Source: a virus. From it: DNA of 35,168 bases. A program made the translations under genes and the position numbers. The stretch covers positions 1 through 35,168 of the IMG/VR virus record IMGVR_UViG_3300048554_000260. One strand, 5' to 3'. Below are positions 1 to 35,168 of this stretch, in pieces; position 1 is the first letter of the stretch; each line of letters opens with the position of its first letter. The notes below the pieces were generated by a model. That model saw only the letters and a list, made by a program, of their open reading frames with translations. It was not told the origin of the DNA and made no database searches.

Positions 1-127
1 TGTCTCCTTGACTAGTTTGCCGAAAATTTAAAAGCATATGGCGGTATCTGGAGAGTTTGCAGCTCCCCGTAACCGTAACCCCATACGCCGCTCTTTTGCG
101 CCGTCGCATATTGCTCAAGCGCGTACT
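1..127. repeat. Terminal direct repeat, left copy (circular-contig overlap)
   Basis: These 127 bases recur exactly at 35042-35168 in the same orientation. A perfect end-to-end repeat of exactly 127 bases is what an assembler with k=127 leaves when it closes a circle, so the genome unit is 35,041 bp and this stretch is written twice. A real phage terminal repeat cannot be excluded from sequence alone, but the repeat lies inside the exonuclease gene and its length fits the assembly explanation. Confidence 0.95.
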
Positions 128-803
128 TAACCGCCGCGTTGCCCTCTTCGAGCGTGCGCCAGTCGAGTTCGTATACTCCCACTGCGTAGGGAGCCTCCTT
201 ACCTACCGCAATAAATATGAACCGGTCAATCTCGACCCCGTTCAACGTCATTACACGTCGGTAAAACTGATCTTGTATGTGGTAGCCGAAGTTGGCCACC
301 TGACGGGCAAAGCCTTCTGGGCTCGGATCAACTGTCGTCTTCAAGTCGATCAGCGCCGCAATGTCCTTACGCCACCCGTCTGGGCGTGATCGTATGTCTA
401 CGTTGTAAATGCTGTCATGCGCGAAGACGCTTGCCTCAACCGCCAGATCTCCTGACAGCAAGTCTGCGGCAGCCGGATTGCTTCGCACCGCCTCCGCCAT
501 TTTGACGGCCTGCCTGTAGTCTGCGTCCGTCAGCAATACTGCGCCCTCTGCGTCGGCTTTCTCTTTTAAGCTTGTCCACTCCTTGCCTCGTCGCGTCTCA
601 GGACCACACCAGACGCTCTTCTTGAGATGTGGCTCAAGCGTTAGCGTGTGGACAGCCGTGCCAATGTCAAAGGCGTGGCTATGCTTGTACTCGCCGTACT
701 TAAAGTGTGCCAATGATTTCATGGCAATTGTCTTGGCGCCAGACGCGCTCAGAGCGTCACTGAGGTGGTACTCGGCGTTTGACATTGTATTATTGATACT
801 CAC
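12..803 (-). CDS. RecE/Cas4-like PD-(D/E)XK exonuclease
   Basis: 263 aa. Predicted 5'-3' dsDNA exonuclease of the exodeoxyribonuclease VIII-like group (DUF3799 type), supplying 3' single strands for recombination in the host cytoplasm. Visible motifs in order: GTAVHTL with His52, VEAS with Glu123, RPDG with Asp142, DLKTT with Asp153 and Lys155, and GYHIQDQFY at 173-181 (the Y-x3-Q helix). This is the full H...E...D...DxK...Q set expected of the family. The GTG start at 803 overlaps the TGA of the resolvase gene (GTGA) and has a GGAGG-rich ribosome site; an ATG at 785 is an alternative. On the circle the next gene downstream is the ssDNA-binding candidate at 35038, 14 bp away, which fits a recombination pair. 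Confidence 0.85.
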   Translation of the reverse strand: MSINNTMSNAEYHLSDALSASGAKTIAMKSLAHFKYGEYKHSHAFDIGTAVHTLTLEPHLKKSVWCGPETRRGKEWTSLKEKADAEGAVLLTDADYRQAVKMAEAVRSNPAAADLLSGDLAVEASVFAHDSIYNVDIRSRPDGWRKDIAALIDLKTTVDPSPEGFARQVANFGYHIQDQFYRRVMTLNGVEIDRFIFIAVGKEAPYAVGVYELDWRTLEEGNAAVKYALEQYATAQKSGVWGYGYGELQTLQIPPYAFKFSAN

Positions 804-1255
804 GTTCTCCCCCTCCCGTAGAGAGCAATAAGTAGCGCCTCGGCGCGGTGCTCGTCTTTCTTCCGTTTAAGATCCGACGCCAACATCGGAAACCATTGCT
901 GCGCGAGCCTACGGGCTGCGTCTTTATCTTTCGGCAGGTTTAAGCTGCGCTTCCAGTTGTTTGGAGTTACAAGCGTATACGGGGCTCGGCTTAACGCCGC
1001 TGTCGTGACGATCTGCCCGAAGCCAAAACCAAGCTTAAACGTAGAGCTAACGCCCTGCTTTGGCATCGCCTGTTGGCGTTCAATGTAAATGTGGTCTACA
1101 TCTGCGCTTGTTAATATGTCCATCAGTGCAACGACGTCTACACCGCCTTCGCTGTACACTGGCAAGTCGTGAACTTCCTGCCAGTCGTCTCCGACTAGCG
1201 CGACACCGCCCGTGCGGTAGCCGCAATCAATCCCCAATGTTAATGCTGAACTCAT
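800..1255 (-). CDS. RuvC-like Holliday-junction resolvase
   Basis: 151 aa. Predicted RNase H-fold endonuclease of the RuvC/phage resolvase type, cutting branched DNA left by recombination or replication before packaging. Acidic residues sit where expected: Asp10 in TLGIDCG, Glu59 in YIERQ, and Asp134/Glu139 in KDEHRAEALLIA near the C-terminus. Length is close to bacterial RuvC (about 170 aa). The ATG at 1255 lies inside the end of the 54-aa gene (29-bp overlap) and the stop overlaps the exonuclease start, so all three are probably co-translated. Family assignment rests on the motif pattern. Confidence 0.85.
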   Translation of the reverse strand: MSSALTLGIDCGYRTGGVALVGDDWQEVHDLPVYSEGGVDVVALMDILTSADVDHIYIERQQAMPKQGVSSTFKLGFGFGQIVTTAALSRAPYTLVTPNNWKRSLNLPKDKDAARRLAQQWFPMLASDLKRKKDEHRAEALLIALYGRGRT

Positions 1256-1391
1256 GCCCTTTGTCCCTTCCGTATTTTATTATTAACATCTCGATAAGTT
1301 GGGACTGGCTCATTCTTAAATTCTCACAATCCTTGCAAAGAAAGTCGTAAACTTCCTTGCGTAACCTCGGACCGATTTGTTTTAGTTCCAT
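1227..1391 (-). CDS. Small ribbon-helix-helix-like protein (54 aa), candidate repressor
   Basis: 54-aa ORF with ATG at 1389-1391 and TGA at 1227-1229. It begins MELKQIGPRLRKEVYDFL and continues with NLRMSQSQLIEMLIIKYG. A short basic N-terminal strand followed by two helices and the S-Q-S-Q-L-I turn resembles Arc/CopG ribbon-helix-helix DNA-binding proteins, which dimerise and bind tandem short sites. A CGGAG ribosome site lies 7 nt before ATG and overlaps a GTTAAC half-site at 1394-1399. It overlaps the resolvase start by 29 bp. Its size and its position behind a phased array of GTTAAC sites suggest an autoregulated repressor. The fold call is by eye; it could instead be an unrelated small helical protein. 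Confidence 0.6.
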   Translation of the reverse strand: MELKQIGPRLRKEVYDFLCKDCENLRMSQSQLIEMLIIKYGRDKGHEFSINIGD

Positions 1392-1393
1392 TT

Positions 1394-1432
1394 GTTAACT
1401 CCGTTTTTTCTTAGTGTTAACTCGTTGTTAAA
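1394..1432. promoter_or_regulatory. Phased GTTAAC operator array before the 54-aa gene
   Basis: GTTAAC at 1394-1399, GTTAAC at 1416-1421 and GTTAAA at 1427-1432 fall on one 11-bp register (start positions 1394, 1416, 1427; the 1405 slot is empty). The 1416-1432 pair has the same GTTAAC-N5-GTTAAC layout found at 1815, 6121 and 27032. The 1394 half-site lies between start codon and ribosome site of the leftward 54-aa gene. I see no convincing promoter here, so the site may act on transcripts started at 1802-1831. Confidence 0.6.
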
Positions 1433-1450
1433 AAGAAAGCAAGAGATGTC

Positions 1451-1783
1451 TTATTTACAATTTACACAGATAGCGACGGTATATCTAAGTCCGTGATGCA
1501 CAATAGCCATTCCGATTACAGATGTTTTGTTTGGGTTCCCAATGGAGCGAGATTTTTTAAAATATTCGTCTCCTTTGTTAATATTGCAGCCGCAGCAATC
1601 GCATTTATAACTTTTACAAGCTTTTAATGTTTTTGGCTTGCTTTTTGCTTTTTGAACTTCAACGCCAGACTGCAAAGAGCTTCCCCATAAATTCATTGCT
1701 TCAATTGCTGCGTCTTGAGCACTAGATGCTGTGAATATTCCTGATAATTTTCCGTCTACTGATGCTACGTTGAAATTTGCCAT
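1451..1783 (-). CDS. Small zinc-finger protein, first gene of leftward early unit
   Basis: 110 aa from the ATG at 1783, chosen because AGAGGA lies just upstream; the frame stays open 13 codons further but without a site. The N-terminal half has no recognised domain. The C-terminal half carries C56, C61-x-C63, C64-x-C66, the segment INKGDEYF, then C106-V-N-C109, the pattern of a treble-clef or short zinc ribbon (CxxC...G-E-x-Y...CxxC). It is first in the leftward unit, directly behind the duplicated promoter-operator at 1802-1831, so it should be made early. A host-takeover or regulatory role is possible, but the function is unknown. Confidence 0.75.
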   Translation of the reverse strand: MANFNVASVDGKLSGIFTASSAQDAAIEAMNLWGSSLQSGVEVQKAKSKPKTLKACKSYKCDCCGCNINKGDEYFKKSRSIGNPNKTSVIGMAIVHHGLRYTVAICVNCK

Positions 1784-1801
1784 TTGATCCTCTGTTGATT
1801 C

Positions 1802-1831
1802 GTTATATATATAAGTTAACAAAATGTTAAC
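1802..1831 (-). promoter_or_regulatory. Early leftward promoter with GTTAAC-N5-GTTAAC operator
   Basis: Read leftward: TTAACA (1830-1825) as -35, 17-bp spacer, TATAAC (1807-1802) as -10. The -35 lies inside the operator GTTAACATTTTGTTAAC (1831-1815 on the minus strand). The 17-bp operator is identical, on the opposite strand, to 27032-27048, and similarity continues through the -10 and ribosome site. The element also lies between divergent genes, so it may influence the rightward lysis unit as well. Confidence 0.7.
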
Positions 1832-1880
1832 ACATACACAAGCCCCTTTGAGTAATTAAATTATTGTGGTAAAAGTAATT

Positions 1881-2117
1881 ATGGAATTATCTTTGGATAT
1901 GTTTGATAGCGTCATGCGTTGGGTCGTTCTGCCATTAGCAGGCGTGCTTATTTACGTATACAATCGACAGAATCAGCATCACACTGACATCGAGGTTTTG
2001 AAGGCGCAACATGAGGCCAATAAAATTGCATCCGACCGCGAGATGAAAGAGATGAAAGATACCATTAAAGCAATTTTCAACAAACTAGACACTATTGAGC
2101 AAGCACTGAGAAAATAA
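1881..2117 (+). CDS. Small membrane-anchored coiled-coil protein
   Basis: 78 aa from ATG 1881, or 83 aa from GTG 1866; neither start has a strong ribosome site. One N-terminal membrane helix (about residues 11-27, MRWVVLPLAGVLIYVY) is followed by a polar helix rich in charged residues and ending in TIEQALRK, likely a coiled coil facing one side of the inner membrane. The size and layout resemble accessory lysis proteins such as XhlA-type or holin-modulating proteins. It is the first gene of the rightward lysis unit, and its TAA overlaps the next ATG (TAATG). Confidence 0.65.
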   Translation: MELSLDMFDSVMRWVVLPLAGVLIYVYNRQNQHHTDIEVLKAQHEANKIASDREMKEMKDTIKAIFNKLDTIEQALRK

Positions 2118-2278
2118 TGCTTATGGTTCTGGTCTATGTGGGGTACGCGCTGATGCTTACTCCATATGGGCCAGTTGACGTTAAAGTGTGTGTTTATAAA
2201 CCCTTAGAAAATGTGTATACTAGGAAGGTGATTTACCACCTCCCGTGGCAGATCTGTGCAACGTATAGGAATGTCTGA
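2117..2278 (+). CDS. Tiny exported two-cysteine protein (53 aa)
   Basis: 53-aa ORF linked by TAATG to the gene before and TGATG to the gene after, which strongly suggests translational coupling. Residues 1-16 are hydrophobic (MLMVLVYVGYALMLTP) and could be a signal peptide or anchor; the rest is short with Cys25 and Cys47. The gene at 2764 is also 53 aa with a hydrophobic start and cysteines 20 residues apart, and the protein at 5190 has the same plan. There is no lipobox. Possibly a periplasmic disulphide-bonded micro-protein; function unknown. Confidence 0.65.
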   Translation: MLMVLVYVGYALMLTPYGPVDVKVCVYKPLENVYTRKVIYHLPWQICATYRNV

Positions 2279-2763
2279 TGGATCCGGTTACAATTAGTGG
2301 ATGCGTAGCTCTCGCCACTGGCAGTTTTAAGGCGCTCAAGGGCGCAATTTCCGCCGGCGAGGATCTAGGAAAAATGGCCGGCCAACTAAATCAGTGGGGC
2401 AAAGCGTTCTCAGATTTTACAGAGCTTCAACGGCGTGAGGAGAACCCTCCATTTTGGAAAAAGACGTTCAAAGGTAGCGACGAGGAAAACGCGATCTTAC
2501 TCTGGAATAATGAGCGTAAATTCAAGGAAATGCGAGAATCCTTAAAAAATGAAATCAGTTTTATGTACGGACCGAGCGCGTGGAAGGAAGTCTTGGCCAT
2601 CGAGGCGCAGCAACGCAAAAGGCGCAAGGATGAGTTATATCGTAAGCAGGAGCAAATAGACGCCATGATTAACTTTGCTATTGGCGCCGTAATTTTTGCT
2701 ATTAGTGGCGGCATTTTGTTTGCAGGCTTTTACTTTTTAGGCAAATGGCAGGGTAGGTGGTAG
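2278..2763 (+). CDS. Tail-anchored membrane protein, unknown function
   Basis: 161 aa. The N-terminus is small-residue rich (MDPVTISGCVALATGSFKALKGAI) and amphipathic. The middle is strongly charged and helical, and a single membrane helix lies near the C-terminus (about 130-154, INFAIGAVIFAISGGILFAGFYFL). Such a tail-anchored layout fits a protein in the inner membrane with a cytoplasmic body. It sits in the lysis unit between two 53-aa exported proteins, with an AGGA ribosome site and TGATG coupling. It could be a lysis timer, a superinfection-exclusion protein or a virion membrane protein; nothing in the sequence decides. Confidence 0.75.
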   Translation: MDPVTISGCVALATGSFKALKGAISAGEDLGKMAGQLNQWGKAFSDFTELQRREENPPFWKKTFKGSDEENAILLWNNERKFKEMRESLKNEISFMYGPSAWKEVLAIEAQQRKRRKDELYRKQEQIDAMINFAIGAVIFAISGGILFAGFYFLGKWQGRW

Positions 2764-2925
2764 ATGTGGGTTTTGCTTTGGGTGCAGTTATCGGCAAGTG
2801 CGTTTGAGCACTATCATATTGGCAGCTACACCAAGCAAGAAGTGTGTGAGATTGCCAAAGAAGAAGCTAAGGTTCTTGTTACAAGCGATAAATCAAAAGT
2901 GGTATGCATTAAAATAGAACTGTGA
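2764..2925 (+). CDS. Tiny exported two-cysteine protein (53 aa), second copy type
   Basis: 53-aa ORF whose ATG directly abuts the stop of the previous gene (TAGATG), with AGGTGG upstream. Residues 1-13 (MWVLLWVQLSASA) look like a short signal peptide with A-x-A before the cleavage region. The mature part has Cys28 and Cys48 and the segment GSYTKQEVCEIAKEEA. Length, hydrophobic start and cysteine spacing match the gene at 2117, although identity outside these features is low. Its end overlaps the next tiny gene (GTGA). Confidence 0.65.
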   Translation: MWVLLWVQLSASAFEHYHIGSYTKQEVCEIAKEEAKVLVTSDKSKVVCIKIEL

Positions 2926-3035
2926 TTGTAGTCGAGCGGCGAGCTAAATACATAATATATGACAAATTGGGAAAAGTTGTTATAATTACAAGAGATAAAC
3001 GAATAGCAATTGCATATGCGAGGGCAAAGAAATGA
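2922..3035 (+). CDS. Tiny basic protein (37 aa)
   Basis: 37-aa ORF starting at GTG 2922, overlapping the previous stop as GTGA and ending in a TGA that overlaps the next ATG (ATGA). The product ends in RDKRIAIAYARAKK and alternates hydrophobic and basic residues (KYIIYDKLGKVVIITRDKR), which suggests a beta hairpin plus helix. The double 4-bp overlaps and the exact filling of the space between two coupled genes are the evidence; there is no strong ribosome site. If not a gene, it is a 100-bp leader for the next gene. Confidence 0.5.
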   Translation: MIVVERRAKYIIYDKLGKVVIITRDKRIAIAYARAKK

Positions 3036-3379
3036 CAGAGTTTAGTAAAGCCGATTTGAATAATAATGGCGTTATAGAGCGTGCTGAGTGGAACAAGATA
3101 GCCTTGGAAGATCGTAGGCTTGAGATGATTGACAGAGACTTAAAGCGCAATGCGGAGCGTAGATTCACTGCATTTGCTTTAATGGGTATGCTGATCTATC
3201 CGTTCATTATCTTACTGGCTTCAGTGCTTGGATTTGATAAAGCGGCAAGTTTAATCACAGATATTGCTAGCGTATACGTTATTGCTGCAAGTGGTGTGGT
3301 AGCTGCATTCATGGGCTTCAATGCCTACAGCGCAAAGGCTGAAACTAAGAAGGCTAGTATAAAGATGGAGGATGAATAA
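3032..3379 (+). CDS. EF-hand membrane protein of the lysis cassette
   Basis: 115 aa with GAGGG ribosome site. Residues 8-19 form a textbook 12-residue EF-hand loop: Asp8, Asn10, Asn12, Gly13, Ile15 and Glu19 at positions 1, 3, 5, 6, 8 and 12. A basic/acidic helix (20-44) leads into two membrane helices (about 45-67 and 73-97) and a charged C-terminal tail. Two-helix small membrane proteins in lysis cassettes are commonly holins or antiholins, and this one directly precedes a GTA-type holin. I infer an inner-membrane lysis protein whose N-terminus may bind Ca2+. Known holin families do not require an EF-hand, so calcium dependence is a hypothesis. Confidence 0.75.
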   Translation: MTEFSKADLNNNGVIERAEWNKIALEDRRLEMIDRDLKRNAERRFTAFALMGMLIYPFIILLASVLGFDKAASLITDIASVYVIAASGVVAAFMGFNAYSAKAETKKASIKMEDE

Positions 3380-3765
3380 TGCTACAGTCACTGATAGGGC
3401 CAATTACTGAGTTAGCAGGTGGTTGGCTAAAGGGCAAAGCAGATGCACAAGCAGCAAATGCTAACCTAAAGTTAGTAGAGGCTGAAGCCAAAGCTACCAT
3501 TATGAAGTCTGCTGCGACGAGCGAAGCTGAGTGGGAAAAGCTCATGGCTCAAGGAACCATGAACTCGTGGAAAGATGAGTACCTAGTAATTCTTTTCAGC
3601 ATCCCATTGATCTTAGTGTTTACTGGTGAATGGGGCCGTACAGTCGTTGCAGAGGGGTTCACAGCTCTGGAACAGATGCCTGAGTGGTATCAGTATACTT
3701 TAGGTGTAATCGTAGCCAGTAGCTTTGCTGTGCGCTCTGCTACAAAATTCTTTGGGAAAAAATAA
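3379..3765 (+). CDS. GTA-type 3TM holin
   Basis: 128 aa. An N-terminal amphipathic segment (LIGPITELAGGWLKGKADA) and an Ala/Glu-rich helix are followed by NSWKDEYLVILFSIPLILVF (62-81) and TLGVIVASSFAVRSATKFF (107-125). This W-x-DE-Y motif before the membrane helices is typical of the three-helix holin family described from alphaproteobacterial gene transfer agents (PF11351). It permeabilises the inner membrane so that the cytoplasmic endolysin can reach the cell wall. It has a GGAGG site and TAATG coupling to both neighbours, two genes before the endolysin. Confidence 0.8.
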   Translation: MLQSLIGPITELAGGWLKGKADAQAANANLKLVEAEAKATIMKSAATSEAEWEKLMAQGTMNSWKDEYLVILFSIPLILVFTGEWGRTVVAEGFTALEQMPEWYQYTLGVIVASSFAVRSATKFFGKK

Positions 3766-4034
3766 TGACAGATTTAAAAGTACCTCTAGCGCTTGTTGTG
3801 GCAATCATCATGCAGACGGTGGGCGGCGTGTGGTGGATTAGTAGCCAAATGCACAAGATTTATCACCTAGAAGATCAAGTTAAAGAAAACGCAGTTTGGA
3901 TAGACCAACTATACGGCGATACCGAAGCCCTCGTTAAGTTTGCAGAATTCACAGAAAATAAGTGGGCAGAAAGCTACGAAGCAGATGGCTACACGAGGCA
4001 ATGGGGAACAAAGGCAGTGGAGAAAGACCAATGA
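3765..4034 (+). CDS. Membrane-anchored spanin-like protein
   Basis: 89 aa with one N-terminal membrane helix (about 6-26, VPLALVVAIIMQTVGGVWWIS), then a periplasmic helix with heptad spacing (MHKIYHLEDQVKENAVWIDQLY) and an acidic tail. Between holin and endolysin this is the place and shape of an inner-membrane spanin (i-spanin, Rz-like). I see no partner lipoprotein (o-spanin) in another frame. The stop overlaps the endolysin start (ATGA). A holin accessory protein is the alternative. Confidence 0.6.
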   Translation: MTDLKVPLALVVAIIMQTVGGVWWISSQMHKIYHLEDQVKENAVWIDQLYGDTEALVKFAEFTENKWAESYEADGYTRQWGTKAVEKDQ

Positions 4035-4648
4035 GCGACGCACTAAAGCTTCTACAGGAGAAGTGTGGCGCAACGCCTGATGGTTCATTTGGCCCTAACA
4101 CTGCCAGAGCTATTGCACAGCATTATGAGCTCGCACCAGAGCGCGGAGCGCACCTAATTGGCCAAGTGATACACGAGAGCGGTTCTTTTCGCTATGTTCG
4201 GGAGAATTTAAGCTACTCTGTGGAGGCTCTGATGAAGGTGTGGCCGAGCCGCTTCCCTAGTCCGGCAGAGGCAGAGCCATACGCACGCAATCCGAAGAAG
4301 TTAGCTGAAAAAGTTTACTCGGGTCGGATGGGTAATGTTGAGGGGTCTGGCGACGCCTCCAAATTTATAGGTCGAGGATTTTTACAATTAACCGGTAAAA
4401 ATAACTACTCTGCCTTTGCCAATGATATGCGTATTCCGGAGATCTTAAACGATCCATCCTTGGTTGAGAAGGAATACGCCTTCGATACAGCAATATGGTT
4501 CTTCGATAAGAACGGCTTGTTTAAGCTTGCCGACGAAGGCGTAAACGATCAGGTAATTAAGAAAATTACTAAGCGCGTTAACGGTGGCTATACTGGCCTC
4601 GACCATCGGAATAAAGAAACTAAAAAAGTCTACCAATGGCTTAGTTAG
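4031..4648 (+). CDS. GH19-type endolysin (chitinase-like muramidase)
   Basis: 205 aa from ATG 4031, which has GTGGAG 8 nt upstream and overlaps the previous stop; the longer open frame from 3962 is rejected. Residues 5-33 (LLQEKCGATPDGSFGPNTARAI) resemble a short peptidoglycan-binding repeat. The catalytic domain shows IHESGSF with Glu49, GRGFLQLTGKNNY at 114-126 (the GH19 substrate-binding signature), and a C-terminal TKRVNGG. It cleaves the glycan of the cell wall. There is no signal peptide, so it needs the holin. It ends 4 bp inside the convergent leftward gene. Confidence 0.9.
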   Translation: MSDALKLLQEKCGATPDGSFGPNTARAIAQHYELAPERGAHLIGQVIHESGSFRYVRENLSYSVEALMKVWPSRFPSPAEAEPYARNPKKLAEKVYSGRMGNVEGSGDASKFIGRGFLQLTGKNNYSAFANDMRIPEILNDPSLVEKEYAFDTAIWFFDKNGLFKLADEGVNDQVIKKITKRVNGGYTGLDHRNKETKKVYQWLS

Positions 4649-4857
4649 GTGTTATCAGGGTCGATGCTCATCGACTCAACGCCACGCTTAATCATCTCTT
4701 TGTGCATTGTAGCGCACGCATCAATCAGGCCAATGTAAGCTCTGACGAAGGCTTCCATCTCGTGATCGCCACGCATCCAACGATCCTGCGGCAACCCTCT
4801 TTTGGCTCTATCAATAATTTTTTCTGCTATCTCAAAATAATTAGGTATTTCGTTCAT
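4645..4857 (-). CDS. Small helical protein, last gene of accessory unit
   Basis: 70 aa from ATG 4857 (MNEIPNYFEIAEKI), preceded by an A/G-rich stretch with AGAAG. It is predicted mostly helical and has a G-D-H-E-M-E-A-F-V-R-A-Y core. No domain is recognised. It overlaps the end of the HNH gene by 17 bp and meets the endolysin gene tail to tail with a 4-bp overlap, leaving no room for a terminator between the convergent units. Confidence 0.6.
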   Translation of the reverse strand: MNEIPNYFEIAEKIIDRAKRGLPQDRWMRGDHEMEAFVRAYIGLIDACATMHKEMIKRGVESMSIDPDNT

Positions 4858-5200
4858 TCTTCTTTCTTTCGTTCCAGTGATGCACTCTGTGGCAGTTCGG
4901 GCAAAGAGGTATACACTTCTTAACTTCCTCATATGCTCTTGAATACTGGCCCTGATTTACAAAAGTGCTTACCTCAGTTTCTTTAATTTCTCCGTCCTTG
5001 TGGTGGAAGTCTATTAGCGCAGGGTGCTTTATTCCGCACTCACTGCAACTAAAAGTAGACTTGTATTCCAACCACTTGAGATGTCGCTTGCGTTTGTTCT
5101 TCTTATTACTCGCAATGACTCTTTCTCTGTTTTTTAAATACCACTTCCTCCCGTATTCCCTTTGGTATTCTTTCCTCCTTTGAGGATCTTTAATTGCCAT
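4841..5200 (-). CDS. HNH endonuclease (small, zinc-binding)
   Basis: 119 aa from ATG 5200. A basic N-terminus (QRRKEYQREYGRKWYLKNRE) is followed by C52-S-E-C55, the catalytic FHHKDG with His66-His67, and C100-P-N-C103-H-R-V-H-H. This is the CxxC...HH...CxxC layout of phage free-standing HNH nucleases. It may be a homing endonuclease or a packaging/recombination helper. Its start lies inside the end of the exported-protein gene (11-bp overlap) and a CGGAG site is very close to ATG, so the exact start is uncertain. Confidence 0.85.
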   Translation of the reverse strand: MAIKDPQRRKEYQREYGRKWYLKNRERVIASNKKNKRKRHLKWLEYKSTFSCSECGIKHPALIDFHHKDGEIKETEVSTFVNQGQYSRAYEEVKKCIPLCPNCHRVHHWNERKKNERNT

Positions 5201-5417
5201 ACTCCGGTCGTACCCTCGGCTTAATGATGTCCTTAGACATAACATTAGTGCCTTTACAGTACAAGATTACCGTATCGTAATGCGGCTCAAACGTGTCAAA
5301 CATTGCCTCTTTGCTGTAGCTACAGGCGTCATAACTTGGAAAAACGATGTTATGTGTCACCTGTTCTCCTTCGACGAAATAACTTAGCATCATAAATGTG
5401 TAGAACGTCTTAATCAT
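5190..5417 (-). CDS. Small exported two-cysteine protein (75 aa)
   Basis: 75 aa with a good GGAGGG ribosome site. The N-terminus (MIKTFYTFMMLSYFVEG) is a likely signal peptide; the mature part has F-P-S-Y-D-A-C32 and L-Y-C54. The C-x21-C spacing and small size match the two 53-aa proteins of the lysis unit. It is probably exported and disulphide-bonded in the periplasm. Function unknown; an envelope effect such as exclusion or receptor masking is possible. It overlaps the HTH gene by ATGA. Confidence 0.7.
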   Translation of the reverse strand: MIKTFYTFMMLSYFVEGEQVTHNIVFPSYDACSYSKEAMFDTFEPHYDTVILYCKGTNVMSKDIIKPRVRPEYGN

Positions 5418-5737
5418 TTTCTACCCTCCTTCTTGATACCATGCCTCTTAATCGCAGAGTTTATCGCGGCATCCGTTTTATTTAGAATTGTTGCAATTTC
5501 GCTGACGCTAATACCCTTGGCCAACATCAGCTTTATCTTGTTGGCATACGCAGTCATTGGCCGCGCCTTCCAACTGTGAGCGCCGCCTACAGCGCCGCTC
5601 TTTTGACCTGCCTTTACGCGGTCCATTGTTCCAAAGCCCCACTTTCTAGCGGCTGCTTCGCTTTCTGCTTTTGCGTATTTACGCATAACTGGCAATACTT
5701 TGTACCAGTCGTATTCGTTGGCCCTTATTTTTACCAT
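5414..5737 (-). CDS. Helix-turn-helix protein, putative regulator
   Basis: 107 aa. The C-terminal part (about 66-101) contains MLAKGISVSEIATILNKTDAAINSAIKRHGI, a convincing helix-turn-helix with Gly75 and Ile/Val positions as in GcrA/SinR-like or resolvase-type HTHs. The N-terminal 60 residues are basic and have no recognised domain. It could regulate phage genes, and is an alternative candidate to the 54-aa protein as the binder of the GTTAAC sites, one of which precedes its own unit. Confidence 0.75.
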   Translation of the reverse strand: MVKIRANEYDWYKVLPVMRKYAKAESEAAARKWGFGTMDRVKAGQKSGAVGGAHSWKARPMTAYANKIKLMLAKGISVSEIATILNKTDAAINSAIKRHGIKKEGRK

Positions 5738-5931
5738 TTTAAATTCATCTTCTCTTTTAATATTGAAACGAGAGAGAGCATTTCGTTGCTGTCGTGGTAT
5801 CTTAAAGAGCCTGACGCCTTCTGATCGAGCTTCATTACCTCAATCTTACGCTCGAGGCGGTTGATAATTGGAGCCACTTCTTGCATGTTAACCACGGACG
5901 GCCCCATAATATTAATATCCCACTTTGTCAT
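5731..5931 (-). CDS. Small helical protein, unknown
   Basis: 66 aa with an AGGAGG ribosome site. Residues 17-66 form one long charged helix (EVAPIINRLERKIEVMKLDQ, then SLVSILKEKMNLKW). No domain recognised. It overlaps the HTH gene start by 7 bp and is overlapped 20 bp by the zinc-finger gene upstream, consistent with a compact co-translated unit. Confidence 0.65.
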   Translation of the reverse strand: MTKWDINIMGPSVVNMQEVAPIINRLERKIEVMKLDQKASGSLRYHDSNEMLSLVSILKEKMNLKW

Positions 5932-6097
5932 TTAAACCTCCTATAATGACACAATCGTATCCAGTGCCCATGCACCAACGGCACGCGCTAACTGTCTGGA
6001 CATCTTTGTCTACAACTTGAGAGTAATCCCACTCCCAATTTTTACCTTCGCCACGGCATACGCGGCAGCTATTAGTTTCATCGATTATTGCTTGCAT
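5912..6097 (-). CDS. DnaJ-like mini zinc-finger protein (61 aa)
   Basis: 61 aa with AAGGAGG ribosome site. Two half-motifs, C11-R-V-C14-R-G-E-G and C39-R-W-C42-M-G-T-G, are the CxxCxGxG repeats of a DnaJ-type zinc-binding module, here as a free-standing single finger. Such mini-proteins in phages may bind protein or act as adaptors; the role is unknown. It is the first gene of the leftward accessory unit, directly downstream of the operator at 6121-6137. Confidence 0.75.
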   Translation of the reverse strand: MQAIIDETNSCRVCRGEGKNWEWDYSQVVDKDVQTVSACRWCMGTGYDCVIIGGLNDKVGY

Positions 6098-6120
6098 GTT
6101 TTCCTCCTTGTGCTCTTACT

Positions 6121-6137
6121 GTTAACCGCAAGTTAAC
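6121..6137. promoter_or_regulatory. GTTAAC-N5-GTTAAC operator before accessory unit
   Basis: GTTAAC at 6121-6126 and 6132-6137 with CGCAA between, the same 11-bp half-site spacing as at 1416, 1815 and 27032. It lies 24 bp upstream of the ATG of the first accessory gene. Unlike the 1802 and 27032 cassettes, no good -10 follows at the matching position; a weak TTGCAT-N17-TAACAG pair overlaps it. Confidence 0.6.
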
Positions 6138-6149
6138 AATAATGCAAAT

Positions 6150-6186
6150 AAAAAAACCCCGAGCAAAGTTGGGAGGAAGCTCGGGG
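6150..6186 (-). terminator. Leftward intrinsic terminator closing the late unit
   Basis: Read leftward: stem CCCCGAGC / GCTCGGGG (8 bp, all paired; 6186-6179 with 6164-6157), 14-nt loop, then seven T. Strong intrinsic terminator for transcripts from the late unit, placed just upstream of the accessory-unit operator, so it insulates the two. Confidence 0.88.
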
Positions 6187-6307
6187 CTAGTTGAAGAGCC
6201 AAACAGGTAAGGCTCTTGGAGGTATCTTTTTACTACATATAGGCTTCGGTATTGAAAAACAAGCAGTATCTGGTAGATTAAGCTACGTTAACGTCATGGA
6301 GATTTAA

Positions 6308-6574
6308 ATGTTAAGTGAAAAAGAACAAAGTTTAATTATGCTACTTGAGCTCCCACATAGGATCTCAAACCCTCGGGCAATGATGCAAGCTTGCGAAGAT
6401 GCTGCGGCAATTATTAAACGCCAAGACGCAGAGATAACCGCATTAACCGAATCATCAGCGCCAAAGCGAGCTCGCAACAATAACGGCACGCTAAAAGCAG
6501 ATGACCCTGCCACACCGGAAAACGAAGCTTGGGAAGGCGGCAAGGCGCCAAAGAAGAAGGCTAAGAAGAGTTAG
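6308..6574 (+). CDS. Small rightward protein with lysine-rich tail
   Basis: 88 aa with GGAG ribosome site 9 nt before ATG. The N-terminal half is helical (EKEQSLIMLLELPHRI ... ACEDAAAIIKRQDAEITALTE), and the C-terminus is Pro/Glu then basic (APKKKAKKS). No domain recognised. It is the only rightward gene among leftward units and overlaps the last late gene tail to tail by 4 bp; late transcripts running to the 6150 terminator are antisense to it. A single GTTAAC lies at 6287-6292 upstream, without a second perfect half-site. Confidence 0.6.
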   Translation: MLSEKEQSLIMLLELPHRISNPRAMMQACEDAAAIIKRQDAEITALTESSAPKRARNNNGTLKADDPATPENEAWEGGKAPKKKAKKS

Positions 6575-8211
6575 TCGATAGAAAGCAAGCCGCCTGTTTG
6601 ACGTGCAATGCGCTCAAACAGGCTCGGGAATACCGCTTGCATTGTGTTAAGTGGCAAAGTTTGTTGAGCACGACTTGCATACATGGACGGGATAACGTCT
6701 GCAAATTTTTGGAAAGGCAGTCCGACATCTCTTACTCCCCCTGCTTTAACAGCCGGTAAAGAAGATAAAACCTCTTGAGACGCTCTTGCAATGTCAGCCA
6801 CGTCTGTCCCTGTACCTTTAGTATAGCTAGTCCCTTCGCGCCTTCTAGTTGCAGACGCAAGTGCTTCTGGCGTTAGTAATCCGCCTGCGGCGTCACTACC
6901 GCCCCTAAACATGCCTCGCTCGAGCGTTAAATACGATCTGTATTGATTTCTAGCGTTAGACAAGCTTGGAATTAACTCTTTAGGTATTTGTCTTTGCACC
7001 ATATTATCCAGTGCTTCTTTTAGATCATACGCCAGTTCATAGCTAATCATATCATTATCTGCGGCATATTTTTTCATAGAATTATTTAAATCAGTTCTAA
7101 TTTTAGAAATGTTTTTTGAACTAATAGATGCATTATCAATTGCTGATTGAGAAAAATCTAATACAATTTTTTCTAACTTTTTAGGCACGGTTCCAATGCT
7201 AATATCGCCTTCTGCTTTAGATAAAGCGGCAAGCATTGCGTTTGCTTCTGCTTGCGTTGGCGCTCCGCCGGCAGCGTTATCTACCGTATCAAACACTTTC
7301 CCTATTCTGTTTCTGGTTTGATTCATAACACTAGGCGTAGCTAAATCCGTTATAGTTCCCGTCTCTCTTAAAATAGCCTGAGTTAATTCTTGCCTTGCTT
7401 TTAGAGACGGGCCTTGGCTTCCTTCTAAAGACATTAAACGTGAAGACCCTATTTGTTGCCCTGCACTTATATCTTCAATACCTTTACTTTTTAAATATTC
7501 AACTGACTGAGGCCGCTCACTTCCTTTAAGATATGAGGTAACGTCTTTTGGATCTCCAATAGCCGTGCGCCTTAGAAGAGGCGTTATGCCTGCTTGTGCG
7601 ATTGGAACTCCAAGAGCCCCTGCAAATCTAGCTAAGTTTTCATATTCTGTGCCTTCCGCAAGCTGCCCTGCGGCTTCACTGCCAATAGCAGGCAGCATTG
7701 CGCTAGTCACAGATCTAACTGGGCCGCCAAGAGGCATTACAGCCGCCCCTCCTGTAAACTCTCCCATAGTGCCGCCAAACCGGCCAAATCGTAATGGGCT
7801 TTCATATTCGCTGTATCCGCCAGTTATATCTGCAAGCGTACCTCTAAGAGTAGTCGCGTCTTCCTCTTTTGGTATAACAATGTCTTCCGACGTACCTAAA
7901 TTTATCCCCGTTGTTTCTTTTACAGTCGGAGATATAAGGTCTAAAAGTTGGAGTTTTTTAGTTATTGCAAGAGGCATGTCCATAACTTTTTGTGCAAGAT
8001 TGCCAACAAAATCAACTGTCTCGCCGGCTCCTCTTAACGCTCCTGCGCCTCCTGCATAGCCAAATTCTTTTAAGTCCCCACGTTCTTGCGCTTGTTTCAT
8101 TTTTAGCGCGTCAGCTTGAGCTAGGCGCTGACGAGCTTTTCCAATATCGCCCTGCTCATAAGAAAACTTTGCAAGCTCTTCTAGCTGAGATACGGTGAGT
8201 GCATCGGCCAT
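6571..8211 (-). CDS. Large internal virion / DNA-ejection-type protein
   Basis: 546 aa, last gene of the late unit. Gly/Ala-rich stretches (AGGAGALRGAGETVDFVGNL, FTGGAAVMPLGGP) suggest membrane-active amphipathic helices. The region at about 280-420 is helical and charged, and the C-terminus is ordinary. This composition and position (after the tail genes, next to two other Ala/Gln-rich proteins) fit podovirus internal proteins ejected into the host to form the DNA conduit. No lytic transglycosylase motif is seen. The assignment is from position and composition, not from a specific motif. Confidence 0.65.
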   Translation of the reverse strand: MADALTVSQLEELAKFSYEQGDIGKARQRLAQADALKMKQAQERGDLKEFGYAGGAGALRGAGETVDFVGNLAQKVMDMPLAITKKLQLLDLISPTVKETTGINLGTSEDIVIPKEEDATTLRGTLADITGGYSEYESPLRFGRFGGTMGEFTGGAAVMPLGGPVRSVTSAMLPAIGSEAAGQLAEGTEYENLARFAGALGVPIAQAGITPLLRRTAIGDPKDVTSYLKGSERPQSVEYLKSKGIEDISAGQQIGSSRLMSLEGSQGPSLKARQELTQAILRETGTITDLATPSVMNQTRNRIGKVFDTVDNAAGGAPTQAEANAMLAALSKAEGDISIGTVPKKLEKIVLDFSQSAIDNASISSKNISKIRTDLNNSMKKYAADNDMISYELAYDLKEALDNMVQRQIPKELIPSLSNARNQYRSYLTLERGMFRGGSDAAGGLLTPEALASATRRREGTSYTKGTGTDVADIARASQEVLSSLPAVKAGGVRDVGLPFQKFADVIPSMYASRAQQTLPLNTMQAVFPSLFERIARQTGGLLSID

Positions 8212-8212
8212 T

Positions 8213-9382
8213 TTAAAGTCCTAATCTTCGTTTTTCTTCTTCACTTAAATCTTCTATTGTTGGATCAACAATTTTGGTTGGATCTGGTGCGCTTGGGTCA
8301 AGAACCCATGCAGGCGTTGTGCCTGCAAAGTAACCATCAAATCCTCTTTTTTCATCTTCACTTGCTTTATTATAAGCACGGCGTACTGCGTCTTTGTAAT
8401 GTTTTTCGATTGTAGCCATTTGAGCCATGACCTGATCTCTGTCTAAATTTAAATCAAGCTTTGCAATTGCGCTTTCAAGTAAATCAAGTTCTTTTTCAGA
8501 TACAGACCCAAGAGTTGCCCCTCCTGCCTTGAGCTCTCTTAATGCTCCTAAAGCCATGCCAGAGCGAAGTGTGTCTGCAACATTTCGAGCTGCCCTTGCT
8601 TCTGAAAAAGGTATTTTATTAAAAAGCCACCCAGTAAATCCAGTAACCATGCCGCCAGTGCTAATCATATCAGTAAGTCTATTTAAGTCTTCTAATGCGC
8701 CTGCTCCGCCTGCTACAATGCCTTCTTCCGCCGCTTTTTGCACTCTTAACTTTTCAATTTGGTTGAGCATTGCAGTTCCTGCCGCCGGATCAAGAGCGCC
8801 TACAGCCATGGCATTTATAATTGATTGAGGATCTAGAGTTCCTGCGGCTGACCCACTTAAAAATGTTCCAAGCATCTGTCTCTGAGCCAAAGCTGCTTGA
8901 CGCTTACGCTCCATGTCGGAACGCTCTCTAAAGCCTGTTAGTGTCCCAGAAAATGCTGTGCCTTCTTTCCCTTGCAGCGCCATGCCTGCATCCTTAATTG
9001 CGGCAAATGCAAGCATTGTTCTTTGATTTTTGCTTAAATTTTCAAACGGGTCTTGTGATATAGATTGATCAAGCAAGCTCATCATGGCGCTTGGCGCGGT
9101 TACGGCTTTCGGAGTAGGGGCGATATTCGTAAAAGAGCTTGCAGGCGGCTCAACTCGTGGCTGCACTATGCGCTCTTCCATTTGAATAGGGCTAACCGGA
9201 TTAGTCGCTTGAAGCGCCGTTAACGCAATGTCAGTTGTCTCTGGGTCTATTGTTGGGGTGTCTCTCTTTGGCAATGTGCCAAGCCCCATCTTCTGCAAGT
9301 CTGCCGCCGTAGCTGCGTCGCCTACCATAGCATCTATAAGGCCAAATCTGTCTATGTCATTTTGTGTTAATATATATGCCAT
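8213..9382 (-). CDS. Internal virion protein candidate
   Basis: 389 aa. The N-terminal 120 residues are Pro/Thr-rich and probably disordered. The middle (about 125-340) is helical and Ala/Leu/Gln-rich (GFRERSDMERKRQAALAQRQM, then GMALGALRELKAGGATLGSVSEKELD). The phrase RELKAGGATLGSVSEKELDLLESAIAKLD is typical of marine podovirus internal or ejection proteins. The C-terminus ends LSEEEKRRLGL. It lies 1 bp after the next late gene and is probably co-packaged with its neighbours. Confidence 0.65.
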   Translation of the reverse strand: MAYILTQNDIDRFGLIDAMVGDAATAADLQKMGLGTLPKRDTPTIDPETTDIALTALQATNPVSPIQMEERIVQPRVEPPASSFTNIAPTPKAVTAPSAMMSLLDQSISQDPFENLSKNQRTMLAFAAIKDAGMALQGKEGTAFSGTLTGFRERSDMERKRQAALAQRQMLGTFLSGSAAGTLDPQSIINAMAVGALDPAAGTAMLNQIEKLRVQKAAEEGIVAGGAGALEDLNRLTDMISTGGMVTGFTGWLFNKIPFSEARAARNVADTLRSGMALGALRELKAGGATLGSVSEKELDLLESAIAKLDLNLDRDQVMAQMATIEKHYKDAVRRAYNKASEDEKRGFDGYFAGTTPAWVLDPSAPDPTKIVDPTIEDLSEEEKRRLGL

Positions 9383-9391
9383 TTTAACTTC

Positions 9392-10249
9392 CTATGGTTT
9401 AAAAAATGGTAAATTCATTCCATACGGCCCAAGCCCCATGCCAAAACTACCTACCGCGCCCAACACAGGCCCGAGCCCACCGGTTCGCGATGTTGTTGTG
9501 CCGTACCCTTGCGGCAACGCTCCGGCAGATCCGGTCAACATGCTTAACTGTGTCAACGGATATTGCTGCGAACGCGAATACTCGTCAAACAACGCGTCAA
9601 GTTGGGCCTGCTCAATTTGCTGCGGTATAGTGGCTGCCGCCATCTTGCGCCCAAATATGTCAGTTTCGGCTCCAAGCTCGCTCAATCCGAGCTGCGCCAA
9701 CTGTCCTGCGGCTCCAGTGGTTACACCTACGTCGGAAAGAAGCCTTTGTGTGCCGTAATCTAATCCACGCCCTGCAACGTCAGCCTCTAGCTGCCTTACA
9801 GCGACATCTCTGGCCGCCTCTCTCTCGCCCTCCATTACGCCGCGCCTAGACGCCCCGAAGCCTGCGCCACCAAGCGCCTTAGTCATCTCGCCTGCTTCTT
9901 GGCTTCGCTGTATATCTTGCTCACGCATTAGTCTTGAGCGCGTGGGGTCTAGTATTAAGTCGGTATATTCTTGCGCGTACTGGCCGCGTCTTTGCGAAAG
10001 CTCCTCCGGCGTCATTGTGGCGACGTCGCTGACGACGCCCTTGGCCGCAGCAAACTCTTCCGGAGTTTGAAACGTCTGAGCTTCGCCCAAAAGACTTTCC
10101 ATAGTTGGCGTCAGCCCTGCAACGCGCTCACCGGTAAACGCTTCGTATGGCCTTTCCAAGAAGCTTTGTATTGCAGGGATGTACGTCTCCCCAAAGAATT
10201 GCTCCATCATCGGGTCCATTGTCGTTTTTTCAGTTTTAGATGTTCCCAT
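9392..10249 (-). CDS. Internal virion / DNA-transfer-like protein
   Basis: 285 aa. The sequence has G-A-S-R-R-G-V-M-E-G-E-R-E-A-A-R-D-V-A (about 132-150), a D-Y-G-T-Q-R-L-L-S helix, and Y-S-R-S-Q-Q-Y-P-L-T-Q-L-S-M-L-T-G (about 228-244), then a Gly-rich tail. This pattern (G-x-S-R...E-A...Q-x-x-Y-P-x-x-Q-L) is widespread in marine podovirus genomes in proteins annotated as internal or DNA-transfer proteins. It overlaps the upstream GNAT-like gene start-stop (TGATG type). Confidence 0.65.
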   Translation of the reverse strand: MGTSKTEKTTMDPMMEQFFGETYIPAIQSFLERPYEAFTGERVAGLTPTMESLLGEAQTFQTPEEFAAAKGVVSDVATMTPEELSQRRGQYAQEYTDLILDPTRSRLMREQDIQRSQEAGEMTKALGGAGFGASRRGVMEGEREAARDVAVRQLEADVAGRGLDYGTQRLLSDVGVTTGAAGQLAQLGLSELGAETDIFGRKMAAATIPQQIEQAQLDALFDEYSRSQQYPLTQLSMLTGSAGALPQGYGTTTSRTGGLGPVLGAVGSFGMGLGPYGMNLPFFKP

Positions 10250-10701
10250 CAGTTCAACTCCATTTCGTAATGCGTGTAGACTTCCTTAAAGTCGGAATTA
10301 TCTACGTATTTCTCAAATCCTTTGCGGCCGTCTGCCTCGATGCCATCTAACTTAGCGTCAATTGCCAACTTCTTAAAAAGGCTTATTGCTTCGTTCATCC
10401 ATTGCCTCATTCTCGTGCCGCCTATAAACTCTATCTTTAACGTCGTTCTCTGAGGGTGCTTGACGACGCAAGTTGTTACGGCCGCCGTTAGCTTGTCCTC
10501 CAAGTGGATTAGCCATAAGACCGACCCACCTGATCTAATGTCGTCTTCAACGTCTTGCATTGTGACGTTGTGAGACTGCCTCGCTATCGCCGGTGCAAGT
10601 AACTCCATTGCGTCGTCCATCACGTCTCTGAAGTTTTCCTTCATCACCGGAAGAATATTTACGCTCGGCTTTGTTTGCAATTCTATAACATTATTACGCA
10701 T
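10249..10701 (-). CDS. GNAT-fold-like phage protein
   Basis: 150 aa from ATG 10701. The open frame extends upstream, but the longer version would cover the previous gene and shows low-complexity shadow sequence. Strand-helix order fits a GNAT acyltransferase-like fold: VLWLIHLEDKLTAAVTT (61-77), LKIEFIGG (88-95), MNEAISLFKKLAIDAKLDGIEADGRKGFEKY (102-132). Proteins of this type occur in podovirus tail regions with unknown role. No clear acetyl-CoA loop (Q/RxxGxG/A) is visible, so catalysis is doubtful. Confidence 0.65.
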   Translation of the reverse strand: MRNNVIELQTKPSVNILPVMKENFRDVMDDAMELLAPAIARQSHNVTMQDVEDDIRSGGSVLWLIHLEDKLTAAVTTCVVKHPQRTTLKIEFIGGTRMRQWMNEAISLFKKLAIDAKLDGIEADGRKGFEKYVDNSDFKEVYTHYEMELN

Positions 10702-10705
10702 TTGG

Positions 10706-11098
10706 CTAGTCAGGTTTCTGCGGCCACGACGGGCTGCTTGGATCTGTTGTCGTTGATGGTAAATCTCTGAGCTGTTGACGGTATGTCGCCCACTCGGACT
10801 TCTTGGCGTCTGATAACGGGCTGTCGGGTGATTGCGTCCAGTCTGAGGATGCAAGCAACGCATTTCTTTCTTTTCTAAACTGTATTGCCACAAAAGGTGC
10901 ATTTTCAGTGTCAATTTCTGATTGCGTCTTTTGCCTAAGAACTTTATTATCGACGATCATGTTTTGTATTTGGTTTATATCGAAATCACAGTCCAAAATA
11001 AATCTGTTTACATTATCTACTTTAGGTAAAGGCACACTTTCTCCCGATGATGCACTAATTATTTTACCATTTGCATCGTGAATAATATATTTCGTCAT
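10706..11098 (-). CDS. Tail-fibre assembly chaperone-like protein
   Basis: 130 aa from ATG 11098, with GAGG 7 nt upstream. The C-terminal region carries RKERNALLASSDWTQSPDSP, then W-A-T-Y-R-Q-Q-L-R-D-L-P and S-W-P-Q-K-P. This is the hallmark R-x-x-R-x-x-L-L-x-x-(S/T)-D-W...YR-x-x-L-R-D-(I/L)-P...WP-x-x-P of phage tail assembly chaperones (Phage_tail_APC type). It likely folds or trimerises a fibre; the gene directly after the J-like fibre makes that the probable client. Confidence 0.8.
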   Translation of the reverse strand: MTKYIIHDANGKIISASSGESVPLPKVDNVNRFILDCDFDINQIQNMIVDNKVLRQKTQSEIDTENAPFVAIQFRKERNALLASSDWTQSPDSPLSDAKKSEWATYRQQLRDLPSTTTDPSSPSWPQKPD

Positions 11099-11102
11099 CA
11101 CT

Positions 11103-12251
11103 TTACCTCTTTAATTGTATGACGTTGCATCTGATTTGGTTCGGAGTGATACTGACTAAACTCGAATTTGTGCTCATTTTCACCTGTAGGCTGAGATTGC
11201 CTGTTGAGGTCGCCACAAATATTCCGCCCTGCGAAATGCCGCCCATTATACTGGTGGACGGAGATCCATGAAAAAGCGATATAGAGAAGCTCGCTCCTGC
11301 AAGAAACGTCTTAAAGTTTGCGTAGCTAGAGGATGCCGTCCATCCTGACATTGTGAACCAAGCGATGGACGTTTCAATAAAAAATTTGTCGTTGAGCGTT
11401 GCCGGCAAGGTAAAGGTTGCGATTGTAGTGTCGGCTGTCCCACTAATCGCTGTTCCTCCAACGTCAAAGAACCGCCCCTCGCCTGATACAGCATCAGATG
11501 CAATTTGAGCTGTATTTACGCCTCCGGTTTTAACAATTAGGTTGCCGCCGCTTGTGCTAATTGTAGTGCCGTCAACGTTTAATCTGTCTGCGTTAATTGT
11601 TCCGGCAGTAATTACGTCTGCGTCTAACGTTTTAATATTTGCTGACGTAATAAACGCATTATCCATATAAACGCCGGCAGGGACGCTTACGCCGTCTACG
11701 GTGCGTGATGATGTATATACTTCAAACGGAGCCGTAGGCGTTGCCGATCCGCTCGTGTCAACAATTTTAAACGCGTCAGCCGTAACTGTAAAAACGCTTG
11801 TAGGCGTGGCATTGTTTGCCGTGCTAATTAACCCGAAGCCAGACACATGGTTATTGTTGTTAATTTTGACGGCATACTTACCCTCGATGCCGTTTATGGA
11901 GCTTGCATTTGTGGAAATGCTTGTCGTGTTACTGCCGACAGTTGTGCTTAACGTAGTTACGCTAGACGATAACGCTGTAACCGTGCCGTCGAGCGTCGTC
12001 ACATTAGTAGACAAAGTAGACACCGCACTTGCAGTGGCAGCCAAACCGGTTGACGGATCATCTACAGCCGTTTGCAGCGTGCGTACTGTCTTCTGGTTTC
12101 CCGAATCATCTGTGAATATGAGATCTCCGGCTCCAAGCTGAATGTTTTCGAGCTTTCGATGCGTTAGAGCTAATTCTTCCTCGAGAATACTGTTACGTAT
12201 ATTCTCGAGCTTGTAGTCATACTCTGGCCCTGCAACTGGCAGCTTTCTCAT
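11103..12251 (-). CDS. Tail fibre with lambda J-like (DUF1983-type) region
   Basis: 382 aa. An N-terminal helix (about 5-40) may join the particle. Residues 70-125 are a Ser/Thr/Val heptad repeat (STLSTNVTTLDGTVTALSSS), a trimeric coiled-coil or beta-helix stalk. Residues 127-240 (KYAVKINNNNHVSGFGLIST, ADAFKIVD, DADVITAGTINADRLNVDG) match the C-terminal region of lambda J/host-specificity proteins. The C-terminal 130 residues are beta-rich, probably receptor-binding. Usually found in siphovirus tail tips, so its use here implies module exchange. Confidence 0.75.
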   Translation of the reverse strand: MRKLPVAGPEYDYKLENIRNSILEEELALTHRKLENIQLGAGDLIFTDDSGNQKTVRTLQTAVDDPSTGLAATASAVSTLSTNVTTLDGTVTALSSSVTTLSTTVGSNTTSISTNASSINGIEGKYAVKINNNNHVSGFGLISTANNATPTSVFTVTADAFKIVDTSGSATPTAPFEVYTSSRTVDGVSVPAGVYMDNAFITSANIKTLDADVITAGTINADRLNVDGTTISTSGGNLIVKTGGVNTAQIASDAVSGEGRFFDVGGTAISGTADTTIATFTLPATLNDKFFIETSIAWFTMSGWTASSSYANFKTFLAGASFSISLFHGSPSTSIMGGISQGGIFVATSTGNLSLQVKMSTNSSLVSITPNQIRCNVIQLKR

Positions 12252-13726
12252 CTTTTACTACCCTGCCTGACGTCTACACGCATATCCCCTACGCGCCAGT
12301 CGCTATTCTTGGCCCCCGTGACTTTCATTTTAACCTGACGGCCAGTGAACCTCACGTCTGTTTCTGCGGTTAGCGTAAAAGGACCGTGCGTGCTTTCAGA
12401 GGCGTTTGGGTATAGTCTGCTCGTAAAAGTTGCCGTAACGTCACCCAGATTACGCTCATCCGGTATCAACCGGTTTACGACGGCTAAGTTATCTCCTTTA
12501 CCAATCTCTATCGGCCCCGTCTCCGCAAACGGGGAACTGCCATCATAATCCCAACCAACCTCGTGGTCGTAAATGTAGCCGTCATAAGATACCATAATTG
12601 GAGCCCCAAATATTCCGCCGTCAGATCCTGCCGTGCGGTCTAAATCGCCAAATGTCCAAGTGTTATTTCGGTAGCTCCAAGAGACGTACTTATTGCACTC
12701 GTTGCTATCTCCACTTGGGTACAGCCACCAGACCTCACCGTGCTTGCCGTTGTTAAATGCGGCTACCTTAGTTATCTGGCTTTCGTTTAAATTGCGAAAG
12801 ACAAAGTCTGCAACGGGGCTATCTAGCGGCCTAACTGCGCCATCGTATATCCAAAAGCCGTCTCTGCCCATCCACACGGCTCCAACATCAACCTGAGTTA
12901 CGCAAGCCGTTGACGCCGCTCCGCATCCAGTGCCAACCCGATCAAATCGATATACGAAGGGCTGCCCTATGTAGGTCGCCAAATGCGCGTCGATGTCTGT
13001 CAGTATTAACGTACCGCCCCGTATCTTTGTGCCTGTAACAATCTTACCATTTGTAGAAAGTATCTGGTTACCGGCTTGGTTTGTAGATGCAGCCGTCCAC
13101 GTCGTATTGTTTTCTTGGTCGCACCAGTCGATCCTACGTGGATCATTTTGAGCTCCAAGGGCAAATATAACACGTTCTTCCGTAACGATAACACCGTCGC
13201 ATCCTACGGGTGCATTTGATATTACGGAAGCCGTTCCAGAAGTTAAGTCCCACTCGAATATCCGGCCATCGTCTGATAATACACCTACAAGATACTCCCC
13301 CCAGTTGTCCAAGCTCCAGACAGACGCAGGAGTTACGAGCGTCGCAGATACTTCAGACCTTGGCACTCCGTATGCCTCTTCGCCATAGTTTCCAACGCCA
13401 TACCCAACAGATCCAGTTTGGTCTGCTACTCCTGCGTTTAAACCTGTAGGAGTTATGTCGCTTAATATTAACCCTGCCTCAAGTGCGTATAGCTTTTGGT
13501 GCGTTCCAACGGCAACCCAACGCGTGCCGTCGTTTTCTCTCCAAGTATGTATAGCTCTCGGTATACCCGTAAGTTGGTTGGTAACGCGCTTACGCCACCC
13601 GTTAATCGGCTGCAAGACACCATTATAAAAACGGACGAGTGACATATCTCTCCACCGTCCGCCTGTTTCGTATTCTGTGCCATTGCGTACCGCGCCGGCC
13701 GGTATATCTAATTTAACGAGAGGCAT
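12248..13726 (-). CDS. P22 gp10-like tail stabilisation / hub protein
   Basis: 492 aa. It begins MPLVKLDIPAGAVRNGTEYE, then GRWRDMSLVRFYNG and INGWRK, a start shared by podovirus neck proteins related to P22 gp10 (packaged-DNA stabilisation). Repeated W-G/W-Y blades (WRENDGTRWVAVGTHQKLY, DNWGEYLVGVLSDDGRIFEW, VWMGRDGFWIYDG, EVWWLYPSG) suggest a beta-propeller in the middle. Expected to sit below the adaptor and seal the portal. It overlaps the fibre gene by 4 bp. The family name is inferred from these features. Confidence 0.7.
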   Translation of the reverse strand: MPLVKLDIPAGAVRNGTEYETGGRWRDMSLVRFYNGVLQPINGWRKRVTNQLTGIPRAIHTWRENDGTRWVAVGTHQKLYALEAGLILSDITPTGLNAGVADQTGSVGYGVGNYGEEAYGVPRSEVSATLVTPASVWSLDNWGEYLVGVLSDDGRIFEWDLTSGTASVISNAPVGCDGVIVTEERVIFALGAQNDPRRIDWCDQENNTTWTAASTNQAGNQILSTNGKIVTGTKIRGGTLILTDIDAHLATYIGQPFVYRFDRVGTGCGAASTACVTQVDVGAVWMGRDGFWIYDGAVRPLDSPVADFVFRNLNESQITKVAAFNNGKHGEVWWLYPSGDSNECNKYVSWSYRNNTWTFGDLDRTAGSDGGIFGAPIMVSYDGYIYDHEVGWDYDGSSPFAETGPIEIGKGDNLAVVNRLIPDERNLGDVTATFTSRLYPNASESTHGPFTLTAETDVRFTGRQVKMKVTGAKNSDWRVGDMRVDVRQGSKR

Positions 13727-13734
13727 TTATGCAC

Positions 13735-14664
13735 CTATCCAAATACTACGACATTAACCATTGTATAATCAATGCCGGCCCTACTATCATTTGTCATGTA
13801 GACATTCACCTCTGTTGTCGAGCTTGGGTATCCACCGTGAAACCTTACCCCTGCAACGCCATCAGACCCCATGACATTTACCATCACAGCGTAATTAGTA
13901 TCAGGCATGGCCGCCGAAAGAGTTACAGTATAATTCCCTGCGGCATTTCTTGTTACGCTCGCAACATTTTGGCTGCCTCGCACTGTCGCTCCGCCAGTTG
14001 ACCCTTCAAAGTTTACCCACGCTCGAGCGCCGTAATAAGGAGCGGCGCCAGAAGTCTTGGTTATGCCGCTCGCGTCAACATATGCCTTGATAGATTGTTG
14101 AGTTGCTAAAGACGTGGCGCTATCAGACGTCATGTCGTCTTCGTCTTTGATGTCGGCAATAGTTACGGCGCCGTCAGTAAGGCTCCCAAATGAGATTGTA
14201 CCGGTCGTCGTGATATTAGAAGACCCATTGTCAATCGCCCCAAAACCAGACGTAATGCTGCCACTATTTAACGCGCCTACAGTTGTAAGGGTAACACCTC
14301 CGGCGACATACGTTCCCAAATCTGATAGCGCGACTTGCTTCATCGTGCCGGCGTCGTTCACAATAATTCTGTCTGCGTCTACCAACGTCGTCGATACAGC
14401 CGCCGTGTCGCCATCAAGTAAGTTTAGTTCTGACAGTGTAATCGTTGCGCCATCTAGTATGTTTAATTCTGCGGCGGTGCTTGTGACTGCTACGCCACCT
14501 ACTTTCCATGATCCTGCCGTAAGGTTTGGCGCTATGGCCGTCGTCCCGTCGAGCAAATTATCGATGGAGTCGAAATTTGTATTTACTTTGGAGCCCCATG
14601 TGTCGGCACTGGCGCCAACCTCCGGCTTTGTTAAGCTGTACGTTGTAGTCGTTGTATCTGCCAT
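13735..14664 (-). CDS. Tail fibre/spike protein
   Basis: 309 aa. The N-terminus TYSLTKPEVGASADTWGSKVNTNFDSID is the particle-binding head of many marine phage fibres. Next come repeats T-A-A-E-L-N-I-L-D-G / L-S-E-L-N-L-L-D-G (about 63-85), and D-A-D-R-I-I-V-N-D-A-G-T-M. The C-terminal 100 residues (GARAWVNFEGSTGGATVRGSQNV and following) form a small beta domain found at the tips of such fibres. Likely contributes to host binding. Confidence 0.8.
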   Translation of the reverse strand: MADTTTTTYSLTKPEVGASADTWGSKVNTNFDSIDNLLDGTTAIAPNLTAGSWKVGGVAVTSTAAELNILDGATITLSELNLLDGDTAAVSTTLVDADRIIVNDAGTMKQVALSDLGTYVAGGVTLTTVGALNSGSITSGFGAIDNGSSNITTTGTISFGSLTDGAVTIADIKDEDDMTSDSATSLATQQSIKAYVDASGITKTSGAAPYYGARAWVNFEGSTGGATVRGSQNVASVTRNAAGNYTVTLSAAMPDTNYAVMVNVMGSDGVAGVRFHGGYPSSTTEVNVYMTNDSRAGIDYTMVNVVVFG

Positions 14665-14722
14665 GTCTAATTTCCTCTAGCTTCAGCCCATTATATAGGT
14701 TTTATCTAATCTCGTCTATAAC

Positions 14723-15502
14723 TCACGCCTGCGTCCATGTTTCGGAGGTAGCACTAACTTCTGTCCACGTCTCGCTCACGTCCGATACGTCAGCCCACGT
14801 CTCAGCTACGTCGTCTACTTTTTCCCATTTTTTTGATAAAGCAGCAAACACAGACGATGCGGCTTCCGTAATTGCCGAGCTCGTAGTTGTAAGGCTTCCT
14901 GCAATAATTATTGAAGACGTAGAGCTCATAAGCGCAGCCGCAACGCCCGTCTTATTTCCTCCTATAAAGACGCTAGAAGTGGCTTCGGCCAGAGCCGCAG
15001 AAAGATTTACCTTTGTGCCACCTACGACGGTGGTCGCTAAAGACGTCGGCCCTACATAGTCACTGAGCCAGTAGTTTTCCACAACGTATCGGCTTCTGGT
15101 CGCGGCTGCGCCGTCAATTACGTTATTAGCGCCAATAAGAATTACCGTGTCTGCTTCGACAAGATTTCCGGAGGTTCTGACACGCACTGAGCCGATCTTA
15201 ACCGTAGACTGGCCATCGGATCTAACACTTCCTTGCCTTACGCGTGTGACACCGGTAACTGTAGCCGACACTGGCTCTTGAACGAGGGCGCCGGCGACAA
15301 CTCTGTTACCGCCAAATAATGAAGTTGACGCGCCAACTGCTGACGCGCCAGAGCTAACTACCTTTGTAACTGCCGTAATGCTAGTACTTGTGCCGTCAGA
15401 TTGCGCGGCAGCGAACTTGGCATCTCCGACCGCATATCCCTCTAGCCAGTATGTCTCTCCGCCCGATGCGCTTGGTTCTGGCTGAACGTAATATGCGGTC
15501 AT
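14723..15502 (-). CDS. Repetitive beta-rich structural protein with C-terminal 10-aa repeats
   Basis: 259 aa, rich in Ser, Thr, Val and Ala with alternating pattern (e.g. SIIIAGSLTTTSSAITEAASSV), typical of fibre shafts or decoration proteins. The last 30 residues are three exact-length 10-aa repeats: DDVAETWADV, SDVSETWTEV, SATSETWTQA (DNA about 14726-14815). Their period of 30 bp makes this end prone to copy-number change. No enzyme motif. Presumably a virion appendage protein, since it lies between fibre genes. Confidence 0.65.
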   Translation of the reverse strand: MTAYYVQPEPSASGGETYWLEGYAVGDAKFAAAQSDGTSTSITAVTKVVSSGASAVGASTSLFGGNRVVAGALVQEPVSATVTGVTRVRQGSVRSDGQSTVKIGSVRVRTSGNLVEADTVILIGANNVIDGAAATRSRYVVENYWLSDYVGPTSLATTVVGGTKVNLSAALAEATSSVFIGGNKTGVAAALMSSTSSIIIAGSLTTTSSAITEAASSVFAALSKKWEKVDDVAETWADVSDVSETWTEVSATSETWTQA

Positions 15503-15511
15503 GTTTTTGCC

Positions 15512-15715
15512 TTATTCGTCGGTTTTCAGCTCTTTTTTGAGCATGTCCATAAATGCGTTACGACCCACTCTAAGCTGATCTAAGTTAAACTCTGCGCTTC
15601 TTATCTTTTGATCCAGTGAACCCAAATGATTAATGCAAGCCTTTGCCTCGTCGCTGAGTTGGTCTTCTGTGTATTCTACATCGTCAATCGTGATGACCTT
15701 TTTATCTTCAGTCAT
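15512..15715 (-). CDS. Small conserved phage protein (DUF6447-like)
   Basis: 67 aa: ITIDDVEYTEDQLSDEAKACINHLGSLDQKIRSAEFNLDQLRVGRNAF. The D-D-V-E-Y-x-x-x-Q-L-S-x-E-A-K motif and the following antiparallel helix pair match a small family found next to tail-fibre genes in many marine phages. Cytoplasmic, with a good ribosome site (AAGGAG). Role unknown, perhaps in fibre assembly. Confidence 0.75.
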   Translation of the reverse strand: MTEDKKVITIDDVEYTEDQLSDEAKACINHLGSLDQKIRSAEFNLDQLRVGRNAFMDMLKKELKTDE

Positions 15716-15733
15716 GTTGATCTCCTTTCTAAG

Positions 15734-16042
15734 TTATGCGGCCCAAGGTTGCCCTGCGCCACTGGTTGGGTTTTTGTCTGCTTCAATCTGAGCAGCAAGA
15801 GCCGCTTCAGTATCTTCTTTGGATACAGATCCTTGCACCCAAGCAATACAGTTAGCTTCCGTCACGCTGTCATACGCAATGAAACCGCTGCCTGATGCAT
15901 CTGGCTCATGGCCTGTTGTGCCGTAGCTAGACGCTGAGTGATCACCATCAACGCCTGTGCAGCGCCAGTGGATAGTAGTGATGCCACCGTCACTGAGGTT
16001 ACGTTCTACTGTGGGGATAGTCCAAGTGTAAGTGATAGCCAT
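15734..16042 (-). CDS. Conserved marine-phage protein beside fibre genes
   Basis: 102 aa starting MAITYTWTIPTVERNLSDGGITTIHWRCTGVDG, a start I recognise from a small family common in cyanophage and other marine phage genomes, encoded beside fibre genes. The fold is probably beta in the N-terminal half and helical in the C-terminal half (TEAALAAQIEADKNPTSG). Function unknown. It sits between the S74 fibre and the DUF6447-like gene, so a tail role is likely. Confidence 0.75.
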   Translation of the reverse strand: MAITYTWTIPTVERNLSDGGITTIHWRCTGVDGDHSASSYGTTGHEPDASGSGFIAYDSVTEANCIAWVQGSVSKEDTEAALAAQIEADKNPTSGAGQPWAA

Positions 16043-16053
16043 TATGGTGTCTC

Positions 16054-18171
16054 CTATATTGCTGCTATAATAAAGGCTAAGAGTTCGCTGTATCTTACGC
16101 CCATGCGTGTACGTTCTTCGCCAGTTTCTTCATCTGTCCAAGTGCTAGAGATAAACATTGCGTAATCCCCTGCGTCTAATCCTTCAGCCTCAAATGCAGC
16201 TTGTAAGTCTTGAGCTATGATACCAAAGTGTGTTCTGGCCTTGTCACCCTTCTCAGCTACCTTGTCTTTCCAACGAAACTTACGAAGCAAGCCTTTGGCA
16301 GCTACAGCTACTCTTTGCTCTGCGTCTGTTAGCTCTTCAATGTCTTGCTTTTCGTTGCGGTCTGAAGTTTGGATAGTGCCATTGGTGGCAAAAATGTCAT
16401 CAAAACGAACAGCTGATGAGCCCATGTCTATGGCATTGTCTCTATCTGCGCCTAGTCCATTGCAAGGAAGTATATTAGGAAAACCAGAATTATACCTAAG
16501 GCCAGCACCAGCGCCATCAAAAGGCTGATTAACTACATACAAATCACCACTGTAAATACCAATTGCCCCTATACCAGAACCATCCTTGGCTAATCGCATA
16601 AGCTCACCATCGCTTGTCTTGCGATTTATCATAACAGCACCACCGTCTGTTCTGGAAAACTGAGAGCTGTTATTTATTCTTAAAGATACACCATCAACGT
16701 TGTTTGATGCAGGGGCAGTATCAGTAGAACCCACCAAGAGATTGCCTGATGCGTCTAGGGTCATCGGGGCGCTATAACTTGTTTGACTAGCAGATTTGTT
16801 AAAGCGTATGCCACCGCCAGTATAGATGTCCAAGAAGTTATTTGAAACACCAAAGCCGCCAACCCAATTACCTTCCGCTTGAAGAACAACTTTATTCGGC
16901 CCTAGCGCACTAGAAGAATAATCATTATCAAACATCAGCCGCCCATCCATACTTGAGAAGGCTGTTGAGCTATTTGCTCCTATTGTTCCTGAGAGATATA
17001 GGCTCTTGAACGCAGCGCTTGATGCCCCTAGATCAATTGTTCCGTTAGAAGCAGACCCTGCCTCTAAGGGTGCAACAATATGAGTTGCAAATTCAAGCCC
17101 TGCATGATCAGCCGCACTAGAGTACACTTGCAAGTTGTTGCTACCATTTACAGCTATACTTCCTACGGTAGTGCCGTCTTTGCGGAAGTTGACAATTGCC
17201 CCATCAGTAGTAATACGATTGAATTGAGCAACAGGATTATTTGCAGCAGCTTGAAAGCTACCATCTGTAACCATTGCCCCTGTTTCACTACTTGTAGTAG
17301 CTAAACTTGTGCTTGTTGTTCCCACCAAGACATTACCGCTGCTATCGATGCGCATGCGTTCTGTACTATTAGTTTCAAATGCAATTGTGCCGAAAGCATC
17401 GGTAGCATTTAGTATTACTGTGTCATCATCCCTTGTTGTTGATGCTGTTTCAATAACCAAACCTCTAGCACCTTCAGACCCACTAAAACGTGCAATCGCT
17501 GTATTTGCAGTGCCAGCTAATGTGGTTAATGGCTGACTAGGCGAACTCGTGCCAATCCCCAAGCTCTCCGCACTTGCATCCCAGAATAACTTGGCAGTCG
17601 TGCCTGTGTCCTCATAGAAGGAGATGTCGCCTGAGCCACCATCAATAACCATCCTTGTTGTAGCAGTATTAGTGTCATCACTTAACTTCTGGAAATACAA
17701 ATTGCCTGTATTCTGGCGTATTCGATGGTTGCTGTCAGTTACACCTGTTTCCATAAAATACATCATGGGAGCGGTGCCATCCATTCTCAGGATATTACCC
17801 GTTACGTCAATACCGCTACTGCTAGTGGCAAACTTCTGTGCGTTGTCGTAATAAAACTGAGCCGCACCATTTGCTGCAAATAAAGCATAATTTTCACCAT
17901 CAGAAGCTTGTAATCTAAGTTGGTCAGATGCCCTGATATAAACACGACCAGTTCCTTGGTCATCAATATAACTATTAGAACCATCATGGTAAATCTGTAG
18001 GTCAGACCCTGCGCCAAAGATGGCTTTGTTGTTGTCACCGAAGGACAAGTTACCCGTCATAGTTCCGCCTGATAACTCCAACTTATCGGTATTTAAGTTG
18101 GTAAAGTTTGCGTCAACTTCGGCGTGGGTGAGCGGAGAACCCTTGCCGGAACGAGTAACAATAGTTGCCAT
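16054..18171 (-). CDS. Long tail fibre/spike with C-terminal S74 chaperone domain
   Basis: 705 aa. The N-terminus TRSGKGSPLTHAEVDANFTNLNTDK is the particle-binding motif of marine phage fibres. The body is a long beta repeat region (G-I-G-T-S-S-P, NVLVGTT, NLLVGST, D-A-S-G-N). The last about 104 residues are an intramolecular chaperone of the peptidase S74 family: TSDRNEKQDI with Ser603 and Lys608 as the self-cleavage dyad, RKFRWKDK, and HFGIIAQD at 648-655. The chaperone trimerises the fibre and then cuts itself off. Probable main receptor-binding protein. Confidence 0.88.
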   Translation of the reverse strand: MATIVTRSGKGSPLTHAEVDANFTNLNTDKLELSGGTMTGNLSFGDNNKAIFGAGSDLQIYHDGSNSYIDDQGTGRVYIRASDQLRLQASDGENYALFAANGAAQFYYDNAQKFATSSSGIDVTGNILRMDGTAPMMYFMETGVTDSNHRIRQNTGNLYFQKLSDDTNTATTRMVIDGGSGDISFYEDTGTTAKLFWDASAESLGIGTSSPSQPLTTLAGTANTAIARFSGSEGARGLVIETASTTRDDDTVILNATDAFGTIAFETNSTERMRIDSSGNVLVGTTSTSLATTSSETGAMVTDGSFQAAANNPVAQFNRITTDGAIVNFRKDGTTVGSIAVNGSNNLQVYSSAADHAGLEFATHIVAPLEAGSASNGTIDLGASSAAFKSLYLSGTIGANSSTAFSSMDGRLMFDNDYSSSALGPNKVVLQAEGNWVGGFGVSNNFLDIYTGGGIRFNKSASQTSYSAPMTLDASGNLLVGSTDTAPASNNVDGVSLRINNSSQFSRTDGGAVMINRKTSDGELMRLAKDGSGIGAIGIYSGDLYVVNQPFDGAGAGLRYNSGFPNILPCNGLGADRDNAIDMGSSAVRFDDIFATNGTIQTSDRNEKQDIEELTDAEQRVAVAAKGLLRKFRWKDKVAEKGDKARTHFGIIAQDLQAAFEAEGLDAGDYAMFISSTWTDEETGEERTRMGVRYSELLAFIIAAI

Positions 18172-18174
18172 GTC

Positions 18175-18588
18175 TTAATCCAATCGTATTTTAAGATTTC
18201 CTGCGCTAATTCTAAAAATATCGCCAGATGCAATCGTCTTAGGTAAGGCCGTCGTAAAGTCGCTAGGATCTGTTAGCTCCGCATACGCAAGCAAGTTTCC
18301 GCCGGTTAGCGCGTCATAAACGCCGGCGTATGTAACCGTACCCCATGTGGCAGTTGCGGCCGCAAACTCCACAGCAGATCCCGTAGTCGCCTCAGTTGGC
18401 GAAGTTCCGCTAACTGTAAACGTTACAGTCTTGCGCGCATATGATCCTCCAGACACTTCCGTTCCGGCTGCGCTGTCTGACGATGCTGACGTGTGAAGAC
18501 CCACATACAAAGTTGTGGGAGCAGTGTAGGCGTTTCCGCCAAATACGTGGTCAAGGATTTTATCCTCTAAGTAGTCTGTAAAACTCAT
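18175..18588 (-). CDS. Conserved phage structural protein
   Basis: 137 aa: MSFTDYLEDKILDHVFGGNAYTAPTTLYVGLHT, followed by G-S-Y-A-R-K-T-V-T-F and A-G-V-Y-D-A-L-T-G-G-N-L-L. This short beta protein is common in tailed phages next to neck or fibre genes and is often annotated as a tail or head-fibre protein. It has an AGGAG ribosome site and follows the adaptor gene. The exact position in the particle is unknown. Confidence 0.75.
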   Translation of the reverse strand: MSFTDYLEDKILDHVFGGNAYTAPTTLYVGLHTSASSDSAAGTEVSGGSYARKTVTFTVSGTSPTEATTGSAVEFAAATATWGTVTYAGVYDALTGGNLLAYAELTDPSDFTTALPKTIASGDIFRISAGNLKIRLD

Positions 18589-18597
18589 TTTTAACTC

Positions 18598-19218
18598 CTA
18601 TGCTATAGCGCGTGGGCGCATCCTTAAACTTGACGAGCCGACGCGTGACCTCTCGTCTTGGATTTTGAGCGCCTCAACGCCCTGACGATACAAACCCTGC
18701 CATACTGGTATTCTCGTATCGTCGTTCAAATATGGAGCCGCCTGTAGTAACGACCCATACAAGTATATATCAGGAGCAGCCAACAAAAGCCAGTTGTCAG
18801 TATTGCTATCTGATAACGCAGGAACTTTTGAATAGTACATAAGTTCTCCGGCATATATCGCGTCGGGGGTTGGCACAACTTCTATCTGCGTCCCAACATT
18901 TGTAAAGAATTTTGGCTTCCCCGAAGCCGTGTAGTTTATTTGCTCCTCAGATGCCTGATCTGGTGTTACAAACAATAAGTTAGCAATTGGGCTCGTGTTT
19001 AATTGAAATCGTATTGTCTCAATCCAATCTGACGGCTTTAAAAAGTATTTAGTGTCTACATCTGCCGTGGCACGCTTTACCATCCGGTGGTCGCGTATGT
19101 CTCTGTTTATCTGAGCTTCAGACAGTGATATAAAGGTCGGTATGACTGACGTTAAATCATCCCTGAGTAGCCAGTCTGCAATTGAAGACTTCAGCGTTGA
19201 GTAGCTTGTAATGCTCAT
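18598..19218 (-). CDS. Head-tail adaptor (SU10/P22 gp4-like)
   Basis: 206 aa. An N-terminal helical bundle (SSIADWLLRDDLTSVIPTFISLSEAQINRDIR, about 10-42), a beta insert (KFFTNVGTQIEVVPTPDAIYAGELMYYSKVPAL) and a C-terminal helix (VWQGLYRQGVEALKIQDERSR) match the podovirus adaptor family that binds under the portal. The R-M-V-K-R-A segment is typical. It overlaps the upstream gene by ATGA and lies two genes from the capsid gene, as expected. Confidence 0.8.
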   Translation of the reverse strand: MSITSYSTLKSSIADWLLRDDLTSVIPTFISLSEAQINRDIRDHRMVKRATADVDTKYFLKPSDWIETIRFQLNTSPIANLLFVTPDQASEEQINYTASGKPKFFTNVGTQIEVVPTPDAIYAGELMYYSKVPALSDSNTDNWLLLAAPDIYLYGSLLQAAPYLNDDTRIPVWQGLYRQGVEALKIQDERSRVGSSSLRMRPRAIA

Positions 19219-19514
19219 AATGTGCCGGCCCTTGTCCTAAATACTCGGTTGTTGCCATCGTTTAGCCATTTACGCATCGCCTTCGGGTCATCTGCAATCC
19301 CTTGGCGCTTCAGCTCATAGTACACCGAAAGAGGTAACGACGCCACCTTATTAACGTCTCTGTATCTATTAGGTGTCTCTTTGTACTCGTTTTTATTTCT
19401 CTCGGCAATTGCGGAGACATCTTGTTTTGTCTCAACGACATACTCGCCTTTATCGGTTACGTGCCAATACTTTGTTATTCCGGTTGTCGGGTCTTGGCTA
19501 AATATACGCTTCAT
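19215..19514 (-). CDS. Small neck-region protein, unknown
   Basis: 99 aa from ATG 19514 with GGAG upstream; a TTG four codons earlier is unlikely. Contains I-F-S-Q-D-P-T-T-G-I-T-K-Y-W-H and L-K-R-Q-G-I-A-D-D-P-K-A-M-R-K-W-L-N-D. It lies between capsid and adaptor genes, where podoviruses often have a small head-completion or decoration protein. No family recognised with certainty. Confidence 0.65.
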   Translation of the reverse strand: MKRIFSQDPTTGITKYWHVTDKGEYVVETKQDVSAIAERNKNEYKETPNRYRDVNKVASLPLSVYYELKRQGIADDPKAMRKWLNDGNNRVFRTRAGTL

Positions 19515-19559
19515 TTTTAACTCCAAGCAAATGGGGCGACTAATGCCGCCCCAAATATA

Positions 19560-20513
19560 TTATGATGTTGCTAGGTCAAAAGATCCTGCATGAGCTGCCT
19601 CATTAAGAACTTTCAAACCAAATTCGCAAAGAATCATTCTTTTTTCTGCGTCACCGGTTTTGGCAAGTTCTACCTGTTGGATCGGACGTAAGTAACATAC
19701 TGATGCATACTCTGGGTCGAGCATGAACGCATCTCTGTCTCTTTGGAACCTGTTACAAACCACGTTTAAGGTCCCAAAATCTGACATATATACGTCTGCC
19801 GTTCCAACGATTGTTGTCGGGCTGTCGCTTGGAGCCTGATAACGCTGAGCAGCAATACCGGCAAAGCCTGATACGACTGTCTTGTTATGTGGCCCAACCA
19901 TCAAGATGCTTGGCTGACCGCCGGCTGTAAACGCAGCCTGCATTGCAGTTTTAAGCTTTGCCTCGGTAAATGCAGCTTGCGTACCGTCTGTACGAGCGTC
20001 ACTACCGTCACCAGTTGGTGATGCACCACCTGACCCAAAGTTGTCGTTGGTAGCAATCCAAGCGCCAAGACCTGCGGTCTCACGAGCTGTGGAAGCGTTA
20101 CCGGCGACCTGCGCGTTGTTATCGGTTAAAACTGCCTCGACATCACGGCGTAATTCCTTGCCGCGCTTAGCCAACTGATAACTTAACTCATCGTTTCTGC
20201 CGGCTAAATCTTGCGCTGCTAGGTTGTCAGCGACAATAGTTGTACGACGCAAAATGTGCGTATAGTTACCAACTCTAGTGGTTGCTGCCGTAGCATCGAA
20301 AGATCCTACATCATCCCCATCGATTTGAGCTGTTTTGGAAGTTGCCGCCAAAGCGTCAGTCTGCCACTCAAAATAAGTATTGGATACATTTTCTGACCCA
20401 ACGTTACTTTGAAAAGGCACCTCTTCGGGCGAAATTGAGCTGATTATGTCAGCCAACGATTCACGTATACCTTTAGCTGAAAAGGACGTGAAAGTATTTG
20501 TTACAATAGCCAT
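19560..20513 (-). CDS. Major capsid protein (SU10 type)
   Basis: 317 aa. The start MAIVTNTFTSFSAKGIRESLADIISSISPEEVPFQSNVGS, then E-W-Q-T-D-A-L (50-56), R-V-G-N-Y-T-H-I-L-R-R-T, a spine helix L-S-Y-Q-L-A-K-R-G-K-E-L-R-R-D-V-E-A-V-L, and late P-I-Q-Q-V-E-L-A-K-T-G-D-A-E-K match the SU10-type capsid family (PF17236, HK97 fold). It builds the icosahedral or elongated head. No N-terminal delta domain is seen, and scaffolding is supplied by the separate next gene. Strong AGGAG site. Confidence 0.88.
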   Translation of the reverse strand: MAIVTNTFTSFSAKGIRESLADIISSISPEEVPFQSNVGSENVSNTYFEWQTDALAATSKTAQIDGDDVGSFDATAATTRVGNYTHILRRTTIVADNLAAQDLAGRNDELSYQLAKRGKELRRDVEAVLTDNNAQVAGNASTARETAGLGAWIATNDNFGSGGASPTGDGSDARTDGTQAAFTEAKLKTAMQAAFTAGGQPSILMVGPHNKTVVSGFAGIAAQRYQAPSDSPTTIVGTADVYMSDFGTLNVVCNRFQRDRDAFMLDPEYASVCYLRPIQQVELAKTGDAEKRMILCEFGLKVLNEAAHAGSFDLATS

Positions 20514-20523
20514 TATAAATCTC

Positions 20524-21537
20524 CTATAGTAAGGCTCTTATTGCTTGAGCCGCGTCTTGGACACGACCGGATTGTTTTGCGTTCTGAATCGCTTTTTGTG
20601 CATCTGACTTAGGTCTAGGCTGTGACGCTTTGGTGCCGCTCTTTAATGTCTTGGCGCGTGCTTTTTTCGGCTTGGCCTTTGCCGCAGTAACTCGCGTTTC
20701 TCCTCGATCATATAGCATGGCTTTCCTTGCTAACTTCACAAGCGTGGCATTTGTCAAACCGCCAATGTCCTGCTCGGTAAATCCTTCGCCAAGTAGAAAG
20801 TCCCGTATCTGGGTTGCTTCCTGCGCCGCAACTTTACTGTCGCGCCACTCGGGTATGACTTCCGGCAGTATTTCGCGTTGCTGAGAAACATACTGCTCCT
20901 GCATTTGCTGCATCTTTTCTTGCTGCAACTTTTGCAATCGCTGTTGCTCGGCTTGGACGGCCTGCATCTGAGCTTCACGCTCGTCTTGCTGCTTCCGCCA
21001 CTGACGTTCTGCCTTCGCTGCCATCGTGGGGTCTGTGTCGTACAGTGTGTCCCAATCAGGCTCCTGCTCCTTCTGCTCAAGCCGTTGCTGCAAAGCAGGC
21101 AACATCTGAGCATATTGTGCACGTTCACGCTCGATTTCGGAGTATTGCACTTCTAGCGTTTTACGCTGTTCTGCCAATTCCTGCGTCTTACGTGTGTAAT
21201 CTCTCTGTCTTAGATTAGCTGCTTTCAGCTCTTCAACGGTTATCTCTTCACCATCGACCTCTACTATGGCCCCTAGTATATCGAAGGATTCGTCTTCCGA
21301 ACTTTCTGCATCTTCCTCGACTTCGAGCTCCTCCTCAGATCCTTCGACAACTGAATTATCTTCCTCAGTTGCCTCCATCTCCTCAGAGGCTTCAGCCTCC
21401 TCCACTACTTCTTCAGTGGTTTCGGCCTCAAGCGCATCAGTTGCCGCAGCGTTATCCTCTTCGGGCGCAAGCATGGCTCTGATTGCATTTTGAGCACTGT
21501 ACAGGTCAGTCCCTTGTGGGTTGCTGTTTTCTGCCAT
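20524..21537 (-). CDS. Scaffolding protein
   Basis: 337 aa. Residues 25-90 are almost entirely acidic. Residues 110-225 are a Gln/Glu-rich coiled coil (e.g. QAVQAEQQRLQKLQQEKMQQ). The C-terminal 60 residues are basic (KPKKARAKTLKSGTK) and end in a helix QDAAQAIRALL. This acid-coil-basic layout between portal and capsid genes is that of phage scaffolds, whose C-terminus binds the shell during prohead assembly. Confidence comes from composition and position. Confidence 0.8.
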   Translation of the reverse strand: MAENSNPQGTDLYSAQNAIRAMLAPEEDNAAATDALEAETTEEVVEEAEASEEMEATEEDNSVVEGSEEELEVEEDAESSEDESFDILGAIVEVDGEEITVEELKAANLRQRDYTRKTQELAEQRKTLEVQYSEIERERAQYAQMLPALQQRLEQKEQEPDWDTLYDTDPTMAAKAERQWRKQQDEREAQMQAVQAEQQRLQKLQQEKMQQMQEQYVSQQREILPEVIPEWRDSKVAAQEATQIRDFLLGEGFTEQDIGGLTNATLVKLARKAMLYDRGETRVTAAKAKPKKARAKTLKSGTKASQPRPKSDAQKAIQNAKQSGRVQDAAQAIRALL

Positions 21538-21560
21538 CTCATTAACTCCATATTATGGGC

Positions 21561-21803
21561 TTATTTTGATTTAATTTCAATAGCCCCGTTATCTACCATT
21601 GCACGCAGCGACTGGCGAACCAATTCGACGCCGCGTAATTTCATATAAATAGCCTCACGGCTATCACTATCATTGGTTCCAGTTATTTTAAACTCGAGCC
21701 AACAATCCTGCTCGATCTCAGCTAAAAATCTTTTGAGATCTGTGTCTTTAAGTAGACGCTCCGCCTCCCTGCCGTCATCTATAATTTGCTGTTTAGTCTT
21801 CAC
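21561..21803 (-). CDS. Small helical protein between portal and scaffold
   Basis: 80 aa, acidic and helical: IIDDGREAERLLKDTDLKRFLAEIEQDCWLEF, then E-A-I-Y-M-K-L-R-G-V-E-L-V-R-Q-S-L. Such proteins are frequent just after the portal gene in podoviruses. A role in portal assembly is possible. Its start overlaps the portal end by 11 bp. Confidence 0.7.
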   Translation of the reverse strand: MKTKQQIIDDGREAERLLKDTDLKRFLAEIEQDCWLEFKITGTNDSDSREAIYMKLRGVELVRQSLRAMVDNGAIEIKSK

Positions 21804-23916
21804 GCGCAGCCTCTTTTATTACGTCAGCCTGCGCCTTCATAACTTCCCGATTAATCGCCAGTTCTGCCCTGATATTTTCTACGTTAAGCTGCGTGCCGTA
21901 CTTTGCCTTCATTTCTTCAGCCTTTACAAACAGCTCCGCCTCTAGCTCGTCACGCTTACGGTCGTCCTCGAGCCTAAACTTCTCACGCTGCATTTGCAGC
22001 TCGGCGGCTTTCTTTTGAATATCCGCCTGTATTTGCTGTATCTGCACTTGGATAAGTTGCTCGTTAATATCTGGCTTTTTATCTTGAGGCGGTGGTTGGA
22101 ATTGTGCCGGATCACTCCAAAACTGCGAAGTGTCTTTAAACCCTGCTAATTCTGTCATTGCCTTCAGCGTGTTAGAAAGTTTGCTCAGATCGGTAAGTGG
22201 ATTGACTGGCCCCATCGTCTGCATCGCATCTTTCTGCATTTCCCCGATCTGACGCAGCATTAGCATACGCTCGGTGTCAGAGCCTCGCCCGAGAGCTACG
22301 TTGATGGATACGTCCATGTTGGCGTTCCAAGCGCGTGGGTCTATAGGGATAAACTCGTTGTTAAGGCGTATCATGCGCTCGCGGTCTTGGTGGGTAGTCA
22401 CCAGATGCAATACAAGCTCGTACAGGCGCTTGATACCGGTTTCCGCAAAGATACGTGCAATTAACTCAATATGTTGCTGTGCGGCGCTCACGGTGGCCGC
22501 TACGGCTGTAGCAGTGCTAGATTGTAATGCGCCGGCGTCTAATCCTGCGGATGCCTTGGATATACCAGTGCGAGCTTCTTTTATCTCGTCCATATATTTT
22601 AGCACGGGGAAAGATTGTTGCCCGACAAACGGCATACTGAGCGGCTGTATCTGTCCGGCAGCCCTCTGGCGTATAATTGAGCCAACCTCGGTGTTCATAA
22701 CATCTTCGATGTTGACCATACCTTCGGTAACAGCAACGCGTGGATGAATTGACATCGCCAAGCTATCTAATGTGTTACGCATAATGACAGACTTAATGCG
22801 TTGTATATCAGACACAGTGTCGGCTACTGACATGCCGAAGAAGTCGTGTGGCTCTGGATCTGGGCAGAGCGTCGCAAACGGAGCCATGTCACACGGCTCG
22901 TTCATTAAAATTCTATTACCGTCGCCGGCAGTGCAAACTTTACGCAGCTCGGCAATGCCGTCGCCGTCGTAGTCAACTTTGATATAGTTTTCGACGTATA
23001 GCACCTTTTTCATCGCAGGATCATGGCGCTCGTTCATCTCATTTGTGAGCGCCTTGTTGCGTGTGTAACGCTCGACGTTGGTATCCATGTCGTCGTATGA
23101 CGCGCCGAGCTCTGATACCTCGTCGTAATCGTATCCCATCGCTACAAGCTCGGACACGGTTACGATACGCCGGTGGGCTACGTAGTCGGCTTGCTCAACA
23201 GATTTGCTTTCGCGTGAAATTAGGAACTCTTCCGGAGGCACGGCTTCTAGCCTTACGCGTCCATCGGGGTGTGTATATGTCGCCCTGACGGCGTGCATCA
23301 TTGGCGCCGGCATCTCCTGACCTGTAAGCGGATCTTGCATTGGCTCGCCCATTGGCTCGGACGCCACGATCTCTACGTCAACCGCAGGATCTGACATAAG
23401 CGCCGCGAGAGCTGCGTCATCGAGGCCAGAGTATGACATTGTCTCGTACTTCGTCTGGTCGTCCCAGTACACCTTCAGTATGCCGACCTTACGCACAAGC
23501 GCGTCCATGAAGGCGGCGTGCATCTCTAGGAAGCCGTTGTTGTCTCGGTTTATGATAAAATTGGCGTAATCGGTAGCCTGCTTGGCTGCGGCGACGTCTT
23601 CCGGCCCCTGCGGCACATATTCAACGGTTCTCTCGGTACTGTGAAAGATACGCATGAGCGACGGCATAATCGCCTGTACGGTATCACGCACGTCCATTGA
23701 TACAACTTGGCTGCGCCCGTCTTCCTCATCGCCAAACGGCTCGCCTCGGTAATACTGGGTGGCTGTGGCTCTCTGCGGCGAGACCCAGTTATCGATAAAG
23801 TCGATTGCGTCGTCGATCTCCTTGCCGACGATGCCCTGTAGCTCCTCGTCTGGCATGACGTCAGGGTTCATCTCCTTCTCGAGCTCTTCTGCGAGTTTAC
23901 TTACTTCGTAGTCCAT
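21793..23916 (-). CDS. Portal protein (P22-like)
   Basis: 707 aa. It starts with a helical part (DYEVSKLAEELEKEMN), followed by D-D-A-I-D-F-I-D-N-W-V-S-P-Q-R-A-T-A-T-Q-Y-Y-R and P-F-G-D-E-E-D-G-R-S-Q-V-V-S (about 35-72). Then come IMPSLMRIFHSTERTVEYVP and VYWDDQTKYE, the wing and stem motifs of large podovirus portals. The C-terminal 150 residues are a long charged coil like the P22 portal barrel. It forms the 12-subunit channel for packaging and ejection. AGAGGTG ribosome site. Confidence 0.88.
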   Translation of the reverse strand: MDYEVSKLAEELEKEMNPDVMPDEELQGIVGKEIDDAIDFIDNWVSPQRATATQYYRGEPFGDEEDGRSQVVSMDVRDTVQAIMPSLMRIFHSTERTVEYVPQGPEDVAAAKQATDYANFIINRDNNGFLEMHAAFMDALVRKVGILKVYWDDQTKYETMSYSGLDDAALAALMSDPAVDVEIVASEPMGEPMQDPLTGQEMPAPMMHAVRATYTHPDGRVRLEAVPPEEFLISRESKSVEQADYVAHRRIVTVSELVAMGYDYDEVSELGASYDDMDTNVERYTRNKALTNEMNERHDPAMKKVLYVENYIKVDYDGDGIAELRKVCTAGDGNRILMNEPCDMAPFATLCPDPEPHDFFGMSVADTVSDIQRIKSVIMRNTLDSLAMSIHPRVAVTEGMVNIEDVMNTEVGSIIRQRAAGQIQPLSMPFVGQQSFPVLKYMDEIKEARTGISKASAGLDAGALQSSTATAVAATVSAAQQHIELIARIFAETGIKRLYELVLHLVTTHQDRERMIRLNNEFIPIDPRAWNANMDVSINVALGRGSDTERMLMLRQIGEMQKDAMQTMGPVNPLTDLSKLSNTLKAMTELAGFKDTSQFWSDPAQFQPPPQDKKPDINEQLIQVQIQQIQADIQKKAAELQMQREKFRLEDDRKRDELEAELFVKAEEMKAKYGTQLNVENIRAELAINREVMKAQADVIKEAARED

Positions 23917-24059
23917 GTATCACCTCTTACGTCGTATTGCGTTGATTGCGAAGGGTTTAATTTTTCTTTTTGCCTATTTTCTTCAGCTTCAGCCTCTAGC
24001 TTATCTTCTTCTTCTGCCCACTGTCCAAAAGATCTATGTTTTATGCCGCCAAAAATCAA
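23901..24059 (-). CDS. Possible tiny acidic protein (52 aa) before portal
   Basis: A 52-codon frame from TTG 24059 to TAA 23901-23903 fills the gap between the enzyme-like gene and the portal. Its start overlaps the previous stop as TTGA and its end overlaps the portal start by 16 bp. The sequence IFGGIKHRSFGQWAEEEDKL, then EAEAEENRQKEKLNPSQS, is coherent and helical. The TTG start with only AAAAGG upstream is a weak point. Confidence 0.45.
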   Translation of the reverse strand: MIFGGIKHRSFGQWAEEEDKLEAEAEENRQKEKLNPSQSTQYDVRGDTWTTK

Positions 24060-25297
24060 TTGTTAAACCTTTTCATATATTCAAGTAAATCTTTAGCCAT
24101 ATCAGGATCTGGCATACCCTCTGGTTTAAATGTAAACTCAGGCATCAAGCCGCTTTTTTGATCTGCAAAAATTGTGTCAGGAGTACTGGCTGTTCTGTTT
24201 GCAGCTCCGTATGGGCCAAAATTTAACCAACTGTTTTGGCCGCGAGTTTCAGAAGTCATAGCGCCTTGAGCTTCTGGGGAATACATTCTGCTATGCTCTA
24301 AAAACGCTCTTTCTTCACCTTTATGTCTAAAAAATGGATTTCCAGAGCCAAAATGCCCAAATACATCGTGAACTGCTCTAAACGCATCATTTGCCACCGC
24401 GTCTTCTTTATCTCCTACTTTGCCTACTTTTGTTAATAGTGGGTTAGTTTTAGGGTCAAATGCGGCAGATGTCCCAAACCCAAAGTCAGTTGGGAAAACG
24501 TACAAATTACCTCTTTCTACTAAATCCTGATAACCCAAGGCAGGGGATGCTGCGTAAGGATCATTCATCCCCTCTTTCATAAAAGTAAAATCTATTCCAC
24601 TATTTTTTAAAGAATTGTACTGATCCATAGTTTCTTGGATCATAGCATCGTATGCTCTCTTAACATCTTTATTTTGTGGAGAGTGGGACATCATATCGTA
24701 GGCCGCAGCAATAAATTTTGCACGCTCTTCGCTAAACGGCGGATACTCTGTAAATTTCGATGTATCCATACCTCTCTTTTTCATGTAAGACAATGCAGCT
24801 TCCTCAATAGGCCCGATTGGCATTGCCGCAAATTTTCCTTCGTTTGGTATCGACACAGCATCAGGTTTACCTGCTGCACCCTTGTATCCGTCTGGGCTAC
24901 GCAAAAGTTGACCGACCTTGTACGTTTTAGCGGCAGCTTCTCCTATGGTCTTTGGGTCGCTAGATCTTCCTGCTACAGATGCGCCAAGTAAACCTTCTTG
25001 AATAGCTTCGGATGCAGCCATTCCTGCTTTTGGGGCTACAAGCATCGGCGCTGCCACTCCTGCCGCGCCAGATAAAAACTGGCCAACGCTTCCCACTCGA
25101 TCAGATACAGATGCATTGCTGTCAAGCGCACCTTTAAGACCTGCGCCCGAAACACCAAGCTGCGACGTTGGGCTCATTTCTCCCACAAAGTTACCAAGTG
25201 GTCTAAGATTTGGAGGAATAAACTTGCTTATAGCCTTATTTAACCTTCTCGATCTATCTTGACCTGCTTGCCTCGAAAAAAAATCAAGTATGTCCAT
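24056..25297 (-). CDS. Virion-associated protein with HDVFGH motif (possible metal enzyme)
   Basis: 413 aa. The N-terminal 120 residues are Gly/Ala-rich and could be membrane-active or particle-binding. The C-terminal domain (about 300-385) has NDAFRAVHDVFGHFGSG (His310, Asp311, His315), E-E-R-A-F-L-E-H-S-R-M-Y-S-P-E-A-Q (His335), E-T-R-G-Q-N-S-W (350-357) and F-A-D-Q-K-S-G-L-M-P. These strict, polar motifs suggest a metal-dependent active site. I have seen this C-terminal arrangement in other marine phage proteins of unknown function, but I cannot name the reaction. The position upstream of the portal is where MuF-type or head-enclosed effectors often lie. Confidence 0.6.
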   Translation of the reverse strand: MDILDFFSRQAGQDRSRRLNKAISKFIPPNLRPLGNFVGEMSPTSQLGVSGAGLKGALDSNASVSDRVGSVGQFLSGAAGVAAPMLVAPKAGMAASEAIQEGLLGASVAGRSSDPKTIGEAAAKTYKVGQLLRSPDGYKGAAGKPDAVSIPNEGKFAAMPIGPIEEAALSYMKKRGMDTSKFTEYPPFSEERAKFIAAAYDMMSHSPQNKDVKRAYDAMIQETMDQYNSLKNSGIDFTFMKEGMNDPYAASPALGYQDLVERGNLYVFPTDFGFGTSAAFDPKTNPLLTKVGKVGDKEDAVANDAFRAVHDVFGHFGSGNPFFRHKGEERAFLEHSRMYSPEAQGAMTSETRGQNSWLNFGPYGAANRTASTPDTIFADQKSGLMPEFTFKPEGMPDPDMAKDLLEYMKRFNN

Positions 25298-25708
25298 CTA
25301 TCTATCCATAAAAAATTTAAGTAAGCCCTGCATAGCGCCTACACGTCTAGAGGGAAGTTGAAAAGCTTCAGAGCCGCCTGACGCTAATGCTTTGAGAAGA
25401 TCCATAGGTTTAAATTCTTCGCCAAATGCGCCCTTGGCTCTTTCTATCTGGATGTCCATTTCGTTCATACCTGCCTCACGAGACATGGGGTACATCTGCC
25501 CTAAAGTAGCGCCTGCCCGTGGACCGAAGCCTTTTACCTGATCCCTAAAAAATAACTTATCCTGACCAGTTGCCGTGTTTTCGTAAATATCGAGAGCGCG
25601 CTGCAACGTGTCTTCGGTATACTTAAAACCTTCCTGATCGGCCTCGCTCGGGCCATACGCACCCTCTTTGTCTCCAGTAATAAAGTAGTATTTTTCACGT
25701 ATATCCAT
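25298..25708 (-). CDS. Late protein, unknown
   Basis: 136 aa from ATG 25708, which overlaps the previous stop (TGATG); two GTG codons upstream are less likely. N-terminal MDIREKYYFITGDKEGAYGPSEADQEGF; middle Y-E-N-T-A-T-G-Q-D-K-L-F-F-R-D-Q-V-K-G-F-G-P-R-A-G; C-terminus QGLLKFFMDR. No domain recognised. It directly precedes the HDVFGH protein with no gap and may work with it. Confidence 0.65.
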   Translation of the reverse strand: MDIREKYYFITGDKEGAYGPSEADQEGFKYTEDTLQRALDIYENTATGQDKLFFRDQVKGFGPRAGATLGQMYPMSREAGMNEMDIQIERAKGAFGEEFKPMDLLKALASGGSEAFQLPSRRVGAMQGLLKFFMDR

Positions 25709-25995
25709 CACCACTTCACCTTGTCTGCCCAGTACGCCGCCGACATTTTGCCTTTGGCGATGTTTTTACCGTGTCGCGCCTTAAATGATGCGCGTTTCTT
25801 CTTCATCTTGTCGCTCTCGCCTGCCTTCGGCTTTCCTGCGGTTTTGGCGCCCTGTTGGCCAAACCTGATCGTCTTCACCTTATCTCCCGACTTCGCAACC
25901 ACGACGTGTGATTTCTTCGGGTGGCTAGGTGTGCGTTTAGGCTTGTTGTAGCCCGAGACGCCGGCGCGAGCTAGGCGTGGATCTTTTTTACTCAT
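25708..25995 (-). CDS. Small basic protein (DUF6321-like)
   Basis: 95 aa, very basic: PRLARAGVSGYNKPKRTPSH, then KSHVVVAKSGDKVKTIRFGQQG and a closing FKARHGKNIAKGKMSAAYWA. The sequence is characteristic of a small phage family (DUF6321 type) encoded near head genes. The charge suggests nucleic-acid or capsid-interior binding. ATGA overlap with the gene before. Confidence 0.8.
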   Translation of the reverse strand: MSKKDPRLARAGVSGYNKPKRTPSHPKKSHVVVAKSGDKVKTIRFGQQGAKTAGKPKAGESDKMKKKRASFKARHGKNIAKGKMSAAYWADKVKW

Positions 25996-26219
25996 CTGGC
26001 TCTCCTGACGGCTCGCTTTTCCGCCTTGGTATATTTAGCGTTCTGCTTGCCGGCTTTTGTCGCTTTGTTCTTCGCTCTGGAGCCTGCGGCTTTCTGCGCC
26101 GGCGTCAAGCTATCACGGGCAGACTTCGGCAAGTATCTGCTTTTACCCTTCTTGCCGACGTAGCCCCACTTCTGCTTACCCCACTTCTTGAGCGACTTCT
26201 GAGACTTTTTCAACGGCAT
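25992..26219 (-). CDS. Small basic protein (DUF5872-like)
   Basis: 75 aa, nearly one third Lys/Arg: W-G-K-Q-K-W-G-Y-V-G-K-K-G-K-S-R-Y-L-P-K-S-A-R (13-35), then S-L-T-P-A-Q-K-A-A-G-S-R-A-K-N. Resembles a small phage family (DUF5872 type). Expected to bind DNA or RNA. It is coupled to both neighbours (TAATG and ATGA junctions). Confidence 0.75.
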   Translation of the reverse strand: MPLKKSQKSLKKWGKQKWGYVGKKGKSRYLPKSARDSLTPAQKAAGSRAKNKATKAGKQNAKYTKAEKRAVRRAR

Positions 26220-26404
26220 TACTTATACCCTCCGCCGGCTTTCTTATACTCGTTGGCCAAGAGCTGCGCCTTACGCGCCGACCACTGGCCTGCCTTACCA
26301 CCCTTCGTACCTGCTTTGATTTTACTGAAGAGCCGCTTACGCATCGTCGGCTTGGTATAGTTGCCGGCTTTGTTGACGGTAGACTTCTTTTTCTTGGCAG
26401 GCAT
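26219..26404 (-). CDS. Small basic protein with GQWSARKAQ motif
   Basis: 61 aa: a poly-lysine start (MPAKKKKS), P-T-M-R-K-R-L-F-S-K-I-K-A-G-T-K-G-G-K-A-G-Q-W-S-A-R-K-A-Q-L-L-A, and a Gly-rich end. The GGKxGQWSARKAQ core recurs in marine phages beside the two preceding basic families. Probably nucleic-acid binding; role not known. Confidence 0.7.
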   Translation of the reverse strand: MPAKKKKSTVNKAGNYTKPTMRKRLFSKIKAGTKGGKAGQWSARKAQLLANEYKKAGGGYK

Positions 26405-26718
26405 CAGAGCATCTCCGTTATCGTCATCTTGCCCTGACCGTGGCCGTGGCCATCTAATGCCGCGAGCTTCTCCCCTGCGTTTACCTTAAAATACTCGACG
26501 TCGTTCTCCGGAACAATCGCGGAGCTCGCGGTAGCCGTAGGATCTGAGCCAATGGCAATGTTTAGGGCGGCGCCGGTCGTGGATACGCGGATAATCCGCG
26601 TGCTAGAGCCGAAGGCAGACGTCTGGGTCGAGGTTGACGGGTTGTTAATGTAGTGCGTCGTCCCAAGCGCAAAAACTGGGAAGTGCCAACCGTTTAAACC
26701 TACCGCTCCTACCGCCAT
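26404..26718 (-). CDS. Small beta-rich late protein, possible decoration protein
   Basis: 104 aa: HFPVFALGTTHYINNPSTSTQTSAFGS, then STRIIRVSTTGAALNIAIGS, and V-E-Y-F-K-V-N-A-G-E-K-L-A-A-L-D-G-H-G-H-G-Q-G-K-M-T-I-T-E. A compact beta barrel is likely, with the pattern of small capsid decoration or tail-knob proteins. The H-G-H-G-Q-G stretch is odd. Start chosen at ATG 26718 overlapping the previous stop (TAATG). Confidence 0.65.
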   Translation of the reverse strand: MAVGAVGLNGWHFPVFALGTTHYINNPSTSTQTSAFGSSTRIIRVSTTGAALNIAIGSDPTATASSAIVPENDVEYFKVNAGEKLAALDGHGHGQGKMTITEML

Positions 26719-26852
26719 TACTTCTTTTTGCTCATCTTGCGTTTAGTCGTCGTGCCGTACTGCATTTTCTTGCCTGATTTCTTTGCAGCTTTCTTCGCGG
26801 CTGCCATTCCCTTCTTGCTATATGAATACTTTTTTCCGCCAACCATAGGCAT
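26718..26852 (-). CDS. Tiny basic protein (44 aa), first gene of late unit
   Basis: 44 aa with a perfect AAGGAG ribosome site 8 nt before ATG 26852: MPMVGGKKYSYSKKGMAAAK, then KAAKKSGKKMQYGTTTKRKM, then SKKK. About 40% Lys/Arg. The MPMVGGKK-[FY]-x-Y start is common among small phage basic proteins. It is first of the late unit and overlaps the next gene by one base. Probably nucleic-acid binding. Confidence 0.75.
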   Translation of the reverse strand: MPMVGGKKYSYSKKGMAAAKKAAKKSGKKMQYGTTTKRKMSKKK

Positions 26853-26875
26853 GACAAATCTCCTTTACGGTTAAT

Positions 26876-26899
26876 TTTAGCCAATAATACAGCATTATA
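26876..26899 (-). promoter_or_regulatory. Candidate late promoter
   Basis: Read leftward, a perfect -10 box TATAAT lies at 26899-26894, about 42 bp before the first late start codon. A -35 is only weak (TTACGC inside the terminator hairpin, 18-bp spacer), so an activator may be needed. No GTTAAC site is near, setting it apart from the early cassettes. Confidence 0.5.
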
Positions 26900-26901
26900 C
26901 G

Positions 26902-26929
26902 AAAAAAGAAAGACCGCGCGTAAGCGCGG
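26902..26929 (-). terminator. Leftward intrinsic terminator before the late unit
   Basis: Read leftward: stem CCGCGC / GCGCGG with a TTAC loop (26929-26924 with 26919-26914), followed by TCTTTCTTTTTT. It should stop transcripts coming from TerL and the early unit before they enter the late genes. The T-run ends next to the -10 box of the late promoter candidate. Confidence 0.8.
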
Positions 26930-27031
26930 CCAGTTGAGGGAGGTTAATACGTATGGAGCGTATCGAGGGGAAGTGTATCACAGTTTTTCGATTTAACAAA
27001 AAACTTTTTTCATTATAGGGCTTGTGGAGAT

Positions 27032-27061
27032 GTTAACATTTTGTTAACGTATATGTATAGA
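27032..27061 (+). promoter_or_regulatory. Rightward promoter with GTTAAC-N5-GTTAAC operator
   Basis: TTAACA (27033-27038) as -35, 17-bp spacer, TATAGA (27056-27061) as -10. Operator GTTAACATTTTGTTAAC at 27032-27048. The cassette from the operator to the start codon (27032-27084) is nearly the same as the minus-strand stretch 1831-1781, including ACGAATCAAC and the AG-rich ribosome site. Confidence 0.72.
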
Positions 27062-27081
27062 ACGAATCAACGGAGGAAACA

Positions 27082-27318
27082 ATGTGTAGCCCAATGACTA
27101 AAGAAGAAAGACAGGCATCAATTTTACGCGAACAGGCAAACAGCGTAAGGCCAGACCCGATGGCTGTTAATGAAGAAATTAAAATGCGTTTAGAGGCTAT
27201 AGACGCAGCCATCAAGCTAATGAAGCTTCAAAAACATAACCCAGAAGCACTTAAATGTCTTAACAGCGTCACAAAAGACAACTTAGACGCCTTAAAAAGA
27301 TTAACTAGAGGGGCGTAA
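27082..27318 (+). CDS. Small early-type protein, unknown
   Basis: 78 aa with a strong GGAGG ribosome site. Mostly helical: TKEERQASILREQANSV, then EEIKMRLEAIDAAIKLMKLQ and TKDNLDALKRLTRGA. No domain recognised. Its promoter cassette duplicates that of the leftward early unit, so it should be made at the same time. It could be an early host-directed protein or a regulator partner. Confidence 0.7.
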   Translation: MCSPMTKEERQASILREQANSVRPDPMAVNEEIKMRLEAIDAAIKLMKLQKHNPEALKCLNSVTKDNLDALKRLTRGA

Positions 27319-27340
27319 GCCCCCACCACCAACAACGTAA

Positions 27341-27397
27341 GCCGTGAGTGCGAGGTGTAAACTACATAGAAAACGCCAACCACGGCAGTGCGAGCCG
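27341..27397 (+). ncRNA. Structured leader with two exclusive hairpins (candidate)
   Basis: GCCGTG (27341-27346) can pair with CACGGC (27381-27386), enclosing GGTGT with ACGCC (5 bp with one G-U). Alternatively CGGC (27383-27386) can pair with GCCG (27394-27397). The octamer AGTGCGAG occurs twice, exactly 40 bp apart (27347 and 27387). The stretch lies between the early-type gene and the HNH gene and has no ORF. Structure only; no known RNA family recognised. Confidence 0.4.
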
Positions 27398-27428
27398 GAG
27401 TTATCCTTTTTCTGGTGATCGCGTAGTA

Positions 27429-27469
27429 GGGGAGCTCGTCTGGTCAACGAATAAATGCTCCCCTTCTTT
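27429..27469 (+). terminator. Rightward terminator-like hairpin before the HNH gene
   Basis: Stem GGGGAGC / GCTCCCC (7 bp, 27429-27435 with 27457-27463), 21-nt loop, then TTCTTT. The T-run is broken and short, so termination may be partial or regulated. It stands between the early-type gene and the HNH gene, which may otherwise be read from the same promoter. Confidence 0.6.
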
Positions 27470-27491
27470 AACTAAACAAGGAGAAATTTAA

Positions 27492-28166
27492 ATGGCAATA
27501 CAATTAAGAAAATGCGCGTGCAGGAATTGCTGCAATTTTTTTACTTTAAGAAGTAGTAATTATTGTTGCACATATTGCAGCCGTCTCGCATCTCGTGAAG
27601 CTTGGGACAAAAGAAACCCAACCTATAGAAAGTCTAAAAGATACAAAGATTTAATTAATAAAAGAAAACGGGAGCGATACAAAAACGACAAAGAATATAA
27701 ACAAAAAATATTAAACACCCAAAAAGAGCGCACGAAAAAATTACGTAAAGACGATAATTTTGTTAAAAAACGAAGAGCTATAAACAACAAGTATAATAGG
27801 TCTCAAAAAGGCAAAGAACGCGCTAGAAAATACATTAAGGAAAGATCTGAAAAAGATTTAAACTTTAAAATACTAACAAGATTAAGGTCTAGACTTTATC
27901 ACGCAGTTAATAGCCAAAAAACAATTAAAGAAGAAAGCGCGATTAAAATATTAGGATGCTCTACTCAAGAACTAATACCTTACTTAGAAAGTAAATTTTT
28001 CAAAGGTATGACGCTAGATAACTACGGCGATTGGCACATTGACCACATTAAGCCGTGCGCGTCATTCGATCTGACAGACCCAGAACAACAACGCGCCTGC
28101 TTCCACTACTCAAATCTTCAACCTCTTTGGGCTAAAGACAATCAAATTAAATCAGACAAGTACTAA
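27492..28166 (+). CDS. HNH homing-type endonuclease
   Basis: 224 aa with AAGGAG ribosome site. The N-terminus has a cysteine cluster (C8, C10, C13, C14, C25, C26, C29), likely zinc binding. A long Lys/Arg-rich linker (40-125) probably tracks DNA. The nuclease core is W-H-I-D-H-I-K-P (181-188), C-F-H-Y-S-N-L-Q-P-L-W-A-K-D-N-Q-I-K-S-D-K at the end. Codons are strongly A-rich (AAA, ATA, AGA), unlike the GC-richer terminase gene it meets tail to tail with a 4-bp overlap; this suggests recent arrival. Free-standing homing endonuclease is the best guess; a packaging role is possible, as HNH proteins often neighbour terminases. Confidence 0.88.
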   Translation: MAIQLRKCACRNCCNFFTLRSSNYCCTYCSRLASREAWDKRNPTYRKSKRYKDLINKRKRERYKNDKEYKQKILNTQKERTKKLRKDDNFVKKRRAINNKYNRSQKGKERARKYIKERSEKDLNFKILTRLRSRLYHAVNSQKTIKEESAIKILGCSTQELIPYLESKFFKGMTLDNYGDWHIDHIKPCASFDLTDPEQQRACFHYSNLQPLWAKDNQIKSDKY

Positions 28167-29578
28167 ACCACGCCCCTAATACTACGCTTCAACGGTCGGC
28201 TCCATGCGCCGGCCGAACTCGTTCCAGAAGCAAGCGTCATGTGGTCATTAGCCAGTGACAAGCAAATGGCGTCGGCTCTGTCGGGCGAGGCAACGCCCCT
28301 CTTCTTCATCGACTCCTTGCTCTCCACCTGTATCTTGCCCGACGAGGTAAAGTGATACCGAGGCGCCGCAAGCTCCGCGTACAACGCATCGTCACGCGGC
28401 AAACGCACATCCATCCCCTCGAGCCACGCCTTGCACTTGAACCAGATCTCGGCGCGCAAGTTCAAATACGTGTCCTTCGACATGGCACGCTCCGACACGT
28501 TCAAACCACGCGCCGGCAAACCCACCTCACGCAATCGATCCAAAACGCCTGCCCCGAACCCGTTGCTATCTACGATGATCTCATTGGGCCGCTTGGACGG
28601 GGGCAGCGCATCGTATTCCGCCTTCACGGCGCCAGAGAGCTGCATAAGGTCGAGGTTACGCCACACGGTCAACGGATGGATCACTGGCCCCTGACGCTTG
28701 CAGAGCACGCTGCTATCATTTCCTTGGCGTGCGACGTCCAACCCCCACACATAAGCCGCATCCTCGTGCACCTTAATGTCGTTGGCCATTGCGTGCTCAA
28801 TTAGCGCCACGGGAATAACCGTATCCTCCTCGGACGGGGGAAAGTTGCCAAGGACACGCACATGATAGGCAGGGCTGTCCTCGCCGTAGCGCCGCTTCAT
28901 GTCGTCGATGTAGTCGTCGGACACTCTAGGCGACGTCACACATGAAACATGCATCGTGTGCCAGTCATCGCGCAGCCGATTGTGCGTGTCGTAAAAGAAG
29001 CCCGTGTTCCGCGTCGGGTTGCCCGTGAGCACCGTGGTGGCGTTGTGTCCCGACATCGATCCACTGGCGGCCTCAAATACTGCATTTGGCACGCCGCTTG
29101 CTTCGTCGGCGATTAAAAGCACGTCTGAACTATGAACGCCGGCGAGCGCCTCCGGCTGCTCCGCCCGAGACGTGCGAACCGATATGAACGCGCTCTCGGG
29201 GCTCTTCTTCAGCTCAATGCGATCAGACTTGACCTCTAGCAGCTTGTCGAAGGGCGGCTTGAGCCGCTTGGCTACATTTTTCATCTCAGCGAAGCAGGCG
29301 TCAAAGAGCTGCGCCGAGGTGGGCGCCGTGACAACCGTCTTGCTCGGTACGCGCATTAGGACGTGCCACACGGCAGCCATAGCCACGGCAGTTGATTTAC
29401 CAACACCGTGTCCAGATCGGACAGTTATACGCCTGCGCTCTGGGTCGGCTACCGACATGAGCAGCTCGCTCTGCCACTCGTCGGGCTCGACGCCAATGAC
29501 CTCGGTGGCAAAGGCTACTGGGTCGCTCTGGTAGCGTCGCATCAGTTGCAGGAAGGGATTACTGGTGGGCTTGTTCAT
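28163..29578 (-). CDS. terL: Terminase large subunit
   Basis: 471 aa. ATPase domain: GHGVGKST Walker A (56-63), LLIADEA Walker B (155-161), TGNPTR coupling motif (186-191). Nuclease domain: GLDVARQGNDSS with Asp281, IIVDSNGFGAGV with Asp337, and SPDRADAICLS with Asp433/Asp436. It is the packaging motor and DNA cutter docked on the portal. CGGAG ribosome site. Unusually, it is separated from TerS by a 332-bp non-coding gap and lies in the same orientation as the early genes, over 4 kb from the portal. Confidence 0.95.
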   Translation of the reverse strand: MNKPTSNPFLQLMRRYQSDPVAFATEVIGVEPDEWQSELLMSVADPERRRITVRSGHGVGKSTAVAMAAVWHVLMRVPSKTVVTAPTSAQLFDACFAEMKNVAKRLKPPFDKLLEVKSDRIELKKSPESAFISVRTSRAEQPEALAGVHSSDVLLIADEASGVPNAVFEAASGSMSGHNATTVLTGNPTRNTGFFYDTHNRLRDDWHTMHVSCVTSPRVSDDYIDDMKRRYGEDSPAYHVRVLGNFPPSEEDTVIPVALIEHAMANDIKVHEDAAYVWGLDVARQGNDSSVLCKRQGPVIHPLTVWRNLDLMQLSGAVKAEYDALPPSKRPNEIIVDSNGFGAGVLDRLREVGLPARGLNVSERAMSKDTYLNLRAEIWFKCKAWLEGMDVRLPRDDALYAELAAPRYHFTSSGKIQVESKESMKKRGVASPDRADAICLSLANDHMTLASGTSSAGAWSRPLKRSIRGVV

Positions 29579-29910
29579 GTGGGGGCTCCGTTATTACTTT
29601 TGTTACAACATGCCGTAAAATTTTTTTTCGGGGATGCGTGTGGGGGTCATTGGCATTTGCACCAGTCGCCGTAGAATCAGGGGGGGGTTAAATGCTGCAT
29701 CGCGGCACAAAATCAGCCTCGAAATTGTGCTAATTCGTATAATATGTATTATGTTAACAAAAAGATGCAGCAATAACAATGACTTAACGTTTTTCTGCGT
29801 TGCTATGCGATTATGTAAACGCATTTTTGCCCGTCATATTGACTTTTATGCTGCACCGCAGTATTCGCGCACGCGCATATGCGTCGGCATCTTGATGTGC
29901 GATTTCACGG
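29579..29910. other. Non-coding gap between TerS and TerL (possible pac/regulatory region)
   Basis: 332 bp without a credible gene; the short open frames have no ribosome site. It holds eight consecutive G (29680-29687), ATGCTGCA at 29692-29699 and 29848-29855, the inverse TGCAGCA at 29765-29771, a TATAAT-containing AT-rich stretch near 29740, and a lone GTTAAC at 29753-29758. ATGCTGCA is followed by the similar TCGCGG / CCGCAG. Repeats beside the small terminase gene are where packaging-recognition sites are often found. Confidence 0.45.
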
Positions 29911-30363
29911 TCAAACATCGCTAACGTCCTCCGCTTCTCCCTCTATCACGTCGCCACTTACTTCACGCAACAACGCCGCAGCTTCCGCGTGCAAATCGCC
30001 AACGCTGATGTTCACCGCAACCTCTTTGTGTCGCGTATCGTATTGCGCATTAAGCTTTGCAGCCATCCACTTGTCCGTATCCACTTGCAGTCTCGCTGAG
30101 TTGATCGTGTTATCTTCAACGTGCGTGTTCACGGCCGTTGTTACCGCTCTTGACGCGAAGAAGTGAGAAGCTTGCTCCTGCGCTTCAGCGTATCGCTGCC
30201 GACGTCCTTCTGCGCTATCAAGCCACTTCGCCCACAACTTATACCCAATGCCAACTTCCTTCAGTAGATCCGTAAGCGTCGTCCCAGTCGTCAACCGGTT
30301 GAACAGCTCGTCCTCACCCACCTTGTTCACTTCAGCAATCTTTGCGTCTCCAATTGCACCCAT
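29911..30363 (-). CDS. terS: Terminase small subunit
   Basis: 150 aa. A helix-turn-helix (about 26-50, TTGTTLTDLLKEVGIGYKLW) is followed by AEGRRQRYAEAQEQASHFFASRAV, and V-D-T-D-K-W-M-A-A-K-L-N-A-Q-Y-D-T-R (94-111), the W-x-A-x-K-L-x-P/A-x-Y motif of Sf6-like small terminases. It binds the packaging site and loads TerL. GAGGAG ribosome site; directly follows the 48-aa gene. Confidence 0.85.
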   Translation of the reverse strand: MGAIGDAKIAEVNKVGEDELFNRLTTGTTLTDLLKEVGIGYKLWAKWLDSAEGRRQRYAEAQEQASHFFASRAVTTAVNTHVEDNTINSARLQVDTDKWMAAKLNAQYDTRHKEVAVNISVGDLHAEAAALLREVSGDVIEGEAEDVSDV

Positions 30364-30364
30364 G

Positions 30365-30511
30365 TCACTTCTCCTCGATAATTGCGTGCTCGCTCATAAA
30401 TGCCGCCACGGCTTTCATAACATACGGCATATCTTGCGGCGGAATAGTCGCCACAAGTTTACCATCTACCCACACCCTTAGTCCATCGTCATACACTGAC
30501 CATCTTACCAC
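30365..30511 (-). CDS. Tiny protein (48 aa) between early gene and TerS
   Basis: Starts GTG 30511 inside the end of the previous gene (GGAGG 10 nt upstream) and stops 1 bp before the TerS ATG. Sequence RWSVYDDGLRVWVDGKLVAT, then IPPQDMPYVMKAVAAFMSEH, then AIIEEK, folding as a beta hairpin plus helix. Coherent composition and tight fit to both neighbours support a real gene. Function unknown. Confidence 0.6.
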   Translation of the reverse strand: MVRWSVYDDGLRVWVDGKLVATIPPQDMPYVMKAVAAFMSEHAIIEEK

Positions 30512-31098
30512 GGTATTTCATCCTCCATAATTGGTATCGTATTACCCTTGTCCACAATATGCGTAATCTTTGCCTTCGGGAAGGACGAGAACGCTTCGTT
30601 CAAAAAGTCATCGCTAAACTCCTGCCGCACGATCCTTGCTGCATCCTCAAAGCTATACACGACCCAATCGGGATGCTTTACCCGTAGTTCTGCCACGCCT
30701 TCCATTGCAAAGCAGACGACTCTACCACTGTCCTCCATCGTCACGGCATATGCATGAGGAGGCAACGGCTCATGCCCTGCGCCCAGAGCTACCTGCTCCA
30801 ACTTATCCCACGCCTTCATAAGTTGCCCTGCCACCTGATGCGTCGCCACAACATTTTCCTCCGCCACAAATTTCTCGAGCGCCTCGTATGCCGCCCTAAA
30901 TCTTCCTGCAAGTTCTGGGTCCACGAGAGACGGCAGACTATCTCCCCACTTCCGCTCCATTTCCCTCGCCTTACGATCCAATGGCTCTAGCTGACCCCAC
31001 ACCCCTGCGGAGATCGGTTTACTCTGATCGCCATGCTTACTATCAAACGTCTTCCTATCTTTCGCCTTGCTTGCGCTCACCCTCCTTTTAGCTGCCAT
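30505..31098 (-). CDS. Early-unit protein, unknown
   Basis: 197 aa with GGAGGTG ribosome site. The basic N-terminus (AAKRRVSASKAKDRK) is probably flexible. The middle (40-110) is helical (FRAAYEALEKFVAEENVVATHQVAGQLMKAWDKLEQVA). The C-terminal half is alpha/beta (HAYAVTMEDSGRVVCFAMEGVAELRVKHPDWVVYSFEDAARIV), ending in an acidic EDEIPW. No domain recognised. It is first gene after the repeat-rich candidate origin and could be a replication or packaging accessory. Confidence 0.7.
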   Translation of the reverse strand: MAAKRRVSASKAKDRKTFDSKHGDQSKPISAGVWGQLEPLDRKAREMERKWGDSLPSLVDPELAGRFRAAYEALEKFVAEENVVATHQVAGQLMKAWDKLEQVALGAGHEPLPPHAYAVTMEDSGRVVCFAMEGVAELRVKHPDWVVYSFEDAARIVRQEFSDDFLNEAFSSFPKAKITHIVDKGNTIPIMEDEIPW

Positions 31099-31117
31099 GA
31101 AACTACACCTCCTCTTT

Positions 31118-31260
31118 TCCGCAGTTAAATCTAATACGTCCGAACTTACCGCCGCAGTTACGTATATATACGTAACAACTGCGGCGGAAGGTTTTTGACG
31201 TTATTTTCCGCACTTCTCGCAGTCTTCCGCACTTCAACTGCGGTAACTGCGGTAACACCA
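31118..31260. repeat. Iteron and palindrome cluster, candidate replication origin
   Basis: Between two early-unit genes. CCGCAGTTA at 31119-31127 and 31152-31160; inverse AACTGCGG at 31177-31184; tandem AACTGCGGT at 31236-31244 and 31245-31253. A 20-bp perfect palindrome GTTACGTATATATACGTAAC (31157-31176) is flanked by CCGCCGCA / TGCGGCGG arms with a small bulge. TTCCGCACTTC occurs twice, 19 bp apart (31206 and 31225). AT-rich core plus iterons is the usual design of theta origins bound by an initiator. No terminator function is evident. Confidence 0.55.
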
Positions 31261-31269
31261 AAACGCCCC

Positions 31270-31494
31270 TCAATGGATTGTCTCGCTACCGTTCAACGAC
31301 AGCTTGAGCATACGCTGCAAGTCTGCCATATTTCTGTTGGCATCGTGCGCCACATCCACCATCGCATCAAACAGGAGCACATACTGCATAACTGGTATCG
31401 GAGCCATCGGCTGATGTTCTTTCTCCCACACGATGCTCGCTTCCCCCGTATCATCGTTCCAGATGATCTCGGCAAGCTTGAGCCTGTTCTTCAT
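31270..31494 (-). CDS. Small early-unit protein, unknown
   Basis: 74 aa from ATG 31494; the frame is open upstream, but that part is a shadow of the next gene. Sequence KNRLKLAEIIWNDDTGEASI, then V-W-E-K-E-H-Q-P-M-A-P-I, then a helix VMQYVLLFDAMVDVAHDANRNMADLQRML. No domain recognised. It follows the nuclease-like gene with a 1-bp gap and borders the candidate origin. Confidence 0.65.
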   Translation of the reverse strand: MKNRLKLAEIIWNDDTGEASIVWEKEHQPMAPIPVMQYVLLFDAMVDVAHDANRNMADLQRMLKLSLNGSETIH

Positions 31495-31495
31495 G

Positions 31496-31933
31496 TTACT
31501 CACTGGCCAACTCCTTAAAGCATGACATGTCAAAGTAGACGACGGGCTCGATGTCCTGCGGATCTCCTCGCTGCATCGACCCACCCTGCGCGATACGCAA
31601 CGGCGCAATATGCGGAGGAAGCTTGCAGATGCCTGCCTTATCGCTCCACTGCACGGCCAAGTAGCACGGCAGCCCCGTCGTCTGAGTTAACTGGCTCGCC
31701 ATCATCACCTTGTACAGCGAGATCATGTACGTCGGATACTTGTGCATCGGCGTCTTCCTCTGCCGCATCTCCATAAACGCCCTCGCCATCCCGTCCAATC
31801 CGGTCAGCATATAATCTAGCGACAGCTTAATCGGCATCTTCACAAATTTATAGTTGTACTTGGCTTCGATTGTATCCGCGAGCCTCCTCTCGTTCTCACG
31901 ATCCTGCTCGGTCTCGTAAAGAGGTCTACCCAT
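31496..31933 (-). CDS. Possible PD-(D/E)XK-type nuclease
   Basis: 145 aa from ATG 31933. Contains E-R-R-L-A-D-T-I-E (15-23), L-D-Y-M-L with Asp40, F-M-E-M-R-Q-R-K with Glu55 and Arg57, then T-Y-M-I-S-L-Y-K (68-75) and L-A-V-Q-W-S-D-K. The E...D...E-x-R/K...helix order is that of small phage PD-(D/E)XK nucleases, but the usual E-x-K lysine is Arg here, so activity is uncertain. It lies in the replication unit, so a resolvase or repair role would fit. Confidence 0.55.
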   Translation of the reverse strand: MGRPLYETEQDRENERRLADTIEAKYNYKFVKMPIKLSLDYMLTGLDGMARAFMEMRQRKTPMHKYPTYMISLYKVMMASQLTQTTGLPCYLAVQWSDKAGICKLPPHIAPLRIAQGGSMQRGDPQDIEPVVYFDMSCFKELASE

Positions 31934-32192
31934 CGGATTTCTCCCTCTCGCCTTCCTGTAGCAGCTTGAGCTGCCTGATACGCCACGCCACAACCTCGAG
32001 GTCATCTGCCATGTTTTGCGTTATCACGCCGCTGAAGAGCGGCTTACGATCTCTGGCTGTTAGTGCCTCACCGGCGATTAATGCAAATGTGTGATCCTTC
32101 TTGGACAGCTCAAACGTCATGTGACCCACCTCGTAATGCTCACGGTCTGTGTCTGGGTGGCGACGTTTAGCTTTTACAGTGTGCGTGCTCAC
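31926..32192 (-). CDS. Small early-unit protein, unknown
   Basis: 88 aa: a basic start (TVKAKRRHPDTDREHYEVGH), beta stretch (MTFELSKKDHTFALIAGEALTARD), and a C-terminal helix (MADDLEVVAWRIRQLKLLQEGER). No domain recognised. It overlaps the helicase gene by ATGA and the next gene by 8 bp, so it is made together with the replication proteins. Confidence 0.65.
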   Translation of the reverse strand: MSTHTVKAKRRHPDTDREHYEVGHMTFELSKKDHTFALIAGEALTARDRKPLFSGVITQNMADDLEVVAWRIRQLKLLQEGEREKSDG

Positions 32193-34375
32193 AGCCCTGC
32201 CTCCTCACGGCTTATCCACTCGCCAACGACAACAACTGGAACCTCGCGCCCATCGCGCTTGCTCAGCCACGTCGAGTGCCGCAGTACGTCGGTCTCTAGC
32301 CACTTCTTGGCTACGGCTCGCACCTTCGCCTTCTCATGCTTCTTGTCCAAGTCTAGCTTAAGCACACTGGCCACGGCAACGCCGATCCAGTTCTTCGCCC
32401 TGACGTCTGACCGGTACGGCTCGTCGTTGCTTTCCGCCTCCCCGACTGCACGCTGAACCGCTAACGCATCCTTCGGCTTAATCCCGTCGAATAGATCTGG
32501 CATTGCAAACGACGTCGCCACGCCGACATACTCCCCGTTGGGTAGCTGCACCCCGACCATGCGACGGTACACGGCATGTGCGGCAGGCGGAGCTAGGTTT
32601 GCCTTACCGTCGTCAACTCTGAATATGCCGAGGCTATCCTGCTCGCTGACGCCGAGCTTCAGCGCATCTTCTTGACTAATCTTGTTAATGACCCTCGCAG
32701 CCCTCGCCGCCCCGATTAGCGAGCCGGCGCCCCTCACACTGTCTACCGTCGCCTCATCACCATTTGTCTTACGTATGTGATGCACCAAGCCGATACTACA
32801 GTCCGTCGCATCGCAGACACGCCGCACCGCAGAAACTGCCGCGTTCATTGCCACGTTATCGTTCTCGTTGATCTGATTCGCGCCAACCCATGGGTCGATA
32901 AACGTAACCCCGATTTTATGCTGCTCGATTTTTCGAATCATGTAGTCAACGAGCTCGTCATGCACCTCAATGCCGTCCCTTCCTTGGCTCGCAAACATAA
33001 TCTGCATGTCACGGCCTGCGTCTAAAAATAGCCTGCCTTCAACGTCTTCTGGCGCAATGTTAAAGTGTAGCATTGCGGCAACTAATCTACGCTGCATCTC
33101 CTCTAGAGGATCTTCGAGGTTCACGACCCAGACGTTACACTGCTCTCTCACCTCCTCGCCGAGCAATGGCTTACCGGTGGCAATGGCCAGAGCCTCGACG
33201 ATCTGCATCGACGTCTTGCCGACGCCTCCGGCAGACGCTAATACGCTGACGTTGGATCTAATGTAATGATTGCCATAGATCCAACGCCGCGCAGGGATCA
33301 ACTTCGGGTCGATCCAAGTGAAGGGCGTCGGCCACTGCCTCTCGGCCTCTAATGCCTCTTGCACTTCCTGTTCCACTGGTTTAGCTACCGCGAGCGCTTC
33401 ACGCAGCTTGGCCTCACCAACTTCGCGTAGGTAGTCGTTGGCGTCCTTGACGTTATCGACGCCAAGTGCGTTGAAGCGCACGACGTAGACGCTTGTAGAG
33501 CCGTCTCCACTGAGCACGTCTGACACGGCGTCTACGTTTAGATCTGGGTCGGCGCATATTGTAACGTCTGAGGCTCTTGGCACGTTGTATGTAGACATGC
33601 CGGCCTTGCCAAACGTACACACCACCGTCGCCTCGTCACGTACGCTTTGGCGTACGCTTAATGCATCCTCCGGCCCTTCTGTCAGTATAATCGCCTCACC
33701 ATCGCCAACGCGCATGACGTTGCCTGCCATCACGCCTCGGCTGTACTTACTGATGCCGTTGTGCTCTCGCTTACGCCCCTCGGGAGTGAGTAATACGCTT
33801 TGGATGCCCTGCACCTCACCTGATTCGTTCATCGCAGGAAAGATAATCGCAGGACCGTCGTACACGCTCGGGCTAAACCGCGCTATGTTTGTGGCGGAGC
33901 TTGCTCTGAGGCCACGGCTGTTAAGATATAGTAGCGCAGGTCTTACCGCATCCTTGTTTTCTCTGGTGATCGGTACGCTGCGCTCCCACGTCTCGCGTGC
34001 CTTCTTCATCTTGTCCTTGCGCGTCTCGTCGTCTCTGGCCAAAAGATCCGAAGACGCGAGCTTACTGATTAGGCGGTCGAACTCGCTCGCCGTGTACGGA
34101 ATAGCCTCCGAGTTTTCAAGCTTCTTCGGGTTATCTCCGCCACGCTTAAACCCTGATCCAATGGTCGCCTTTATCTCTGGCTCATTTAATCCGATTTGTT
34201 TGGCCGCCCCATGCAGATCCACAATGGCGGCGTCTAGTAATGCAGGCGCAAGGTGCGCGTGCCTTCCGAGCGTAAAGGCTGCCTTGTTTAGCACCTCATT
34301 ACGCCCTCCCTTCATGGCGTGCACAACGTCTCCCAAAACGCTCTCACGGACTTTCTGAAAATATGTTTCACTCAT
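32189..34375 (-). CDS. Toprim primase-RepA-type helicase fusion
   Basis: 728 aa. The N-terminal helical region (1-120) resembles that of phage/plasmid primases. The Toprim domain has A-I-I-L-T-E-G-P-E-D-A-L-S (228-240, Glu233) and C-A-D-P-D-L-N (274-280, Asp276/Asp278). The RecA-like domain has ASAGGVGKTSM (380-390, Walker A), V-W-V-V-N-L-E-D-P (415-423), V-T-F-I-D-P-W-V-G (Walker B) and LVHHIRKTNGDE (H-x-R-K sensor), all as in RepA hexameric helicases. It unwinds DNA and primes synthesis at the fork. With no polymerase on the genome it must recruit the host replisome. No zinc ribbon is seen at the N-terminus. Confidence 0.9.
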   Translation of the reverse strand: MSETYFQKVRESVLGDVVHAMKGGRNEVLNKAAFTLGRHAHLAPALLDAAIVDLHGAAKQIGLNEPEIKATIGSGFKRGGDNPKKLENSEAIPYTASEFDRLISKLASSDLLARDDETRKDKMKKARETWERSVPITRENKDAVRPALLYLNSRGLRASSATNIARFSPSVYDGPAIIFPAMNESGEVQGIQSVLLTPEGRKREHNGISKYSRGVMAGNVMRVGDGEAIILTEGPEDALSVRQSVRDEATVVCTFGKAGMSTYNVPRASDVTICADPDLNVDAVSDVLSGDGSTSVYVVRFNALGVDNVKDANDYLREVGEAKLREALAVAKPVEQEVQEALEAERQWPTPFTWIDPKLIPARRWIYGNHYIRSNVSVLASAGGVGKTSMQIVEALAIATGKPLLGEEVREQCNVWVVNLEDPLEEMQRRLVAAMLHFNIAPEDVEGRLFLDAGRDMQIMFASQGRDGIEVHDELVDYMIRKIEQHKIGVTFIDPWVGANQINENDNVAMNAAVSAVRRVCDATDCSIGLVHHIRKTNGDEATVDSVRGAGSLIGAARAARVINKISQEDALKLGVSEQDSLGIFRVDDGKANLAPPAAHAVYRRMVGVQLPNGEYVGVATSFAMPDLFDGIKPKDALAVQRAVGEAESNDEPYRSDVRAKNWIGVAVASVLKLDLDKKHEKAKVRAVAKKWLETDVLRHSTWLSKRDGREVPVVVVGEWISREEAGL

Positions 34376-34395
34376 CCTGTTTATCCCTGTTTAAT

Positions 34396-34447
34396 GCGAC
34401 GCCTCGTGGCAACCACTAAATGTGGAACTACGTTTACGAGGCGTCGC
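34396..34447. other. Strong 12-bp-stem hairpin upstream of primase gene
   Basis: GCGACGCCTCGT (34396-34407) is the exact inverse of ACGAGGCGTCGC (34436-34447). The 28-nt loop contains a second hairpin, CCAC / GTGG with loop TAAAT. It fills the 78-bp gap between the ssDNA-binding gene and the helicase-primase gene. No T-run follows on either strand, so it is not an ordinary terminator; it may be an RNA processing site, an attenuator or a priming signal. Confidence 0.75.
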
Positions 34448-34453
34448 TTGCCT

Positions 34454-35038
34454 CTAGTTAAAACCGAAATCGGTTTCAGTTGAGGCGGTCGGCGGAGCAC
34501 TTGGAGGAGTAGCCCCCACCGCAGCCGGAGGAGAACCAACAACCTCCGGTTTTGCTTCGGGCTTGTCGATCCATGTGCGGATGTTAAACCCAATGTCGTA
34601 TGACGTACCCTTGCCAACCACTACAGGCGTCGAACTGGTAACTTGTATTACCGGTATCTTGCCTGCGGCGAACTCGGGAGCCGTCTCAGCTTGGTTGTAC
34701 ACTTTGGCGATAAACTGACCCAAACCGTATGAATTACCGCTCATGGACGCCTCACGGCCGTCTGAGAGCCAACAGTCTACCTCAAAGCCTTGCTTATGGC
34801 TATCGCTAGGTCTTGGCGTTGACTGCGACGGGCTAGGCCACGCCTGCCAGTCTCTGACGCCGACATCAATATGCAGCCACCCGAAGGCAACGTTTTTGAT
34901 GTCGATGGCAAAACCCTTCTCCATATCAATAGGCTCGTCGCCTCCCTCGGCTTTCACCCACCACTTATTCTGTGGCAGATTTGAGCGAATAAAGTTTGAT
35001 GATGCGGTACTCTCCGCAGATCCAAATGAAATTGGCAT
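34454..35038 (-). CDS. Probable ssDNA-binding protein
   Basis: 194 aa with AAGGAG ribosome site. The N-terminal 140 residues are beta-rich with many aromatics (NKWWVKAEGG, FGWLHIDVGVRDWQAWPSPS, GFEVDCWLSDGR), fitting an OB fold. Then comes a Pro/Ala-rich linker (150-185) and an acidic-aromatic tip T-E-T-D-F-G-F-N. Fold, disordered linker and acid-aromatic tail are the plan of SSB proteins. It lies between the exonuclease (on the circle) and the helicase-primase. A recombination annealing protein is the alternative. Confidence 0.65.
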   Translation of the reverse strand: MPISFGSAESTASSNFIRSNLPQNKWWVKAEGGDEPIDMEKGFAIDIKNVAFGWLHIDVGVRDWQAWPSPSQSTPRPSDSHKQGFEVDCWLSDGREASMSGNSYGLGQFIAKVYNQAETAPEFAAGKIPVIQVTSSTPVVVGKGTSYDIGFNIRTWIDKPEAKPEVVGSPPAAVGATPPSAPPTASTETDFGFN

Positions 35039-35041
35039 ATG

Positions 35042-35168
35042 TGTCTCCTTGACTAGTTTGCCGAAAATTTAAAAGCATATGGCGGTATCTGGAGAGTTTG
35101 CAGCTCCCCGTAACCGTAACCCCATACGCCGCTCTTTTGCGCCGTCGCATATTGCTCAAGCGCGTACT
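35042..35168. repeat. Terminal direct repeat, right copy (circular-contig overlap)
   Basis: Exact copy of bases 1-127, the second writing of the circle's first bases. Count genes in this stretch once. Confidence 0.95.
35053..35168 (-). CDS. Repeated 3' end of the exonuclease gene (partial)
   Basis: Same bases as 12-127: the last 37 codons and the stop of the RecE/Cas4-like exonuclease, cut by the window end. Not a second gene; it shows that on the circle the exonuclease stop is 14 bp upstream of the ssDNA-binding gene start. Confidence 0.92.
   Translation of the reverse strand, partial: YALEQYATAQKSGVWGYGYGELQTLQIPPYAFKFSAN

Follow-up and report, generated by a model that had tools for sequence, protein, structure and literature searches.

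Self-loading helicases such as SaPI Rep and Cch2 recognize, through a C-terminal domain, a noncoding array of short iterons located downstream of their gene (PMC7581432). P4 alpha combines a Toprim-type primase, a helicase and origin recognition in a single protein, and RSF1010 oriV combines iterons with the stem-loops ssiA and ssiB, where primase starts (PMC4234260). The replication protein of pRN1 carries a C-terminal winged helix, and its stem-loop origin is kept in structure though not in sequence (PMC4234260). For the Vibrio cholerae satellites known as PLE, the DNA-binding domain of RepA_N and the origin covary and are module-swapped, and only cognate pairs replicate (PMC8263062).

The stretch of DNA analyzed here (the window, 35,168 nt) carries a 127-bp direct terminal repeat at its ends (assembly overlap); its map is therefore circular and complete at 35,041 bp. 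Its source is an uncultivated marine phage with the genes of a tailed phage (portal, scaffold, major head, tail fibre and endolysin). A noncoding array of short repeats within it is very probably an iteron-type replication origin of the phage, bound by the helicase-primase through that protein's own C-terminal winged helix, as judged by comparison with its relatives.

As with SaPI Rep/ori (and SCCmec Cch2), an origin-reading domain would be C-terminal and the array lies downstream; here, covariation at residues 659 and 708 and a predicted winged helix point to such a domain. Unlike SaPI Rep and Cch2, which use DUF927 or D5/Primase_Cterm helicases and AEP primases, the phage protein joins a Toprim primase to a RepA-like AAA_25 helicase, and unlike in SaPI, other genes may separate the rep gene from the array in this phage group. 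The P4 origin contains short iterons, and the P4 alpha helicase belongs to SF3. The phage protein resembles P4 alpha in its Toprim primase, its short iterons and the apparent union of primase, helicase and origin reading in one polypeptide, but Pfam assigns AAA_25 rather than SF3, and a word scan of the whole window revealed a single array without a second cluster like P4 crr. AAA_25, Toprim_3 and DUF7146 were the only Pfam domains found, and an SF3 (D5-type) or DUF927 helicase domain of the SaPI Rep/P4 alpha class was absent by Pfam. A RepA-type hexameric helicase is shared with RSF1010 (IncQ; RepA, RepB', RepC), as RSF1010 RepA (1g8y, E=2.2e-7) is the only solved structure related by sequence to the helicase part; the primase part is related to DnaG-type Toprim primases. 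Whereas a separate RepC reads the iterons of RSF1010, reading appears fused to the helicase-primase here, and the other six conserved proteins contained no candidate column for a RepC-like reader. A conserved bulged hairpin is also present, which primase might use in the manner of the ssi hairpins. As in PLE, initiator domain and origin covary, but the initiator is of a different family, and specificity goes by whole-domain types there and can be narrowed to two putative contact residues and two bases here. The C-terminal winged helix and a stem-loop of conserved structure and varying sequence recall pRN1, which differs by its archaeo-eukaryotic primase, its SF3 helicase and its lack of the iterons present here. 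A single protein that unites a Toprim primase, a RepA-like helicase and an apparent origin reader, paired with 6-8 bp words and a bulged hairpin, sets this arrangement apart from each of these systems; on our best reading, it would act in the manner of SaPI Rep, P4 alpha and RSF1010 oriV without belonging to any of them. No published account of the origin of this phage group was found in the literature searched, and it may still be described elsewhere.

The repeat array and its surroundings

The replication block is encoded on the minus strand in the order RuvC, exonuclease VIII-like protein, ORF194, helicase-primase, PDDEXK_14 nuclease and ORF112, and is followed by a 171-bp gap and then by ORF197, TerS and TerL on the same strand (Table 1). 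A sequence-only reading of this DNA had proposed a gene-free repeat cluster near the helicase-primase in the replication unit of a phage without polymerase, and the results agree with these points: the gap falls between conserved reading frames, it lies close to the helicase-primase gene, and a scan of the large genes of the window revealed no DNA polymerase. All five copies of CCGCAGTT described in both orientations were recovered. The 11-bp repeat TTCCGCACTTC does recur at 19-bp spacing, but rather than forming a separate family it is the array word with its sixth base changed.

Seven CCGCA[GC] words fall in the gap; elsewhere in the window no stretch of that length (171 bp) has more than three, and none of 200 simulated Markov genomes has more than four per 171 bp. 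The word density at 31099-31269 is far above chance, and the noncoding stretch thereby holds several copies of a short sequence, as an iteron origin does. GC skew tracked gene strand, with detrended extremes at 621 and 4666 and no turning point at the array, and this check, proposed earlier, speaks neither for nor against an origin there. A BLAST search of phage records with the array region gave no match. A host DnaA-box cluster (TTATNCACA-type boxes) was considered and rejected, as the window word is CCGCAG and word changes track residues of the phage helicase-primase. CCACAG words, found in relatives, resemble DnaA boxes; the window words do not.

Table 1 Features of the array region and the helicase-primase gene (window coordinates).
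Feature	Position	Strand	Remarks
TerS	29911-30363		Near array, downstream side
ORF197	30505..31098	-	Conserved neighbour downstream of array; no residue tracks word in close clade
Gap holding array	31099-31269		~0.9 kb downstream of helicase-primase gene, same strand
Iteron array	31119..31252		Seven CCGCA[G/C]TT words, both orientations, and two degraded copies; kept in relatives
Word CCGCAGTT	31119..31126	+	Exact match
Degraded word CCGAACTT	31140..31147	+	CCACACTT at corresponding place in L004 and L011
Bulged hairpin	31149..31187		Word in each arm, 3-nt bulge in one arm, AT-rich upper stem
Word CCGCAGTT, hairpin arm	31152..31159	+	Exact match
Word CCGCAGTT, hairpin arm	31177..31184	-	Exact match
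Word CCGCACTT	31208..31215	+	Exact match
Degraded word TCGCAGTC	31217..31224	+	Intact-like copy at corresponding place in L004 and L011
Word CCGCACTT	31227..31234	+	Exact match; 19 bp from copy at 31208
Word CCGCAGTT	31236..31243	-	Exact match
Word CCGCAGTT	31245..31252	-	Exact match
Helicase-primase, 728 aa	32189..34375	-	DUF7146, Toprim_3, AAA_25 (RSF1010 RepA-like), C-terminal winged helix; proposed initiator
C-terminal winged-helix domain, residues 634-717	32225..32476	-	Predicted, pLDDT about 79-90
Asp708 codon	32252..32254	-	Between two wing strands; sole column sorting N1 without error
Arg659 codon	32399..32401	-	Sole column sorting N2 without error

Word switching and the residues that track it

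Relatives were gathered with ORF197, three helicase-primases and the palindrome as queries. The ~190 overlapping loci obtained came almost entirely from IMG/VR, and one further contig came from a genome bin. Wherever the sequence upstream of ORF197 could be read, the array was found there, and the remaining relatives that reach far enough have a dense cluster of the expected word downstream of the helicase-primase. Conservation of the repeats, put forward earlier as a check, was thus confirmed for position but not for the word itself, which differs among phages. The word takes the form CC-N1-CA-N2, with G, A or T at N1 and G or C at N2, and all six combinations were seen (CCGCAG, CCACAG, CCTCAG, CCGCAC, CCACAC and CCTCAC), plus a degraded CCCAC class. 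Most copies within one phage carry the same word, usually including the hairpin arms. Between the window and its near-identical relative L004 (ORF197 97%, TerS 97%), N1 has changed in every exact copy, with 16% of spacer positions differing versus 22% in the words. Such concerted change of all copies points to one trans-acting reader.

No cultured member of the phage group was found among the relatives gathered, and the nearest isolate protein, from Rhizobium phage RHph_X2_26 (39% over half the protein), has no such array within 1.3 kb downstream of the primase. A 73% helicase-primase relative (L197) with the word CCGCAC lies on a contig binned with an uncultured Opitutae (Verrucomicrobiota) genome, which is a weak hint to the host or else a binning error.

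To find residues that sort the word, variable columns of seven phage proteins (1,409 and 1,413 columns) were scanned over 104 distinct protein-word pairs. A single column was free of error for each base, and both columns belong to the helicase-primase. Residue 659 sorted N2 in 104/104 pairs (Arg with G, 40; Gln with C, 64), and residue 708 sorted N1 in 102/102 (Asp with G, 42; Ala, His or Thr with A, 46; Gln with T, 14), a count that leaves aside the CCCAC class, comprising two phages with Gln708 that break the simple N1 rule. The next-best columns of the scan had 4.8% and 6.4% errors, and across the whole relative set the other six conserved proteins had no column that sorted the word without error. 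Protein-DNA contacts of the kinds Arg with G, Asp with a G:C pair and Gln with a T:A pair are standard. The two exceptional phages (L043 and L044) carry a reduced word of CCCAC type and may represent a recent switch under way.

In an AlphaFold model, the C-terminal 85 residues form a predicted winged helix with helices at 634-649, 664-672 and 679-694 and strands at 698-705 and 710-717; the model is poor outside this domain. Residue 708 is placed in the turn joining the two wing strands, and residue 659 just ahead of the second helix. Among 131 variable helicase-primase columns in the close clade, seven split CCGCAG from CCACAG phages, and all seven fall within residues 689-712 (p about 3e-10 under random placement, with phylogeny and linkage ignored). 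In the same clade, no column separating these phages was present in ORF197, ORF194 or TerS. ORF112, encoded between the primase gene and the array, had one, filled in 4/19 rows, and small samples gave three for PDDEXK (3 vs 5 sequences) and one each for TerL and Exo. ORF197 was considered as a DNA-binding partner and rejected, as no column tracks the word in the close clade and its model had no convincing known-fold match. Overall, the helicase-primase appears to read the repeats via two identifiable residues, 659 and 708. Covariation with this protein alone among those tested is as expected of an origin bound by it and points to a replicon-encoded cognate initiator specific for the repeat. 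Together with the conserved position, it supports the earlier expectation of an origin that loads the phage helicase.

On a tree built from residues 1-630, with the C-terminal domain excluded, nine changes were needed for N1 and seven for N2, and likewise nine for residue 708 and seven for residue 659. All independent pairs were concordant, 4/4 per trait on supported branches with none discordant, and counting all branches there were seven and six pairs. As supported independent pairs are few (four per trait), the sign test alone cannot reach 0.05; the strength of the covariation instead comes from the uniqueness of the two columns and from switches found after the rule was written. These switches fit the rule: L124-127, L132 and L155 have CCACAG inside a CCGCAC clade, and L191 has CCTCAC inside a CCACAC clade.

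One of these phages also bears on whether the match between word and residues is due only to adjacency, with the C-terminal domain and the array co-transferred by recombination. L124 and L080 share 98.6% identity over the first 630 residues of the helicase-primase and 61% over the last 95, and their words differ. Domain and array can therefore be exchanged together, and in some pairs such as this one, where the flanks are nearly identical, the adjacent domain and array may have moved as one block. However, in the window clade ORF112 sits between them without a real fixed difference, the same residue is paired with the same base in separate lineages, and 2 columns of about 1,400 match fully rather than all neighbouring columns. 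A one-block exchange would itself suggest that domain and array work as a unit, and we consider adjacency highly improbable as the whole explanation.

Packaging sites are often found near terS, and both TerS and TerL are encoded close downstream of the array, which raises the question of a pac or cos site read by the small terminase. The array of L091, which has a terminase of another lineage, is nonetheless almost letter-for-letter that of L086 with a window-type terminase; since the terminase lineage changes without a change of the array, the array would not be a packaging site. In addition, no TerS column tracks the word in the close clade and none is error-free across all relatives, leaving a packaging function scarcely credible. 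The other-lineage terminase genes (TerS about 26% and TerL about 55% identity) occur in L074, L080, L091, L095, L100 and L102-L104 with the same replication block and array, a swap that would amount to module exchange right beside the origin.

The hairpin and a proposed route to initiation

The 20-bp perfect palindrome GTTACGTATATATACGTAAC noted earlier is present at 31157-31176 and forms part of a longer hairpin. Pairing of this hairpin is kept across relatives although the sequences of the word arms and the upper stem vary, giving variants such as CGTATATATACG, TGCATATATATGCA, CGCTAT-TGT-ATAGCG, CCCTAT-TGT-ATAGGG and, in L022, CCCCCCC/GGGGGGG. The bulge is usually 2-3 nt long and mostly located in the same arm. 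Iteron origins are expected to include an AT-rich unwinding element; the upper stem is AT-rich in the window and GC-rich in L022. Melting at an AT-rich element would not by itself account for the GC-rich version, so the folded hairpin itself may matter, by analogy with the RSF1010 ssi stem-loops, and it could be used by the Toprim primase.

Other roles for the hairpin were set aside. A telomere-resolution palindrome seems unlikely because the hairpin centre is imperfect in several relatives (odd or non-complementary loops), no terminator-like site was found in the region, and Rfam matches to known RNAs were far below gathering scores. In the CCTCAG phages (L048, L049, L052, L056 and L059), the arms read CCTTAG/CTAAGG instead of the array word and still pair. 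In the L049 hairpin (seen in L164), one T-G pair looks like an intermediate.

A helicase-primase that reads its own array would most simply be the initiator at its own origin, as has been shown for SaPI Rep and Cch2. Following this analogy, we infer physical binding, origin activity and roles for the hairpin and the host polymerase. The helicase-primase would bind the repeated 6-8 bp word through its C-terminal winged helix, in which residue 659 would read base N2 and the wing residue 708 base N1. Binding of several copies would then assemble the ring helicase at the array, and the word-flanked hairpin, extruded or exposed on melting, would offer a start to the attached Toprim primase, after which the host polymerase would extend.

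The same recognition could in principle serve a control element instead of a start site, such as P4 crr-like copy control, an operator for the late genes, of which ORF197 is the first, or fork control. The array does lie directly ahead of ORF197 and the terminase genes, and sequence reveals recognition rather than function. However, no promoter-like site was found in the array region, the hairpin and the closeness to the helicase-primase suit an origin, and with only one array in the window a control site would leave the origin unaccounted for. A pure control element is therefore considered unlikely, and an origin remains the favoured reading.

If the array is an origin, the winged-helix residues might constitute a two-position origin code that sets the two-base identity of all repeats and that the population keeps switching, perhaps driven by conflict, so that the words would act as incompatibility types of lytic phages. 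We offer this only as a tentative idea. Were conflict over the origin real, co-infecting relatives, satellites or origin-directed nucleases would be possible drivers. Sequence comparison alone has linked a noncoding array to its putative reader at the level of two residues and two bases, and the relatives provide a natural series of coordinated changes between protein and site, where a change in the protein has to be matched in all copies of the word. These multi-site switches lend themselves to study with small domains and short DNA, and the word-residue match can be computed to mark the origin and its specificity type across many uncultivated marine phages.

The segment between the helicase-primase gene and the array (31270-32188) is variable: it holds the PDDEXK_14 nuclease and ORF112 genes in the window, and relatives have different genes there or none. 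The closeness of a nuclease gene to a changing origin is reminiscent of origin-directed nucleases such as Odn. Elsewhere in the window (27001-28166), an AT-rich island (GC 0.365) holds a plus-strand endonuclease VII-like gene, which is surrounded by minus-strand genes and looks like a recent acquisition.
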